Source of the DNA: Bacteroidetes bacterium 2013_40CM_41_45
Lineage (GTDB): Bacteria > Bacteroidota > Bacteroidia > AKYH767-A > 2013-40CM-41-45
NCBI GenBank assembly: GCA_002215675.1
Contig: NGFH01000009.1
Span: 124,001-188,000 of the forward strand
Direction of reading: 5' to 3'
Length of the DNA: 64,000 nt
Below are positions 1-64,000 of the stretch, piece after piece (the stretch's first letter is position 1; each line of letters begins with the position of its first letter). Under the pieces are notes generated by a model. The model saw only the letters and a list, made by a program, of their open reading frames with translations, did no database searches and was not told the origin of the DNA. The translations under genes were made by a program, and so were the position numbers.

Positions 1-2010
1 CCATGAAATGGCAGGAACGCCTGTTGCAGTAAGCATAGCGCTGGTGCCTTTGCAAACCGATGCGCCGGGACAGGTAGGGCTTTGGTCAGTAAGAACAATA
101 TAAGCGGTATGAACAGTAGTGTCAGTGCCACAGGCGCCTCCGTCTCCGATTAGAGTCACTGTATATGTGCCGAAATTGGTGTAGACATGACTTGGGTTTG
201 TTTGCGTGCTTGTAGTGGCATCACCAAAATTCCAAAGATAAGTTCCGGCATTGGTGCTTGTATTTGTAAAGTCGACAGTAAACGGTACACCGCACCCTGT
301 TGTAACATTTGCATTGAAGCTAGTGCTAACGGCATAAGCAAAAACACCGCCTACACCCACTGCATGCCATGCATTGGTAGTTGCAATTACTTCGGGAGTG
401 CATGCGCCAAACAAATCAATAGCTGACATGATTGAGTAGAATCTTGAATCGGCATACTGCGAGCTTGACGTTAAGTAAACTGTATTTGTTCTGAAAGCAA
501 CGTCGCTGGCATTCAGCATTCCGATTCCGGTAACGTTATATGAATCACCAATGTCATTGGTTCCTACGCCGCCCTGACAGAGGAGATAAAACCAATAGTT
601 CTGAACATTGCTGTTGGTGTGAACACCTCCGTTGTCACCGGGGCCGGTTGCCCAATTAGTTCCCATATAAGTGTCAGGGTCACCAACAGAGTTTGGGTTT
701 GCCATGTTTCGTATGGTGTAACCAATGTCAGAACCCATAAGCCAGTTGGCATTGGAAGGCCGGCCATAAAATTCCACACACGTTCCGAAGATGTCACTGA
801 AAGATTCATTGAGCGCACCGGATTCATACGAATAATCAAGAGCAGAGGTGAACTCAGTGAGCCCGTGAGTAATTTCATGACCCGCAATATCAAGAGCAGT
901 AAATGGATTGGTTGTGCCACTGCCGTCACCATAAGTCATTCGGGTGCCGTCCCAAAATGCATTTGAATAATTAGTACTGTAGTGCACATAATTGTCAAGC
1001 TGAAAACCGTTTCCGTCAATGCCGTTTCGGTTATGAATGAGCCAGTAGTAATCGTACGTCATTTCGGCCCCCCAATGTGCATCGGTAGCATATTGGTCAA
1101 GCTGGGCATTTACATTGTTCCACATATTATCAGCATCGGTAAAATCCACGGCATTTCCGTAATTGGTTCCATCCAGCATGTTGAAAGTGCGTATGCCCAA
1201 ACCACGGTCAGCTTCCTGCAGGCGATATCCCCCGCTGAAACTGTCAGTGATAATGTTCTGTGTTCCACTGTAAGCAGTAATGGCGGTGCCGGGTGTATCC
1301 GTGGTGTGAATCCTGTCTTTCTTTAACAGGATTTCTCCTGTCAGGGCGTCAACATATACATAATCTCTCGAGAGCGGCTCATGAGCATAAACATCAAACT
1401 TCCAGGCAAGGCGCAGATTTTGGCTGTTCAGTTTTCCTGCCGGTGTAACATACACAAGCTCCCCTTTTGGAAAATAAGATGCAGCCGGGTTCTTTTCTCT
1501 TTCCCTGATATAATTTTCTTCGGCAGGAATTTGCCACATATATACAGTTGCATTCACAGCACTCAACGCATTTGCAAGAGCAGCGCTTTCATTAACAGAT
1601 GCAACCGCTCCGATTGAAATATCTGAAAGCAATTCTCCGTTCATCGAAATTACTTTTCCGTTTCTGGTGTGCAGAATATACATCGTTCCTTCAACAGGAA
1701 TATTATTGCAATACTGTTTATAACGATAGTGAGTAAATCCCAGCTCATCGGAAGATGCGTTGAGAAGTTGGAACGAATTTTCTTTGCTCATCCCCAATGC
1801 TGATGAAGCCCACATAGGGAACTCGCCTACAGAAAATGCAGCGGCTTCTTTGAATTTAACATATTTAGGAACAGAAGAAACTTCTCCTGGCAGAACAGCT
1901 TCGCTGCCGTGTATTTGTTTTTCTGCTTCACTCCCGGTTAAAACTTGCGCCCGGAGCCCGGTTGAGACAAATAAAATCAGTACTATAAAAAATAGTCCGC
2001 TTGTTTTCAT
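1..2010 (-). CDS. Secreted thermolysin-like (M4) zinc metallopeptidase, C-terminus cut by window edge
   Basis: The frame is open for 670 codons from the ATG at 2010 and runs off the left edge. A signal peptide ends near LRAQ (residue 22). An FTP-like propeptide segment follows (around residues 60-180), then the peptidase domain (around 240-540). The zinc site is complete: HEITH at residues 378-382 (ligands H378 and H382, catalytic E379), third ligand E402 in NES, and the second catalytic histidine H464 in GGVHTNSN. The spacings match thermolysin. A PKD domain (about 564-632, WNFGDA motif) and the start of another Ig-like module follow. The family cleaves extracellular protein at hydrophobic residues. 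A T9SS sorting domain is expected beyond the edge but is not visible. The gene is divergent from the LytTR regulator at 2172. Confidence 0.95.
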   Translation of the reverse strand, partial: MKTSGLFFIVLILFVSTGLRAQVLTGSEAEKQIHGSEAVLPGEVSSVPKYVKFKEAAAFSVGEFPMWASSALGMSKENSFQLLNASSDELGFTHYRYKQYCNNIPVEGTMYILHTRNGKVISMNGELLSDISIGAVASVNESAALANALSAVNATVYMWQIPAEENYIREREKNPAASYFPKGELVYVTPAGKLNSQNLRLAWKFDVYAHEPLSRDYVYVDALTGEILLKKDRIHTTDTPGTAITAYSGTQNIITDSFSGGYRLQEADRGLGIRTFNMLDGTNYGNAVDFTDADNMWNNVNAQLDQYATDAHWGAEMTYDYYWLIHNRNGIDGNGFQLDNYVHYSTNYSNAFWDGTRMTYGDGSGTTNPFTALDIAGHEITHGLTEFTSALDYSYESGALNESFSDIFGTCVEFYGRPSNANWLMGSDIGYTIRNMANPNSVGDPDTYMGTNWATGPGDNGGVHTNSNVQNYWFYLLCQGGVGTNDIGDSYNVTGIGMLNASDVAFRTNTVYLTSSSQYADSRFYSIMSAIDLFGACTPEVIATTNAWHAVGVGGVFAYAVSTSFNANVTTGCGVPFTVDFTNTSTNAGTYLWNFGDATTSTQTNPSHVYTNFGTYTVTLIGDGGACGTDTTVHTAYIVLTDQSPTCPGASVCKGTSAMLTATGVPAISW

Positions 2011-2171
2011 GTTGTTGGTTTTTAGGAAAGTGTAAATATAAGGAAGGAACTTTTTATGCAGGCAAACTGTCTAAAACAAACTTTAAACAATTAAAGAGAT
2101 GCCTGGATAATAACAAAGGTTGCTTAATAATGGTGTTTCCTTCATTAATGACATAGTATTATCTTGCACCT

Positions 2172-2921
2172 GTGATAAAAGCTGTTATTGTCGAGGATAA
2201 TCCGATGTCGCTTATGGCGCTTAGAGATTTGCTGTCTGATAACTTTCCTCAAATCAACGTGATTGCCGAATGTACAACTGCCGGCGAAGCGGAGAAAATT
2301 ATCAAGCGGGAGCAACCCGATTTGATTTTCCTGGACGTGGAACTGCCCGACAAATCAGGAGTGGAGATGCTTGATAAGATGGACAACGTAACGTTTGATG
2401 TCGTCTTTACCACTTCGCATGAGAAATATGCGTTGCATGCTATACGCATGAGCGCCATTGATTTTCTGCTCAAACCATTTGGCGAAAATGACCTTCGCAA
2501 AGCTTTGAACAGATTCGAAAAGAAAAAAAGCAACGAGCAACTGCCCGAAAAAATTGACGGGCTGTTTAAGAATTTATCCAGGCGAATCAACCCCGACAAA
2601 AAAATCAGCATACCTACTTCTAACGGGCTGGAGTTTATCCGCATTAGCCAGATCGTGCGCCTGCAAGCCGATGTTAATTATACTAACCTTTACATGAGCG
2701 ATAAGCGGAAAATCCTGGTGTCGCGCACACTGAAACAGTTTGAAACGCTTCTCACCCCTTTCGGCTTTTGCCGTATCCATAATTCTCACATCATCAATCT
2801 TAAATTCATCAAGAGCTACAACAAAGGCAAGGGAGGAGTGGTCATGATGGATGATGGTTCAGAGATTGATGTTTCCAGAGGATATAAAGCAACATTTCTG
2901 GAAGCCATTGATGTGGATTAA
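2172..2921 (+). CDS. LytTR-family response regulator
   Basis: 249 residues starting at GTG; no in-frame ATG precedes the receiver motif IVEDN. The receiver domain covers residues 1-120, with the phosphoacceptor D55 in LIFLDVELPD and the conserved lysine in FLLKPF. A LytTR DNA-binding domain follows (about 145-245; motifs VNYTNLYM, RTLKQFE, FCRIHNSHIIN). Such proteins are phosphorylated by LytS/YehU-type histidine kinases and bind direct repeats upstream of envelope or secretion genes. No kinase is adjacent, so the partner is elsewhere. It diverges from the M4 peptidase gene across a 161-bp gap and converges on the TonB receptor gene, leaving 13 bp between their stops. Confidence 0.95.
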   Translation: MIKAVIVEDNPMSLMALRDLLSDNFPQINVIAECTTAGEAEKIIKREQPDLIFLDVELPDKSGVEMLDKMDNVTFDVVFTTSHEKYALHAIRMSAIDFLLKPFGENDLRKALNRFEKKKSNEQLPEKIDGLFKNLSRRINPDKKISIPTSNGLEFIRISQIVRLQADVNYTNLYMSDKRKILVSRTLKQFETLLTPFGFCRIHNSHIINLKFIKSYNKGKGGVVMMDDGSEIDVSRGYKATFLEAIDVD

Positions 2922-2934
2922 GAATTATCACTCA

Positions 2935-5553
2935 TCACATATCTCCTGTATCTTCCATCGTATTTCTGGTATTCTTTCTCTTGAACAGTGACGCATCAAA
3001 TTTGCCAAAGCGGTAAGAAAAATTAAGGCGCATAAGCCGAGGGTCGCGCCGGCGAAGATTATCCTGAGTAAAAAATAACGACTCCGAATATGTTTCATAC
3101 TTCCTCGTGTCGAAAACGTCTGATACGCTGAGAGTTACCGAGGCCGTACGGTCTTTCAGGAATTCTTTTTTAAATGCAAGCTCCACCTCGTATGACGGCT
3201 TTGTATATCCCTGGATTGAGGACTGAGAACCGCCAAATCCGCCTCCGCCCATGCCGCCACCGCCACTTCCTCCACGTGAATCCCCGCTGCTTACATTTAA
3301 CGCAGACTCCGACCTGTAATCTCCCGTAACCTGAACGGAAAAATTTTTTGGCAGCTTAATGTTGGAATTCATCTTGGCAAACCAGGTAAACTGTTTGTTG
3401 TTCAGGTTGCTTTCTATGTTTTCCCCGTTAATGATTGCATTGTAAGCATTAAGGTTGAGTGTAACATCCAGTCGCTTTGAGAAAGTATATTTCATAGTCA
3501 TCTCTGCACCGTATGCATAGCTTGAATTGGCATTGAGGTATGTATTTATAATTGCAATGCGGTGAAGCACTGTGTCAAAATTAGCCTGTTGGTATCGGGT
3601 AATGAGTCCTGTGGTGTACTTGAGATAAATGCTTGAAAGCAAATTAAACTTTGTGCTGAAAACTTTCTGGTGAGAAAGTTCAAATGAGTTGGTGAACTCC
3701 GGTTTAAGCGCGGGATTGCCGCGGCTCAGGTTCAGCGAGTCCGAATAATCGGTATAAGGTAAAATCTGGAAAAAATTAGGGCGGTTTATTCTCCTGGTGT
3801 AACTAAGCTGAAGGTTATTATCCTCGGAAAATTTGTAGGTTAAAAACCCGCTGGGGAAAGCGCTTACCGGGTAATCATTGGTGAACTCAAGCGACTGGTT
3901 GAATAATTTTCCTGTATACTGTGAGCTTTCAAGGCGCAGCCCAAGCATATACCCGAATTTATTAAGCGAGTTGGAGAACGTAAAATACCCGGCATAAATA
4001 TTTTCCGTGTATGTATAGTCATTGGTTTGGTTGGGAATAAGCTCAAGGGTTCCGGAATTATTATTCAAAAAATAATTATTGGTTTGGCTATCAAATGTTT
4101 TTATGGAAGCGCGCACTCCGCTTTCAATTTTTATTTTATCGGTTACCGGTTTTGTGTAATCAGATTGAAAGGTGATAAATTTATTTCCGCTTGTGCCGTG
4201 CATTTCCTGGTGTAGTGTGCTGCCGAGGAAATTTCCGTTGCCGTCAAAATATTTTGTGTCGTAAAGTCCCAGGTAGTCGCTGGTATTACGGTTGTAATTA
4301 AAATCAGCGGTAAGTTCGTTGCCAGCTTTTGGATAAAGATGTTTGAACAACACACCAAAACCATTGTTATTGAATTTTCTTTCGGTTGATGAAATCCTTT
4401 CCGAACGGCTGCCTAATGCGTTACTTACTGTATCGCTCTCGGTCGTTATATCATCCACCGGGTTAAATTTTCCACGGTTAAAAGTGCCCGAGAGCGTAAG
4501 AGTATTCCTGTTATCCATAAAATAATCAATCCCTCCGCGCAGCAAACCGAAGTAGCCATTCATTTCTGATTCAGTATGCTGGTTATAGAGTATGGCCGGA
4601 GAAAATTCATCGCCAAAATAATCACGCACTGTTTCTGCGGTGCCTTTGTATTTGCGCTGGTTGTAATTAGCTCCCAGAAAAATATTAATTTTATTTTCGC
4701 GCGCGTTAATATCACCCCCGGCATTTATTTTTCCGTAACTGTCTATCCCTGTTCTTACGCTTCCGCTGTAACCAATTCGCCTGCTTTTTTTAAGAACGAT
4801 GTTCAGAATTCCCGCGCCACCGCCCGAAGCATCGTATTTTGCTGAAGGGTTTGTGATAAGTTCTACTGTTGAAATGGCATCGGCAGGAATCTGGTCAAGC
4901 GTAAGAGGGGTAGGCCTGCCATCAATAAACAGCTGAGGCGTAGCATTGCGAACGGTAACGTTTCCGTCAATGTCAACACTTACAGTCGGAACATTTTTCA
5001 TCACGTCAACAGCGGTGCCTCCCTGATTCACCGGATTTTTTTCAACGTTGTATGCCTTTTTGTCTATTGAAAAAGTTAAAGGTGGCTCACCTCCATCAAC
5101 AACAACTTCTGAAAGTGTAACGGTATCGCGTTTCAGGGAAATATTTCCTAAATCTTTGTCAATAGCGTTGAGCGCCTGCTCCATATTCCCCCTCATGTCC
5201 GGTTTTAGCCCGAATGAAATTTTATTTTCATATAGTTGATATCCGAAAGAAGAAATCTTGATTGTGTATTCACCGAAGACCGGAAGCTTATCTATGGAAA
5301 AGTCACCGTTTGATTCCGTGAGCGCCCCGCTGACGAGCGAATTTTTCATTGATTTGGAAGCGCTGTCCATCCGGTTCTGAAAGAGCTGCACCGGCACAAA
5401 CTCAATTCCTTTTCCCGTTGAGGCGTCCACCACTTTGCCGTAAAAATGCCCCATATTCATTTGCCTGCCTCCGGTGCGATTTCCGCCCGGCATCTGGCTA
5501 TAAACAGAATGAAAGAATAGAAAACAAAAGACCGTAAAAAATATGCTTCTCAT
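2935..5553 (-). CDS. TonB-linked outer-membrane beta-barrel receptor with carboxypeptidase-like regulatory domain
   Basis: 872 residues from the ATG at 5553; an upstream TTG at 5571 is in frame, but the signal peptide (MRSIFF...VYSQ) begins at the ATG. After the signal comes a carboxypeptidase-regulatory-like (CarboxypepD_reg) beta-sandwich (about 35-110, GKVVDASTGKG). Next is a plug-like domain (about 150-260, including FIDGRPTPL and SAKYDASGGGAGILNI), then a long barrel of the outer membrane beta-barrel family 3 type. A glycine-rich loop (SGDSRGGSGGGGMGGGGFGG) lies near residue 770. The C-terminus lacks the classical terminal phenylalanine and ends in a polar tail. Receptors of this type take up siderophores, peptides or metals through TonB/ExbBD; the substrate cannot be told here. 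It is not a SusC, since no SusD neighbour or SusC signature is present. Confidence 0.9.
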   Translation of the reverse strand: MRSIFFTVFCFLFFHSVYSQMPGGNRTGGRQMNMGHFYGKVVDASTGKGIEFVPVQLFQNRMDSASKSMKNSLVSGALTESNGDFSIDKLPVFGEYTIKISSFGYQLYENKISFGLKPDMRGNMEQALNAIDKDLGNISLKRDTVTLSEVVVDGGEPPLTFSIDKKAYNVEKNPVNQGGTAVDVMKNVPTVSVDIDGNVTVRNATPQLFIDGRPTPLTLDQIPADAISTVELITNPSAKYDASGGGAGILNIVLKKSRRIGYSGSVRTGIDSYGKINAGGDINARENKINIFLGANYNQRKYKGTAETVRDYFGDEFSPAILYNQHTESEMNGYFGLLRGGIDYFMDNRNTLTLSGTFNRGKFNPVDDITTESDTVSNALGSRSERISSTERKFNNNGFGVLFKHLYPKAGNELTADFNYNRNTSDYLGLYDTKYFDGNGNFLGSTLHQEMHGTSGNKFITFQSDYTKPVTDKIKIESGVRASIKTFDSQTNNYFLNNNSGTLELIPNQTNDYTYTENIYAGYFTFSNSLNKFGYMLGLRLESSQYTGKLFNQSLEFTNDYPVSAFPSGFLTYKFSEDNNLQLSYTRRINRPNFFQILPYTDYSDSLNLSRGNPALKPEFTNSFELSHQKVFSTKFNLLSSIYLKYTTGLITRYQQANFDTVLHRIAIINTYLNANSSYAYGAEMTMKYTFSKRLDVTLNLNAYNAIINGENIESNLNNKQFTWFAKMNSNIKLPKNFSVQVTGDYRSESALNVSSGDSRGGSGGGGMGGGGFGGSQSSIQGYTKPSYEVELAFKKEFLKDRTASVTLSVSDVFDTRKYETYSESLFFTQDNLRRRDPRLMRLNFSYRFGKFDASLFKRKNTRNTMEDTGDM

Positions 5554-5683
5554 ATCAGAAATAATGCTCAAAAATACTTCAACCTGGATAAGACAAATGA
5601 AAAGGTGATGAGAAAATGAAGGCGATGAGAAAGATATTCTTCCGGATGTTTAGAATGCTTTTTCCGAATCTTACTAAATTTAG

Positions 5684-7744
<2,061 letters not shown>

Positions 7745-7785
7745 CATCATTTTCTTTTTACTTTCGTAAACATTCTGACCGCGAT

Positions 7786-8328
7786 ATGACTGTTTTTACA
7801 AAATTCCGAATGGCTGTGGGGAACGCTGTTTTCCTGAGGCAGGTGAGCCAGCCGCGCAAGAGGCAAGTGGTGAGTTTTGTGCAGGCAAAAAAAATCGGGA
7901 TGCTTTATGATGCTACCAACGAGCAGGATTATGAGCTGGTAAAACAGTACATAAAAGTTATCCGTGCCGAACATAAAGAAGTATTCGCCCTGGGATATGT
8001 GGATAAAAAACAATTGCCTGTATCTCAGTTCGCCCAGCTTGGCCTTGATTTTTTTACACGGAAGGATTTGAAATGGAACATGATTCCTGATTCTTTGGAA
8101 ATCAAAAATTTTGTCAGCGAATCATTTGATATCCTTATCAACCTGAACGAGGGAAATTGCTTTCCGCTTAATTATATTACAGCAATGTCAAAGGCAAAAT
8201 TTCGCATAGGACGCTACAGCAAAAAAAATCTCAGCAACTTTGATATGTTAATTGAAGCAGGCAACAGCACTTCACTTAGCAACTTTATAAAGGAAGTAGA
8301 TAAGTATCTCCGCATTATTAAAAGCTGA
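7786..8328 (+). CDS. Conserved Bacteroidota hypothetical protein (DUF6913-like)
   Basis: 180 residues, no signal peptide and no membrane segment. The first 30 residues are basic (RQVSQPRKRQ). The rest looks like an alpha/beta fold (VVSFVQAKKIGMLYDATNEQ, then VFALGYVDKK, then FDILINLNEG near 130). I recognise it as the small protein commonly found beside dapA in Bacteroidota and recalled as DUF6913; no biochemical role is known to me. It starts 41 bp after ligA. Its stop codon lies one base before the dapA start (TGATATG), which implies translational coupling to dapA. The genomic link with lysine and cell-wall precursor synthesis is the only hint of function. Confidence 0.85.
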   Translation: MTVFTKFRMAVGNAVFLRQVSQPRKRQVVSFVQAKKIGMLYDATNEQDYELVKQYIKVIRAEHKEVFALGYVDKKQLPVSQFAQLGLDFFTRKDLKWNMIPDSLEIKNFVSESFDILINLNEGNCFPLNYITAMSKAKFRIGRYSKKNLSNFDMLIEAGNSTSLSNFIKEVDKYLRIIKS

Positions 8329-8329
8329 T

Positions 8330-9208
8330 ATGTCAGGAAAATTCATCGGAACCGGAGTGGCTTTAGTTACACCATTTCACAAAAATGGCAGTATAGATTT
8401 TAAGTCGCTTAAAAAATTAGTAGAGCGCTGCATCGAAAATAAGGTGGATTATCTGGTTCCGCTCGGCACTACCGGTGAATCCGTTACACTGACGAAAGAT
8501 GAAAAAAGGGCAGTGCTCGATTTTGTAATCGAAGTAAATGAAAAACGTGTACCGATTGTTTTGGGACTAGGAGGAAATAATACTTCTGATATTATCAATT
8601 CCATGGAACATTATCCGCTCAAACAGGTGCAAGCAATACTTTCGGTAAGCCCATACTATAATAAACCATCGCAGCGAGGGCTCTACCAGCACTATAAAAC
8701 TATTGCTGCTTATTCTCCTATACCTGTAATCATCTACAATGTCCCTTCACGAACGAGTGTGAATATTTCTGCTGAAACAACATTGCTGCTTGCAGAGGAA
8801 CAAAAAAATATCATCGGAATAAAGGAAGCATCCGGAAATTTTGACCAGTGCATGAGAATACTGAAGGAAAAACCGAAAGATTTTCTTTTTATTTCGGGAG
8901 ACGATGCACTTACGTTTCCGCTAATCTCACTTGGCGCAGATGGCGTGATTTCTGTGGTTGCTAATGCTTACCCCGGAGAATTTTCTGAAATGGTGCGGCT
9001 TGCTCTTAACGGGCAATTTGATAAAGCGAGAAAAATTCATTACAAACTATTATCGTTTACAAATTTGTTGTTTGCTGAGGGCAGCCCTTCAGGAGTTAAA
9101 GCTGCGCTTAACATTATGAACGTTACACAGGAATACCTTCGCCTTCCGCTGGTAGAAGTCAGCAAGGCAACACGCAATAAGATTGAAGCGGAGATAAAAA
9201 ATATGTGA
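8330..9208 (+). CDS. dapA: 4-hydroxy-tetrahydrodipicolinate synthase
   Basis: 292 residues, the usual length. It condenses pyruvate with L-aspartate semialdehyde, the first committed step to meso-diaminopimelate and lysine, in the cytoplasm. The (beta/alpha)8 aldolase has the GTTGE pyruvate-binding motif (residues 46-50), the proton-relay tyrosine Y136 in IIYNVP, R141 and the Schiff-base lysine K165 in GIKEASGN. The start is set by the TGATATG junction with the preceding gene. dapA converges on glyA with 26 bp between the stops; the A/T-rich GGATTA...TAATCC dyad there could serve both as a weak terminator. Confidence 0.98.
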   Translation: MSGKFIGTGVALVTPFHKNGSIDFKSLKKLVERCIENKVDYLVPLGTTGESVTLTKDEKRAVLDFVIEVNEKRVPIVLGLGGNNTSDIINSMEHYPLKQVQAILSVSPYYNKPSQRGLYQHYKTIAAYSPIPVIIYNVPSRTSVNISAETTLLLAEEQKNIIGIKEASGNFDQCMRILKEKPKDFLFISGDDALTFPLISLGADGVISVVANAYPGEFSEMVRLALNGQFDKARKIHYKLLSFTNLLFAEGSPSGVKAALNIMNVTQEYLRLPLVEVSKATRNKIEAEIKNM

Positions 9209-9234
9209 CGGATTAATTAGCAGAAAAATTTTTC

Positions 9235-10518
9235 CTAATCCTCATATAGCGGGAACTTTTTCATCCACGAATTGATTTTCTTTTTGATAGACAGAATATT
9301 TTTTTCGTCACTAATATTTCTGAGGATATCATCAATATAATGCACTACCTGCACAATATCTTTTTCTTTCATTCCTCTTGTTGTAACGGCTGCTGTTCCA
9401 ATCCTTATACCTGATGTGACAAACGGTGATTTGTCGTCAAACGGAACCATATTTTTATTCAGCGTGATTTCCGCTTTTACCAGTGCATCTTCGGCCGCCT
9501 TACCTGTAATTTTCTTGGAGCGCAGGTCAATCAGCATGCAATGATTATCCGTTCCTCCTGAAATGACTTTATACTTCAGGTTCATAAATTCAGCAGCCAT
9601 TGCTCTTGCGTTGGCAATGATTTGTTCTCCATACGTTTTAAAATCATCCTGAAGGGCTTCGCTAAAAGCCACTGCTTTTGCAGCAATCACATGTTCTAAC
9701 GGACCACCCTGTGTGCCGGGAAAAACAGCCCCATCCATAATTGACGACATCATTTTTGTTTCCCCCTTCGGTGTTTTTACTCCCCACGGATTCGGAAAAT
9801 CATTTCCCATCATCAGCATGCCACCTCGCGGCCCGCGCAATGTTTTATGTGTTGTGGTTGAAATAAAATGACAGTGAGGCAGCGGGTCGCTCAGTAAACC
9901 TTTCGCAATCAATCCTGCAGGGTGTGCAATGTCAGCGAGTAGAAATGCATCTGCTTTATCTGCAATTCTCCTGAGCCGTTTATAATCCCAATCGCGCGAG
10001 TAAGCGGATGCGCCGCAGATGATGAGCTTGGGTTTTTCTTCCAGGGCTGTGTCTTCCAGCGCATCGTAATCAACCATTCCGGTTTCTTCGCTCACACCGT
10101 AAAAACTTGGAGCGTAAAGTTTTCCGGAAAAATTAACAGGAGAGCCATGCGTAAGATGTCCTCCATGAGACAGGTTGAACCCTAAGATTTTATCGTGTGG
10201 CTTTAACACAGCAAGCATGATAGCAGCATTTGCCTGTGCTCCGCTGTGCGGCTGAACATTTGCCCATTGAGCTCCGAAAAGTTTTTTAGCACGGTCAATA
10301 GCGAGCTGTTCCGTTTGGTCAACAATTTCGCAGCCGCCATAATATCTTTTGTGAGGCAGCCCTTCGGCATATTTATTAGTGAGTACGCTGCCCATTGCTT
10401 TAAGTACTTGCCGGCTGACAAAATTTTCAGATGCAATAAGTTCAATGCCGTTCCGTTGGCGCTCCAGCTCTTTTCTGATAAGAATAAAAACCTGTTTGTC
10501 AATGATACCTTTTGTCAT
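9235..10518 (-). CDS. glyA: Serine hydroxymethyltransferase
   Basis: 427 residues. A PLP enzyme that converts serine and tetrahydrofolate to glycine and 5,10-methylene-THF, the main one-carbon source. Visible motifs are IASENFVS near the N-terminus, [11 protein letters not shown], the PLP-contact stretch HSGAQAN and the internal aldimine lysine K225 in [14 protein letters not shown]. Length and motif order match bacterial GlyA. It lies just downstream of the nucleotidyltransferase gene on the same strand (9-bp gap), so the two are probably co-transcribed, although no functional link is evident. Confidence 0.98.
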
Positions 10519-10527
10519 AAAATAAAT

Positions 10528-11517
10528 TTAACCAAAATCTATTTCTGTATTATCCCCGATATTGAGCGACTGGCTCAACCCTTTCAGGGTTGCATCGCTG
10601 CCGATTATGGAATGATGCAGGATACTGTTTTCAATTTCAGAATCAGAGCCGATAATCACATCTCTTAAAATAGAATCCCTTATGACTGTTTTTTCTCCTA
10701 TGGAAACATTAGGGCCGATAATAGAATTTTTCACTATGCAATTATCAGGAATACTTACCGGTGGAATGATTACTGAATGTTCGAATGAATATTTTTTTTG
10801 TTCTGGCATTTTGCGCAACATAATGTTATTGGTCTCAAGCAGATTTTCTTTGCTGCCGCAATCATACCAGTCCTCAACAGTGAATGTCGTCACTGTAACT
10901 CCATCTTTAATCAGGTTCATGATACCGTCCGTAAGCTGAAACTCATCATACGTTTTCTTGTTGTTCCTGATATTTTCATCGAGCGAATTCATGAGTTGCT
11001 TCGCTTCCCTGATTTTATACAAACCCACCAGTGCAAGATTCGATTTAGGAATCTGCGGTTTTTCGGAAAGCTTGGTAATAAAACCCTCCTCACTCAGTTC
11101 AGCCACACCAAAATTTCTTGGGTCATCTACTTTTTTCACTCCGAGTGTTGAATATTTTTCACCAAGAAATTGTTTCATGTCGATATCAAAAATGGTATCG
11201 CCAAGTGCAATGATAACCTCATCCTTTTCATTGATGAAATTTTTTGCAAGCCATACAGCATGCCCTGAACCGATACGTGGTGTTTGCAAGATGAATTCAT
11301 TTTTGATGGAAGGATAATGAGAACGGATGTAACTTTCAATTTTATCGCCCATATAGCTGACGATAAAAATAAAATCGTTCATCCCTGCCGAAATCAGGTT
11401 TTCTATGATGTGAGAAATAATCGCCTTGCCTGCAACCGGCACAAGCGCCTTGGGCTGGGTATTGGTATGAGGCCGGAGACGCGTACCAACACCGGCAACG
11501 GGAATGATAACCTTCAT
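10528..11517 (-). CDS. Sugar-phosphate nucleotidyltransferase (glucose-1-phosphate thymidylyl/uridylyltransferase-like)
   Basis: 329 residues from the ATG at 11517 (MKVIIPVAGVGTRLRP). A longer in-frame start at 11568 would put 17 extra residues before the glycosyl-nucleotide binding motif and is unlikely. The nucleotidyltransferase domain has GVGTRLRPHT, KALVPVAGKA and the metal-binding aspartate in IALGDTIFD. The C-terminal quarter carries hexapeptide (left-handed beta-helix) repeats (VSIGEKTVI, VIIGSDSEI, SIIGSDATL), as in GlmU- or RmlA-long-type and mannose-1-phosphate guanylyltransferase-type enzymes. It makes an NDP-sugar from a sugar 1-phosphate and NTP; the sugar cannot be assigned from sequence alone. 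It is divergent from the nitronate monooxygenase-like gene. Confidence 0.9.
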   Translation of the reverse strand: MKVIIPVAGVGTRLRPHTNTQPKALVPVAGKAIISHIIENLISAGMNDFIFIVSYMGDKIESYIRSHYPSIKNEFILQTPRIGSGHAVWLAKNFINEKDEVIIALGDTIFDIDMKQFLGEKYSTLGVKKVDDPRNFGVAELSEEGFITKLSEKPQIPKSNLALVGLYKIREAKQLMNSLDENIRNNKKTYDEFQLTDGIMNLIKDGVTVTTFTVEDWYDCGSKENLLETNNIMLRKMPEQKKYSFEHSVIIPPVSIPDNCIVKNSIIGPNVSIGEKTVIRDSILRDVIIGSDSEIENSILHHSIIGSDATLKGLSQSLNIGDNTEIDFG

Positions 11518-11556
11518 AAGGGATGCGAAAGTAAAATTCTCATGTTGTAAAAGTAT

Positions 11557-11564
11557 TATTTTTG
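11557..11564 (+). promoter_or_regulatory. Bacteroidota -7 element for the 11606 gene
   Basis: TATTTTTG matches the Bacteroidota housekeeping -7 consensus TAnnTTTG. It lies 42 bp before the proposed GTG start of the nitronate monooxygenase-like gene. A convincing -33 TTTG is not obvious. Inferred from sequence only. Confidence 0.4.
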
Positions 11565-11605
11565 ACAAATCAGGAAATTTTTCAGAGAATAAAGCAATAT
11601 TTTTT

Positions 11606-12547
11606 GTGCAGAACCGAATTACAAAACTTTTTGGAATTCAATATCCTATCATCCAGGCCGGAATGGTTTGGTGCAGCGGATGGAAGCTGGCTTCGGCTGT
11701 GAGTAATGCAGGTGGACTAGGCCTAATCGGTGCTGCGTCCATGTATCCTGATGTACTTCGTGAACATATTCAGAAATGCAAAGCAGCTACTAAAAAACCA
11801 TTCGGTGTAAACGTTCCGCTCATGTATCCCGATATTGACAAACATATGAATACGATTGTCGAGGAGGGAGTGAAAATTGTTTTTACATCTGCCGGTAATC
11901 CCATGACATGGACTTCATTTCTTAAAGAGCGCGGCATCATCGTGGTTCACGTTATTGCAAGTACAAAGTTTGCTCTTAAAGCGAAAGAGGCTGGAACTGA
12001 TGCCATTGTTGCAGAAGGATTTGAAGCGGGCGGGCACAATGGAAGAGAAGAAACTACAACTATGTGTCTTGTTCCCATGATTCGCGATGCTGTGGATTTA
12101 CCATTACTTGCTGCAGGAGGAATCGCTGACGGCAGAACGATGCTTGCCGCTTTTGCTCTTGGAGCGGAAGGTGTGCAGGTCGGAAGCCGGTTTGCAGCTT
12201 CTGAAGAATCATCCATTCATTCTAATTTCAAAAAGAAAATCACCGAGAGCAGGGAAGGGGATACCGTGTTGACATTGAAACAGCTTGTGCCGGTCCGGTT
12301 GATTAAGAATAATTTTTACAAAAAAGTAGAGGAGGCAGAGCATCGCGGAGCAAGTGCCGATGAACTAAAATCCATCCTTGGGCGCGCGCGTGCCAAGCGA
12401 GGAATGTTTGAAGGCGATTTGGAAGAAGGTGAATTGGAAATAGGACAGGTTTCAGCAAGCATTAAGAATATAAAACCGGCAGCTCAAATTCTTAATGAAA
12501 TCTGGAATGGATTTCTGAAAGCGAAAAATGAAATATCGCAGTTGTAA
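11606..12547 (+). CDS. Nitronate monooxygenase / FabK-like FMN TIM-barrel enzyme
   Basis: 313 residues from a GTG at 11606. The same frame is open back to 11504, but that extension overlaps the divergent gene and has no family counterpart, whereas the GTG gives the canonical start QNRITKLFGIQYPIIQAGM. FMN-binding features are NAGGLGLIGA near the N-terminus, AEGFEAGGHNGREETT in the middle and LLAAGGIADGRTM plus GAEGVQVGSRF later. Members either oxidise alkyl nitronates or reduce enoyl-ACP (FabK), and the sequence cannot decide between these. The catalytic His of true nitronate monooxygenases would be in GGHNG. The stop codon overlaps the priA start by one base (TAATG). Confidence 0.88.
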   Translation: MQNRITKLFGIQYPIIQAGMVWCSGWKLASAVSNAGGLGLIGAASMYPDVLREHIQKCKAATKKPFGVNVPLMYPDIDKHMNTIVEEGVKIVFTSAGNPMTWTSFLKERGIIVVHVIASTKFALKAKEAGTDAIVAEGFEAGGHNGREETTTMCLVPMIRDAVDLPLLAAGGIADGRTMLAAFALGAEGVQVGSRFAASEESSIHSNFKKKITESREGDTVLTLKQLVPVRLIKNNFYKKVEEAEHRGASADELKSILGRARAKRGMFEGDLEEGELEIGQVSASIKNIKPAAQILNEIWNGFLKAKNEISQL

Positions 12548-15018
12548 TGCCTGAAATACTTTTTGCAGATGTTATTGTTCCGGTAGCGGTACCGGCACTT
12601 TTTACATATATAATTCCTGAAAATTTAAAAGCTGAAGTAGAGCCGGGAAAAAGAGTTGTAGTTCAGTTTGGCAGGCAAAAAATATATTCTGCTGTCGTCA
12701 GGAAAATTCATAATAAGCCACCCGCTTCATACGAAGTCAAAGAAATACTTTCTGTCCTCGATGAGCGGCCTGTTATAAGCGAGCGTCATTTTAAATTTTG
12801 GGACTGGCTTTCACAGTACTACATGTGTACACCAGGAGATGTGATGAATACCGCTTTGCCTCCCGCTTTCCGTCTACAGAGTGAATCTAAAATAATGCTG
12901 AACCCCGAAGCGGAAATTCGTCATGATGAATTGGGTGATAAAGAATTCCTGCTTGTGGAGGCGTTGGAGATGCAGAAAGTGGTGTCATTGAAAGATGTTT
13001 CTAAAATTCTGCACCTCAAGAACCCGCACCGGATTGTTAAGTCTCTTTCAGATAAAGATATTATTCTGGTGGAAGAGGAGATTCATGAAAAGCTGAAACC
13101 GCTTAAAGTGAAAATGCTGCGCCTGGCAAAAAAAATGTCAGAAGATGAAATCAAAAATATTTTTCTTTCTCTTGAAAAAAAATCACCTGCCCAGTGCGAA
13201 ATGTTCATGACTTTTCTTTCACTATCTAAAAAGGAAGGGGAGGCCATTCCAAAACTGGAACTTTTACAAACCGCAGGAAAATCTTCTTCAGCAGTTACAG
13301 CACTCATTAAAAAAAATATCCTCGAAGAATTTGAAGAAGAGAAAACATCGGAGAAAGAGTCTGAGGATACTCTAATACCTCTTGTAACGCTTAATGGAAC
13401 GCAACAAGAAGCATTTAAAAATATCAAGCAACAGTTTCAAAACCATGAGACGGTGCTGTTACATGGCGTTACTTCCAGTGGTAAGACGGAAATTTATATT
13501 CACTTTATCGAGGAGATGATACAGGCCGGGAAACAGGTTCTTTACCTGCTTCCGGAAATTGCTCTTACAACCCAAATCATCAACCGCCTGAAAAAACATT
13601 TTGCAGACAGGGTTGCAGTGTATCATTCGCGCTTATCAAGCCGCGAGAGGGCTAATGCCTGGAAGAAAATGTTGAGTGATTCGGAAAACGGAAATTATTC
13701 CTGCCCTATTATTTTGGGAGCGCGTTCTTCGCTGTTTCTTCCGTTCAGTAATCTGGGTTTGGTGATTGTTGATGAAGAGCATGAAAATTCTTTCAAGCAG
13801 TTTGAGCGCGCTCCGCTTTATCATGCCCGTGATTCTGCTATTGTGCTTGCGTCCTACTTCGGAGCTAAAATATTACTGGGTTCTGCTACCCCTTCGTTTG
13901 AATCTTATTTCAATGCGAAGCAAAACAAGTACGGATATGTTTCGCTTTCCGAACGATATCACGGAATGATGATGCCGGAAATAGAAGTCGTTGATGTGAA
14001 GGAGCAGAAAAGAAAAAAAGAAATGAAGTCGCATTTCTCAACGGAATTAATCAATGATATTACATCTGCTTTGGAAAAAAAAGAGCAGGCAATTCTGTTT
14101 CAGAACCGAAGGGGATTTGCGCCACTGTTGATTTGTAAGGTTTGTGCATGGACCCCTCATTGCGTAAATTGCGATGTAGGGATGACCTATCATAAGAAAG
14201 CAGATGTGATGCGTTGCCACTATTGCGGTTCAGTACAAAAAGTTCCTGCATCCTGCCCTAACTGCCAAAGCACTGCGTTAAGAATTTATGGCTTCGGAAC
14301 AGAGAAAATAGAGGAGGAGCTTTCCATTTTTTTTCCGGATAAAAACATTGCCCGTCTTGATTACGACACAACGCGAAGCCGTCATGCATACCGTCAAATC
14401 ATAGATGATTTTGAAAAGCGAAGGACAGATATTCTAGTAGGCACGCAGATGGTAACCAAGGGACTTGATTTTGATAACGTAAGCACCGTAGGAATCCTCA
14501 ATGCCGACCTGATGCTGAATTACCCTGATTTCCGCTCGCATGAACGCAGTTATCAGCTCATGGCGCAGGTAAGCGGGCGCTCTGGCAGAAAAAATAAAAG
14601 AGGAAAAGTTGTGATACAGACTTTTCAGCCGCAGCACCGTGTGATACAGAATGTTGTGAACAACGATTACGAAACAATGTATGAAAGTGAAATGCAGGAG
14701 CGAAAAAAATTTCATTACCCCCCGTATTATAGGCTCATAGAAATCACCTTGAGACAGCGAAGTGAGGAACTGGTGGATAAGGCATCTTTGCAATTTGCAA
14801 AAATGCTTCGCGAAAAAATTAAGGAAGGGATTTTAGGACCCGAACCGCCTGTTGTGGCGCGCATCCGCAATGAATGGCTCAAAAATATCCTCATAAAAGT
14901 TGACCGCAACTCTTCTGTAAGCAAGGTCAAAGAAATTATTGATGCAGAGAAAAAGAAATTTTTTTCTAACCATAGCTTGCAACGGGTGCGAATGGATATT
15001 AATGTTGACCCCGTTTGA
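12547..15018 (+). CDS. priA: Primosomal protein N' (PriA replication-restart helicase)
   Basis: 823 residues. PriA recognises stalled forks and D-loops and reloads the replicative helicase. The N-terminal 3'-DNA-binding domain covers residues 1-105, a winged-helix region covers about 105-200, and the superfamily 2 helicase follows. Walker A is GVTSSGKT near residue 305 and the Walker B box DEEH is near 408. Motif III is GSATPS. A zinc-binding insertion of cysteine pairs (CKVCAWTPHCVNCD, CHYCG, CPNC) spans about 530-575. Motif VI is QVSGRSGR. The start is fixed by the TAATG overlap with the upstream gene. The 3' end overlaps the convergent Ppx gene by 20 bp. Confidence 0.97.
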   Translation: MPEILFADVIVPVAVPALFTYIIPENLKAEVEPGKRVVVQFGRQKIYSAVVRKIHNKPPASYEVKEILSVLDERPVISERHFKFWDWLSQYYMCTPGDVMNTALPPAFRLQSESKIMLNPEAEIRHDELGDKEFLLVEALEMQKVVSLKDVSKILHLKNPHRIVKSLSDKDIILVEEEIHEKLKPLKVKMLRLAKKMSEDEIKNIFLSLEKKSPAQCEMFMTFLSLSKKEGEAIPKLELLQTAGKSSSAVTALIKKNILEEFEEEKTSEKESEDTLIPLVTLNGTQQEAFKNIKQQFQNHETVLLHGVTSSGKTEIYIHFIEEMIQAGKQVLYLLPEIALTTQIINRLKKHFADRVAVYHSRLSSRERANAWKKMLSDSENGNYSCPIILGARSSLFLPFSNLGLVIVDEEHENSFKQFERAPLYHARDSAIVLASYFGAKILLGSATPSFESYFNAKQNKYGYVSLSERYHGMMMPEIEVVDVKEQKRKKEMKSHFSTELINDITSALEKKEQAILFQNRRGFAPLLICKVCAWTPHCVNCDVGMTYHKKADVMRCHYCGSVQKVPASCPNCQSTALRIYGFGTEKIEEELSIFFPDKNIARLDYDTTRSRHAYRQIIDDFEKRRTDILVGTQMVTKGLDFDNVSTVGILNADLMLNYPDFRSHERSYQLMAQVSGRSGRKNKRGKVVIQTFQPQHRVIQNVVNNDYETMYESEMQERKKFHYPPYYRLIEITLRQRSEELVDKASLQFAKMLREKIKEGILGPEPPVVARIRNEWLKNILIKVDRNSSVSKVKEIIDAEKKKFFSNHSLQRVRMDINVDPV

Positions 15019-15934
15019 TTTCAAATTCTGAAAACACGATTCCCTCTTTAAGAGAATACGCAGAGCGGTATAATTTTTTTATCTCAGAATTTTTCAGGAT
15101 AAAATAAATGCACATGCCGGCAAGCACAATCATATCCACCCGCATGCGGTGCAGGCCTTTTATTTTCAACCGCTGCTTTTTTGTTGACGAAAGCAAATTC
15201 AGGTGAAGGGAAAAATAATCGCTTAATGGAATTTCAAAAACGGTTTGACGCGAGTAGCCAGCAGGTTTGTTTTTCTTATAAGCGAGCATTAAAGCAAGCG
15301 AATCAAAACTACCCGAAGAGCCAAGCATAATTTGCGGCTTATATTTTCTTATGTTTTTTATCACTTCCGAAAATTTTTCTGACAAATATTTTTCAATAGC
15401 TAACTGCTCATCTTTTGTTATGGGATTGGTTGGAGAAAACTTTTCCAGCAGGCGGGCTGCTCCGGCTTCGATGCTTTTCTTCCATAAAATTTCCTTATCG
15501 GTTGCAATGATGAACTCTATACTTCCCCCACCAACATCCATAATCAGCACGGGCTTATTATCGATAGCAAACGAATTCTTCACTCCATAATAAATAAGCT
15601 CCGCTTCTTTTTCTCCCGGGATAATTTCAATTTTACTTCGCAGTATTTTTTCTCCCCGTCGTATAAAATCTTTTCCGTTCCTGCATCCGCGTATGGCAGA
15701 AGTGGCGAGTGCAGTAATTTTATCCGGTTTGAATTTTTTGATATAACCTGAAAATATTTTCAGCGCATTGAGCCCTCTTGCAAAAGCAGGGCTGCTTATA
15801 AAGCCATTGTTGAATCCTTCCTTGCCAAGCTTTACGACAAGCGTTTTTTTCAGGAGGAATTTTACCCTGGTTCCCTTTTCGGCAATGAGAAGATGAAATG
15901 TATTGGTACCAAGGTCGAGCGCTGCAACCCGCAT
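14999..15934 (-). CDS. Ppx/GppA-family exopolyphosphatase
   Basis: 311 residues, the short Bacteroidota form with only the actin-like ASKHA domain pair and no C-terminal HD domain. Motifs: AALDLGTNTFHLLI (phosphate 1) at the N-terminus, a long GEKEAELIYYGV motif near residue 130 and the second phosphate loop IMDVGGGSIEF near 145. The family hydrolyses polyphosphate or pppGpp, which ties it to phosphate storage and the stringent response. It overlaps the end of priA by 20 bp on the opposite strand and lies one base after the ABC permease gene on the same strand, so it is probably the last gene of that operon. Confidence 0.93.
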   Translation of the reverse strand: MRVAALDLGTNTFHLLIAEKGTRVKFLLKKTLVVKLGKEGFNNGFISSPAFARGLNALKIFSGYIKKFKPDKITALATSAIRGCRNGKDFIRRGEKILRSKIEIIPGEKEAELIYYGVKNSFAIDNKPVLIMDVGGGSIEFIIATDKEILWKKSIEAGAARLLEKFSPTNPITKDEQLAIEKYLSEKFSEVIKNIRKYKPQIMLGSSGSFDSLALMLAYKKNKPAGYSRQTVFEIPLSDYFSLHLNLLSSTKKQRLKIKGLHRMRVDMIVLAGMCIYFILKNSEIKKLYRSAYSLKEGIVFSEFEIKRGQH

Positions 15935-15935
15935 T

Positions 15936-17279
15936 TTAGCCCTTGTAAAGAAGCCAGCGCATCAGCTCGCGGTAGTTCACTTTTTTTCCATAGAGCAAAA
16001 TCCCGGTGCGGTAAATCTTTGCTGCAATCCACGTAGTGCCTATAAATCCCAACACCAGTATCGTCATGGAAAGCAGCACCTGCCATACATCCACGCCAAA
16101 CGGTATGCGCACCATCATGATAATGGGCGAGGTGAACGGAATCATGGAAAACCAGAACGCCACTGTTCCTTCGGGATTTAAAATGACATATTGAACCATC
16201 ACTACTGAAATAATAAGCGGTATGGTGATGGGCAGCATGAATTGCTGTGTGTCAGTCTCCGAATCAACCGCAGCGCCAATGGCTGCGAACAACGCACTGT
16301 ACAGCAGGTATCCTCCAAGGAAATAAAAGAAAAACATCATGATGATGACAGGGAAATTTATTGTGGATACGGCATCATTCAATTCTGAAGCCCAATTATT
16401 TTTCTGAAACGAAACTGAATCAAGAGATTGAGCCGGCACAACCGCGTTCATGCGCTGCTGAAGAACCTGTTGCACCTGCTGCCCCTCCGTTTTATCTTTG
16501 AATAGCACGTTACTAACAACGGTATATATCCCGAACGTAAGCAGTATCCATAGCACGAACTGTGTAAGGCCCACCAATGCCACACCAATAATTTTTCCAA
16601 GCATCAGCTCAAACGGCTTGACGGACGAAATAATGACTTCAACGATACGGTTGGTTTTTTCCTCCATCACCCCGCGCATCACCTGTGCGCCATAAATAAA
16701 AATGAACATATAAATAAGTATGCCCGAAAACAACCCTATGCCTGTGGTAAGTCCCGAACTGGTTTTTTTGTTTTCCATGTCGCGCGTATTTATCTCCACG
16801 TTCGTGCCGCGGATGGAAGCCAGCACTTTCTCGTCTATTTTCGCTGCAGCATATTTTGCACTGTTTATTTCATTCTCTACAGTGTGTTCTATCTTGTCAA
16901 TGATATTCACGGATGGTTGCTTATTAGAGTAAAGCGTGATTCCGTGCACTAGTCCCGTGATACTTTCTGTTCCGGGAATATAAAGTATATCCGAAATTTT
17001 CCCTTCACTGCCGCTCTCTTTCCGCAAACTGTCCAGGTTGCCATCCAGGTAAATAAAATTGACCATGCGGTCGCTCTTGAATTTGCCGGTGAATAGGTGG
17101 CTCTCGTCCAGGACGGCAATCGTTCTTCTCTCATCGGTAACGGTGTTCGCAAAATAAGGTACCACGATTACGCCTCCCATCAGCAGCGGGCCAAGTATCG
17201 TCATGATGATGAAAGATTTTTTCCTGACACGAGTCAGGTATTCTCTGCGGATGATAAGCGATGCTTTACTAAAGTTCAT
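15936..17279 (-). CDS. ABC-2 type transporter permease (NatB-like)
   Basis: 447 residues. A first membrane segment (SFIIMTILGPLLMGGVIVV) follows a basic N-terminus, then comes a large extracytoplasmic region of about 150 residues and a cluster of five or so membrane spans (residues 180-430). This is the NatB/YhaP architecture of sodium or drug extrusion permeases. Its start overlaps the stop of the ATPase gene by 4 bp (ATGA), giving a tight NatA-NatB pair. The substrate is unknown; NatAB of Bacillus exports Na+, while other members export peptides or antibiotics. Confidence 0.93.
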   Translation of the reverse strand: MNFSKASLIIRREYLTRVRKKSFIIMTILGPLLMGGVIVVPYFANTVTDERRTIAVLDESHLFTGKFKSDRMVNFIYLDGNLDSLRKESGSEGKISDILYIPGTESITGLVHGITLYSNKQPSVNIIDKIEHTVENEINSAKYAAAKIDEKVLASIRGTNVEINTRDMENKKTSSGLTTGIGLFSGILIYMFIFIYGAQVMRGVMEEKTNRIVEVIISSVKPFELMLGKIIGVALVGLTQFVLWILLTFGIYTVVSNVLFKDKTEGQQVQQVLQQRMNAVVPAQSLDSVSFQKNNWASELNDAVSTINFPVIIMMFFFYFLGGYLLYSALFAAIGAAVDSETDTQQFMLPITIPLIISVVMVQYVILNPEGTVAFWFSMIPFTSPIIMMVRIPFGVDVWQVLLSMTILVLGFIGTTWIAAKIYRTGILLYGKKVNYRELMRWLLYKG

Positions 17280-18196
17280 GATGCTGTGCCGTTAACCGCC
17301 TTGATAAATACTTCGTTCATGGTTGGCAGCACTTCCCTGAACGAATGGATTTCTATATGAGGCAGAAGCTGGTTCAAAATTTCATTCGGAGAGTGATTGT
17401 TGAGCGACTGAACTTTTGCCGTGACGTATTCATCGTCCTGGTGCGTGTCCACGAGTTTAAGATAGGAACCAAGCGCGTTGGCGAATGCAATGTTGTTGCC
17501 TGCAAATTGTACCTCGTAGGTTTGGTCGCGGAATTCTTTCCTGATTTTTTTCACTTCTCCATCCAGGATTTTTTTGGCGAGATTGATTAAGGCGATATGA
17601 CTGCACATTTCCTCTACCGATTCCATCCGGTGCGTGGAGAGAATAATGGTGCTTCCTTTTTTTCTCAGCTCAAGAAGCTCATCGCGAATCAGGTTAGTGT
17701 TAATGGGGTCGAAGCCGGTGAAGGGCTCATCGAGAATCAGTAAATCCGGCTCGTGCAGAACAGTTACGATGAATTGAACTTTCTGCTGCATGCCCTTGGA
17801 AAGTTCTTCCACTTTTTTCTTCCACCACGTAGTGATTTCAAATTTTTCGAACCAGTACTTTAATTTTTTAAGGGCATCACTGCGGCTTAATCCTTTAAGG
17901 CGCGCAAGGTACAATGCCTGTTCACCCACTTCCATTTTGCGGTACAGTCCGCGCTCCTCGGGTAGGTAACCGATTCGTTCCACGTGCGCGGGAGACAATG
18001 GCTTGCCCGAAAATAATATTTCCCCTTCATCGGGGCCGGTGATCTGGTTGATGATGCGGATGAGCGATGTTTTTCCTGCACCGTTCGGCCCAAGCAAGCC
18101 AAACACGCTTTGCGGAGGAACCTCAATGCTTACCTTATCAAGCGCGGTATGATTTGAATACCGTTTGGTTACGTTTTGGACAGAGAGAATCGACAT
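17276..18196 (-). CDS. ABC transporter ATP-binding protein (NatA-like)
   Basis: 306 residues. Walker A GPNGAGKT at residues 36-43, signature LSKGMQQK at 131-138, Walker B LLILDEP at 151-157, H-loop in STHRMES. The last 80 residues form the DUF4162 extension common to ATPases paired with ABC-2 exporters. It energises the adjacent permease (4-bp overlap). Upstream is the SIMPL gene on the same strand, separated by a 135-bp gap that holds a strong 13-bp inverted repeat, so the ABC operon probably has its own promoter. Confidence 0.96.
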   Translation of the reverse strand: MSILSVQNVTKRYSNHTALDKVSIEVPPQSVFGLLGPNGAGKTSLIRIINQITGPDEGEILFSGKPLSPAHVERIGYLPEERGLYRKMEVGEQALYLARLKGLSRSDALKKLKYWFEKFEITTWWKKKVEELSKGMQQKVQFIVTVLHEPDLLILDEPFTGFDPINTNLIRDELLELRKKGSTIILSTHRMESVEEMCSHIALINLAKKILDGEVKKIRKEFRDQTYEVQFAGNNIAFANALGSYLKLVDTHQDDEYVTAKVQSLNNHSPNEILNQLLPHIEIHSFREVLPTMNEVFIKAVNGTAS

Positions 18197-18258
18197 TTAA
18201 AAACAGAAGCGGTCAAAAATAGTAATTCCCTATCAAGAGCGAATTAATTTTTAATCAC

Positions 18259-18310
18259 CACGGAGACACAGAGAAAGAATTAAATATCAGTGCATCCCTG
18301 TGTCTCCGTG
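18259..18310. repeat. 13-bp perfect inverted repeat (CACGGAGACACAG) between SIMPL and ABC genes
   Basis: CACGGAGACACAG at 18259-18271 is repeated in inverse orientation at 18298-18310, with a 26-nt AT-rich loop. Flanking ACCA and TGGT extend the partial symmetry. It lies between the stop of the SIMPL gene and the start of the ABC ATPase gene. It can form a stable hairpin and may end the upstream transcript, but no U-tract follows. It also looks like a dispersed extragenic repeat. Confidence 0.75.
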
Positions 18311-18331
18311 CCACTGTGGTAAAATATTAAC

Positions 18332-19048
18332 TCACTGAATCGCAAAGTGAGCCTCTATTTCGTAACGGTATTTTATTTTTTTGAAATTGATTCCTTCGTT
18401 GGCGCTGACTTCCGATTCTGCCCGCGAGTTTGACAGGAAACCCATATTCATGCGCAACGGAGCCACACCGGTTTCAATTTCCTTCACATAAAGCAATCCA
18501 CCCGCTTTTTCACCCACGCCCTCCAGCAGGTATTGCGCTTTTGCCTTAGCATTCTGAAGCGCTTGTATTTTCAATTGTTTCCTGTACTCGGTTTCGTTCG
18601 AGTGCGAAGTTTTGCTCACAAAAACATTGCTGGTTGCATGGTCATCCAGCAGGTTCACCAGCTTATCCACATCAGCGGGGCTGCCAAACTTAATAATGTA
18701 CGTGGTAGACTGCAGCAAGTCGGGCTGCTCGTTTTTCTTTTTCCTGTACCACCAGCTTGTCTGGTCGAAGCCGCTCATGTTCTGCACTTCTATGCGCTCT
18801 TTGCCGATGCCTGCTTTTTCGCACATCGCCAAAAACTCTTTCGATATAGCGTCAATCGTCTTTTTCACTTTTTGCTTGTCGGTATATTCCTGCAGCGTTA
18901 TGCCTATGTAAACCTGGTCGGGCACCACTTCCATTTCAGCGCTGCCCGTAACTTCTATTTTTTTAACCTGGTTAGGAATGGTAATGGTTTGCTGCGCCCG
19001 GCACACCGTTGCTGCCACGAGCAATAAAACGACAATAAATTTTTTCAT
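18332..19048 (-). CDS. SIMPL (DUF541) domain periplasmic protein
   Basis: 238 residues with a signal peptide ending near CRAQ (residue 19). The SIMPL domain covers about 25-235: IEVTGSAEMEVVPDQVYIGI opens it, then a middle helix-rich part with KIQALQNAKAKAQYLLEGV, then a closing beta segment ending in YEIEAHFAI. Family members form ring-like periplasmic assemblies; BP26 of Brucella is the best known. Their function in Bacteroidota is undefined. A TAnnTTTG-like element (19078-19071 on this strand) precedes the ATG. Confidence 0.92.
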   Translation of the reverse strand: MKKFIVVLLLVAATVCRAQQTITIPNQVKKIEVTGSAEMEVVPDQVYIGITLQEYTDKQKVKKTIDAISKEFLAMCEKAGIGKERIEVQNMSGFDQTSWWYRKKKNEQPDLLQSTTYIIKFGSPADVDKLVNLLDDHATSNVFVSKTSHSNETEYRKQLKIQALQNAKAKAQYLLEGVGEKAGGLLYVKEIETGVAPLRMNMGFLSNSRAESEVSANEGINFKKIKYRYEIEAHFAIQ

Positions 19049-19070
19049 GATTTTATTTTTTGAGATAGAG

Positions 19071-19078
19071 CAAAATTA
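19071..19078 (-). promoter_or_regulatory. -7 element (TAATTTTG) for the SIMPL gene
   Basis: Read on the minus strand, TAATTTTG fits the Bacteroidota -7 consensus TAnnTTTG and lies 22 bp before the SIMPL ATG, giving a short leader. No clear -33 TTTG was found. Confidence 0.4.
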
Positions 19079-19099
19079 GCAGAAAAGTTTTTGGACGTG

Positions 19100-19115
19100 T
19101 CCGTCAACTGACGGA
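19100..19115. repeat. Short palindrome TCCGTCA-AC-TGACGGA
   Basis: Seven-base perfect arms around a 2-nt centre, directly preceded by the small palindrome GGACGTGTCC. It sits immediately before the ATG of the unassigned 99-codon frame at 19117 and would place that start inside a hairpin-rich leader. Probably an extragenic palindromic repeat. Confidence 0.6.
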
Positions 19116-19116
19116 G

Positions 19117-19416
19117 ATGAACATTTGCATTCCTCAATCTCCCTATAAACCGAAAAACGAAATTGAAGATTTAGTCTCAAAAGATATTTGGGAATCTATT
19201 TTAAGACACTTGGATTCAAAAGGATTAATTTCTTTAATCAGTAAACAAGACGTAATTGTTGATTATGATTTTGAAGAGCAAAACCGAACTAAAGTAAAGA
19301 GTATTTTTGCTGACAAATTAATTGAAGCGGCAAAACGAAACCTGACGAAATTCAATCTCTTTAAAACATTATTTGAAACTATACATCTTCGTGTTGAACA
19401 GCTTAATGGTAGCTAA
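19117..19416 (+). CDS. Small hypothetical protein
   Basis: 99 residues, ATG start, no recognisable family. Composition is that of a soluble, mostly helical charged protein (KNEIEDLVSKDIWESILRHL; later KSIFADKLIEAAKRNLTKF). There is no signal peptide or membrane span. The base composition is more AT-rich than its neighbours. It lies alone on the plus strand between two minus-strand genes, with palindromes before it and repeat-like sequence after it, so it may be a recent arrival or the remnant of a longer gene. I do not recognise a function. Confidence 0.5.
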   Translation: MNICIPQSPYKPKNEIEDLVSKDIWESILRHLDSKGLISLISKQDVIVDYDFEEQNRTKVKSIFADKLIEAAKRNLTKFNLFKTLFETIHLRVEQLNGS

Positions 19417-19492
19417 TATCTTTGAGAATTCCAGCCGCAGACAACCAGCTCCGATGGAAGCGAGCTCCTGCGAGCGGACAGCGGGACGGTGG

Positions 19493-19507
19493 TTCGACAA
19501 GCTCACC
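19493..19507. repeat. Dispersed repeat fragment (TTCGACAAGCTCACC)
   Basis: The GC-rich stretch at about 19435-19520 contains TTCGACAAGCTCACC, a string I recall as recurrent in intergenic sequence of many bacterial genomes including Bacteroidota. The surrounding 100 bp has no plausible reading frame. Assignment rests on memory of the motif, not on a second copy in this window. Confidence 0.35.
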
Positions 19508-19524
19508 AACCTTGGCTTCGAAAA

Positions 19525-20604
19525 TTAATGAGCTTTTTTCTTTGCCGAAGCCATATCGGTGTAAGGCCCGAACTTGTGCTGCGCTTCGGTAAAATTATCT
19601 GCGTAAGGAGGGAAAGGAAAATCGTATGGCTTTTTTGAAATATCGGCTGCGTAGTCCTTGCTGAAATCTTTTATGGGGCGCTCGCGGCTGTTCACATAAG
19701 CTGCTACATCCCATGCCTGCTCCTCGGTTAATACGCGGGTGCTGTGATTGGCAGGATAGGGCATGTTATTCTGTACAAACCCTGCAAACTTCGAGAGCCG
19801 GTATAGCGTGGCCACTCCGTTAAAGCTGTGGCTGCCCCACAAAGGCGGATAATAATACAGGTCTTCGGCTGTGGCAGCTCCGCCCTGCTGCTTAGCCGGG
19901 TCTTTTAAAACATCGGCAGCCAATTGCCCTTGCCCGTCAGCGCCATGACACCGCGCACAAAACTGGTCGTAGACCAGCTTGCCTTTGTCAGGGTCGGCAG
20001 CGCGGCTGATAAAATCGGGCGCCTTGATTCCTGCTGTGCCCGCAAGCGTTTCACCTTTCTTGACATTCCGGCCCAGCCATTTTATATACGCAACGTAGGC
20101 CTGCATTTCTTTGCCTGCCGTATCAATAGGCGCTCCGTTCATGCTTCGCGACAGGCATTCATTCACCTTATCGGCAATGGTTATCATATTGCCGGAGCGG
20201 GGAGAAATTTTAGGATATATAGTAGACACCACAGCAAGATTATTTCCATACGGCCGGGTGCCTGCATCGAGGTGACAGTTCTGGCAATTCATGCCGTTGG
20301 TGATTTTCGCCAGGGAACCATTCGGCCCGAAATACTTTGATGTGTGAATCACCAGTGTGCGGCCATAGGCAATCATCTTGCCTTCTTCACCCTGCGGAAT
20401 GGAAGTTGTGTCGGGAGCAGTCCACAGATGTTCTGCTTTAAACAAAGCAGCAATGGAAACGGAGGAAGTGTCACGATTATCCTGGCCTGACTGGCTGCCC
20501 GGTGAACATCCCACAATCTCGAGCATCACAATGATGCCGATAACTATCGCGAGAAAGACAGCAACGGTAACCCGCCTGACTTTAAAATCGCCTGTCCGAT
20601 TCAT
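19525..20604 (-). CDS. Dihaem c-type cytochrome lipoprotein, thiosulfate dehydrogenase (TsdA)-like
   Basis: 359 residues from the ATG at 20604; an ATG at 20631 would add nine residues. A basic n-region (FKVRR), a hydrophobic stretch and the lipobox IVGC (lipidated Cys 33) indicate export and lipid anchoring. There are two c-haem sites: CQNCH (107-111) and CARCH (216-220). Two features match TsdA, which oxidises thiosulfate to tetrathionate or the reverse: the N-domain signature NECLSRSMNGAP with EMQAYVAYIKWL, and the C-domain PPLWG...FN...NMPYP...AWDVAAY. Haem axial ligands cannot be assigned with certainty. No sulfur-oxidation genes adjoin it. Confidence 0.85.
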   Translation of the reverse strand: MNRTGDFKVRRVTVAVFLAIVIGIIVMLEIVGCSPGSQSGQDNRDTSSVSIAALFKAEHLWTAPDTTSIPQGEEGKMIAYGRTLVIHTSKYFGPNGSLAKITNGMNCQNCHLDAGTRPYGNNLAVVSTIYPKISPRSGNMITIADKVNECLSRSMNGAPIDTAGKEMQAYVAYIKWLGRNVKKGETLAGTAGIKAPDFISRAADPDKGKLVYDQFCARCHGADGQGQLAADVLKDPAKQQGGAATAEDLYYYPPLWGSHSFNGVATLYRLSKFAGFVQNNMPYPANHSTRVLTEEQAWDVAAYVNSRERPIKDFSKDYAADISKKPYDFPFPPYADNFTEAQHKFGPYTDMASAKKKAH

Positions 20605-20637
20605 GGTTCGAAATAAATAAAAAAAATTCATATAAAA

Positions 20638-20672
20638 CGCCTCACCCTAAATCCCTCTCCGAAGGAGAGGGA
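20638..20672. repeat. Palindromic extragenic repeat upstream of valS
   Basis: CGCCTCACCCTAAA at 20638-20651 is followed by TCCCTCTCC (20652-20660), GAA, and GGAGAGGGA (20664-20672), a perfect 9-bp hairpin. The reverse complement of positions 60765-60800, inside the NAD(P)HX epimerase gene, reads almost the same (CGCCTCACCCCTAACCCCTC then TCC...). The two are therefore copies of one dispersed element. Confidence 0.8.
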
Positions 20673-20688
20673 CTTTAAAACCGTTATT

Positions 20689-20696
20689 TACATTTG
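20689..20696 (+). promoter_or_regulatory. -7 element (TACATTTG) for valS; nearly leaderless
   Basis: TACATTTG matches TAnnTTTG exactly and ends 5 bp before the valS ATG at 20702. Transcription starting about 6-7 bp downstream would give a leaderless or nearly leaderless mRNA. The position where -33 would lie is occupied by the palindromic repeat and shows no clear TTTG. Confidence 0.45.
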
Positions 20697-20701
20697 CGGC
20701 A

Positions 20702-23380
20702 ATGGAAATTTCAAAGACATACAGCCCTGCCGAAGTTGAGGACAAATGGTATGCTTACTGGATGGAGCACGGGTTTTTTAAAAGTGTTCCGGATAAAAGA
20801 GAGCCCTATACTGTTGTAATGCCCCCTCCCAACGTTACGGGTGTGCTTCATATGGGGCACATGCTGAACAATACGATACAGGATGTTTTGATTCGCAGGG
20901 CGCGCATGCAAGGCAAAAATGCATGCTGGGTTCCGGGTACCGACCATGCGAGCATCGCTACCGAGGCGAAAGTAGTCGCCATGCTCCGCGAAAAGGGAAT
21001 AAAGAAAAGTGATTTGACGCGAGAGGAATTTCTGAAGTATGCGTGGGAGTGGAAAGAAAAATATGGGGGTATCATCCTGGAGCAGCTGAAAAAGCTGGGA
21101 GCAAGCTGCGACTGGAGCCGCACGCGGTTCACGATGGATGAAAAATATTATGAAGATGTGATTGATGTGTTCATTGATTTGTATAAGAAGGGTTACATCT
21201 ATCGCGGCATGCGCATGGTGAACTGGGACCCTGTGGCACACACTGCCGTAAGCGATGAGGAAGTAATATTCAAGGATACTAATTCCAAGATGGTTTATGT
21301 GAAATATCTGGTAGAGAAATCCGAAAATCGAAATCCGAAATCCGAAGAAGAGGGACAAGGGGAAAGAGGCAAAGACTATATTGTTGTAGCTACTGTTCGT
21401 CCTGAAACCATTATGGGTGACGTGGCTGTGGCAGTTCATCCCGATGATGAGCGCTACAAACATTTACATGGGGAAAAAGTAATTGTTCCATTGGTGAACC
21501 GCGCTGTGCCTGTGATTACCGATGAAGCGATTGACAAAGAATTCGGGACGGGATGTTTGAAAGTTACTCCCGCTCATGATTTGGTTGACTATGAGATTGG
21601 TTTACGGCACAACCTTCCTGTTATTGACACACTGAACGAAGACGGAACTATTTCAGAGGCAGGAAAAGTTTTTGTCGGCATGGACCGTTTTGCTGCACGC
21701 AAGGCGGCAATAAAGCAACTCGAAGAAGAAGGGCTGATTGAAAAATCGGAAGACTATTCTCACCAGGTTGGACATAGCGAGCGGACTGACGCTGTGATTG
21801 AGCCGCGCCTTTCCATGCAATGGTTTCTGAAGATGAAAGAGCTGAGCAAGCCGGCATTGGATGCTGTTGTAAGCGGTGAAGTGAAGCTGATTCCGAATAA
21901 GTTTATCAATACATATAAATACTGGATTGAGAACGTAAGAGACTGGTGCCTGTCACGGCAACTATGGTGGGGACAAAGAATTCCGGCATGGTATTCTCCC
22001 GATGGAAAATTTGTTGTGGCAAAAACTGCCGATGAAGCGCTCAAACTTTTTGAGAGTGAGCACAACCTCAAACTTCAAACTTCAAACCTCAAACAAGACG
22101 AAGACGTATTAGACACCTGGGCCTCTTCGTGGTTATGGCCCATTAGTGTATTTGACGGATTGAAGAAACCAAACGGAGACATAAAATATTATTACCCGAC
22201 TAGTGACCTGATTACGGCTCCTGAAATTCTTTTCTTCTGGGTGGCGAGGATGATTATTGCAGGATATGAATACAGGAAAGAAAAACCGTTTACTAATGTT
22301 TATCTCACAGGTATTGTGCGCGACAAGAAAGGAAGAAAGATGAGCAAGCAGCTTGGTAATTCTCCTGAGCCACTTGAGTTGATAAAACAATACTCTGCGG
22401 ATGGTGTGCGTGTGGGAATGTTGCTTTGTTCTCCTGCAGGAAATGATTTGCTGTTCGAGGAATCCTATTGCGGGCAGGGAAGGAATTTTGCAAATAAAAT
22501 CTGGAATGCGTTCCGGTTGATAAAGGGATGGGAAGTAGGAGAGAGTGAAACTCCCGAAAGAAACCAGGTGGCAATCGATTGGTTTAACGCTAAGCTGAAT
22601 GCTGAGATTGAAAATATTAATGACCTGTTTTCAAAGTACAGGATTTCCGAGGCGCTGATGGCGACTTACAAATTAGTTTGGGATGATTTCTGCTCTTGGT
22701 ATCTTGAAATGGTAAAGCCCGACTTTGTTGACGGACAGGCGCTGCCGGTGGACAGCTACACATACAACTCAACGATTGAATTTTTTGAAGACCTCCTCAA
22801 GCTGCTTCATCCTTTTATGCCGTTTATCTCTGAGGAGCTATGGCATTTGATTAATGAGCGTGATGAAGAAGACTGCATTATTATTTCTGAAATTCCTGAG
22901 GGAGGAAAATATGATTCATCATTGCTTGCAGGGTTTGACAAAGCATCGCAGGTGATTACAGATATTCGTTTCCTTAGGAAATTAAAAGCTATCCCTCTAA
23001 GAGATAAAATTTCTCTTTTTATTAAATCCAATGATATCGATACAACATTTGATGCAATTGTTCGAAAACTTTGCAATGTATCGGAAATAAGTCCAATGAA
23101 CGATGAACTAAAAAAAGCTAATTATGCTTCATTTCGTATTGGTCAAGATGAATACTTTATTCCACTTAGCTCATCAACTAACTCTGATGCAGAGCGTCAG
23201 CGCCTGGAGCAGGAACTTGAATATAACAAGGGATTCCTTGTCTCCGTTCAGAAAAAACTTTCAAACGAACGCTTCATTCAGAGCGCAAAACCCGAGGTGG
23301 TAGAGAATGAAAAGAAAAAGCAGTCAGATGCAGAAGCAAAAATCCGTGCTATTGAAGAACGGCTCGCGTCTTTATCTTAA
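20702..23380 (+). CDS. valS: Valine--tRNA ligase
   Basis: 892 residues; charges tRNA-Val with valine and edits misacylated threonine. Class I signatures: HMGH at residues 50-53 (PPPNVTGVLHMGH) and KMSKQ at 546-550. The editing domain has VATVRPETIMGD, the central region has DVLDTWASSWLWP, and the C-terminal coiled coil has EQELEYNKGF...AEAKIRAIEERLAS. Two stretches are atypical: residues about 206-223 (KSENRNPKSEEEGQGERG), at the edge of the editing domain, and 455-464 (NLKLQTSNLK), just before the DVLDTW motif. Both are encoded by 28-nt tracts of four 7-mers. They fall in surface loops, so the enzyme is probably functional. Confidence 0.97.
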   Translation: MEISKTYSPAEVEDKWYAYWMEHGFFKSVPDKREPYTVVMPPPNVTGVLHMGHMLNNTIQDVLIRRARMQGKNACWVPGTDHASIATEAKVVAMLREKGIKKSDLTREEFLKYAWEWKEKYGGIILEQLKKLGASCDWSRTRFTMDEKYYEDVIDVFIDLYKKGYIYRGMRMVNWDPVAHTAVSDEEVIFKDTNSKMVYVKYLVEKSENRNPKSEEEGQGERGKDYIVVATVRPETIMGDVAVAVHPDDERYKHLHGEKVIVPLVNRAVPVITDEAIDKEFGTGCLKVTPAHDLVDYEIGLRHNLPVIDTLNEDGTISEAGKVFVGMDRFAARKAAIKQLEEEGLIEKSEDYSHQVGHSERTDAVIEPRLSMQWFLKMKELSKPALDAVVSGEVKLIPNKFINTYKYWIENVRDWCLSRQLWWGQRIPAWYSPDGKFVVAKTADEALKLFESEHNLKLQTSNLKQDEDVLDTWASSWLWPISVFDGLKKPNGDIKYYYPTSDLITAPEILFFWVARMIIAGYEYRKEKPFTNVYLTGIVRDKKGRKMSKQLGNSPEPLELIKQYSADGVRVGMLLCSPAGNDLLFEESYCGQGRNFANKIWNAFRLIKGWEVGESETPERNQVAIDWFNAKLNAEIENINDLFSKYRISEALMATYKLVWDDFCSWYLEMVKPDFVDGQALPVDSYTYNSTIEFFEDLLKLLHPFMPFISEELWHLINERDEEDCIIISEIPEGGKYDSSLLAGFDKASQVITDIRFLRKLKAIPLRDKISLFIKSNDIDTTFDAIVRKLCNVSEISPMNDELKKANYASFRIGQDEYFIPLSSSTNSDAERQRLEQELEYNKGFLVSVQKKLSNERFIQSAKPEVVENEKKKQSDAEAKIRAIEERLASLS
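21316..21343 (+). repeat. Heptamer tract inside valS (GAAATCC x4, one variant)
   Basis: Units GAAATCC, GAAAATC, GAAATCC, GAAATCC, then GAA. The tract encodes a charged, low-complexity loop in the editing domain that typical ValRS sequences lack. Confidence 0.75.
22066..22093 (+). repeat. Heptamer tract inside valS (CYTCAAA x4)
   Basis: Units CCTCAAA, CTTCAAA, CTTCAAA, CCTCAAA. The tract encodes residues 455-464, immediately before the conserved DEDVLDTW motif. Same unit length and copy number as the tract at 21316. Confidence 0.75.
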
Positions 23381-23401
23381 ATTTATTGAGTTACTTAATT
23401 A

Positions 23402-23974
23402 ATGAAACTTCTTCTTCTTGACAACTACGATTCTTTCACTTGGAATCTGTTTCACTATCTTGAACAAATTACGGACAGGGAGATTGATGTAATGCAAAAT
23501 GATGAAATCACGATTGAAGAAGCCGGAAAGTATGACAGGATAATTTTATCTCCCGGCCCCGGCTTGCCGGACGAAGCGGGAATCACTAAAGAAATCATCC
23601 GGAGATATTCACCTTCGAAACCTATTCTTGGCGTTTGTCTCGGCCACCAAGCTATAGCGGAAGTATTTGGGGCAAAGCTGAAAAATCTTGATGCGGTAAG
23701 ACACGGCATTGCGTCTGCGCTTGTGGTGAAAGATAAAAACGAAAAAATATTTTCGGGTATTGAAGGTGAAGTTTCTATAGGGCATTATCATTCATGGGTG
23801 GTGAGCAAAGAAAATTTTCCGGGTGAATTAAAAATCACTGCAGAAGATGATAAAGGAAATATTATGGCCCTGCGTCACAAGAACTATGATGTTTGCGGGG
23901 TGCAGTTTCATCCGGAGTCGGTGCTGACTTCGCAAGGACTGACCATGCTTAAAAACTGGGTGAATTATTCATAA
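23402..23974 (+). CDS. Glutamine amidotransferase of aminodeoxychorismate/anthranilate synthase (PabA/TrpG)
   Basis: 190 residues, a class I glutamine amidotransferase. It supplies ammonia from glutamine to chorismate for p-aminobenzoate (folate) or anthranilate (tryptophan) synthesis. The nucleophile is C79 in GVCLGHQAI. The oxyanion PGPG motif is at 51-54, the triad is completed by H170 and E172 in FHPES, and the family motif is HYHSW. No trp or pab partner lies nearby. A lone gene of this type often serves both pathways, so trpG and pabA cannot be told apart. It starts 21 bp after valS, and the next gene follows by 3 bp. Confidence 0.93.
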   Translation: MKLLLLDNYDSFTWNLFHYLEQITDREIDVMQNDEITIEEAGKYDRIILSPGPGLPDEAGITKEIIRRYSPSKPILGVCLGHQAIAEVFGAKLKNLDAVRHGIASALVVKDKNEKIFSGIEGEVSIGHYHSWVVSKENFPGELKITAEDDKGNIMALRHKNYDVCGVQFHPESVLTSQGLTMLKNWVNYS

Positions 23975-23977
23975 GGT

Positions 23978-24504
23978 ATGAATCTTCGCGAAGAAATTCT
24001 GAAAGAACATTCCAAAAACCAAACGGATAAAATAATTCGTTATGTTGGAGACGACCAAAGAAAGTTTGATGAGTTGATACATCTTTTTCTCAAGGGAGAA
24101 TATCGCGTAACACAGCGTGCGGGCGGGCCTTTGAGTTACATTGCTATTTCTCACCCCCGCCTTATTCAAAAGCATCTTAAAAACCTCTTCCAAAATTTGC
24201 AAAAGCAAAACCTGCACAATGCTGTTGTAAGAAATACATTTCGCCTGATGCAGTATGTAGAAATTCCTAAATCGTTACAGGGCCTTGCTACCGATACTTG
24301 CTTCAGATTTTTAAACGACAGGAAGCAGCCTATGCCATCCGGTGCTTTTCAATGATGGTTCTTGACAACCTGGTAAAGATTTATCCCGAAATGAAAAACG
24401 AATTGAAGCTTTCCATTGAAGCGCAGCTACCGGGTGTCGAAGCAGGGTTCAAGGCAAGGGCAAAGAAAGTTTTACATCATATTAATGAGTTGACAAACGA
24501 ATGA
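23978..24504 (+). pseudogene. HEAT-like helical-repeat protein gene interrupted by a frameshift
   Basis: The first frame (from ATG 23978) encodes a soluble helical protein up to FLNDRKQP and then ends at a TGA after a short nonsense tail (24353-24355). The other frame picks up the expected continuation (YAIRCFSMMVLDNLVKIYPE) and runs to 24504, where its stop overlaps the next gene by ATGA. The switch lies at about 24329-24334 (CCTATGCC); one missing base explains it. The joined protein would be about 175 residues of antiparallel helices resembling HEAT/ARM repeats. The intact ATGA junction and good downstream codon use suggest either a very recent lesion or a sequencing/assembly error. The function of this Bacteroidota family is unknown. 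Confidence 0.75.
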
Positions 24505-25049
24505 ATCTAAAAGTTGCTGCAAAGTTTGAGCACCTGCAAAATAGCCACAGGCAATTGATTGCAATGCTCGATAAGGAGACTCAAAAAATTCTGGAGACGT
24601 CTCCGGCTCCCGGTAAATGGTCTGTGACCCAGGTAATGTATCATCTCAACAAAGCAGAATCGCTCTCTGCATTGTATGTTTCCAAAAAGCGGCTGGGGGC
24701 GGCCCAGCTTAAACATACCGGAATGTGGGCTCAAATAAAAATACTTATTGCCTGGATTGGATTTAATATTCCTGTAAAATATCCTGCCGCAAAGGTACTT
24801 GGCGACATGCCCGCATATGTAAATTACGAGCAGATAAAAGCTGAATGGTTAAAGACGCTGCAGACGTTAGCTTCTCTTCTAGAATCGCTTAGCGATGATG
24901 AAATTCACAAGCCAATTTTTAAGCAGCCGTTTTTCGGAAGATGGAATATTTTTCAGATGCTGACATTTATGCAAATCCACTTCAACCGGCACAAAAAACA
25001 GATTCTGCGCGCGATTGAAGTGGTAAAAAATAAGTCAACTACATCTTAA
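24501..25049 (+). CDS. DinB-family (DinB/YfiT four-helix) protein
   Basis: 182 residues. A four-helix bundle of the DinB/YfiT-like superfamily. Typical motifs are PGKWSVTQVMYHLNKAESLS near residue 40, where the histidine is a metal ligand, and NIFQMLTFMQIHFNRHKKQI near the end, with two further ligand histidines. The superfamily includes bacillithiol transferases and metal-dependent hydrolases; the specific substrate is unknown. The start is set by the ATGA overlap with the preceding gene, so the two were translationally coupled. It converges on the T9SS gene and overlaps it by 11 bp. Confidence 0.88.
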   Translation: MNLKVAAKFEHLQNSHRQLIAMLDKETQKILETSPAPGKWSVTQVMYHLNKAESLSALYVSKKRLGAAQLKHTGMWAQIKILIAWIGFNIPVKYPAAKVLGDMPAYVNYEQIKAEWLKTLQTLASLLESLSDDEIHKPIFKQPFFGRWNIFQMLTFMQIHFNRHKKQILRAIEVVKNKSTTS

Positions 25050-26514
25050 CAATTTTCTTATTCAGAATTTTTCCGTTATCTTCTTTTACTTCAACAAAGT
25101 AAATTCCTTTAGGCAACCGGCTGGCATCAATTTTTGTCTGCGCAGAATAATTTTCTATTGAGTATACAGTTTCCCCCGTAACATTGCGAAGTGCAACGGC
25201 ATGATGCGCTTCTTTTACAAAGCTGATATTGATTTCCTCGTTAGCCGGGTTAGGATAAACAGAAAATCCATCTGGGCTCAATGATGTGGATACCCCCGTG
25301 GAAAGTTCTACCATCGCGAATCCTCCGGCAGGATGAGAACCGTTGGTTCCATCAAAGTCAACTATATCGGTATAGGTGTCAGTAAGCAGGTTATAGCTGA
25401 ATAAAACACCGTTGCTAGTGGAACCTCCGTTTGAAGCCGAGCCATAAAGCATTTGGTTAGCCGATTGAAACAAATCCCCGGTAGGATTTGAGCCGGTACC
25501 CAGAACAAAATCATAAAGTTTTGCAAAAGTACTTTGTGCGATGTCGTAGCTGAAAAGTACTCCTAAATTATTGCTTCCTCCTGTTTTTGTGACGGCATAA
25601 ATTTTACCATTCACCGCCTGCATAAAAGTTCCTTCCGGAGCGCTGCCCTCTGAGCCATTAAATGAATAGAGTGCATTAAATAAATTATTCACCGGGTCAT
25701 AACTAAAAATAGTACCGTGCGTATTTGCGCCGCCGGCTGAAGTCATTCCGTAGAAAAGTCCGTTGGATGCTTCAAACAGGGAACCCTTAGGAGAAGTGCC
25801 ATCTGCGGTGCTAAAATGATGTAATGCAGTGTAGGTATTATTTGCAATGTTAAAACTGTATAACACGCCTCCGCTATAAGTACCGCCACTTGTTGTTAAT
25901 CCATAGAGCATTCCGTTCCTAAAAATAGGGGCTCCATAGGGGGAGCTGCCGTCAGAAGTGGAAAAAGAAAATTCCGGTGTGTATGCGTTGTTAATAAGAT
26001 TGATACTGTAAATAACTCCGGCATATGACGTACCGCCTGCTGAAGCTGCACCATACAATTTTCCGTTATGCCCTTCAACAAGTCCGCTCCGGGGATAATC
26101 ACCATTTGTAATATCAAAACCATATACCATATAATATGTTCCTGAAAGAGGGTCGTACCGGTCAACCGTGCAGCTTGCGTATGGGCCGCCAAGGAAACAG
26201 GTGCCATAGAGTTGTCCATTGCTTGCTTGCATAAGGTTTCCCATAGGCATACAGCCCGAGGTCATAGTGCACTGATATGAAAATTCAAGATTAAAACCGC
26301 TTCCGTCAGGGTTCATACGGATGATGCTTCCTCCGTTGTTAGCCCCGCCTTGCGGTGTTAAAGCCCATATCTGCTGTGCGTTGGTGTAAAGAGTTCCTGC
26401 AATCATTATGCAGGCAAATGCAAAGAGTAGTTTTGTCGTGACGTTTTCAGTCACGATACTGACAAAAGATGAAAATCTTTTCGTCAGCATTTTCATGTCG
26501 TAATTTGTTTTCAT
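25039..26514 (-). CDS. T9SS cargo protein with GloVer-type tandem repeats
   Basis: 491 residues from the ATG at 26514; ATGs at 26520 and further in are alternatives. The body is nine or so roughly 37-residue repeats of the pattern GxLYGxTSxGGxxxxGxxFSY...TxLYxFxxxxGxxPxG. This matches the GloVer/TIGR03803 extracellular repeat, expected to fold as a beta-propeller. The last 75 residues form a type A sorting domain (FSVYPNPANEEINI ... GIYFVEVKED ... KKIVKM), recognised by the type IX machinery. The N-terminus is odd: about 25 residues between MKT and TKLLFAFACIMIAG are encoded by two palindromes, as if a repeat had been inserted into the signal peptide. Confidence 0.9.
   Translation of the reverse strand: MKTNYDMKMLTKRFSSFVSIVTENVTTKLLFAFACIMIAGTLYTNAQQIWALTPQGGANNGGSIIRMNPDGSGFNLEFSYQCTMTSGCMPMGNLMQASNGQLYGTCFLGGPYASCTVDRYDPLSGTYYMVYGFDITNGDYPRSGLVEGHNGKLYGAASAGGTSYAGVIYSINLINNAYTPEFSFSTSDGSSPYGAPIFRNGMLYGLTTSGGTYSGGVLYSFNIANNTYTALHHFSTADGTSPKGSLFEASNGLFYGMTSAGGANTHGTIFSYDPVNNLFNALYSFNGSEGSAPEGTFMQAVNGKIYAVTKTGGSNNLGVLFSYDIAQSTFAKLYDFVLGTGSNPTGDLFQSANQMLYGSASNGGSTSNGVLFSYNLLTDTYTDIVDFDGTNGSHPAGGFAMVELSTGVSTSLSPDGFSVYPNPANEEINISFVKEAHHAVALRNVTGETVYSIENYSAQTKIDASRLPKGIYFVEVKEDNGKILNKKIVKM
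26436..26487. repeat. Tandem palindromes within the 5' end of the T9SS gene
   Basis: First palindrome: TCGTGAC (26436-26442) and GTCACGA (26450-26456) around GTTTTCA. Second: CTGACAAAAGAT (26459-26470) pairs with ATCTTTT-C-GTCAG (26475-26487) with a single bulge. Both lie in the coding region for the signal peptide n-region, which strongly suggests an inserted repeat element. Confidence 0.75.
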
Positions 26515-26646
26515 AGTCATGGGGTTTTTATGGTTAAAGATTTTTTATTCGTCAGAAAATTATAATGTAAATGTATAAATAAAATAATTGAATCTGCAAT
26601 AATGAATTTAATTTTTCTCAACCCCACCCCGAACCCCATGCAACAA

Positions 26647-28038
26647 TTATAGCTTTACTATTTTCTTGGTCACTAAATTATTTTCTGCATCTCTTATGTT
26701 GACAAAATAAACTCCAGGTTGAAATGCGCTGATGTCAAGCGCAATTTTGTTTTCTCCATGTAAAGTGGAACAGAGAATCCTTTTTCCCATCACATCATAA
26801 ACATCAATGCTCACGGTTCTTAATCCTTCAGTTTGAACTCTCAGTTGATTTATTGCAGGGTTAGGATAAACGGAAATAGTTTCGGGGGAAGAAGAAAAAC
26901 CAGGAATCGATATACCGGACGGAAGACAGTTTCCGTTTCCTGTAGGATGGCGCCTGTAATAAACTGCACGTGAGTTAATCCAAATAACATGAAGCACACA
27001 ACCCGTATATGCAATGAATGGCTGCCCGCCTGCACCAATCAAAAACGCAGGATCCCATGTTATACCGCCATCACCGGAGTAAAGATAATTTACGCCTGTT
27101 CCGGCCTGAATATAAACAACGTGAAGCTGCATGCCGTCGCGGGTCATGAAGGGATATAATTCTCCGGTTGAGGCATTCGTTAATTGTTGTGCGTTTGAAA
27201 AAACCGCACCGCTGTCGGCAGATTGACGCAACCATACATCAAAATTTCCGGCATTGTAACCATACGGCACATCAGCGAAAGTTCCGTTCAGGCAAACCAT
27301 AGACGTGTAACAAGTGCTCGGGCTCACAGCATTGGTAAGCGGTGTTTCCGGATTCCATGTCAGTCCTGCATCCGATGAGTAGCGGTAATAAATCTGCATG
27401 ATGCCGCTGCGGTTATCATTCCATGAAAGATGCACATGAGAGCCAAGCGCAGCGATGGCCGGGTCTTCAGAACGCCCGTTAGCATTGGAGATTAGCTGAA
27501 GCGAGTCCCAGGTTGTTCCACTATCAACAGAGCGCCTGAAATAAACTTCTGTATTACCTACAATGGGCTGCTTGTTAATAGACATCACAACGAGCGAACC
27601 CGAAGCAGCGAGGCCGGGCCAAAATGCAGACACGCTGTCGAGGCACATAATCGGCCCCCAGGTGTTTCCTCCATCAAGCGAGCGCCTGTAAAAAGAAGCA
27701 CGCTGTCCTGAAATTAAATCCATCCATGCTACATGCACCGCAGAACCGGAAACAGCTATTGCCGGAAATGTTGCATGCCCGTTTGTATCAGTAATCGATA
27801 TTGCCGGGCTCCAGTTAATTCCTGTATCAAGTGAATGTGTGTAATAAATTGAAGAACCCGTTGTCCGGTGGTCGCACCAGACTGCATGCAATGTATCGCC
27901 ACTCGCGGCAAGACACGATGCCATATTCTCATTCAACGATGCCGTATCAGCACCGGGAGAAATGACAACGGCAGGTGCCCATTGAGCACTGGAAATAAAC
28001 GGAAGAATAATTGCAGCAACCAGTAATTTTTTTCTCAT
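26647..28038 (-). CDS. T9SS cargo protein with sialidase-like (BNR) propeller
   Basis: 463 residues. The signal peptide ends near ISSAQ (residue 18). The body consists of repeated blades with the Asp-box-like pattern SxDxGxxW (SLDTGINW, SLDGGNTW, SVDSGTTW, SSDAGLTW, SGDGGITW) and HVAWxD strands, as in sialidases and other six-bladed BNR propellers. No sialidase catalytic arginine triad could be confirmed, so a binding or structural role is as likely as hydrolysis. The C-terminal 75 residues are a type A T9SS sorting domain (ISVYPNPAINQLRV ... GVYFVNIRDAENNLVTKKIVKL). It lies downstream of and collinear with no obvious partner. Confidence 0.9.
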   Translation of the reverse strand: MRKKLLVAAIILPFISSAQWAPAVVISPGADTASLNENMASCLAASGDTLHAVWCDHRTTGSSIYYTHSLDTGINWSPAISITDTNGHATFPAIAVSGSAVHVAWMDLISGQRASFYRRSLDGGNTWGPIMCLDSVSAFWPGLAASGSLVVMSINKQPIVGNTEVYFRRSVDSGTTWDSLQLISNANGRSEDPAIAALGSHVHLSWNDNRSGIMQIYYRYSSDAGLTWNPETPLTNAVSPSTCYTSMVCLNGTFADVPYGYNAGNFDVWLRQSADSGAVFSNAQQLTNASTGELYPFMTRDGMQLHVVYIQAGTGVNYLYSGDGGITWDPAFLIGAGGQPFIAYTGCVLHVIWINSRAVYYRRHPTGNGNCLPSGISIPGFSSSPETISVYPNPAINQLRVQTEGLRTVSIDVYDVMGKRILCSTLHGENKIALDISAFQPGVYFVNIRDAENNLVTKKIVKL

Positions 28039-28204
28039 GATGGCTCGTTTGGCAACTCAAAGGAAAGAACTATATTATTAAGATGAAATTTCAATCTTAG
28101 AAGTTGCTTGAAGATTTTCTATCATCGTCATCAAACCGACATGAATTATTTACTATCTTTATAACACGTTTTCAAATGTTTCACTTTTAAAAAAACCAAT
28201 CACC

Positions 28205-28684
28205 ATGAAAAAAATCATCATCGCACTTGCTGCACTGTTCAGCGCAGCATACATCTCGCAGGCACAGGAAAAGAAGCCAACGCCTAAGCCGCATGAGGTT
28301 AACGTTCCGCAGGCAGCAAAAGACAATTTTGCAAAAACATATCCCGATATAAAAATCGCTCACTGGGAAAAAGAGAACGGAAATTGGGAGGCAGAGTTTA
28401 AGAAAGAAAACACACGCATGTCAGCCGTGTACAATGATGAAGGGAATTTTATGTATTCGGAAACTGTGATTAAAGTTTCCGACTTGCCCAAAGCCGTTAT
28501 GGATTACACTGCGAAGAATTATCCCGGCATGCCGGTTGTGAGAGCGGAAAAAATGACCGACGACAAAGGCGGAATCACGTATGAGGCAATGGTTAAAGGA
28601 GCGCCCCACCTTATTTTTGATGGGCAGGGAAATTTTCTGAAGACAGAAGGCAAGATGGAAAAGAAGACAGAAAAGGGACGGTAA
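28205..28684 (+). CDS. Secreted PepSY-like (DUF2874-type) protein
   Basis: 159 residues. The signal peptide ends at SQAQ (residue 20). Two copies of a PepSY-like/DUF2874 half-repeat follow, each with the pattern P-x2-V-x3-F-x3-YP-x-I/M then a beta strand: VPQAAKDNFAKTYPDIKIAH at about 35-55 and LPKAVMDYTAKNYPGMPVVR at about 98-117. Each repeat is followed by WEAEF or YEAMV. Such periplasmic proteins are thought to bind or inhibit proteases or to sense the envelope, but no function is proven. A stem-loop follows the stop codon at 28717-28748. Confidence 0.85.
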   Translation: MKKIIIALAALFSAAYISQAQEKKPTPKPHEVNVPQAAKDNFAKTYPDIKIAHWEKENGNWEAEFKKENTRMSAVYNDEGNFMYSETVIKVSDLPKAVMDYTAKNYPGMPVVRAEKMTDDKGGITYEAMVKGAPHLIFDGQGNFLKTEGKMEKKTEKGR

Positions 28685-28716
28685 GATTCAGTTTTGTCGT
28701 AATTATTTAATCTAAT

Positions 28717-28748
28717 ATCACTCACGTCATTGCAGTGGCGTGAGTGAT
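28717..28748 (+). terminator. Stem-loop after the PepSY-like gene
   Basis: ATCACTCACG at 28717-28726 pairs perfectly with CGTGAGTGAT at 28739-28748 around a 12-nt loop, 33 bp after the stop codon. An A/T-rich TATTAAA follows rather than a strong T run. Confidence 0.6.
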
Positions 28749-29110
28749 TATTAAACACTAAGTTTGTAACCCCACTGACGGTTCAAACAGCGTGGAAAAA
28801 GAATCCCTATCAAAAATATTTTTTCGCTTTCTGCGGTTTTCTTGACAAAAAAAAGACCCCGCAGTAGTTGCATTCTGCAGGGCCGGTGTCAGGTAAACAG
28901 CACAGTGGCTTAACTAATTAATCAAACTATTTAGTTTTAACTTTTAAACATGGCAAACGTAGAGCCGCCTCTGCAAGGGTGCAATAGGCCGAAAGGTTGA
29001 AAGATTTATGGATAACGACTGCAACTCAACCTTTTGGCTGACCTTTTATCGTGTTATTTTGTAAAGCACTTCGTTTCGTCCACATCAACATTTCATCACG
29101 CGCTTTAATT

Positions 29111-29118
29111 TATCTTTG
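29111..29118 (+). promoter_or_regulatory. -7 element (TATCTTTG) for the IcmF gene
   Basis: TATCTTTG fits TAnnTTTG and lies 18 bp before the ATG at 29137, implying a leader of about 12 nt. TTTC around 29092 is a poor match for the -33 TTTG. Confidence 0.45.
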
Positions 29119-29136
29119 CCCATGCAGGGGTATTAA

Positions 29137-32100
29137 ATGAAAAAACAGGATATATATCATCCCAAAAATAAAATCCGCATTGTTACGGCTGCTTCGCTAT
29201 TTGACGGGCATGATGCTGCTATCAACATTATGCGCAGGATTATACAGGCAAGCGGGGCAGAAGTGATACATCTGGGTCATGACCGCAGCGTGCAGGATGT
29301 GGTAGATTGTGCCATACAGGAAGACGTGCAGGCAATAGCTATGACCAGCTACCAGGGCGGGCACATGGAATATTTTAAATACATGTACGACCTGCTGAAG
29401 GAAAGGGGATGCAGCCACATAAAAATTTTTGGTGGTGGTGGCGGAACTATTTTGCCAGAAGAAATAAAGGAACTGCATCGCTACGGCATTGCGAGAATTT
29501 ATCATCCCGATGACGGCCGCGCCATGGGCTTGCAGGGAATGATAAATGATATGCTGAGTCAATGCGATTTCCCCACAGGTATAAACCTGAACGGAGAAAT
29601 TGATGAGCTGACAAAGAAAAATCCAAAAGCAATTGCCAGAATAATTTCGGGAGCAGAGAATCATCACGCTGACTTCGAGAGACTTTTTCACACGACTGCT
29701 AAAAGTATAGAGGCTCAAACCTTAACCTCTCCCGTTCTGGGAATTACAGGTACCGGTGGTGCAGGAAAATCTTCATTGGTTGATGAGCTGGTGCGCAGAT
29801 TCCTGCTCGACTTCAAAAACAAAACCGCTGCTATTATTTCTGTTGACCCGTCAAAACGCAAAACAGGTGGGGCTTTACTGGGTGATCGCATCCGTATGAA
29901 TTCCATTTCTAATTCGCGCGTGTATATGCGCTCGCTTGCTACCAGGCAGAGCAACCTTGCCTTAAGCAAACATGTGAAAGATGCGGTGGATGTTTTGAAG
30001 GCAGCGAAATACGATTTAATCATTCTCGAAACTTCCGGTATCGGGCAAAGCGATACGGAAATTATTGAGCACTCTGATGTTTCCCTTTATGTGATGACGC
30101 CTGATTACGGTGCAGCATCGCAACTGGAAAAAATTGACATGCTCGATTTTGCCGACGTCATAGCACTTAACAAGTTTGACAAGCGCGGAGCTCTTGATGC
30201 ACTGCGTGATGTGAAGAAACAATACAAACGGAACCACAAATTATTCGACAAGAAGGATGAAGATATGCCTGTATTCGGAACGATTGCTTCGCAATTCAAC
30301 GACCCGGGAATGAATCGTCTTTATCGTGTGATAATTGACAAGCTGAATGAGAAGACCAATACAGGTCTTAAATCGTCTTTTCAGATTACAGCGGAGATGA
30401 GCGAGAAAATTTATATCATTCCACCTGCACGTATCCGATACCTGAGCGAAATTACCGAGACTATTCGTAATTATAATACGGAAGCGGATGAACAAAGTAG
30501 AATAGCAAACAAACTTTATGCTCTTCAATCAACAATTCAACAATTCAACAATTCAACAATTAAAGAAAAGGAAAAATTGGTTAAGAAAATTGAAGAACTT
30601 TATAAGGAAACAGAGGAACAGCTTTCATCACAGAATAAAAAACTTCTGAAAGACTGGAAGAAGAAAGTTCAGCATTACCATGATGAAGCTTTTGTTTATA
30701 AAGTGAGGGATAAGGATGTGAAAGTGAATACATATACAGAATCATTATCTCATACAAAAATTCCAAAAGTAGCCACTCCGCGTTATGAGGCATGGGGAGA
30801 AATTCTGAAATGGAATTTGCAGGAAAATTTCCCTGGAGAGTTCCCTTACACTGCGGGAGTATTTCCTTTCAAACGCGAAGGTGAAGACCCCACACGTATG
30901 TTTGCAGGAGAGGGCGGGCCGGAAAGAACAAACTGGAGATTTCACTATGTAAGTTATGAAATGCCTGCCCGCAGATTATCAACGGCTTTTGATTCGGTTA
31001 CCTTGTATGGGCATGACCCCGATTATCGTCCTGATATTTATGGAAAGATTGGCAACAGCGGAGTAAGCATCTGCTGCTTGGACGATGCAAAAAAACTATA
31101 CAGTGGTTTTAATCTTGCCGACCCTAAGACATCGGTATCCATGACCATCAATGGTCCTGCACCTGTTCTCACTGCATTTTTTATGAATGCAGCTATCGAC
31201 CAACAATGCGAACTCTATATTAAAGAGCATGGGCTGGGAACGGAAGTGAAAAAGAAAATTGAAAACATTTTCAAAGAGAAAGGAACAAAACGCCCTGCAT
31301 ACCAGGGAGAATTGCCGAAAGGAAATGACGGTCTTGGATTAATGCTTCTGGGAATCACGGGTGACCAGGTTTTACCAGAAGACATTTACAAAAAAATAAA
31401 AGAGCAGACTCTTCATGGGGTGCGTGGCACCGTGCAGGCAGATATTTTGAAGGAGGACCAGGCGCAGAACACTTGCATCTTCTCTACAGAGTTTGCGCTG
31501 CGGCTTATGGGTGATGTGCAGGATTATTTCATTCAGCACCGTATCAGGAATTTTTATTCTGTTTCCATCAGCGGATATCACATTGCAGAAGCTGGTGCCA
31601 ACCCTATTACCCAGCTTGCTCTTACACTATCCAACGGATTCACATATGTTGAATATTATCTCTCCCGCGGAATGGATATCAACAAATTCGCTCCGAATCT
31701 TTCTTTCTTTTTCTCTAATGGTATTGATGCAGAATATGCAGTCATTGGCAGAGTAGCGCGAAAAATCTGGGCGAAGGCCATGAAGCTGAAATATGGTGCT
31801 GACGAACGTTCGCAGATGTTGAAGTATCACATCCAGACATCGGGACGTTCATTGCATGCCCAGGAAATTGATTTCAATGATATCCGTACAACACTGCAGG
31901 CGCTGTATGCCATTTACGACAACTGCAATTCACTGCACACAAACGCTTATGATGAAGCCATCACTACACCCACAGAAGAAAGTGTACGAAGGGCGATGGC
32001 GATTCAGCTCATCATTAACCGTGAGCTTGGTTTGGCTAAGAATGAAAATCCAATGCAGGGTTCATTCATCATTGAAGAGCTGACTGACCTTGTTGAAGAA

Positions 32101-32523
32101 GCTGTGCTTGCAGAGTTTGACCGCATCAATGAGAGGGGAGGAGTACTTGGCGCGATGGAAACAATGTACCAGCGTGGAAAAATTCAGGAGGAAAGTTTGT
32201 ATTACGAAACAATGAAACACACGGGAGAATATCCCATTATCGGAGTGAATACATTTTTATCGAGTAAGGGCTCGCCAACTATTCTTCCCAAAGAAGTGAT
32301 TCGCGCAACAAAAGAAGAAAAGGAATATCAAATCTCTATGCTTGCAGAATTGCAAAAGAGCAATGCAGATAAAAAAGAGAAAATGTTGAAACGATTACAG
32401 AATGCTGCCATACAAAACGAAAATATGTTTGAACAACTGATGGAGGCAACCAAGTATTGTTCACTCGGACAAATCACCAATGCGCTTTTTGAAGTAGGCG
32501 GACAGTACAGGAGAAGTATGTAG
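29137..32523 (+). CDS. icmF: Fused B12-dependent acyl-CoA mutase with G-protein chaperone (IcmF type)
   Basis: 1128 residues. Domain order is B12-binding (about 10-150), MeaB-like GTPase (about 190-450), linker, then mutase TIM barrel (about 540-1100). This is the IcmF order, not the MutA/MutB order. The axial cobalamin histidine is H25 in FDGHDAA, and the P-loop is GTGGAGKSS with K211. In the substrate pocket, [14 protein letters not shown] replaces the tyrosine-containing loop of methylmalonyl-CoA mutase, which points to isobutyryl-CoA/n-butyryl-CoA (or pivalyl-CoA) isomerisation. The GTPase loads and protects the adenosylcobalamin. An octamer tract encodes residues about 465-475 in the interdomain linker ([12 protein letters not shown]). 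Confidence 0.93.
30531..30561 (+). repeat. Octamer tract inside icmF (AACAATTC x3.9)
   Basis: Four near-complete head-to-tail copies of AACAATTC. They encode a polar, Gln/Asn-rich stretch in the linker between the GTPase and mutase domains. Confidence 0.75.
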
Positions 32524-32566
32524 CGGGGAAAAAGGCTTAAACTATTATCCCCACTCTCCGAATAAT

Positions 32567-33100
32567 TTAATAATAGAAAATATTTCCGTTCGGAAACACA
32601 CTAAGTGTACTTGCATTGATATTTCCGCATGGATTTGACACGACGGTCGAGTTCAGCGTGTCTATAGTCATGGTTTGATTTCCCCCTACGTCAACCATAT
32701 CATTGAAACCAAAACTCAGATTCCCGTTGCTTTGTAAGTCATATTGGATTTGCATGGATTCACTGACCAGGCTTTGAACTTTGACAATGATAATGCACTC
32801 ACCCGATGCACCACATAGATGGCTATTATATGTTACTTTCTGCTGGCTGATGCTGAAAATTGCTACTGTCTGATTAAAATGCGGGCTTGAGAAATTATTA
32901 TCGACCAGGTTAGCAGATTTTGTTCCGAGTTCAGCATAGGTTGAACTGCAAATAATACACGTACCGTCATCTTCATCGGCAGCGCTGTTATAATTTATCG
33001 CAGCAGGATTAGTGCACCCTTTTTCCTTGCAGCCGTTAATTAAAACCGCACCCATGAAGCAAACTACTGCTACAAGGAAATTATAAACTATCGCTTTCAT
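32567..33100 (-). CDS. Cysteine-containing lipoprotein, function unknown
   Basis: 177 residues. The signal peptide ends in a lipobox (LINGC; lipidated Cys 24). Directly after it is GCTNPAAINYNSAADEDDG followed by TC, the short Asp-rich CTxPxAxNYNxxAxxDDGxC module common in Bacteroidota surface proteins and possibly calcium-binding. A beta-rich domain follows (VAIFSISQQKVTYNSHLCG, IIIVKVQSL). It is the last gene of an operon with an outer-membrane barrel protein (21-bp gap) and a dihaem peroxidase, so it may act with them at the cell surface. No enzymatic motif is visible. Confidence 0.8.
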   Translation of the reverse strand: MKAIVYNFLVAVVCFMGAVLINGCKEKGCTNPAAINYNSAADEDDGTCIICSSTYAELGTKSANLVDNNFSSPHFNQTVAIFSISQQKVTYNSHLCGASGECIIIVKVQSLVSESMQIQYDLQSNGNLSFGFNDMVDVGGNQTMTIDTLNSTVVSNPCGNINASTLSVFPNGNIFYY

Positions 33101-33121
33101 GAATTATTAAATACGAATCGG

Positions 33122-33841
33122 CTAAAATTTTAATAGCAGGAAAATGGCTACAGGAACAGAAAAAGTAAAGCTTGATGTTTCCGTTTCAAGATTTGTATTT
33201 GTGGTAGTTACAATTGTTGTATTGTTAAAATCGTTAGTAACCGTTTCTGTAATCAGCACATTTAGTTTTTGAGTTGCATCTGCATAGTAGTAGGTCGTTT
33301 CCGTTCCTATAAGAACACGGTCAGAAATGTGAAAGCTGAGAGTAAATTGCGCGCCAAATCCCTTACTGGTAGTTTTGCTGGTGCTCGTAGTTGCACTTGA
33401 ATCGATACCGTTTCCAAAATTGGTTACAGATGTGGAAAACGTTTTATCTACCTTGTGCTCAGCGGTATAATCTAGACCATACCCCGCTTCGAATTTTTTT
33501 CCAAACATGACAGTTTGTCCAACACCAACGCGGTAATTTAAATCAGAAATCTTTGATTCATGGTTAGCCGGTGTATTCTTATCAAGAATCCTTTTATAAT
33601 CATAACCGATTCCCATGTGAAGATTCCATCCGCCTTTCACCGTGCTTATGGTATAAGTTAATAAATAGGGATTGGTTATGGGAGCATTATTATTATTCAG
33701 ATTAATAATCTGCTTTAGCAATTGATTAATCTGAACCCCACCATAATGATTAAATTTTTCGGGTTTGTCAACCGGGGTTTGCGCTGTCGTAAAAAATGCA
33801 ATGGCAGACAGCATTGCCCCACAAAATAATTTTAATCGCAT
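33122..33841 (-). CDS. Putative outer-membrane beta-barrel protein
   Basis: 239 residues. The signal peptide ends near TTAQ (residue 21). Alternating-residue strands typical of an outer-membrane barrel run to the C-terminus: WNLHMGIGYDYKRIL, YRVGVGQTVMFG, FEAGYGLDYTAEHK, FGAQFTLSFHI, LIGTETTYYYAD, SFTFSVPVAIFLLLKF. About eight to ten strands are likely. No specific family is recognised. It lies 6 bp downstream of the dihaem peroxidase gene and 21 bp upstream of the lipoprotein gene, so the three are almost certainly co-transcribed. Confidence 0.8.
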   Translation of the reverse strand: MRLKLFCGAMLSAIAFFTTAQTPVDKPEKFNHYGGVQINQLLKQIINLNNNNAPITNPYLLTYTISTVKGGWNLHMGIGYDYKRILDKNTPANHESKISDLNYRVGVGQTVMFGKKFEAGYGLDYTAEHKVDKTFSTSVTNFGNGIDSSATTSTSKTTSKGFGAQFTLSFHISDRVLIGTETTYYYADATQKLNVLITETVTNDFNNTTIVTTTNTNLETETSSFTFSVPVAIFLLLKF

Positions 33842-33847
33842 ATGGGT

Positions 33848-34933
33848 TTAACGGACCTTAAATGGAGAGGAAAACTTCGGGTCTGTAATCATAGAATAAT
33901 CGGTGAACGTGTTCAGGAAAGCTACGATGGCTACTTTTTCCTGGCTCGAAATATTCATGGCAATCGGAGTGTTTTCCGGCGTCTTAAGACGGCTATCCAA
34001 ATTCGGATGATTGGCTATTCCATGACTGTAATGCTCCAGAACCTCATCAAGTGTGGCAAAGCGCCCGTCATGCATGTAAGGAGCAGTAAGCGCCACATTA
34101 CGCAAGCTTGGAATTCTGAATTTTCCGTTGTCAGCAGGGTTACCTGTAATTAACCCAACTCCATTATCAGAATAATTAACATCTAAACCAATATTGATGA
34201 AACTGCTGTCAGTTGGATAACCAAAAAAAGATTGCTCTACATGATGACAACCGTTGCAATTATATTTGTTGCTGAATAAATCCTTTCCCTGTTGTTCAAT
34301 GGCAGACAGCGATGCTTGTCCCATCATATATCTGTCAAATCGTGTCTTATTTGAAAAAATACTACTCGTAAAAGCAGCCAATGCGGTTGAAACTTCATCT
34401 TTGGTTATTTCTGTGCTTCCATATGCTTCCTGGAACAAATTATCATAGTAGGGGAGTCCTTTCAAACGTTCAACAAGCGCATTCAAGTCACTCATGCCCA
34501 TCTCAATATGGTTTGCAATCGGCATCAAAACCATAGCAGGAAGAAACTGTGCTCGTCCATCCCAGAATAAATTAGCAGGTCCGAAAAAAGGTCCTCCCAT
34601 AGGAATATTTTGTATCGGAAGTGTATTGCGAAGTGCAAGATGATTTTCAAATCCGCGGCTGAAAGCCACATTGTCTGAAAATGCAAGCGCCTGTTTGTGG
34701 CAACTGCCGCAAGCAACAGCATTGTTAACTGATAAATGTGCGTCATAAAATAATACCCTTCCCAGTGTTGCTACTTCATTGGGGAACTGGCCCGAATAAT
34801 TATAAGCTATTGCCGGAAGGTCAAGATAAGCAGTTGTGGGTTTAATGGAAGCCGAATCTTCCTTTTTGCACGAAATAAAATTGCCAACCACTGCTGTCGT
34901 TACCACAGCTATAATTAAAAGCTTAGTTTTCAT
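33848..34933 (-). CDS. Dihaem cytochrome c peroxidase / MauG-family lipoprotein
   Basis: 361 residues. The signal peptide has a lipobox (FISC; lipidated Cys 22). Two c-type haem sites are present: CGSCH near residue 75, within ACGSCHKQALAFSDN, and CNGCH near 230, within KYNCNGCHHVEQSFFG. The family motifs LRNTLPIQN, GPANLFWDGRA and the C-terminal RIPSLRNVALTAPYMHDGRF are all present. Members reduce hydrogen peroxide (CCP) or oxidise protein side chains (MauG/MbnH). In Bacteroidota this class often sits with a small partner protein, as here. It is the first gene of a three-gene operon; the promoter is not obvious. Confidence 0.92.
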   Translation of the reverse strand: MKTKLLIIAVVTTAVVGNFISCKKEDSASIKPTTAYLDLPAIAYNYSGQFPNEVATLGRVLFYDAHLSVNNAVACGSCHKQALAFSDNVAFSRGFENHLALRNTLPIQNIPMGGPFFGPANLFWDGRAQFLPAMVLMPIANHIEMGMSDLNALVERLKGLPYYDNLFQEAYGSTEITKDEVSTALAAFTSSIFSNKTRFDRYMMGQASLSAIEQQGKDLFSNKYNCNGCHHVEQSFFGYPTDSSFINIGLDVNYSDNGVGLITGNPADNGKFRIPSLRNVALTAPYMHDGRFATLDEVLEHYSHGIANHPNLDSRLKTPENTPIAMNISSQEKVAIVAFLNTFTDYSMITDPKFSSPFKVR

Positions 34934-35106
34934 AGTGTCAGGATTTTATATTCTTACACCAAAGATAGAGTAATTATTTAAATAAGCAAGCTGTAAATTG
35001 ATGTATAACTAACAGGGATGTGTGAGCGATATTATCATGAAGGCGAAAAATATTTAGTTCGGATAACCCGGACAGCATAAAAAATATAAATAGTTTTACT
35101 CCCTTT

Positions 35107-36312
35107 ATGACATTCCACGACTTTAGTCTTTGTACTCCGTTGCTTGACGGGCTCGATTCCATGGGCTTCGAAGAAGCAACTCCCATCCAGGAAAAGGTAA
35201 TTCCTTTGGTTCTGAATGGAACTGATGTAATTGCATGTGCGCAAACCGGCACCGGGAAAACAGCGGCATACCTCCTTCCCATACTTGACCGTATATCGCG
35301 GAATTCTATTCCGCACACCGCTGCATTGATTATTGCACCTACACGCGAGCTCGCCCAACAGATTGACCAAGCGCTGCAGGGCTTTGCATATTTTACTCAT
35401 GCCAGCTCCATTGCCGTGTATGGCGGCAGCAGCGGAATTTTATTTGAACAGGAAAAAAAATCTCTTACCGACGGTGCCTCAGTAATTATTGCAACTCCGG
35501 GGCGGTTGCTGAGTCATCTTAACCTTGGCTATGTAAAATTTGCTATGCTTGATTTTCTTGTGCTTGATGAAGCAGACAAAATGCTCGACATGGGTTTTTA
35601 TGACGACATCATGCGCATCATAACATATCTTCCAAAGAAAAGACAGAACCTGTGTTTCAGCGCTACGATGCCTCCGCGGATGCGTGAATTGGCAAAACGT
35701 ATCACCCATAATGCTTCTGAAATAAACATTGCGTTGAGCAAACCGGCAGCAGGAGTAGCACAGGAAGCATTCCTGGTTTATGAAAACCAAAAAATACCGC
35801 TTCTCATCAAGTTGCTTAAGGAAAAAAAATTTCCCAGCGTGCTCATCTTTGCTTCAACAAAATCGGGAGTGAAAGACCTGGAACGTGAATTAATACGCGC
35901 CAAACTTTCTGCACACGCTATCAGCAGCGACCTTTCGCAGGAAGAACGCGAGCATGCATTGCTATCGTTCCGCAACGGAACAACGAAAAACCTTGTCGCC
36001 ACCGATATTCTTTCACGGGGAATTGACATTGACAATATTAGCTTAGTTGTAAATTATGATGTTCCTCATGATGCCGAAGATTATGTTCATCGTGTGGGAC
36101 GCACCGCCAGGGCTGAATCAACCGGACTTGCTATAACGCTGGTAAATGAAAAAGACCAGCAGCGCTTTGCTAAAATTGAAAAGCTTATTGAAAAGCAAGT
36201 GACCAAAGCTGAATTGCCACCCGAAATAGGTAAAGGCCCTGCCTGGGAACCAGACAAAAAGCACCATTACTCGCATCCTAAAAAGAATTTCAGTAGGAAG
36301 AAAAGAAGGTAA
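35107..36312 (+). CDS. DEAD-box ATP-dependent RNA helicase (RhlE-like)
   Basis: 401 residues. The full set of DEAD-box motifs is present in order: Q-motif (GFEEATPIQEKVIP), motif I AQTGTGKT near residue 45, Ia PTRELA, Ib TPGRLL, II DEAD near 157, III SAT, IV LIFASTKSG, V ATDILSRGID and VI HRVGRTAR. The short basic C-terminus (HPKKNFSRKKRR) probably binds RNA. The protein unwinds RNA duplexes in ribosome assembly, mRNA decay or cold adaptation. It is followed by a 146-bp intergenic stretch with heptamer repeats and then tRNA-Pro. Confidence 0.96.
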   Translation: MTFHDFSLCTPLLDGLDSMGFEEATPIQEKVIPLVLNGTDVIACAQTGTGKTAAYLLPILDRISRNSIPHTAALIIAPTRELAQQIDQALQGFAYFTHASSIAVYGGSSGILFEQEKKSLTDGASVIIATPGRLLSHLNLGYVKFAMLDFLVLDEADKMLDMGFYDDIMRIITYLPKKRQNLCFSATMPPRMRELAKRITHNASEINIALSKPAAGVAQEAFLVYENQKIPLLIKLLKEKKFPSVLIFASTKSGVKDLERELIRAKLSAHAISSDLSQEEREHALLSFRNGTTKNLVATDILSRGIDIDNISLVVNYDVPHDAEDYVHRVGRTARAESTGLAITLVNEKDQQRFAKIEKLIEKQVTKAELPPEIGKGPAWEPDKKHHYSHPKKNFSRKKRR

Positions 36313-36405
36313 TGGATTGCTATGAAAAGTTCTTTGTTAATTTATTTTCAGAAAACAATTTTCTAAACTATGTTTGCACACAAATTTCCATTCATATTTT
36401 TGGTT

Positions 36406-36454
36406 AACCAATAACTTATAACCAATAGCTTATAACATATAATTTGTAACTTAT
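36406..36454 (+). repeat. Degenerate heptamer array before tRNA-Pro
   Basis: Seven consecutive 7-mers: AACCAAT, AACTTAT, AACCAAT, AGCTTAT, AACATAT, AATTTGT, AACTTAT, close to a consensus AACnnAT. The first two units (14 nt) are repeated with one change. The array ends 4 bp before the tRNA. Confidence 0.75.
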
Positions 36455-36458
36455 TATT

Positions 36459-36532
36459 CGGGGTGTAGCGTAGCCTGGTAGCGCGTCAGCATGGGGTGCT
36501 GGAGGCCGTGGGTTCGAATCCCGCCACCCCGA
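36459..36532 (+). tRNA. tRNA-Pro (anticodon GGG)
   Basis: 74 nt. Acceptor stem CGGGGTG/CACCCCG, D-arm GCGTAGCCTGGTAGCGC, anticodon stem TCAGC/GCTGG with loop ATGGGGT (anticodon GGG at positions 34-36), T-arm GTGGG-TTCGAAT-CCCGC and discriminator A. CCA is not encoded. Its last 20 nt plus one following base are duplicated exactly at 36869-36889. Confidence 0.97.
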
Positions 36533-36533
36533 C
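36513..36533 (+). repeat. Direct repeat copy 1 (attL-like), within tRNA-Pro 3' end
   Basis: A 21-nt sequence starting in the T-loop (TTCGAATCCCGCC) and running one base past the discriminator. It is identical to 36869-36889. The pair brackets the GIY-YIG gene, as expected for the attachment site of an integrated element. Confidence 0.85.
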
Positions 36534-36549
36534 TCTTTCTCTACCGTGA

Positions 36550-36795
36550 ATGTATTTTGTTTACATTCTTTATTCAAAAAAATTTGATTCCTTTTACACA
36601 GGACAAACTAACAATTTGAACGAACGGTTAACGCGGCATAATGACAGGAGAGAAAAATCTACCGCGCGGTATGCCCCATGGATATTGGTGTGGAGTCGTG
36701 AGAAACCAAATCGTGTTGAAGCCATGGAGTTGGAAAGGAAACTTAAAAACCTATCAAGAAAAAGGCTTGAGCAATTTATACTTAAGTATTTCTGA
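36550..36795 (+). CDS. Small GIY-YIG nuclease (UPF0213-like)
   Basis: 81 residues, a stand-alone GIY-YIG domain with no extra DNA-binding module. The motif pair is divergent: VYIL at residues 4-7 stands for GIY, and YTG at 16-18 for YIG. The catalytic arginine is R26 in NLNERLTRH, and the metal-binding glutamate is probably E57 or E60 in EAMELERKLKN. The protein is expected to nick or cleave DNA. It starts 18 nt after tRNA-Pro, on the same strand, and is followed by two long hairpins and a perfect copy of the tRNA 3' end. It therefore looks like the single gene of a tRNA-targeted element rather than a host repair gene. Confidence 0.93.
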   Translation: MYFVYILYSKKFDSFYTGQTNNLNERLTRHNDRREKSTARYAPWILVWSREKPNRVEAMELERKLKNLSRKRLEQFILKYF

Positions 36796-36804
36796 GATCG
36801 TGGG

Positions 36805-36874
36805 TCGAGACGATCCTGACGATTCCGTCAGGATGTCTTCGATGCTGACTTGCAAAGCAACGTCAGCATTCGAA
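36805..36874. repeat. Two tandem long hairpins closing the GIY-YIG element
   Basis: Hairpin 1: TCGAGAC-g-ATCCTGACG (36805-36821), loop ATTC, CGTCAGGAT-GTCtTCGA (36826-36842). Hairpin 2: TTCGATGCTGAC (36838-36849), inner stem TTGC-AAA-GCAA, then GTCAGCATtCGAA (36862-36874). The 3' arm of hairpin 2 runs into the TTCGAA of the duplicated tRNA end. The stretch before hairpin 1 (CGTGGGTCGAG) resembles the tRNA T-arm. Confidence 0.8.
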
Positions 36875-36889
36875 TCCCGCCACCCCGAC
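36869..36889 (+). repeat. Direct repeat copy 2 (attR-like), duplicated tRNA-Pro 3' end
   Basis: Exact 21-nt copy of 36513-36533, with no tRNA body upstream of it. Copies start 356 bp apart, so the putative element is about 356 bp long. The stop codon of the minus-strand gene at 36894 begins just beyond it. Confidence 0.85.
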
Positions 36890-36893
36890 AAAA

Positions 36894-37340
36894 TCACTTA
36901 ACATGAAATTCTATTGACGGATAACTTGTCTGCTGTCCTTCCGCAGTTATAATGCGTATGCCTTCAAAAGAAAATTTATCGCCCGCCTGAAGTCCTTTTA
37001 GCTGGTCTTTTATTTCGGAAGAAAACTCTGTTCCGTTGTTTTCAAGCTGAGCCGATTCCCCGCTAGTCTTGATAATGGTACATTTAAACTTCAGAGTAAT
37101 ATTCTTTGCTTCCTTCCCGTCAGACATTATTTTAACATTCTTCACCATGGCAAGTTCCTTGGCGCTAATGAGGGTATCCTCGGGATTTTTCCCCGCAAAA
37201 GACAAATAAAAACTCTTAGGGTTTTTAAGAGAAAGCGTTCTTACGTTGGCTGAACCGGCGCCTTTTTTGGTTTTACATGCTGAAACAGCAAGAAGGGCTG
37301 CTGTAAATATAAGCAGCAGATAGGAAGATTTTATGCGCAT
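36894..37340 (-). CDS. Lipoprotein with GldM C-terminal-like domain
   Basis: 148 residues. The signal peptide has a lipobox (AVSAC; lipidated Cys 22), followed by a lysine-rich linker. The rest resembles the last domain of GldM/PorM, the T9SS motor shaft protein. It starts FYLSFAGK...DTLISAKELA and ends LKGLQAGDKFSFEGIRII...SYPSIEFHV, matching the GldM pattern of a glycine-K-hydrophobic-F-I-A/I turn followed by P-x-I-x-F. It lacks the membrane helix and the long periplasmic body of GldM, so it is a stand-alone relative. It may interact with the secretion or gliding machinery; this is inference from similarity recalled by eye. Confidence 0.7.
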   Translation of the reverse strand: MRIKSSYLLLIFTAALLAVSACKTKKGAGSANVRTLSLKNPKSFYLSFAGKNPEDTLISAKELAMVKNVKIMSDGKEAKNITLKFKCTIIKTSGESAQLENNGTEFSSEIKDQLKGLQAGDKFSFEGIRIITAEGQQTSYPSIEFHVK

Positions 37341-37442
37341 TGTATTAATTCATTCTGATTTTTTGCAGGCGTAAAAATAGACAGTAAAACGACATTTCAA
37401 ACCATAATGTAAATTCTTTCTGCACAAACCCGCTTAAACTTT

Positions 37443-37450
37443 TACCTTTG
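37443..37450 (+). promoter_or_regulatory. -7 element (TACCTTTG) for ribBA
   Basis: TACCTTTG matches TAnnTTTG and lies 20 bp before the ribBA ATG. TTTC about 20 bp upstream is a weak -33 candidate. The leader would be about 14 nt, too short for an FMN riboswitch. Confidence 0.5.
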
Positions 37451-37470
37451 TGCCCTCTTAATTATAAACA

Positions 37471-38697
37471 ATGACCGAGCAGAATAGTTTCCATTTCAAT
37501 ACAATACAAGAAGCAATCGAAGATATACGCAAAGGCAAAATTGTTATTGTAACCGATGATGCCGACCGCGAAAATGAAGGCGATTTTCTTGCTGCCGCCG
37601 AAACCATCACTCCTGAAATCGTAAATTTTATGGCAATGCACGGACGCGGATTAATCTGTACCCCGCTTACCGAGCAACGCTGTGATGAGCTTCAGCTTGA
37701 AATGATGGTGAAAGAAAATACCTCGCATCATGAAACACAATTCACTGTTTCGGTTGATTTGCTTGGTCACGGAACTACTACAGGAATCTCAGCAAGTGAC
37801 AGGGCAAAAACGATTCGTGCGCTGGTAAATCCGGAAACAAAACCGGAAGACCTTGGAAGGCCCGGGCATATTTTTCCGTTGCGTGCAACCAATGGAGGAG
37901 TGCTGCGAAGAGCCGGTCACACCGAAGCATCAGTCGACCTGGCGCGGCTTGCCGGTTTTCGCCCTGCCGGAGTGCTGGTAGAAATCATGAACAATGATGG
38001 CACTATGGCGCGTCTTCCCGACCTTGAAAAAATAGCAAAGCAGTTCAACCTGAAATTAATTTCGATAGAAGATTTGATTGCTTACCGTCTCAAAAATGAA
38101 TCACTCATTGAACGTGAAGTGGAAGTTCAGCTTCCCACAACTCTCGGCAATTTTGAGTTGTATGCATATAAGCAGGTTACTACCGGGCAGGAACATCTTG
38201 CGCTTGTGAAGGGAAAATGGAATAAAGACGAACCTGTTTTAGTTCGCGTACATTCATCGTGCCTTACCGGAGATATTTTTGGTTCGTGCCGCTGCGATTG
38301 CGGTCCGCAACTTCACAAAGCCATGGAACTTATCGAGGAAGAAGGCAAAGGCATCATCGTGTACATGAACCAGGAGGGAAGAGGTATAGGATTACTTAAT
38401 AAACTAAAAGCATACAAGCTGCAAGAGCAGGGATTGGATACTGTGGAAGCAAACCTTGAACTGGGTTTCAGCATGGACGAGCGTGATTACGGTGTAGGCG
38501 CGCAGATTCTCCGCGACTTGGGCGTAACAAAAATGAAGTTAATGACCAACAATCCGACCAAGCGCGCAGGGCTCATTGGTTACGGACTGGAGATTGTTGA
38601 AAATGTTCCGTTACATATTCAATCAAACATTCATAACAAACTTTATCTCGAAACAAAAAGAGATAAGATGGGGCACAGCATTAAGCTGGATTCGTAG
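37471..38697 (+). CDS. ribBA: Bifunctional 3,4-dihydroxy-2-butanone-4-phosphate synthase / GTP cyclohydrolase II
   Basis: 408 residues. The N-terminal half (1-205) makes dihydroxybutanone phosphate from ribulose 5-phosphate; its acidic active-site loop [11 protein letters not shown] is at residues 29-39. The C-terminal half opens GTP to the pyrimidine precursor of riboflavin. Its zinc cysteines are C264, C275 and C277 in [16 protein letters not shown], and its catalytic segment is NQEGRGIGL. Together they supply both branches of flavin synthesis. The sensor kinase gene follows 17 bp downstream on the same strand, but a functional link is unlikely. Confidence 0.98.
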
Positions 38698-38714
38698 CAC
38701 GTAATCATTCTGCA

Positions 38715-41699
38715 ATGTATTTTTATTGTGTGCATGCAATTAGAAAAATACTTGTTGGCCTGATTTTAATTTTTTTTTCCGGAACATTTTTTTATACAAA
38801 GGCAGCTACCTCCGACACACTTTCTCCGTTAGTTTCTTACAAGCACTTTGGCGAAGAAGAAGGATTAGTTTGTAAAACCATTTATGAGGCTATACAAGAC
38901 AACGAAGGCTTCCTGTGGTTTGGAACTGATGCAGGTGCATTCCGGTATGACGGAAAAATTTTTAAGCGCTTTAATATCGAAGATGGCTTAACAGATAATG
39001 AAGTCCTGAAAATATTTCAGGATAGTTATAGCAGAGTCTGGTTTCTGACCTTGAACGGACATTTATCTTTTTGGAAAAAAGGTAAAATTTATAACCCCGG
39101 CAATACTTCATTTTTAAAAGATGCATATACGGGCGGAGGCATTTATTCATGTTTCGAGGACAAGCATAAGCGCTTATGGTTAGGAACGGCAAAGTTTGGT
39201 TTTGTTGTTATTTCAGGTGACAGTACATGGAAAGTTAAGGCACCCGTTGACGAACAGTGGGGTGCTGCTCATATACACCAGGATTCAGATGGAAACCTTT
39301 GGGCGTTTGACAGAGAAAAGATGTTTCGCTTTCCGGAAAATGAATCCAGGGATACTATTCTGCTGCCGTATGAAATTACAGGTTTTTTTGCCACACATGA
39401 CAGGAAGAATTCTGATATGGTTTATTTGTCATCAGGTGGAATTTATCGGATATCCGGCAAGTCGGTTAGTTTATATGCCCGCAAACCGAAAATACCCGCA
39501 GACAATAAGATAATTAACATTATTTCAGACAGCGATTATTTATGGATTTGCACGAGAGGGAATGGATGTTATGAATTAATAAAAGGTATTTACAGAAAAA
39601 GATACCTGGAAAATTTAGCCGTTACTTCTGTATTCAAGGACAGGGAAAATAATCTATGGTTCAATACGATGGGAAAAGGTGTTTACATGCTTTCTGCCAA
39701 TGCAGATAATGTAAGTAATTATAATCAGCAAAGCGGACTTTCCAATGATAATATTATCTCTATAGTTTCGGGGATGAATGACGATGTGTGGCTTGGATAT
39801 AACAATGGGACCATAGAAAAAATTTCGGATAACCATAAAATAACATATAAGCTTAACAAGCCTTACAACCCTGATTTCAACAGGGTAACCTGTATGGCTA
39901 TTGATTCGGATCTTGTTTTAGCCGGAACCGATATTGGCTTGTATTGCATTCACAATAATAAAACGAAATTTATTGCAGTAGAAATGAATCAGTATGACAT
40001 AAGAGGCAATTTTGCAATGAAGCGATTGTTAGTGGATACGAAGAGAAATATCTATGCTGCGCATTCTAATGGTATTTTGCATATCACAAGGAATTATGAA
40101 AATTATTTTCTCAAAGAAATGTTCAATTCTCCTCTAAGGACCTTTGCGTTAACGGAATACCTTGACCAACATCTTCTCATTTCGACTACAAGAGGATTGA
40201 TTGAATATATTCCGGGGCAAGGTTATGCAAGCTTCAAAACCGATACGGACTTTTCTGCAATACGTATCCTCGATGTAAAGACTATGCCGGGAAAGGTTCT
40301 TGCACTGGCTACTAATGGCAAGGGAATATATATACTTAAAGACAAAAAGTTCTTTCAGCGTCTTTCTACGGCAAACGGGTTATCCGATAATAATTGCAAA
40401 AGGATTTTTATTACCGGAGATACCATATATGTTTCTACGGATAATGGGCTGAATATTTTAACAAAAGCAAATGATAATTGGCGCGTTTCCCAAACCATTA
40501 CCACTAAAGACGGATTGCTGTCAAATGCTATAAATGATGCTGTAATAAGTAATGGAAAAATTTATTTAGCAACCGAAAAAGCACTATCCGTTATAAATCA
40601 ATCTTCTACGAACACAAGTAAATTTTCAGGAAGGGTTTATGTAACTGAAATAGTTACCGACTCTGTGCGCGCGGCAATAGATACCGAGTATTATTTTAAG
40701 GCAGACATTCCAAGATTGCTAATCCGGTTCGCCTATCCTGTGTTCAGTCCGGCGAATAATTTAAAAGTAAAATACAGGTTGCTTCAGCGCGAAACAAGCA
40801 ATTCAGAGTGGATTAGCTCAGAAAATAATGAAGTGGAATTTTCATCATTGAGCCCTGGTCATTATATTTTTCAGATGGAACCCGATGCGAAGTCTGTAAA
40901 CACAGCAGGAATCACAAATCTTTATATCAATATAATTCCTTTGTGGTGGCAGACAAATATTGCACGGCTTATTTTTGTTTTGCTCGCGTTTGGTTTGGTG
41001 ATGGTAATTATAAGACGGAGAATACAAACGCAGTATAAAAAGCAGGTCGCAGAACTCCGCCAATTGACGATGCTCGAAACGGAACGCAGCCGTATAGCGT
41101 CGGATATGCATGACGATATTGGTGCAGACCTTACGCAGATTTCTATGTGGTCGGGTATTCTCGATGCATCCGGGAATAAAGATTTAAGCCTTTTGCCACG
41201 GATTACAAAATCATCAAACGAAGTCCTTCAGAAAATGGAACAAATCATCTGGGCCCTTAACTCGTTCCAGAATCATACCAGCGACCTGGTTGCATACTTG
41301 CGCGAGTTTGCATCACAGTATCTGGAAACTGCCGGCATTCATTTGGCATTTGAGGCGGATGGAACTCTTCCTGATATTGAGTTCTCTGCTATTCTTAAGA
41401 GGAACATTTTCCTTACTATAAAAGAGTTGCTGCATAATACCGTAAAACACAGTGGGGCAAAAAATGTGCATATCGGGATTTATTATGCAGATTCTATACT
41501 TCATATTAAATATACTGACGACGGGAAAGGGTTTATTCCTAAGGTAAAAGAAGACGGCCTGGGCAATATTACCGTGCAAAAGAGGATGAAAGAAATTAAC
41601 TCAACCATTTCAATTCAATCAAATCCGGGAAAAGGATTCACCGCACAACTTAAAGTTAAATTGAATAATTATCAGTCAGGAACAAAAATTACTGTGTAG
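38715..41699 (+). CDS. Membrane histidine kinase with two-component regulator propeller (NarL/LuxR-type partner)
   Basis: 994 residues. The signal peptide (to about residue 31) is followed by a large periplasmic sensor of seven-bladed-propeller repeats (Reg_prop, e.g. LWFGTDAGAFRYDG, LWLGTAKFGFVVI, LWFNTMGKGVYML, VWLGYNNGTIEKI). A Y_Y_Y domain covers about 650-750 and a single membrane helix about 755-775 (ARLIFVLLAFGLVMVII). A HisKA_3 dimerisation region then carries the phosphorylated H799 in SDMHDDIGADLTQ, and an HATPase domain ends the protein (HNTVKHSGAKNV, DDGKGF). The response-regulator gene lies 12 bp downstream. These systems often sense oligosaccharides, but no polysaccharide utilisation locus is present, so the signal is unknown. 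Confidence 0.95.
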   Translation: MYFYCVHAIRKILVGLILIFFSGTFFYTKAATSDTLSPLVSYKHFGEEEGLVCKTIYEAIQDNEGFLWFGTDAGAFRYDGKIFKRFNIEDGLTDNEVLKIFQDSYSRVWFLTLNGHLSFWKKGKIYNPGNTSFLKDAYTGGGIYSCFEDKHKRLWLGTAKFGFVVISGDSTWKVKAPVDEQWGAAHIHQDSDGNLWAFDREKMFRFPENESRDTILLPYEITGFFATHDRKNSDMVYLSSGGIYRISGKSVSLYARKPKIPADNKIINIISDSDYLWICTRGNGCYELIKGIYRKRYLENLAVTSVFKDRENNLWFNTMGKGVYMLSANADNVSNYNQQSGLSNDNIISIVSGMNDDVWLGYNNGTIEKISDNHKITYKLNKPYNPDFNRVTCMAIDSDLVLAGTDIGLYCIHNNKTKFIAVEMNQYDIRGNFAMKRLLVDTKRNIYAAHSNGILHITRNYENYFLKEMFNSPLRTFALTEYLDQHLLISTTRGLIEYIPGQGYASFKTDTDFSAIRILDVKTMPGKVLALATNGKGIYILKDKKFFQRLSTANGLSDNNCKRIFITGDTIYVSTDNGLNILTKANDNWRVSQTITTKDGLLSNAINDAVISNGKIYLATEKALSVINQSSTNTSKFSGRVYVTEIVTDSVRAAIDTEYYFKADIPRLLIRFAYPVFSPANNLKVKYRLLQRETSNSEWISSENNEVEFSSLSPGHYIFQMEPDAKSVNTAGITNLYINIIPLWWQTNIARLIFVLLAFGLVMVIIRRRIQTQYKKQVAELRQLTMLETERSRIASDMHDDIGADLTQISMWSGILDASGNKDLSLLPRITKSSNEVLQKMEQIIWALNSFQNHTSDLVAYLREFASQYLETAGIHLAFEADGTLPDIEFSAILKRNIFLTIKELLHNTVKHSGAKNVHIGIYYADSILHIKYTDDGKGFIPKVKEDGLGNITVQKRMKEINSTISIQSNPGKGFTAQLKVKLNNYQSGTKITV

Positions 41700-41711
41700 A
41701 TTTGTTTGCAT

Positions 41712-42341
41712 ATGATTAGAGTAGCCATAGTAGAAGACCATCCCGAAATTAGTGCCGGGTTAAACTATATTATTTCACAGACAGATGGATTTTCAGGTAG
41801 CGTATTTAACAATGCCGAAAAAGCGATTGCAGGAATTTCTCCATCAGAATTTGATGTAGTGCTTATGGATATCCAGCTTCCCGGAATGTCGGGCATTGAA
41901 TGCACCCGGTTGCTGAAACAAAAATATCCTGAAATTAAAATTATGATGTGCACGGTTTTTGAAGACGATGAAAAAATATTCAGGGCTATTGCTGCCGGAG
42001 CCAGCGGCTATTTATTAAAACGAACTGAACCGTCTGTTCTTGTCCAATCTATAAGGGAATTGATGGACGGGGGCGCTCCTATTTCAGGAAGGATTGCGCA
42101 AAAAGTATTATCGGCTTTCAGGCAAACAATGCCACAGGTTACAAATGAAAATCTACTAAGCGAAAGAGAGCAGGAGGTATTACTGTTAATTGCTGAAGGC
42201 CTGCGTAATAAGGAAGTTGCTGAAAAGTTGAACGTCAGTGTCGCAACAATAAAATCACACATTTTTAGTATTTATCAGAAGTTGCATGTCAATTCGCGTG
42301 TCGAAGCAATTAATAAGTTCAGAAGGCATCCTAAAGGTTGA
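41712..42341 (+). CDS. LuxR/NarL-type response regulator, partner of the upstream kinase
   Basis: 209 residues from the ATG at 41712; a TTG two codons earlier is possible but less likely. The receiver domain covers 1-120, with acidic pocket VEDH, phosphoacceptor D53 in LMDIQLPGMSG and conserved lysine in GYLLKRT. A LuxR-type HTH covers about 145-205 (LSEREQEVLLLIAEGLRNKEVAEKL ends in a recognition helix with SVATIKSHI). It forms a pair with the preceding kinase (HisKA_3 kinases pair with NarL-type regulators). A rho-independent terminator follows at 42344, closing the operon. Confidence 0.95.
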   Translation: MIRVAIVEDHPEISAGLNYIISQTDGFSGSVFNNAEKAIAGISPSEFDVVLMDIQLPGMSGIECTRLLKQKYPEIKIMMCTVFEDDEKIFRAIAAGASGYLLKRTEPSVLVQSIRELMDGGAPISGRIAQKVLSAFRQTMPQVTNENLLSEREQEVLLLIAEGLRNKEVAEKLNVSVATIKSHIFSIYQKLHVNSRVEAINKFRRHPKG

Positions 42342-42343
42342 GT

Positions 42344-42368
42344 TGCAAAGCATCTTTGCATTATTTTT
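42344..42368 (+). terminator. Rho-independent terminator after the kinase/regulator operon
   Basis: TGCAAAG (42344-42350), loop CAT, CTTTGCA (42354-42360): a perfect 7-bp stem starting 3 bp after the stop codon, followed by TTATTTTT. Confidence 0.7.
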
Positions 42369-42533
42369 CATCCATTTACCCTATTGCATTAGGAGATTTT
42401 TACCAATTAATTTGCCCTAAAATTTTAATGATACCGGAAGTTAACAAGGATTATAAATTATTTCCCCTTTGCTCTGCAACCGGAAAACATTAAAATCACG
42501 TCCTTGTAATTAATTATAAATACCCCTTCTGCT

Positions 42534-44021
42534 ATGAAAAATAAAATTACTTTCCTTGCTTTACTATGCGCTCTATTACTTGCAACATTTCAAAATTCTT
42601 CAGCGCAAACCACCGTTACAATCAAGCCGCCCTTGGGTGCGTTGGATGATGCAACGGTTGAAAGCCAGTTTCCGAATGGTGGTAACGGCAGTGATATAAG
42701 AGAACTTTCAATGACCTGGACATGCAGTAGCGTTTTATGTCATATGGTAAGTTACATGAATTTTGACCTCAGTGCCGTTCCATCCAATGCATATATTAGT
42801 ACCGCTTACTTATATCTTTATGCCGATATTCCTGACGCTGCAATTTCCGGGCAGCCGACTTACGGCACCGATGATGCCGCATGGGTAAGGCGCGTAACTC
42901 AAAGTTGGGGTGAGAACACAATAACATGGAACAACCAACCTGCAAGCACAACGCAAAACCAGGCAACCATTCTGCAAAGCACATCGGCTGCGCAAGACTA
43001 TGTCGTTAACGTCACCGCTTTAGTTCAGGATATGATTAATAATCCTTCTTCCAGCTTCGGTTTTACGATACTCGAAAAGAACCAAACCACTTATTATAAC
43101 GGCTTCATTTTTGTTTCCAATGACAATCCCGATACTGCCCGCGCACCCAAGCTTGTTATCACGTATACAATTTTTAATTGTACTAATCTAACTCTTCAGC
43201 CTGATTCTGCTGTTGGAATAGATGCGGGCGTAGATTCTTATTTTCCAACAACGGTTGGCTATAACAGCGAGGAATTTGTTGCAGGTGCCTGGACACATTC
43301 GGGTACACCGGCAACAATCCGCAGTTTTATAAATTTTGATTTAAGTTCAATTCCTTCCACGGCAACAATTCAGTGGGCATATCTTACGCTTTACAATAAT
43401 CCCAATTCCCCATGGTATGTAGGAAACGGCACACATTCGCATATGTCCGGTTCTGATGCAGGATGGGTGGAGCGCATAATTAGCCCCTGGCAGGAAAGTG
43501 TGACTTGGAACAATCAGCCATCTGTTACAACAGCCAACCAGGTTGCGCTTCCTCAAGATACCAATTCTCACCAAGATTATACGGCAAATGTTACCGCTCT
43601 TGTGCAGGAGATGATTAACAATCCTGCAACCAGTTTTGGATTCAGAATCTCACTTCAAACAGAACAATATTATCGTGCTCTGTTATTCGCATCAAGCGAC
43701 CACCCCAACAGCAACCTGCACCCTAAGATTGGAATATGTTATACAGACCCGGGGTCAGTCAATGATATTAACGGTATAAATTCCGGGATAACGGTTTATC
43801 CAAATCCTGCTTCAGATGAGATAAGAGTTGTAAGTTCAAAATTTAAAGTTCACAGTGTCGATATTTATGATTTGCTTGGAGCGACAATTCTTTATCGCTC
43901 TCTTCAGGGAGAAAATAAAGCTGTGCTTGATGTTCGCACACTTTCGGCAGGAATTTATTTCGTTGCTGTAAAGGATGAGAATAATAATTTGGTGACTAGA
44001 AAATTAGTCATACAACATTAA
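42534..44021 (+). CDS. T9SS cargo protein with two DNRLRE domains
   Basis: 495 residues. The signal peptide ends near NSSAQ (residue 25). Two tandem DNRLRE domains follow (about 30-215 and 225-405), each with the family pattern DAxVxSxxPxxNxG at the start, SYMNFDLS or SFINFDLS, AYLYLY or AYLTLY, and the end motif WNNQP...VNVTALVQDMINNP. DNRLRE modules occur in extracellular adhesion and matrix proteins. A type A sorting domain closes the protein (ITVYPNPASDEIRV ... GIYFVAVKDENNNLVTRKLVIQ). In the sorting domain, SKFKVHS is encoded by three 7-mers. It follows the sensor operon and precedes the orphan regulator. Confidence 0.92.
   Translation: MKNKITFLALLCALLLATFQNSSAQTTVTIKPPLGALDDATVESQFPNGGNGSDIRELSMTWTCSSVLCHMVSYMNFDLSAVPSNAYISTAYLYLYADIPDAAISGQPTYGTDDAAWVRRVTQSWGENTITWNNQPASTTQNQATILQSTSAAQDYVVNVTALVQDMINNPSSSFGFTILEKNQTTYYNGFIFVSNDNPDTARAPKLVITYTIFNCTNLTLQPDSAVGIDAGVDSYFPTTVGYNSEEFVAGAWTHSGTPATIRSFINFDLSSIPSTATIQWAYLTLYNNPNSPWYVGNGTHSHMSGSDAGWVERIISPWQESVTWNNQPSVTTANQVALPQDTNSHQDYTANVTALVQEMINNPATSFGFRISLQTEQYYRALLFASSDHPNSNLHPKIGICYTDPGSVNDINGINSGITVYPNPASDEIRVVSSKFKVHSVDIYDLLGATILYRSLQGENKAVLDVRTLSAGIYFVAVKDENNNLVTRKLVIQH
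43832..43852 (+). repeat. Heptamer tract in the T9SS sorting-domain coding region
   Basis: Units AAGTTCA, AAATTTA, AAGTTCA. The tract encodes part of SSKFKVHS in the sorting domain, between conserved strands. Same period as the valS and tRNA-upstream tracts. Confidence 0.6.
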
Positions 44022-44120
44022 AAATTAAGCGCTAATAAATTTTTTGCGCTAAGTATGTCGCATTTATTCTCTATATATGTGGGGAGAAGTTCTTTAATGG
44101 CATTTCCAAATTATACCTAG

Positions 44121-44174
44121 TAAGTCAACCTAAAGGTTGATTTACTTCCCTTCTTAAATTAACTTTCAACCTTT
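44121..44174. promoter_or_regulatory. Competing inverted repeats upstream of the orphan response regulator
   Basis: TAAGTCAACC (44121-44130), loop TAAA and GGTTGATTTA (44135-44144) form a 10-bp hairpin. AAAGGTTGA (44132-44140) can instead pair with TCAACCTTT (44166-44174). The two folds exclude each other. They lie 82-135 bp before the ATG of the regulator gene. A similar AAAGGTTGA...TCAACCTTTTG pair is found at 28992-29035. Confidence 0.5.
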
Positions 44175-44255
44175 TGATTGGTTGTCTGGTAAACAAAGCT
44201 AATTTACATTTGGCTTGTAAACCGCTGACAACCGTAGAATATTTTTATCATTTTT

Positions 44256-44930
44256 ATGGATAAAAAGTTTTCCATAATTATTGCCGATGATGATACCGTA
44301 TTTCCATATGGGTTAAAGATATTACTCACAAAAATAAATCCGGCTTACAAAATTCAGCTAGCTTCTAATGTAACAGAGGCAACTGAATTATTGAGTAAGG
44401 AGAAAACCAATATTATTTTTCTCGATATAGAGATGCCAGGAATGAATGGTGCAGAAACGGTTAAGCAATTAGGGCGGGATTTTAAAGATTTAAAAATTAT
44501 TATTTTCAGTGTTCACAAGAGTGCAGAACTGGTTCTTGCAATGATTCGTGCGGGCATTAAGGGGTATTTGCTTAAAGAATCTAAAAGAAATAATATTGAA
44601 ATGGCCGTGCAGGAGGTTAATGAAGGCGGAAGATATTATTCTGAAGAAATTCATTCAGTGATTCAAGACATTATCAAAAACAGCGTGCTCAATGAAAAAT
44701 CGCCTGACAAAAAAAATATGTCTCGCATGGAGAAAAAAATTTTTCTTCTCGACTGTAAGGGATATTCAACCAAAGAAATTGCAGACAAGTGTAATATTGA
44801 CATAAGCACCGTAGGTACGCATCGTTCTCATTACCGTGATAAAACGGGGGTAAGGACGCATCATGACATGCATATCTATGCCATTGAAACTAAAATGATT
44901 GATACGCTCGACTTCTTCCGCAATCCTTAA
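44256..44930 (+). CDS. Orphan response regulator with LuxR-like HTH
   Basis: 224 residues. A receiver domain (1-125) has acidic residues DDD at 11-13, phosphoacceptor D57 in IIFLDIEMPGMNG and a conserved lysine in GYLLKES. A divergent LuxR-type HTH follows (about 155-205: MSRMEKKIFLLDCKGYSTKE, then IDISTVGTHRSHYRDKTG). No kinase is adjacent. It lies between two T9SS cargo genes, and its leader holds competing hairpins. In this phylum PorX-type regulators connect to T9SS gene expression, but this protein has the LuxR architecture rather than that of PorX, so any role in secretion is inference. Confidence 0.92.
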   Translation: MDKKFSIIIADDDTVFPYGLKILLTKINPAYKIQLASNVTEATELLSKEKTNIIFLDIEMPGMNGAETVKQLGRDFKDLKIIIFSVHKSAELVLAMIRAGIKGYLLKESKRNNIEMAVQEVNEGGRYYSEEIHSVIQDIIKNSVLNEKSPDKKNMSRMEKKIFLLDCKGYSTKEIADKCNIDISTVGTHRSHYRDKTGVRTHHDMHIYAIETKMIDTLDFFRNP

Positions 44931-45124
44931 AAATAGTATGAGGCATCAATAATTTTTTGATGCTGCCTGCAAAGTGTCTTGAGATAAAATCAAGATACGG
45001 TGGATGTAAAAATCAATATTTTTCGTAACAGCTTTTCCTGTTCATCCTGCACTTTTGATGCGGGGTTTTTAATCCCCTTTTATAACTGGAAAATTATTTT
45101 TTCTAATCCTAAAAAACTACTACA

Positions 45125-47230
45125 ATGAAAAACAGAATGAAAACGAAAACAACAGTTAGATTTATAAATCTTCTTGTTGTGATGATTTTAATGATAATTA
45201 ATTTTAATGGTTATTCGCAAACCACTATTTATAATTCTTTAGGCGGCCTGGTTAATGCTAATGGAGCTCCGCTTAATCCTCGAGCCAATGTTGGCATTAA
45301 TAATAATAACCCCTGCATTGCTCTTGATGTCATTGGTTCGGGAGCGAGAATAAATACCTGGAACTTAGATAATTGCATTCGTGTTCAGGGAAGCATAACC
45401 CCTTGGAACCCTACTCATCCGAAGTTTTTTTCCGGTTCAATTATTTGGGATAAAGGAAATGTTACCGATCCATCAGGTATTCCTCCGTTAAATAATTTTG
45501 TAATTGGCGGGCCGGGCAACAACCCTCCAAATCTTGGAAATTATTATTTTGGATTACAGGACGATCCTTGCGGTCACGCTGTTCCTCCTTTTATTCCAAT
45601 CACAGAGATTTATGGCCAGCTACATGCCGGTAGTCCGATTCCAACGGGTTCATTTAGATTTGACCAATGGGTACTTCTTGACAATTCTTTACATAACGGG
45701 CGATTGGGTGTTGGCATGTTAGACCCTCAGAATTATGTTGAAATAGGCACTACCAATCTATTTAATACTCCCAATGTATACGGTGGCACAGGATTTAGTG
45801 GCTTACGTTTTAGAGATTTAACTTCTTTGTCAAATGCTTGCACGACAATTCCCACCAGGAATGTCCTTAGTGTAGACGGAAATGGAGATGTTATTCTAAT
45901 TCCTGGGGGAGGGCTCTTCGGGCTTTGCAGCGATCCTTCAGGGCTTCCTCTGCTGCCGGGCAATGAAGGTTTGGACTTTAACGAATCGAGAATTTATTTA
46001 AAAGACCCTGCAGCGTTTCCTCCTGCAACACAACAAAATGATGTTGGAATTGGTTGGAATTGTGGCGACAACTTAATTGGAAAGTTGGATGTGAAGAGCA
46101 AAACAAAAACAACAGCAGTGTATGATTTCACTCACAGAATTGCAGGCAAGTTTTACGAAACAGGCGACAATACAAGCTCAGGCCCCGCACAGTTGAATTT
46201 TGTCGGAGTATATGGCGAAACAGATGTTACACAACACGATGACTATTTCTTTAACTTAGGCGGAGATTTTTATGCAAGCAATGCGTTTACAAATATTGGC
46301 GCAAGGGGTACAACAACTGCGGCTAGTTCTATTTTCAGGAATATAGGTTTACAAGGCAACGCTGCAAATGGTCCTATGAATGTTGGTGTTCAGGGAATTG
46401 TCGATGAGTTCAATTTTCCTCCTCCGCCAGTTTCATTTAATGCCGCCGTATATGGCGATTTGGTTCTTCCGCCTGCTGTCCACACCGGGTCAGATTGGGC
46501 AGGATATTTTAATGGGGATGTATTTACTACTACAGCATATTATCCGTCCGATATAAATTTGAAGCGCGACATTCAAGACATTTCTAATCCGATGAGCATC
46601 ATTAACAAGCTTAATCCCAAATCATATTTGTTTAAGCAACAGGAAAATCAAGCCATGAATTTGCCGAATGGTGTTCATTATGGTTTGATATCGCAGGAAG
46701 TAGAAAATATTCTTCCGGGCCTGGTTAAAAACAGCGTTCACCCTGCGAGATATGATTCCCATGGAAATGTTGTACATCCCGAAATAAAATATAAAGCACT
46801 TAACTATACCGAATTAATACCTTTCCTTATTGCAGGAATGAAAGAACAGCAAAGCCAGATTGAAAAACTGCAGGCACGGGTAGATAATTTGGAACAGCAA
46901 GAAGGACTGAATCAAATTCCTGATGGCAGCGGCAGCTCGAACAGGATTGATGTAACGCTATCTTCAAAAGGTATTGTTTTAAATCAGAACGATCCCAACC
47001 CGTTCAAGGAACATACCATTATCCAGTATTTTATTCCTGACGATGCTCAGCAAGTAAAAATAATTTTCACTGGGATCAAAGGCGATATACTTAAGGAAGT
47101 TGAGATTTCGGAAAAAGGAAAAGGGCAATTAAATGTTTATGCTTCTGATTTATCAAGCGGAGTTTATACCTATTCTATTGTTGCAAATGGAATTACCATT
47201 GACACCAAGAAAATGGTTTGCTCTAAGTAA
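45125..47230 (+). CDS. T9SS cargo protein with S74 intramolecular chaperone (tail-spike autoprocessing) domain
   Basis: 701 residues. The signal peptide ends near NGYSQ (residue 29). The long middle part has glycine-rich beta segments. Near residue 470 is a peptidase S74 domain: SDINLKRDI contains the self-cleaving Ser-Lys pair S475/K480, followed by LNPKSYLFK, HYGLISQEVE and the coiled coil EQQSQIEKLQARVDNLEQQ. S74 domains trimerise fibre-like proteins and often cut themselves off. A type A sorting domain ends the protein (IVLNQNDPNPFKEHTIIQYF ... GVYTYSIVANG ... KKMVCSK). Together this suggests a trimeric surface fibre exported by the T9SS. A strong terminator follows. Confidence 0.92.
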   Translation: MKNRMKTKTTVRFINLLVVMILMIINFNGYSQTTIYNSLGGLVNANGAPLNPRANVGINNNNPCIALDVIGSGARINTWNLDNCIRVQGSITPWNPTHPKFFSGSIIWDKGNVTDPSGIPPLNNFVIGGPGNNPPNLGNYYFGLQDDPCGHAVPPFIPITEIYGQLHAGSPIPTGSFRFDQWVLLDNSLHNGRLGVGMLDPQNYVEIGTTNLFNTPNVYGGTGFSGLRFRDLTSLSNACTTIPTRNVLSVDGNGDVILIPGGGLFGLCSDPSGLPLLPGNEGLDFNESRIYLKDPAAFPPATQQNDVGIGWNCGDNLIGKLDVKSKTKTTAVYDFTHRIAGKFYETGDNTSSGPAQLNFVGVYGETDVTQHDDYFFNLGGDFYASNAFTNIGARGTTTAASSIFRNIGLQGNAANGPMNVGVQGIVDEFNFPPPPVSFNAAVYGDLVLPPAVHTGSDWAGYFNGDVFTTTAYYPSDINLKRDIQDISNPMSIINKLNPKSYLFKQQENQAMNLPNGVHYGLISQEVENILPGLVKNSVHPARYDSHGNVVHPEIKYKALNYTELIPFLIAGMKEQQSQIEKLQARVDNLEQQEGLNQIPDGSGSSNRIDVTLSSKGIVLNQNDPNPFKEHTIIQYFIPDDAQQVKIIFTGIKGDILKEVEISEKGKGQLNVYASDLSSGVYTYSIVANGITIDTKKMVCSK

Positions 47231-47248
47231 TCGTTAACTCTTTTCATA

Positions 47249-47282
47249 ACTCCTCTCTGCAAAACAGGGAGGAGTTTTTTTC
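47249..47282 (+). terminator. Rho-independent terminator
   Basis: ACTCCTCTCTG (47249-47259) pairs with CAGGGAGGAGT (47265-47275, one T-G wobble) around CAAAA, followed by seven T. It begins 18 bp after the stop of the S74 protein gene. Confidence 0.9.
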
Positions 47283-47303
47283 TGTTCGTATATTAGCAGC
47301 GTA

Positions 47304-47867
47304 ATGAATATTCCCTGGGGCAGCGATATTGCCAATCGTTTCATAACCAATATAGGATTAGTAACCACGAATGGAATTCACGGGCATAATATTATGGCGT
47401 GCGAATGGACGTTTCATCTTTCATATGGCCCCGCATTGATAGGTGTCTCGGTTAACCAACGTCATGCTACGCACATTCACATTAGAGAAACCAAAGAGTT
47501 TGGTGTTTGTATTGCATCTATAAACCAATCCATGTTGTCGAGTATTGCGGGACGAGGAAGTGGAAAAATGTTTGATAAAATAAAAGTTGCCGAGAAGCTC
47601 GGATTTAAATTCTCCCCTGCAAAAAGTATAAACGTAATGATGCCCGAAGGGTCTGCTGTGAATTTAGAATGTAAATTATTCAGTGAAATTGCCCTCGGCG
47701 ACCATACTTTGTTTGTAGGAGAAGTTATTGAGGGAAGCGTTAATCCTCAAGAAAAACCCCTCGCTTATCATTCGGGAAGATACTGGGACATGGTTGCCGC
47801 CCAGGAGAAACCTTCTGCAGAAGTAAGAGAAAAAATAAAAATGCTTATCGAGCAGCACGTAAAATAA
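47304..47867 (+). CDS. Flavin reductase-like (FMN-binding split barrel) protein
   Basis: 187 residues. A flavin reductase domain (DIM6/NTAB family) begins with NRFITNIGLVTTNG and has the FMN-contact strand NIMACEWTFHLSYGPALIGVS (one residue over 20 is avoided here by noting it spans about 30-50). HTLFVGEVIEGS and PLAYHSGRYW lie near the C-terminus. Such proteins reduce flavins with NAD(P)H or bind FMN in small oxidoreductases. No monooxygenase partner is adjacent. The gene sits directly after a strong terminator and is therefore independently transcribed. Confidence 0.9.
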   Translation: MNIPWGSDIANRFITNIGLVTTNGIHGHNIMACEWTFHLSYGPALIGVSVNQRHATHIHIRETKEFGVCIASINQSMLSSIAGRGSGKMFDKIKVAEKLGFKFSPAKSINVMMPEGSAVNLECKLFSEIALGDHTLFVGEVIEGSVNPQEKPLAYHSGRYWDMVAAQEKPSAEVREKIKMLIEQHVK

Positions 47868-47876
47868 AAAATTAGA

Positions 47877-49055
47877 TTAATTTCTGCCATTCATCTTAAC
47901 CAGAATTTTTTCAAGTTCTGCTACACTTTTCTCCCACGTATAATTCTTTTTCACAAACTCGTTTCCTTTTTCTGCCAGAGAGCGTGCAAGCACCGGGTCT
48001 TCCAGAAGGATGATGATTTTTTCGGCATACTGTTGCGGTGATGAAGCAATAAAAATATTTTCTCCGTCCGTTGCACCAATGGCATTGTTGGCAAGCGGGG
48101 ATGTGATGCAGGGAAGCTGCATGGCCATGGCTTCAAGTATTTTATTCTGCTGTCCTATATTGATAAGCATAGGCGCCACGAGTATCTTTGCCGAGAGATA
48201 ACTTTCCCGTATGTCATCTACCCAGCCACTCACGTGCACGGTTTCTGATTGCAGGCTCCTTATACGCGCCGCAGGATTTGCACCTGCAATGAGTAACTTA
48301 ACTTGCGGATATTTTTTTCGCACATGTGGCAGAATTTCCTTAACTATATATACAGCGCTTTCTATGTTAGAAGGATAATTCATGTTGCCCGTAAAAACAA
48401 GGTCATACTTTTTTTCAGAAGGCCGCGGAGAAAAATATTCATAATCAACTCCGTTCGGAATGATGTGGATGGTAGCATTTACCGGATGCTGGATAAGTGC
48501 ACGGTCCTGGGCTGATATAATTATTTTTTCGTCAAACAAATCAAACACATCCTTTTCAAGCTCCGCTTGCTTTTGTGCTTCGTGATTCAATACGGCACGA
48601 AAAAAAACCCCCTCGTGCGCCAACCTGCGCTCCACCCCTTTTGAAAATGCATCCTGGTAATCCAGCAGCTTAGGAGTGCCGGTAAATGTTTCGGCATACC
48701 GGCTCATGCGCGTAAGCATGCATACAATTACATCAGGCGAAATTTCTTTCCCGTATTTTAGTATTTTTCTCCTGATATTTCCATCATAAAAATACGCCGA
48801 CTGCAGTGGCATGTTTCCGAAAAAAGATTTCGAGATATTTAAACCAACGTCAAAAAAACTTATGCCGAATACCTTAATACTTTTGCACAGCTTACTCACT
48901 TCCTCAAAGTCATTCTCTTTGACAGCGGCATCGCTTACCGAAGCAAGATGCACTTCATGATTTTTACTTAATCCTTTTATAAAATGATAGGCACGCAACT
49001 TATCCCCTTTTTCGAGAGGGTAAGGAAAACGGGAAGTGAGAAAGAGGATTCGCAT
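47877..49055 (-). CDS. Glycosyltransferase family 4 (sugar transferase)
   Basis: 392 residues. GT-B fold: the N-terminal half starts ILFLTSRFPYPLEKGDKLRAYH, which is typical of sugar transferases acting on envelope polysaccharide; it reads like the TIGR03087-type enzymes. The nucleotide-sugar half has VFTGNMNYPSN, KLLIAGANPA and HVSGWVDDIRE. The final EX7E-like motif is PMLINIGQQNKILEAMAMQLP with E in KILEAMA. It lies 15 bp after a second glycosyltransferase gene on the same strand, which in turn overlaps an LptF/G permease gene, suggesting lipopolysaccharide or exopolysaccharide assembly. Confidence 0.92.
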   Translation of the reverse strand: MRILFLTSRFPYPLEKGDKLRAYHFIKGLSKNHEVHLASVSDAAVKENDFEEVSKLCKSIKVFGISFFDVGLNISKSFFGNMPLQSAYFYDGNIRRKILKYGKEISPDVIVCMLTRMSRYAETFTGTPKLLDYQDAFSKGVERRLAHEGVFFRAVLNHEAQKQAELEKDVFDLFDEKIIISAQDRALIQHPVNATIHIIPNGVDYEYFSPRPSEKKYDLVFTGNMNYPSNIESAVYIVKEILPHVRKKYPQVKLLIAGANPAARIRSLQSETVHVSGWVDDIRESYLSAKILVAPMLINIGQQNKILEAMAMQLPCITSPLANNAIGATDGENIFIASSPQQYAEKIIILLEDPVLARSLAEKGNEFVKKNYTWEKSVAELEKILVKMNGRN

Positions 49056-49070
49056 TTTAATGAACCAATT

Positions 49071-50264
49071 TCAGTTAAGTGATTCATAAAACCTGATTAC
49101 ATCTTCGGCGATACGTGCAGAAGAATATTTTTCCATAAATAAATCCCGTGCATTCTTTCCTATTCTTTTTCTTAGAGATGTATCATTCAAAAGTTTTAGG
49201 ACTGCAGCCGAAAAATCAGAGGGAGAACCAGCAATAAGAATATTTTCACCATCTGCGCATTCTATTCCTTCGGCTCCTATGGTGGTAGAAACAACGGGAA
49301 GCCCCAGTGCAAATGCCTGCAGGATTTTTACTCTCATTCCGCTTCCTGAAAGCAATGGAACAATCATGACAGATTTACTTTTCATATAGTCAACGGCATT
49401 GCTTACCGATTCATCATAAACAATATTCCTATCATCAATTTTCAACGCGTCGGGAAAGCCGCGCCCTGCAAGATACAGTTTCACCGAGGGAAAAGTTTTT
49501 TTAATTTCATGCCAGCAGTTTTCCAAAAACCATTCGATGGCTTCCTGGTTTGGCATCCAGTCCATGGAGCCGAGGTGAAAAACAGAAATCGCTGCGTTGC
49601 TGTTTCCATCAAATGGATAAATTTCGGGGTTCAGTCCGATAGGAATAATTTTTATTGGGACCGATGAATTAATTTCCGAAAACACTTTTGAATCTTGTTG
49701 TGTCATGGGTAATATCGCATCAAATTTTCCAATAGTTTCTGACTCATATTTTTTCAGGCGTGCAGCAAGTAATTTCAGATATCTTTTCTTCAGGAAGTTT
49801 TTACTTGTCTCCGCCATTCTTTGCCAGATAATATGTTCAATGTTGTGCGCGCGCAGAATGCATTTAGCTTCAGAACTTTCCCTTACGGTTTTCAGATACG
49901 GTCCCGCAAAAATGCTTTCAAACTGTACCACATCAAATTTTTCTTGGGCCAGAAGATTACGAAGCTGCCGGTGAAATGACAAATGGTCGAAGCGTTTTAC
50001 ATTGTATGATTCATGGCTGAACAAATTTTTGAAGGCATCGAGAGGTTTTATTCTTGTATCCATATCAACCGCTTCAATTTTTGTTTTCGTTTTGTAGTCT
50101 GCAGGAAGTGAATTCAAGTTTACATAATGCCGCGAAGTATTCATTGCAAGAATTTTTACTTCAGCTCCTCGTTTTATGAGTGACTGGCTCAGAGAATGCA
50201 TAGCAATGGTTCCGCCATCTGCAGGCGGGTAGGGGACTCGGATGCAGAGCTGCAGTATTTTCAT
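49071..50264 (-). CDS. Glycosyltransferase family 4 (second copy)
   Basis: 397 residues from the ATG at 50264. The frame is open to 50603, but that extension lies inside the LptF/G gene; the ATGA overlap (stop of LptF/G at 50261) fixes the start at MKILQLCIRVPYPPADGGT. The GT-B fold has VFHLGSMDWMPNQEAIEW, KLYLAGRGFP, and LLSGSGMRVKILQAFALGLP followed by STTIGAEGI as the donor-binding EX7E-like region. It is clearly related to the next gene but diverged. The two are likely sequential glycosyltransferases of a surface polysaccharide. Confidence 0.92.
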   Translation of the reverse strand: MKILQLCIRVPYPPADGGTIAMHSLSQSLIKRGAEVKILAMNTSRHYVNLNSLPADYKTKTKIEAVDMDTRIKPLDAFKNLFSHESYNVKRFDHLSFHRQLRNLLAQEKFDVVQFESIFAGPYLKTVRESSEAKCILRAHNIEHIIWQRMAETSKNFLKKRYLKLLAARLKKYESETIGKFDAILPMTQQDSKVFSEINSSVPIKIIPIGLNPEIYPFDGNSNAAISVFHLGSMDWMPNQEAIEWFLENCWHEIKKTFPSVKLYLAGRGFPDALKIDDRNIVYDESVSNAVDYMKSKSVMIVPLLSGSGMRVKILQAFALGLPVVSTTIGAEGIECADGENILIAGSPSDFSAAVLKLLNDTSLRKRIGKNARDLFMEKYSSARIAEDVIRFYESLN

Positions 50265-51682
50265 GACCCGCTTACTAACTTCAGGCGCCTTAAAAATTTG
50301 TTGAGCCGGCTTATATAAAACCCGGTGTCGAAGATTGAAGAATCTGTTACGGATTTGTAGGACAGAAAAATTCCGACCGGCAGGAGAATGACCGATGAAA
50401 GCCACATTCCCTGCCAGGGCTGCAGGACGCCTTCGCGTGCAAATTTTTCTCCTGTAATTGAAATTACATGGTACACCAGGAAAAGAAATATGGAAATAAC
50501 CACAGGCAGCCCGATGCCTCCCTTGCGAATGATGGCTCCCAAAGGCGCCCCAATAAAAAATAATATGAGGCATGCAAACGACAAAGTAAACTTGCGATGC
50601 CATTCAATGGTGTACCTGCGGAGCTGCCGGTTTTTTACATCAATCTCGTTTACCATGTCTGTAAGAATGCTTTTTACATTTCGTGCTGAATAAAGCGCTG
50701 AAGTATTTATGGTTGCTTTTTTCTCCGGAGAAATAAAATCGGAAAGCTTCACTGTGTCAGGAAATGGAAATACGGAAATATTTTTTTTCATGTAAGAGAA
50801 AAAAGGTTCAATTCTTTGTATGGACTCTTCCTGGCGCTTCCTGATTTCTGTTCTCAAAGTATCGGTAGTGCGCTCCAATTGTTTTATGTTTTGCATCTGG
50901 TAATTTTTCCGGAAGAGCCCTTCCTCGGTGCGCGCCATTCGAAACGATGACAGGTCAAAATGCATCACGTATTTTTCAAAGTGGCTTCGGTACAGCGGCT
51001 GGCTTCTTTTTGCATTTCTCCCTCTCAAAACTTCTTCATAAGAATTTCCATTATATAAGGTAACCACCAGTTCCTGCTTGTCTTCAGACATAACCATTTT
51101 TCCTGAAGTTGCAGTAATCAGTTTATTGTTGCCCGCGTTATCTGTATGGTCATAAATCATCACATCGCGGATGTTTTGCCCATCGCTTTCTTTTTTACCG
51201 ATGCGGATTACATAACCATCAATACCATTGTAAAAAATTCCCTCGCGTATGTTAAGAGCAGGGCGCTGATTGGTTACGTCATACAAAAGTGATGACATTT
51301 TAAGGTTGGCATAGGGAAGAACATTGTTTGAAAAAAGAAAGGCGGCAAAAGAAATAATAATTGCGGCACCTATCAGCGGCGTCAAAACTTTTCTAAGCGA
51401 AATCCCTGCTGATTTGATGGCGGCCAGTTCGTAATGCTCGGCAAAATTCCCAAGCGTCATAATGGATGAAAGTAAAATAGCAAGAGGTAATGCCAGTGGC
51501 ACAAGGGTAACGGATGCATACATAATCAACTGCGCAACAATGTGAAGCTCCAGCCCTTTTCCCGCCAGGTCTTCGAGATACTTGAACAGGAACTGCATAA
51601 CAAGTATGAACAATGCAACAGCAAATGTAACTGCGAACGGCCCCGTAAACGAAAACAATATCAGCCTGTAAAGTTTTTTCAT
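50261..51682 (-). CDS. LptF/LptG-family permease
   Basis: 473 residues. Three membrane segments lie near the N-terminus (FTGPFAVTFAVALFILVM; VTLVPLALPLAILLSSIM; an additional one at AAIIISFAAFLF). Then comes a periplasmic beta-jellyroll-like domain of about 200 residues, and three more segments near the C-terminus (SFACLILFFIGAPLGAIIRKG; VVISIFLFLVYHVIS; WLSSVILLPVGIFL). This is the LptF/G fold that pulls lipopolysaccharide out of the inner membrane with LptB. The downstream glycosyltransferase overlaps it by 4 bp. The insertion with the sequence ERTTDTLRTEIRKRQEESIQ, about residues 260-280, looks like a coiled coil. Confidence 0.92.
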   Translation of the reverse strand: MKKLYRLILFSFTGPFAVTFAVALFILVMQFLFKYLEDLAGKGLELHIVAQLIMYASVTLVPLALPLAILLSSIMTLGNFAEHYELAAIKSAGISLRKVLTPLIGAAIIISFAAFLFSNNVLPYANLKMSSLLYDVTNQRPALNIREGIFYNGIDGYVIRIGKKESDGQNIRDVMIYDHTDNAGNNKLITATSGKMVMSEDKQELVVTLYNGNSYEEVLRGRNAKRSQPLYRSHFEKYVMHFDLSSFRMARTEEGLFRKNYQMQNIKQLERTTDTLRTEIRKRQEESIQRIEPFFSYMKKNISVFPFPDTVKLSDFISPEKKATINTSALYSARNVKSILTDMVNEIDVKNRQLRRYTIEWHRKFTLSFACLILFFIGAPLGAIIRKGGIGLPVVISIFLFLVYHVISITGEKFAREGVLQPWQGMWLSSVILLPVGIFLSYKSVTDSSIFDTGFYISRLNKFLRRLKLVSGS

Positions 51683-51722
51683 AATAAAATTTATGGTCCG
51701 CTATTAGCTGGTAACGAACACA

Positions 51723-51730
51723 TACATTTG
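51723..51730 (+). promoter_or_regulatory. -7 element (TACATTTG) for the 51740 gene
   Basis: TACATTTG, identical to the valS element, lies 9 bp before the ATG at 51740, so the mRNA leader would be only a few bases. The TTTA about 19 bp upstream is a weak -33. Confidence 0.45.
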
Positions 51731-51739
51731 CAAACAAAG

Positions 51740-52369
51740 ATGCAAACTGATTTTGAAATGCAGCATGTACATGACAGTTTTAATTCAAAAGAATTGTCTG
51801 CCATGCATGAAACGGAATTGTTCCGGTTAAAGTATATCGTGATTGACAAGGTAGTTGTTCATTTCAATCACCTGTCAGCGAAGGTCAAAGAAATTATCCA
51901 GCGGCATCATTTACCGGGAGAGCTTGCCAATGCGCGGGTACGTATCTTTAGAGGGGACAATTACAAGCTGCTTCCGTATGCGGTAATGGACTACCCTGCA
52001 TTGTACACCAGGGAAAATTCGTTTGCCTACCGCACCATGTTCTGGTGGGGAAATTTTTTCAGCTTTACATTATTCATGCAGGGAACGTACCTGGATATGT
52101 ATCGTAAAAATTTACACGAGGGAATTGGGGAGTTGAAGGGAAAAGATTTTTATTTCTGTGTAAATCAAAACCCCTGGCAATACCATTATGAGCGCAATAA
52201 TTACATTTCATTAGATGAAATGCTGAAGCAAAAGGGAAGCGCTGAAAAATTAATCGAGGAACGAAATTTTATAAAACTCTCACGGGTTATAAAAATCAGT
52301 GAGTGGAAGAAAATCAATCACATGTGTATTGAAACACTCGAAATACTTCTGAAGGCAACCGGTGCTTAA
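51740..52369 (+). CDS. Conserved hypothetical Bacteroidota protein
   Basis: 209 residues from ATG 51740. The frame is open back to 51542, but that part overlaps the LptF/G start and reads as non-coding. No signal peptide. Aromatic-rich segments are DNYKLLPYAVMDYPALYTR at about 87-105 and RTMFWWGNFFSFTLFMQGTY at about 110-130; these look like a buried core, not a membrane span. Histidine- and charge-rich N-terminal helices precede them. I recall similar uncharacterised proteins in this phylum but know of no function. It is divergent from LptF/G and convergent with the START-like gene, with 10 bp between the stops. Confidence 0.8.
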   Translation: MQTDFEMQHVHDSFNSKELSAMHETELFRLKYIVIDKVVVHFNHLSAKVKEIIQRHHLPGELANARVRIFRGDNYKLLPYAVMDYPALYTRENSFAYRTMFWWGNFFSFTLFMQGTYLDMYRKNLHEGIGELKGKDFYFCVNQNPWQYHYERNNYISLDEMLKQKGSAEKLIEERNFIKLSRVIKISEWKKINHMCIETLEILLKATGA

Positions 52370-52379
52370 AGAAAGTATT

Positions 52380-52799
52380 TTATGAGCCCACTACATGCTT
52401 CAGGCTTTGCACCTGGCTGTTCCATAAAAGAACAGTTTCTTCTTTATCTGCGTCCGAAGAAAAATCTGTGATTACAAGAGCAACATCAGATGTCATTTCA
52501 TCCTGCACGATAGTGAATTCAAAATACGTTTCGTGGTATTCGTCTGTAAGCCATTTATAACGGATAAACTGGTTGTCTTTTTTGGCAACAATTTTTGCCT
52601 CTTTCTTTTCACCTTCCCATTCAAAAACAAAATTACCTCCATGAGGATACACCTTATCGGCAAACCATTCTTCGAGGCCACTATCGGTGCTCAACATGCC
52701 GAAAAGAACTTTAGGAGATGATTTTATCTCGTATTCCAGCTCAACTTTTTTCAGCGGAATTTTCTGAGATGTTTCTTTATTAGAAGTATTGCCTGCCAT
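52380..52799 (-). CDS. START-like/AHA1-type domain protein
   Basis: 139 residues. A helix-grip fold of the START-like/SRPBCC group. It begins KVELEYEIKSSPKVLFGMLS, then GLEEWFADKV, FVFEWEGEKKEAKIV and the strand YFEFTIV, and ends with the long helix ETVLLWNSQVQSLKHVVGS. This compact variant is nearly universal in Bacteroidota. It has no known ligand and may act as a chaperone-like or lipid-binding protein. It is cytoplasmic, with no signal sequence. Confidence 0.9.
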   Translation of the reverse strand: MAGNTSNKETSQKIPLKKVELEYEIKSSPKVLFGMLSTDSGLEEWFADKVYPHGGNFVFEWEGEKKEAKIVAKKDNQFIRYKWLTDEYHETYFEFTIVQDEMTSDVALVITDFSSDADKEETVLLWNSQVQSLKHVVGS

Positions 52800-52971
52800 A
52801 TGTTGATATTAAATGAGGGCGGCAATATAGAGATATTTGATAACAAAAAATTAAATTCTCCACCAACGCTGCTTTTTGCACTGCGAATTACAATAGTGCG
52901 GGGGGCAGGCAACCCCCTTTCCATCCTAAAGCAGACCAAACGGGTCAATTTTCATCTATGAGGATGATATT

Positions 52972-53370
52972 TTATTCCGTAACGGGCACAAAAACATTAA
53001 CCTCCCCCGTCTGGAGCGGAGAAAGAGTAAAAGGAATTCCTCCTCTTACATATTGAGCAATAGTGCTGTCGTATCCCACACAGTAAATAAAATAATCACC
53101 GCAATTCATATTCTCCACATGAATGTGTTCTTCAGTTGCTTCTCCCTGAACCGTTAAATTGAATATTGATAATGACCCCGGGTAGACCAGTGTGCCATAA
53201 GCGACATAGGCTTTAGCGCCCACTATAGCTCTGCCGTGATGCTGGGGAAAAACAAGAAGCGTTGCATTACCACCCTGGCCCGCTTTGCAAACAGGCGTGC
53301 CGTCTTTGCGGCACGATGTAGAACCGAAAATAATAACAAGCGCTGTTACAAGAAGGAAATATTTTTTCAT
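52972..53370 (-). CDS. Small lipoprotein, function unknown
   Basis: 132 residues. A signal peptide with lipobox STSC (lipidated Cys 20) is followed by a beta-rich domain containing CKAGQGGNATLLVFPQHHGR, AKAYVAYG and a C-terminal LQTGEVNVFVPVTE. The pattern is that of a small Ig-like or transthyretin-like sandwich and may bind metal through the two adjacent histidines in PQHHGR. I do not recognise a family. It is followed on the same strand, upstream, by an outer-membrane barrel gene 41 bp away, so the two may be co-expressed. Confidence 0.75.
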   Translation of the reverse strand: MKKYFLLVTALVIIFGSTSCRKDGTPVCKAGQGGNATLLVFPQHHGRAIVGAKAYVAYGTLVYPGSLSIFNLTVQGEATEEHIHVENMNCGDYFIYCVGYDSTIAQYVRGGIPFTLSPLQTGEVNVFVPVTE

Positions 53371-53411
53371 GTGTTTTATTTTAAACCGTTAGGAAATTAT
53401 TTACCGGATAA

Positions 53412-54119
53412 CTACGGGGCTACCCATTCTATACCCTGGCTTCCTTTACCGAAATGATACGTGAGGCCTGTATTCAGGTATGAATAAGAATCATTATTCT
53501 CACTTGTAATCAGTGGATTCGTTACACCAATGCTGGAAAGATTTTCCCTGACTCCGTCAATCATATCAGAATTAGTAAAGCGGTAACCATATTCAAGATG
53601 CAAATCAAGCCGCTTGCTCAGTTTGTATTTTGCACCAAGTGCAAGCGGAATCAATGTTGCCATATTATCATTCACTTCAACCCAATCAGCTGCGTTTACT
53701 TTAAACTTAGCATCATATCCGCCCCAGCCTATTCCGGCAGCAGCATAAACGAGAAACTTGCTTTCTTTTTTCTTTGAAAAAATATCACTGAAATTAACCA
53801 CACCGCGAAGTGATACTTCATATTTAATCTTGCCCTCATAGGCGAAATAATTATCACCTACAGCCTTGTTTCCGTTAAGTGTGCCAAATGCAAACTGCGC
53901 CTGGAGCCCGAAAGTGTGCGTGAAATTTTTCGTCACATTCAATCCATATCCGAAGCCGGCAGTGAAGTTAGAATCGTTCAGTGCATTTTCCGATAAGTCG
54001 CCGCAGAAATAAGTCGGTCCGAAGTGAGCGCCAACGCTCCATGTATTGGTCTCGTTGCTTTGCGCATACAAGCTGCCTGCTAACGAAATAATAATTATTA
54101 CAAGAGTAAATTTTTTCAT
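53412..54119 (-). CDS. Outer-membrane beta-barrel protein (OmpA/OmpW-like small barrel)
   Basis: 235 residues. The signal peptide ends near LYAQ (residue 20). An eight-stranded barrel of the small outer-membrane type follows: TWSVGAHFGPTYFCGDL, TAGFGYGLNVTKNF, FGLQAQFAFGTL, KYEVSLRGVVNF, FLVYAAAGIGWGGYD, PLALGAKYKLSKRLDLHLEY and a final strand YSYLNTGLTYHFG. There is no OmpA C-terminal peptidoglycan-binding domain. It probably gives structural or porin-like properties to the outer membrane; no substrate can be inferred. Confidence 0.88.
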   Translation of the reverse strand: MKKFTLVIIIISLAGSLYAQSNETNTWSVGAHFGPTYFCGDLSENALNDSNFTAGFGYGLNVTKNFTHTFGLQAQFAFGTLNGNKAVGDNYFAYEGKIKYEVSLRGVVNFSDIFSKKKESKFLVYAAAGIGWGGYDAKFKVNAADWVEVNDNMATLIPLALGAKYKLSKRLDLHLEYGYRFTNSDMIDGVRENLSSIGVTNPLITSENNDSYSYLNTGLTYHFGKGSQGIEWVAP

Positions 54120-54222
54120 GGGATTATATTTTACAAGAAGACCAAAAGTATTTAAGCTTATTAATACTTGATGAATATTCTACAGCTTATACAAAATGGT
54201 AAATATTAATTATCTCTTGTCG

Positions 54223-54296
54223 TAGCGTAGGGGGGAGTCGAACCCCCGACCTCAGGGTTATGAATCCTGCGCTCTAACCATCTGAGCTACCACGCC
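54223..54296 (-). tRNA. tRNA with CAT anticodon (probably elongator tRNA-Met)
   Basis: Read on the minus strand: acceptor GGCGTGG/CTACGCT with two G-U pairs, D-arm GCTC...GAGC, anticodon loop TTCATAA (CAT), T-arm GGGGG-TTCGACT-CCCCC. The anticodon stem CAGGA/CCCTG lacks the three G-C pairs of initiator tRNA, so this is an elongator Met (or a lysidine-modified tRNA-Ile2). CCA is not encoded. Confidence 0.95.
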
Positions 54297-54439
54297 GGAA
54301 TTTTATAAAGCGTGCAAACGTAATTTATTTGAAGGTTATAGCCAAAAACATTTCTTATGGCGTTTGTTTAATAGTTATTCCTTCAATTATCTTGCAAGCG
54401 AATTAAATTGGATTTGAAAATACAATTTTTAAACTCCAG

Positions 54440-55324
54440 GTGAAATACTTAATCAGCTTAGTTTTTTGCTTCGCATCTTTCGGGCAGATAAAGGCACAAA
54501 ATGATTCTGTTCGTACCGATAACCTGCTTTCATTCAAAGGATATATTTCATCTATCTCCAAAAATTTTTCAAAGCAGGCAACAGCACCGTTTCATCTTAA
54601 AGGAAAAGAATATATTGAAGCAGCGGCAATAATCGGAACGACTTTAGCCCTCACAACTCTTGATGGAAAAGCTGACGATGCAGTAAAAGACCTCAGAGAC
54701 AAAAGCTCGTTTGTTCATAATGTAAGCCCGGTAGTAACAGAGTTGGGTGCAACATACGGAATAGCGGGAGTTAGCGCCCTTGCCTTAGGTGGACTTATAT
54801 TTAATAATACTGACATGGCTGAAACGGGATTGCTTGCAACACAGGCCATCATTACCTCAGGAGTTTGGGCGCAAGTCGGAAAATTTATTTCGGGCAGAGA
54901 ACGCCCGTTCCAAAGCTATGTAGGGACGCAGCTTCCGGGAGGAAAATGGTATGGCGGCTTGGTTGCAATTTCAAATCCGGATAATCTTCCGGCATCTTCT
55001 TTTAATTCATTTCCTTCAGGACATACAACAACTGCATTTGCAATAGCCACCGTATTTGCAATGAAATACAAAAACTGTAAAGCGGTTCCAGTTACCGCCT
55101 ATACACTGGCAACAATAGTTGGCGCTACAAGAATGATAGAACACAAGCACTGGTTAAGCGATGTTTTTGCCGGTGCGGTACTCGGCCATTTATGTGCAAG
55201 GCAAGTGATGAATTCATATTTAGGAGAAGGAAAAATAAGCAGCAAATCAAAAAATCATTCATCGATATTTATCTATCCCGATATGACCAATGGACTGGGC
55301 ATTACCTGCAGGATAGGGCTTTAG
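54440..55324 (+). CDS. PAP2-family phosphatase
   Basis: 294 residues starting at GTG (54440), giving the signal peptide KYLISLVFCFASFGQIKAQ. The PAP2 active site is complete: motif 1 KFISGRERP with K148/R155/P156, motif 2 PSGH at 192-195 and motif 3 TRMIEHKHWLSDV with R231, H237 and D241. Members dephosphorylate lipid phosphates such as undecaprenyl pyrophosphate or phosphatidic acid at the periplasmic face; other roles are possible. It has several hydrophobic segments (about 55-75, 108-145 and 195-250). It is monocistronic here. Confidence 0.93.
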   Translation: MKYLISLVFCFASFGQIKAQNDSVRTDNLLSFKGYISSISKNFSKQATAPFHLKGKEYIEAAAIIGTTLALTTLDGKADDAVKDLRDKSSFVHNVSPVVTELGATYGIAGVSALALGGLIFNNTDMAETGLLATQAIITSGVWAQVGKFISGRERPFQSYVGTQLPGGKWYGGLVAISNPDNLPASSFNSFPSGHTTTAFAIATVFAMKYKNCKAVPVTAYTLATIVGATRMIEHKHWLSDVFAGAVLGHLCARQVMNSYLGEGKISSKSKNHSSIFIYPDMTNGLGITCRIGL

Positions 55325-55421
55325 ACGGCCTCTGATAATGTTATTTCTTACTAACATGTGTTTTTATGCAACCCGCCGATAATTCTTTGCATCCTATTAC
55401 AATAAATGGTTAATTAGCGTT

Positions 55422-58400
55422 ATGAATCTGCCGAGGTACATAAAAAGAATCCTTATATTATTTCTGCTCATTTTTGCATGTGAGAGCAGTAATGCGCAGA
55501 GTTACGCCAACTGGTGGTATTTCGGGCAAAATGCAGGAGTGACATTTCAGACCGGTAATCCTGTTGCTTCACCGGGAGGACAAATAAATACCGTTGAAGG
55601 AACGGCTGCCATTTCTGATGCTGCCGGTAACCGCTTATTTTATACTGAAGGTGTTCGCATCTGGAACAGAAACCATATACAGATGCCGAATGGTTCCGGG
55701 CTGATGGGAAATATCTCTTCAACACAATCGGCAGTAATTGTACAGCGCCCCGGAAGTTCCAACATATATTATGTATTTACAGTTGACGCCCAGGCAGGAG
55801 CCAACGGATTGCGATGGTCTGAAGTTGATATGAATTTGCAGGCAGGAATGGGCGATGTTACTGTGAACAAAAACATCCCCTTATACACACCAACCACCGA
55901 AAAAATATGTGCAATAAAACATTGCAACAATACTGATGTATGGGTCATCAGCCATCATTGGGGAACGAATCAATTCAGGGCGTATCTTGTAACGGCTGCT
56001 GGAATAAATCCTGTTCCGGTGGTTAGCGCTGTAGGTACCGTTCAAACCGGTTCTAATACAAATACAATCGGTTATATGAAAGTTTCTCCTGACGGCAACA
56101 AGATTGCTGTTGCTGTACGATATACCTCAGCAGGAGGTCAGCCCGGCTATGTTGAATTGGCCGACTTTAATAATGCGACAGGAGCAGTTTCCAATGCATT
56201 TGTGCTCGGTAACGCGCAGTACGCATATGGTGTTGAATTTTCTCCTAACAGTACTCTCCTGTACACCAATAGGTCGCAGGGAACAATGATTTACCAGTAT
56301 AATCTTTGTGCAGGTTCTAACGCAGCCATCAGTGCATCGCAGACCCAGGTTGGAACCTCAACATCGGGCTGGGCAGGTGGATTGCAGCTGGGGCCCAATA
56401 ATAAAATTTATATGGCGCTTTACCAGGCGCAATGGCTTGGCGTCATTAATAATCCCAATACGGTTGGTGTTGGATGTAATTATGTTGACAACGGTGTGCC
56501 GCTTGCACCCATGATGAGCACATTGGGTATTCCCAGCTTTGTGCAAAGCTATTTCAGAATTCCTCCCGCTATAAGCAGCAGCATTGATACAACGGTCAAT
56601 TGCCTTCTCGATTCTTTGTCATTCACCACGCAATACACTGCCTCATGCACAGCACCCGGAAATATAGTCACTTCTGTAGCATGGAATTTCGGTGACCCCC
56701 TTTCAGGGCCAAATAATACTTCTAACCTCCTGGCGCCCGTTCATTTATTCAGCGGCTCAGGAAATTATACGATAACGCTGATTGTTAATTATGTCTGTTA
56801 CAGCGATACAACAACCATCCAGGTTAACGTTTTAAGTTGCGGGCCAACTGTTACGCTGGCCGGCGACAGCATCTGTAATGGCACATGTACCAACCTGACC
56901 GCTATGGGTAGCGGCGGAACCCCACCCTATATGTTTACCTGGACTCCCAACATAGGAAACGGTGCAGGCCCTCACCAGGTATGCCCTACAACGACAACCC
57001 TATATTCTGTTTTAATAACCGATTCACTCGGAGATACCTCTTCAACATCTGCAACGGTTCTCGTTTATCCACTGCCTGTTCTTGCTTTGACAGAAACTGA
57101 TGTGCTGTGTAACGGAGACACTACAGGAACGGCCACCGTGAATCCCGCAGGTAATAATCCATTCACATACTCATGGAGTACCACTCCGGCCCAGGCATTA
57201 CAAACTGCAACGGGATTACCTATTGGAACTTATACTGTTACAGTTACTGACATAAACGGATGCTCACAGACGGGAAGCATCGTGGTAAACGAACCGCCTC
57301 CGTTGGTTGTTGATACCTCTACCATTAGTCCCGTATGCACCGCATGCAACGGAAGCGCAACTGCAAATCCATCCGGGGGAATAGCCCCTTATTCTTACTT
57401 GTGGAACACATTGCCTGTTCAGGCAACGCAAACCGCAACGGGACTTTGCCCCGGAGTCTATACAGTTACCGTAACTGACGCGAACGGATGCACTCAAGCG
57501 GCATCGGTCACATTGTTTGCAACTTCTGTTTCTCTTACTGTGAATATTTCTTCAGTAACCGATGCATTGTGCTACGGATATTGTAATGGTGATGCTACGG
57601 CATTTACAAACAGCGGTACGCCGGGTTATTTATATTTATGGAGCACAGTTCCGCCCCAGGTTACGGCAACAGCTTCATCGCTTTGCGCGGGTATGTATTC
57701 TGTTTCGGTTACTGATGCCAATGGATGCACCGGTACAACGGTTGCTGTTGTAAATGAACCGCAACCTGTTGTAACTACTGCTTCTAATGATGTTTCTATT
57801 TGCTTAGGGCAGAGTACTCCATTAGTTGCTTCGGCGATAGGCGGCACCCCGGGATATAATTACACATGGAACCCGGGAAATATTTCGGGTTCATCTTTAA
57901 GTGCGAGTCCTGCGTCAACCACTATTTATATTGTGAGTACAACCGATGTAAACGGATGCCTTGCTGCTGATGATAGCGTAACGGTAACCGTAAACCCGTT
58001 GCCCATTGTTTTGTTCACGCCCGATATCACCAGCGGATGTAGCCCTGTTTGTGTTTCATTCACAAATCAGACATTAAATCCCGCGTCAAGCTTTTGGGAT
58101 TTTGGCGATTTCAGTTCCTCTACAAGCACCAACCCATATCACTGCTTTAACATTCCTGGCATATACGATGTAACGCTGTATGTCACCGACAACAATGGCT
58201 GCACCGATTCTCTTACCCAGAACAATCTCATTACCGTTTACCAATGGGTCGTGGCCGATTTCATTATTACTCCACAACCGCCATATCTCACCGGAACGGT
58301 TATTTCTTTCATTGATAATTCCACAGGGGCAAGCATGTGGGTATGGAATTTCGGTGACCCGCTAAATACCACTTCTCAGCAGCAGAATCCTGAGTTCTCT

Positions 58401-58787
58401 TACGATGTGCCGGATACGTACACCGTTACGCTTATTGCGAATAATGTTAACGGCTGTCCCGACACTGTTTCGCATACTGTGCGTGTGGATGCGCCTTTTG
58501 ACTTTTTTGTTCCCGGTGCATTTACGCCCAACGGTGATAACCTCAACGAAACATTTTTACCCATGGGCATTGGCTATAATGATGCAGAGGGATATGAGCT
58601 AACCGTTTACGACCGCTGGGGAACCGTTCTTTTCAAGAGTAAAAATCCTTCTATAGGATGGGACGGGCGCTCTGCCGATGGCAGCCATATAGTTCCCCAA
58701 GGTGTTTATGTGTGGACTATTACAGTGCGTTCAATCTTCAACAACATTAAGCACACCTATGTTGGGCATGTTACGGTGGTGAAATAA
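55422..58787 (+). CDS. Large T9SS type B cargo: propeller, SprB repeats, PKD domains
   Basis: 1121 residues. The signal peptide ends near SNAQ (residue 26). The N-terminal third reads like a seven-bladed propeller seen in gliding-associated surface proteins (YFGQNAGVTFQTGNPVAS; GTAAISDAAGNRLFYTEG). A PKD domain (about 400-470, WNFGDP) comes next. Three or more SprB repeats follow (TDVLCNGDTTGTATVNPAG; YTVTVTDINGC; YTVTVTDANGC; YSVSVTDANGC), then two more PKD domains (WDFGDF; WNFGDP). The type B (CHU_C/gliding motility-associated) sorting domain begins VPGAFTPNGDNLNETF and ends YVWTITVRS...KHTYVGHVTVVK. SprB is the gliding adhesin of Flavobacterium; this protein is much shorter. Confidence 0.94.
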   Translation: MNLPRYIKRILILFLLIFACESSNAQSYANWWYFGQNAGVTFQTGNPVASPGGQINTVEGTAAISDAAGNRLFYTEGVRIWNRNHIQMPNGSGLMGNISSTQSAVIVQRPGSSNIYYVFTVDAQAGANGLRWSEVDMNLQAGMGDVTVNKNIPLYTPTTEKICAIKHCNNTDVWVISHHWGTNQFRAYLVTAAGINPVPVVSAVGTVQTGSNTNTIGYMKVSPDGNKIAVAVRYTSAGGQPGYVELADFNNATGAVSNAFVLGNAQYAYGVEFSPNSTLLYTNRSQGTMIYQYNLCAGSNAAISASQTQVGTSTSGWAGGLQLGPNNKIYMALYQAQWLGVINNPNTVGVGCNYVDNGVPLAPMMSTLGIPSFVQSYFRIPPAISSSIDTTVNCLLDSLSFTTQYTASCTAPGNIVTSVAWNFGDPLSGPNNTSNLLAPVHLFSGSGNYTITLIVNYVCYSDTTTIQVNVLSCGPTVTLAGDSICNGTCTNLTAMGSGGTPPYMFTWTPNIGNGAGPHQVCPTTTTLYSVLITDSLGDTSSTSATVLVYPLPVLALTETDVLCNGDTTGTATVNPAGNNPFTYSWSTTPAQALQTATGLPIGTYTVTVTDINGCSQTGSIVVNEPPPLVVDTSTISPVCTACNGSATANPSGGIAPYSYLWNTLPVQATQTATGLCPGVYTVTVTDANGCTQAASVTLFATSVSLTVNISSVTDALCYGYCNGDATAFTNSGTPGYLYLWSTVPPQVTATASSLCAGMYSVSVTDANGCTGTTVAVVNEPQPVVTTASNDVSICLGQSTPLVASAIGGTPGYNYTWNPGNISGSSLSASPASTTIYIVSTTDVNGCLAADDSVTVTVNPLPIVLFTPDITSGCSPVCVSFTNQTLNPASSFWDFGDFSSSTSTNPYHCFNIPGIYDVTLYVTDNNGCTDSLTQNNLITVYQWVVADFIITPQPPYLTGTVISFIDNSTGASMWVWNFGDPLNTTSQQQNPEFSYDVPDTYTVTLIANNVNGCPDTVSHTVRVDAPFDFFVPGAFTPNGDNLNETFLPMGIGYNDAEGYELTVYDRWGTVLFKSKNPSIGWDGRSADGSHIVPQGVYVWTITVRSIFNNIKHTYVGHVTVVK

Positions 58788-58844
58788 ATGCGGTAGCGCG
58801 TTCTAATATCGGTAATTATCCCAGCGCCCATTGAACTCATAACT

Positions 58845-59540
58845 ATGAAACAATTTTATCTTACGACCTTAGTCTTAGTATTCACTTTTAAGTATTCATT
58901 TGCTATGGGAAGACTTGCTGCAGATACAATCAAACCTCAATTCATATGTGGAGATACACTTTTAAATAAATATATAGAGTTGAATACAAAATATCCTGAT
59001 GAAGCAAGAAATAATTGTATGAGAGGAAAGGTTGAAATTGGCTTTAAGATTACATCGAGTGGAAATATAGAATCAGTAACTGTGCTTAAAAATTCTTTCA
59101 AACCACTAGACAACGAAGCTTTACGAGTAGTTTATTCCACAATTGGGAAATGGAAACCTGCAACCGTAAATGGCATTCCAATTGATTACTATTTGATGAC
59201 ACCATTTAATTTTTGGTTTGATGATTATCAATGTGATAATTTACCGAGCGGCAAAAAAAATGCTCTTCTCATTTTGGAAATCCGTGAAAAAGAAGACTTA
59301 TTATACAATGCAGGAGTAGCCAAGCTTCATAACAATGATTATACAAACGCTCTTAAAGACTTTGATGCTGCTCTCAAAATAGATCCTCTTGATCCGGATG
59401 CTCTTTATAATCGCGCTATATGCAAATTGAATTTAGGCGACAAAGAAGGGGCATGTGCCGATTTAAAAAAAGCGAAACGGTGGAGTAGTTCCAAAAGCCC
59501 GGAAGGTATTAGCAATTTATTAGACAAATACTGCAAGTAA
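58845..59540 (+). CDS. TonB C-terminal domain protein with TPR repeats
   Basis: 231 residues with an N-terminal signal peptide (about 1-20). A TonB C-terminal-like domain covers about 45-120: RGKVEIGFKITSSGNIESV, FKPLDNEALRVV and WKPATVNGIPIDYYLMTPFNF. Two TPR units follow (about 150-215, NAGVAKLHNNDYTNALKDFD and ALYNRAICKLNLGDKEGACA). It lacks the membrane helix and proline-rich linker of a real TonB energy transducer, so it is a soluble periplasmic relative, probably a protein-binding adaptor. It is AT-richer than the preceding gene. Confidence 0.88.
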   Translation: MKQFYLTTLVLVFTFKYSFAMGRLAADTIKPQFICGDTLLNKYIELNTKYPDEARNNCMRGKVEIGFKITSSGNIESVTVLKNSFKPLDNEALRVVYSTIGKWKPATVNGIPIDYYLMTPFNFWFDDYQCDNLPSGKKNALLILEIREKEDLLYNAGVAKLHNNDYTNALKDFDAALKIDPLDPDALYNRAICKLNLGDKEGACADLKKAKRWSSSKSPEGISNLLDKYCK

Positions 59541-59650
59541 CTCGACATGATTGTCGATAGCGGGGGCATTCATGACAATGTCCCTACGCTGTCACACCTC
59601 AACATCATTCCGTATTTTTATCACCTCAATTTTCTGAAGACATTTTCAGC

Positions 59651-60649
59651 ATGCATAATTTTCTTTCATTCGATACACGCGGATTATATTGCCGGGCAGG
59701 CGGATTTTATCTTGACCCGCGGCTTATAGTAAATCATGCCATCATCAGTCATGCCCATTCAGACCATGCCGTTAGAGGAAACAAAAACGTTTACTGCACC
59801 GCACCGACGGCAGCATTCATGAAAAAAAAATTCGGCAGCAAGGGAGAATATCATGTAAAGGATTATGGAGCAAAGTTTAACATCGGCGAAGTGAGCATCA
59901 CCCTGTTTCCAGCGGGGCATATGCTGGGCAGCGCACAAGTGCTTATGGAATTTGAAGGAGTAAAATATCTGTACACGGGTGATTTTAAAACCGTGGCAGA
60001 CACCTCCTGCGAGCCGTTTCATTTTGTAAAAGCAGACGTGCTTTATACCGAGACCACGTTTGCAAAACCTTCATTTGCCCATCCCGACCCGGAGCAGGAA
60101 ATCAGCAAGCTGAATAATTATAGCGGAATCAATATTCTTATCGGTGCTTATTCTTTGGGAAAGGCGCAACGTATCACACAGCTTGCCGCACAGCATTGCC
60201 CCGGGAAGAAAGTTGTTGTTCATTCTGAATCGGTGCCCTTTCATAAAATTTATGAATCGTTTGGATATTCACTCGGCAACTGGGTACGGTATGAAAAAAA
60301 TTTGCTCAAAGAAAATGACAACATCATTTATGTAGTTCCTCCTTCAGTTTACTTTAAGCACGCTGATTCAAAAAAGTTTCTAAAGACTTTTGCAACAGGC
60401 TGGAAGCAATTCTACCGCAGTAATGATTTGCGTCTCACCATCAGCGACCATGCCGACTGGCGCGAACTGCATGCGTTGATTGCTTACATGAAACCCAAAA
60501 CCGTTTTCACGCTGCACGGAGACGGAAGCCGCCTGAAGAAATTTTTTGCCGGTCAGGCAATGAATGTCGTGATGCTTAACGGCAAGCAGAAGGAAGAATC
60601 AAAGCAGCATTCTCTTTCTTTATTCAGTGATGAAAATACTTTCCGCTGA
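59651..60649 (+). CDS. MBL-fold exonuclease-like protein (beta-CASP-related)
   Basis: 332 residues. A metallo-beta-lactamase fold with the metal-binding motif HAHSDH at residues 34-39, HMLGSAQVLM near 97-106 and the GDF of TGDFKTV. The C-terminal half has SEsVPFHK and the late motif ISDHADWREL followed by FTLHGDG, matching the ligase-associated/CPSF-like DNA exonuclease group of about 330 residues. It probably acts on DNA or RNA 3' ends. No ligase gene of the ATP-dependent kind is adjacent, so the family assignment rests on motifs. It overlaps the next gene by 20 bp. Confidence 0.9.
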   Translation: MHNFLSFDTRGLYCRAGGFYLDPRLIVNHAIISHAHSDHAVRGNKNVYCTAPTAAFMKKKFGSKGEYHVKDYGAKFNIGEVSITLFPAGHMLGSAQVLMEFEGVKYLYTGDFKTVADTSCEPFHFVKADVLYTETTFAKPSFAHPDPEQEISKLNNYSGINILIGAYSLGKAQRITQLAAQHCPGKKVVVHSESVPFHKIYESFGYSLGNWVRYEKNLLKENDNIIYVVPPSVYFKHADSKKFLKTFATGWKQFYRSNDLRLTISDHADWRELHALIAYMKPKTVFTLHGDGSRLKKFFAGQAMNVVMLNGKQKEESKQHSLSLFSDENTFR

Positions 60650-62159
60650 ACAGCTTCGTGCCGCTGACCGCTACACCATAGAGCACGAGGCCATCGCTTC
60701 AATTGATTTAATGGAACGCGCGGCCGCTGCCTGCGTCAAATGGTTATTCAGTTCCGGACAGATCCCCCTCTTCACCCGGAGAGGGGTTAGGGGTGAGGCG
60801 ATTTTTATTTTCTGCGGTACCGGCAACAATGGGGGAGATGGCCTTGCCATTGCCCGCTTGCTGCTTGAAAAAAATATCCAGGTCAAAGTTTTCATTATAC
60901 CGCTTGGAAATAATCCCACTAAAGATTTTCTCATTAACAAAAAGCGGCTTGAAAAGCATTCAGTCAAATCCATTAAAGAAATTTCTTCTGAAAAGGAACT
61001 ACCGCCTATCAGTAGAGATACCTTGGTCATTGATGCTCTGTTCGGCACAGGTATTAGCCGCAAACCGGAAGGCCTTGCAGCTAAAACCATTGCACACATT
61101 AATAAATTATCGGCATCAGTTATTGCAATAGATATGCCATCGGGGTTATTTACTGATGTACATACACCGCACAGTGCCATAATTCATGCAACACATACAT
61201 TAAGCTTTGCAGCTCCAAAGCTTGCTTTTCTTTTCGAGGAGAATGAAAAATTTGTCGGCAGGTGGCATGCACTCGATATCGGACTGGATAAACAATTTAC
61301 AGAATCACTTCCGTCAAAAAATTTTCTAATTGAAAAAAAAGATGCGGCTTCGCTTTTTCCCGGACGGAAGAAATTCAGTCATAAAGGAATGTATGGTCAT
61401 GCACTCATTGTTGCAGGCAGTTACGGCATGATGGGTGCAGCAGTTTTATGTACACGGGCAGCGCTCCATTCAGGAACGGGTTTAGTAACAGCGTTTATAC
61501 CTAAGTGCGGATACAACATCATGCAGCGTTCCGTTCCCGAAGCAATGGTTGTATCATCGAAAGCAGAAAAATATATTTCGGGCCCGCTGCCGGAGAAAAA
61601 TTTCACCTCTGTCACCATTGGCCCGGGAATTGGAACCCCCCCGAATACAGTCCGTTGGTTAAAACATTATATGCCTGGAATAAAACAACCTCTGCTTCTC
61701 GATGCAGATGCCCTGAACATTATTTCAGAAAATAAATCGCTGCTGAAAAAAATTCCTGCAGAGGCTGTGCTCACTCCTCATCCCGGAGAATTCAGGCGTC
61801 TTGCAGGAAAAGCAAAAAACGATTTTGAAAATTTTGAGCTGCTGAAATCATTTGCAAAAAAGTACAGCGTTTACGTTGTGCTGAAGGGAGCGCATACGTG
61901 CGTTGCAACACCCGGCGGTGAAGCATACTTCAACAGTACGGGCAACCCGGGGATGGCCAAAGGCGGAAGCGGTGATGTGTTGTCGGGAATTATAGGTGCA
62001 TTGCTGGCAAGAGGAATTCCTGAGCTTCAATCATGTATTGCAGGTGTATTTATTCATGGGCTTGCAGGAGATATTGCCGCTGAAAAATTTTCTCAGGAAA
62101 GCATGACCGCTTCCGATATAATTGCCGCCCTTCCCGAAGTGTTTAAACAAATTAGTTAA
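60630..62159 (+). CDS. nnr: Bifunctional NAD(P)H-hydrate epimerase / ADP-dependent dehydratase
   Basis: 509 residues from the ATG at 60630; a GTG one codon earlier is also in frame. It repairs damaged NAD(P)H: the N-terminal YjeF_N domain (1-210) epimerises S/R-NAD(P)HX and the C-terminal ribokinase-like domain (240-509) dehydrates it. Motifs: GTGNNGGDGLAIARL near residue 68, VIDALFGTGISR, IDMPSGL; then GSYGMMGAAVL, GPGIGT, LLDADALN, LTPHPGEF and the final GNPGMAKGGSGDVLSG. Residues about 46-58 (IPLFTRRGVRGEA) are an insertion encoded by a palindromic repeat, in the loop before the conserved FIFCGTGNNGG strand. Confidence 0.96.
   Translation: MKILSAEQLRAADRYTIEHEAIASIDLMERAAAACVKWLFSSGQIPLFTRRGVRGEAIFIFCGTGNNGGDGLAIARLLLEKNIQVKVFIIPLGNNPTKDFLINKKRLEKHSVKSIKEISSEKELPPISRDTLVIDALFGTGISRKPEGLAAKTIAHINKLSASVIAIDMPSGLFTDVHTPHSAIIHATHTLSFAAPKLAFLFEENEKFVGRWHALDIGLDKQFTESLPSKNFLIEKKDAASLFPGRKKFSHKGMYGHALIVAGSYGMMGAAVLCTRAALHSGTGLVTAFIPKCGYNIMQRSVPEAMVVSSKAEKYISGPLPEKNFTSVTIGPGIGTPPNTVRWLKHYMPGIKQPLLLDADALNIISENKSLLKKIPAEAVLTPHPGEFRRLAGKAKNDFENFELLKSFAKKYSVYVVLKGAHTCVATPGGEAYFNSTGNPGMAKGGSGDVLSGIIGALLARGIPELQSCIAGVFIHGLAGDIAAEKFSQESMTASDIIAALPEVFKQIS
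60765..60800. repeat. Palindromic repeat inside the NAD(P)HX repair gene, in frame
   Basis: CCCCTC (60765-60770) pairs with GAGGGG (60781-60786); TTAGGGGTGAGGCG follows. The reverse complement matches the extragenic palindrome at 20638-20672. It encodes about 12 residues that do not belong to the YjeF_N family consensus. Confidence 0.75.
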
Positions 62160-62164
62160 GTCTT

Positions 62165-62178
62165 CGTTATACGTTATA
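62165..62178 (+). repeat. Short heptamer pair (CGTTATA x2)
   Basis: Two perfect CGTTATA units, followed by weaker AGATGTA and ACGTAAT, lie in the 42-bp gap between the NAD(P)HX repair gene and the symporter gene. Confidence 0.5.
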
Positions 62179-62201
62179 AGATGTAACGTAATTTCTCCAC
62201 T

Positions 62202-63674
62202 ATGCCGCATGGACTGATTCTTATTGTCATCGCAGTATATTTTATTGTGTTGCTCGCCATTGCTTTTTATACTTCAAGAGGGGCAGGCAATGAATCATTT
62301 TTTATCGGTAAAAAAAGTTCCAACTGGCTTTTGGTTGCTTACGGTATGATTGGCACCTCCCTGAGCGGAATTACATTTATGAGTGTTCCGGGAAAAGTTG
62401 CGGGCAACCATTTTTTTTACATGCAGATTGTTATCGGTTATCTTATTGGCTATGCTGTAGTCGCCAAAGTGCTCATGCCGTTGTATTACAGGATGAATGT
62501 GGTTTCCATTTATTCCTATCTGCAGAACCGCTTCGGAAATGTCGCCTACAAAACAGGAGCTTCATTTTTTCTTCTCTCGCGGACGCTGGGCGCTTCTCTC
62601 AGGATTTATTTGGTGCTCTATGTGCTTCAGAAATTCCTGCTCGATGATATGAACATTAATTTTTTCGTCACCGCATTCGTTATTCTTGCATTAATACTTC
62701 TTTATACCCTGCAGGGTGGAGTAAAAACTATTGTATGGACAGATACTCTGCAAACCACATTCATGGTTCTTTCTCTTGTGGTAACCATTGTCATAATTAA
62801 CCGTGAGCTTGGTTTTTCTTTTAGTAAGTTGATAGAAACGCTCAGTGAAAAAGGCTACGCGCAAATATTTAATACGGATTTCAAATCGCCTGCATTTTTT
62901 CTGAAGCAAATCATCAGTGGTGCTTTCATTACCATTGCAATGACCGGCCTTGACCAGGAAATGATGCAAAAAAATATCAGCATACGCACCCTGGGCAAGG
63001 CACAGCAAAACATGTTTATGTTCAGTGGTATTTTGCTTGTAGTGAATCTTCTCTTTCTGATTCTTGGCGGAGCGCTATATGTGTATGCTGCCGAAAAGGG
63101 AATTGCCCTTACTCCGCAAAGTGATGATACGTTTCCTGCTATTGCACTAAATTATCTTCCTCCTGTTGCCGGAATATTTTTTATTGTCGGATTAATATCC
63201 GCTCTTTTTCCGAGTGCAGATGGCGCCATGACAGCGCTCACTTCATCTTTTTGTATTGATATTCTTAACTTTAACAGGCGAAGTGACTGGAGCGATGGAC
63301 AAAAAAAGAGAAAAAGAAAAATGGTTCATGTCACCGTAGCCGTAGTATTCTTTCTCATCATTTTGTTTTTCAAAATCATAAACAAAATGGCGCTCATTGA
63401 CTTAGTGCTTGAATTGGCAGGGTACACGTATGGCCCACTGCTGGGGCTTTTTGCTTTTGGAATTTTTACAAAGAGCAATCCCTCTGAAAAACTTTTGCCC
63501 TGGATTTGTCTGGCTGCTCCTGTGCTTACCTATGTATTAAAGCTAAACTCACCGCAGATTTTTAACGGCTACCAGATTGGATTTGAAATTTTACTTATCA
63601 ACGGCATCATAACTTTCCTGGGACTTTATTTTAGCTCGGATAAGAAAGAAAAATCTTTATCCGTGAATGCCTAG
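62202..63674 (+). CDS. Sodium:solute symporter family transporter
   Basis: 490 residues with about 13 membrane segments (first HGLILIVIAVYFIVLLAIAF; last ILLINGIITFLGLYF). The sodium/solute symporter (SSF, LeuT-fold) signature is seen in SWNLLVAYGMIGTSLSG-like sequence near 40-55 (here SSNWLLVAYGMIGTSLSGIT), YTLQGGVKTIVWTDTLQ around 168-184 and GLISALFPSADGAMTALTSS around 330-350. Possible substrates are sugars, amino acids, sialic acid or proline; the sequence does not decide. It lies 42 bp after the NAD(P)HX repair gene and converges on the cystathionine gamma-synthase-like gene. Confidence 0.93.
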   Translation: MPHGLILIVIAVYFIVLLAIAFYTSRGAGNESFFIGKKSSNWLLVAYGMIGTSLSGITFMSVPGKVAGNHFFYMQIVIGYLIGYAVVAKVLMPLYYRMNVVSIYSYLQNRFGNVAYKTGASFFLLSRTLGASLRIYLVLYVLQKFLLDDMNINFFVTAFVILALILLYTLQGGVKTIVWTDTLQTTFMVLSLVVTIVIINRELGFSFSKLIETLSEKGYAQIFNTDFKSPAFFLKQIISGAFITIAMTGLDQEMMQKNISIRTLGKAQQNMFMFSGILLVVNLLFLILGGALYVYAAEKGIALTPQSDDTFPAIALNYLPPVAGIFFIVGLISALFPSADGAMTALTSSFCIDILNFNRRSDWSDGQKKRKRKMVHVTVAVVFFLIILFFKIINKMALIDLVLELAGYTYGPLLGLFAFGIFTKSNPSEKLLPWICLAAPVLTYVLKLNSPQIFNGYQIGFEILLINGIITFLGLYFSSDKKEKSLSVNA

Positions 63675-63682
63675 TATTGCAT

Positions 63683-64000
<318 letters not shown>

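Follow-up and report, generated by a model that had tools for sequence, protein, structure and literature searches.

Can a single small nuclease gene, lodged at the 3' end of a tRNA gene, be a mobile element in its own right? This question is raised by a tRNA-Pro locus of Bacteroidetes bacterium 2013_40CM_41_45, found in a window (the whole stretch of DNA that was analysed) of 64,000 nucleotides. We consider it probable that this locus belongs to a family of minimal, homing-like mobile elements that target tRNA genes and are common in Bacteroidota.

Anatomy of the tRNA-Pro locus

The locus is made of the following features.

36459..36533, + strand: intact tRNA-Pro(GGG) gene, left boundary and target (ARAGORN; Rfam RF00005 on L001, the locus studied here)
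36513..36533, + strand: left copy of the 21-nt duplication, from the T-loop to one base beyond the discriminator
36550..36795, + strand: GIY-YIG nuclease gene, 81 aa, single-domain, UPF0213-like
36799..36809, + strand: copied 5' strand of the tRNA T-stem (CGTGGG-TCGAG; direct reading, and pairing with the tail in the RNA fold)
36808..36838, + strand: hairpin 1, stem ATCCTGACG/CGTCAGGAT, lengthened by GAC/GTC
36839..36873, + strand: hairpin 2 (TCGATGCTGAC..GTCAGCATTCGA), whose 3' arm enters the second repeat copy
36869..36889, + strand: right copy of the 21-nt duplication

Repeat comparison bears out the exact duplication at 36513-36533 and 36869-36889 reported in the preliminary description: both copies read TTCGAATCCCGCCACCCCGAC and their spacing is 356 nt. 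The ORF call, Pfam, and folding also agree with its account of an 81-residue GIY-YIG gene and two long hairpins between the repeats, and hairpin 2 does overlap TTCGA of the second copy. The sequence before hairpin 1 had been said to resemble the T-arm, and CGTGGGTCGAG (36799-36809) indeed repeats the T-stem 5' strand. Reading through the right end, one meets this T-stem strand, then the two hairpins, TTCGAATCCC, and the tail. Since GTGGG at 36800-36804 pairs with CCCGC of the tail in the RNA fold, this end amounts to a second T-stem in which two hairpins occupy the place of the loop, and the remaining tRNA 3' end comes after it. The initial view of hairpins plus a tail was correct in that both are present, but together they form an incomplete copy of the tRNA in which hairpins stand in for one arm. 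The fold of this 91-nt end is very stable (z=-6.2 for DNA, -6.5 for RNA), and no shuffled sequence was equally stable. Hairpin 1 is akin to dispersed TCCTGAC..GTCAGGA hairpins.

Each boundary carries the tRNA 3' end as a direct repeat, as in tRNA-targeting integrative elements. There is no integrase gene between the repeats, where their 356-nt spacing accommodates the GIY-YIG gene alone, and the element has a size of about 360 bp with one gene.

The protein matches the Pfam GIY-YIG profile (PF01541, E=1.1e-17) over residues 1-71. Its best matches among solved structures are UPF0213 proteins (PDB 1ZG2 and 1YWL) and, from these relatives and the Pfam match, it can be assigned to the GIY-YIG fold. 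The UPF0213 (YhbQ-YazA) proteins have the same domain and length class, and their solved members are annotated merely as hypothetical proteins. The active-site residues Y5, Y16, G18, R26, H30, E62, and K66 are conserved, the first six of them in 97-98% of 98 relatives, and the hallmark Tyr, Tyr-x-Gly, Arg, and Glu of the GIY-YIG superfamily are present. These residues predict nuclease activity. With 81 aa the protein corresponds to the catalytic domain alone and lacks a separate DNA-binding domain, which homing endonucleases usually possess. Omega values of 0.05-0.21 in diverged pairs reveal purifying selection which, together with the conserved active site, shows that the nuclease is maintained. 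Such selection, combined with the same arrangement at the same locus in all close relatives, had been proposed earlier as an argument against mobility; the selection was found, and it fits an active element and a host function alike. A group I intron homing enzyme was rejected as a candidate identity (NCBIfam TIGR01453 score of 22 for a cut-off of 56), as was a phage or plasmid origin (weak matches, 34-41% identity).

Recurrence at tRNA genes and two mirror layouts

With the 81-aa protein as query, a scan that took a single genome from each species yielded 57 loci, picked regardless of tRNAs. Among the Bacteroidota loci with adequate flanks, selected on protein similarity only, 32 of 36 have a tRNA on the same strand within 200 nt. 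This is the case for 2 of the 8 loci from other phyla, the other 6 being without a nearby tRNA. No tRNA was found on the opposite strand within 300 nt of the ORF in 140 ORF regions, some of which were counted twice. The search for insertions at other tRNA genes, suggested in the preliminary description, was successful: the 62 loci placed on the nuclease tree represent 15 isotypes.

We then compared the far side of the ORF with the neighboring tRNA in 55 clean cases. It matches its own tRNA exactly over at least 13 nt in 39 of them (2.4% for other isotypes) and over at least 16 nt in 32 (0.5% for other isotypes, none in shuffled regions). Hairpins with a perfect stem of 7 bp or more are found there in 44 of the 55 cases, versus 11% in dinucleotide shuffles. 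The tRNA-end repeat is far above chance: a chance repeat is ruled out because the arrangement recurs and because of the controls with non-cognate isotypes and shuffled sequences. Recurrence at 15 isotypes also rules out one old duplication in a single genome. In many families, the hairpin, the tRNA copy, and the nuclease ORF are found together in a fixed order, and one genome can hold several copies, each at a different tRNA. The source genome itself has four GIY-YIG matches. One copy (L004) lies between a tRNA-Ser and a hairpin with a tRNA-Ser tail, and another (L003) is upstream of a tRNA-Arg-like copy with D-loop and T-loop hairpins. There is no tRNA arrangement around the GIY-YIG gene of L002.

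The elements fall into two mirror classes of layout. In the commoner one, the intact tRNA is followed by the ORF, a partial tRNA copy with hairpins, and the 3' tail. The break in the tRNA copy is in the T-loop (L001, L005, L006, L008, L011, L014, L062, L065) or in the anticodon arm (first unit of L009, L034, L047, L073, L074, L084). In the mirror class (L022, L023, L029, L035, L044, L083), the 5' part of the tRNA precedes a D-loop hairpin, the ORF, and the intact tRNA. A full tRNA-Phe copy with a hairpin in place of the D-arm is found in L054, and the usual state of the redundant copy is the substitution of a hairpin for one arm. Tandem units are present in L005, where the copies are near-identical, L020, L031, and G016/G023, and a single tRNA-Met in L009 bears a stack of two nuclease copies that are dissimilar.

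The 3' ends of tRNA genes and ssrA are classical attachment sites, and the 3' duplication resembles an attL/attR pair. One might hence consider these loci as mini-islands, integrated in trans at tRNA 3' ends by a tyrosine recombinase of the host or a phage, with the GIY-YIG gene as cargo. They share with tRNA-targeting elements and islands an insertion at the 3' end of a tRNA, a gene that is made whole again, and the direct repeat. Yet, the islands of tyrosine recombinases differ from an element of about 360 bp that lacks an integrase and has breakpoints in the anticodon and D-arms as well. The mirror 5' class, the hairpins in the redundant copy, and a cargo that is nearly always from one nuclease family also contradict this explanation, which we regard as extremely unlikely.

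Some observations concern copies that depart from these layouts. Tandem arrays of tRNA-Pro tails devoid of ORF, with units of 107 nt and ~81 nt, are present in L060:2294-3030 and in L123 and L124 (genome G013), and in these array copies a hairpin replaces the anticodon arm. At a contig end (L182, G016:C11:1-400), the double hairpin is tandemly amplified apart from the ORF in units of ~47 nt (ATCAAGAGGCATAGCTCTCGATGGCGAGCC...). Outside Bacteroidota, a Candidatus Dojkabacteria MAG (L048) carries a complete tRNA-Val element and a second unit in tandem, which suggests either a transfer beyond the phylum or a mis-binned contig.

Filled sites, empty sites, and the source of the duplication

If the elements move, sites without them should exist in related genomes, and the preliminary description had called for a search of empty tRNA-Pro sites. 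The 8 homologous tRNA-Pro genes checked in relatives (L092-L096 and L098-L100) are all empty, each having just one tail and lacking a GIY-YIG gene in its vicinity; they are not syntenic with the studied locus, and the genes flanking tRNA-Pro are not conserved within the family of the source genome. Another genus provides syntenic sites. The locus of the tRNA-Ala element of Algoriphagus limi is conserved in many species, as revealed by a search of the genus, and it shows empty, remnant, and filled states together. Of 19 syntenic loci that we read, 6 have the ORF and 13 do not. Among the latter, L225 and L227 hold hairpin-bearing copies without ORF, and L237 and L241 appear clean. In the closest filled/empty pair (L051/G111), the flanks are 93% and 90% identical, and 47 nt spanning the tRNA tail and the terminator are present twice in the filled site and once in the empty one. 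The empty site of G111 has a hairpin-bearing tRNA fragment upstream, so that it may have lost an element instead of never having been filled. More generally, the syntenic presence and absence could reflect losses by recombination between the repeats, and not new insertions. In genus g14, two genomes keep a tRNA-Ser element as tandem units located at the ends of contigs, a third has a shortened remnant, and none offers a clean empty site.

The preliminary description had also proposed that the element rebuilds the tRNA 3' end on insertion. The duplication fits this proposal; its origin seems to differ from what was assumed. Among 21 loci with exact duplications, 15 have a duplication that reaches at least 5 nt past the tRNA into the local flank, with a maximum of 59 nt, and related nucleases occupy different isotypes. 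Because of these two results, the 3' tail was most likely duplicated from the target and not brought by the element, and an element with a fixed tail of its own is disfavored.

The same results bear on a system acting at the level of RNA, in which the GIY-YIG protein would cut or bind the tRNA and the arm-swapped copy would be a decoy or guard RNA, akin to an RNA antitoxin. The ORF and the tRNA are always on one strand, as one would expect of such a system, and the copy retains a tRNA-like folding with one arm replaced. However, the duplication includes flanking sequence past the tRNA, and copies lacking the ORF persist at several tRNAs and in arrays. Furthermore, almost all GIY-YIG enzymes that have been studied act on DNA. 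This makes the RNA-level explanation very unlikely.

On the nuclease tree, which is based on ~80 columns and has many unresolved forks, the isotype changes at least 27 times among 62 loci (mean of 41.8 and minimum of 37 when shuffled). This comparison favors movement mostly between like tRNAs with repeated jumps to others. Since isotype partly tracks the nuclease tree, much of the inheritance may be vertical. This tracking, together with the purifying selection and a tRNA-Ser element that was kept vertically and decayed within one genus, would also be compatible with old tandem duplications of tRNA segments beside a nuclease domesticated by the host, e.g., for DNA repair, and immobile today. 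We find this quite improbable given the 27 or more isotype changes, the several copies at different tRNAs within one genome, the syntenic empty sites, and the near-identical tandem copies of L005.

Putative mechanism, known systems, and dispersed hairpins

The idea of a single-gene mobile element at a tRNA gene has thus been strengthened by the recurrence and the empty sites; the element is presumably mobile today. Its core would consist of one small GIY-YIG nuclease gene and a hairpin end. The nuclease would cut the tRNA gene in a loop, here the T-loop at GG/TTCGAATCC, and in relatives the anticodon or D-arm. A copy that bears the element would then serve in the repair, through recombination or template switching, and part of the tRNA would be duplicated, leaving one tRNA intact and a redundant copy that holds hairpins in one arm. 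The hairpin-armed copy is probably uncuttable, its recutting perhaps being blocked, and the hairpins may constitute the end of the element. As to how a bare catalytic domain finds its target, our guess would be the recognition of a hairpin or cruciform.

As expected for homing-type elements, the gene adjoins its target and there are element-free alleles, which are syntenic in one genus. The closest system we found is SegB of phage T6, a freestanding GIY-YIG homing endonuclease that is reported to cut inside tRNA genes, to have phage tRNAs of many isotypes as neighbors, and to be required for a tandem amplification that depends on recombination (PMC13096335). Its motif, RAWTSGAAC, is reported there as preferred and not strictly required (PMC13096335). 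Its reverse complement, GTTCSAWTY, is in our reading the universal T-arm, and the T-loop junctions of the element fall exactly there. The SegB-like enzymes of T-even phages and the element share the GIY-YIG domain, the adjacency to tRNAs of many isotypes, and the link to tandem amplification (PMC13096335). They differ in that SegB-like enzymes are carried by phages and comprise more than a bare catalytic domain, whereas the protein of the element has 81 aa, is chromosomal, and has weak relatives in phage records. Neither a hairpin-armed tRNA copy nor a duplication of the tRNA 3' end is described for SegB in the sections consulted (PMC13096335).

We found no description of bacterial GIY-YIG elements embedded in tRNAs, or of arm-swapped tRNA copies, in openly licensed PMC papers, and descriptions may exist elsewhere. 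The elements would be a variant of the homing type and stand a fair chance of forming a class of their own. A stronger proposal, to which we give about even odds, is that they form a new class of autonomous elements, among the smallest known (~360 bp and an 81-aa gene), lacking a transposase or integrase. A bare GIY-YIG domain would attack the loops of tRNA genes, the element would survive as its insertion leaves an intact tRNA and a cut-resistant arm-swapped copy, and it would mobilize in trans the hairpin-armed tRNA fragments devoid of ORF. If the homing-like model is right, a widespread class of Bacteroidota genes, labeled simply "GIY-YIG nuclease family protein", belongs to tiny selfish elements with tRNA genes as a safe harbor. 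The model would account for partial tRNA copies that bear hairpins and for some assembly breaks beside tRNAs, link the tRNA-cutting homing enzymes of phages to chromosomal elements, and point to a compact enzyme recognizing the most conserved part of tRNA genes. Involving one small protein and one universal target, the mechanism is directly testable.

A pattern search located dispersed hairpins in the source genome. The palindrome TGCTGAC-N-GTCAGCA is present 19 times, a modest number, versus 0 for the reversed-pattern control. Copies without ORF have the same hairpins directly before the T-loop in a partial tRNA-Arg (L122), a tRNA-Val (L143), and ssrA, where the relic is identified by its match to the end of the tmRNA gene (GAGGG/TTCAATTCCCTCCAGCTCCAC). 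Dispersed double hairpins are also found outside tRNAs. We rejected a right-end sequence common to the relatives, since GCTGACN..GTCAGCATTCGA was found in the source genome alone among 61 genomes (1/61). The sequence of the hairpin is hence lineage-specific, though its position is conserved. A nearly identical hairpin (CCCGCCCGAACGTA..CGTTCGGTACGGG) is present in the D-loop of a tRNA-Ala in a Flavobacteriaceae MAG (L022) and in that of the tRNA-Arg of L003 in the source genome.

The hairpins outside tRNAs raise the possibility that they are REP-like repeats, moved into redundant tRNA copies by a RAYT or another transposase, the GIY-YIG gene being a passenger. REP/REPIN sequences and their RAYT (TnpA-REP) indeed resemble the element in the small nuclease, the paired and dispersed palindromic hairpins, and the non-autonomous copies, and the source genome has one match to a Y1 transposase (PF01797). 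However, RAYT is an HUH tyrosine (Y1) transposase whereas the element encodes a GIY-YIG nuclease only, and the hairpins of the element, unlike REP/REPIN, lie in the arms of duplicated tRNA copies. The surroundings of the Y1 gene lack TGCTGAC or GTCAGCA and have palindromes of their own (CCGTCAGC/GCTGACGG and CAGTTGGC/GCCAACTG), a difference that disfavors RAYT as the mobilizer. A passenger role would also leave unexplained the recurrence of hairpin, tRNA copy, and ORF in a fixed order. We therefore regard the REP-like explanation as unlikely and favor a homing-like element with its own nuclease. The Y1 (RAYT-like) match (L248, G000:C1:282186-282527) has one reported internal stop, and its 5' flank carries a different palindrome family.

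A last observation concerns ssrA in the source genome (L247, G000:C5:44000-63000). The relic (G000:C5:44356) and the ssrA gene (G000:C5:62318-62688) are ~18 kb apart. The tmRNA gene and the hairpin-bearing copy of its T-arm and tail bracket a lanthipeptide-type cluster (LanB, LanC, and an ABC transporter with a C39 peptidase), along with acetyltransferase and two-component genes. No integrase was found in the 8 ORFs scanned in the bracketed region, which resembles an island with this same hairpin end as its boundary.
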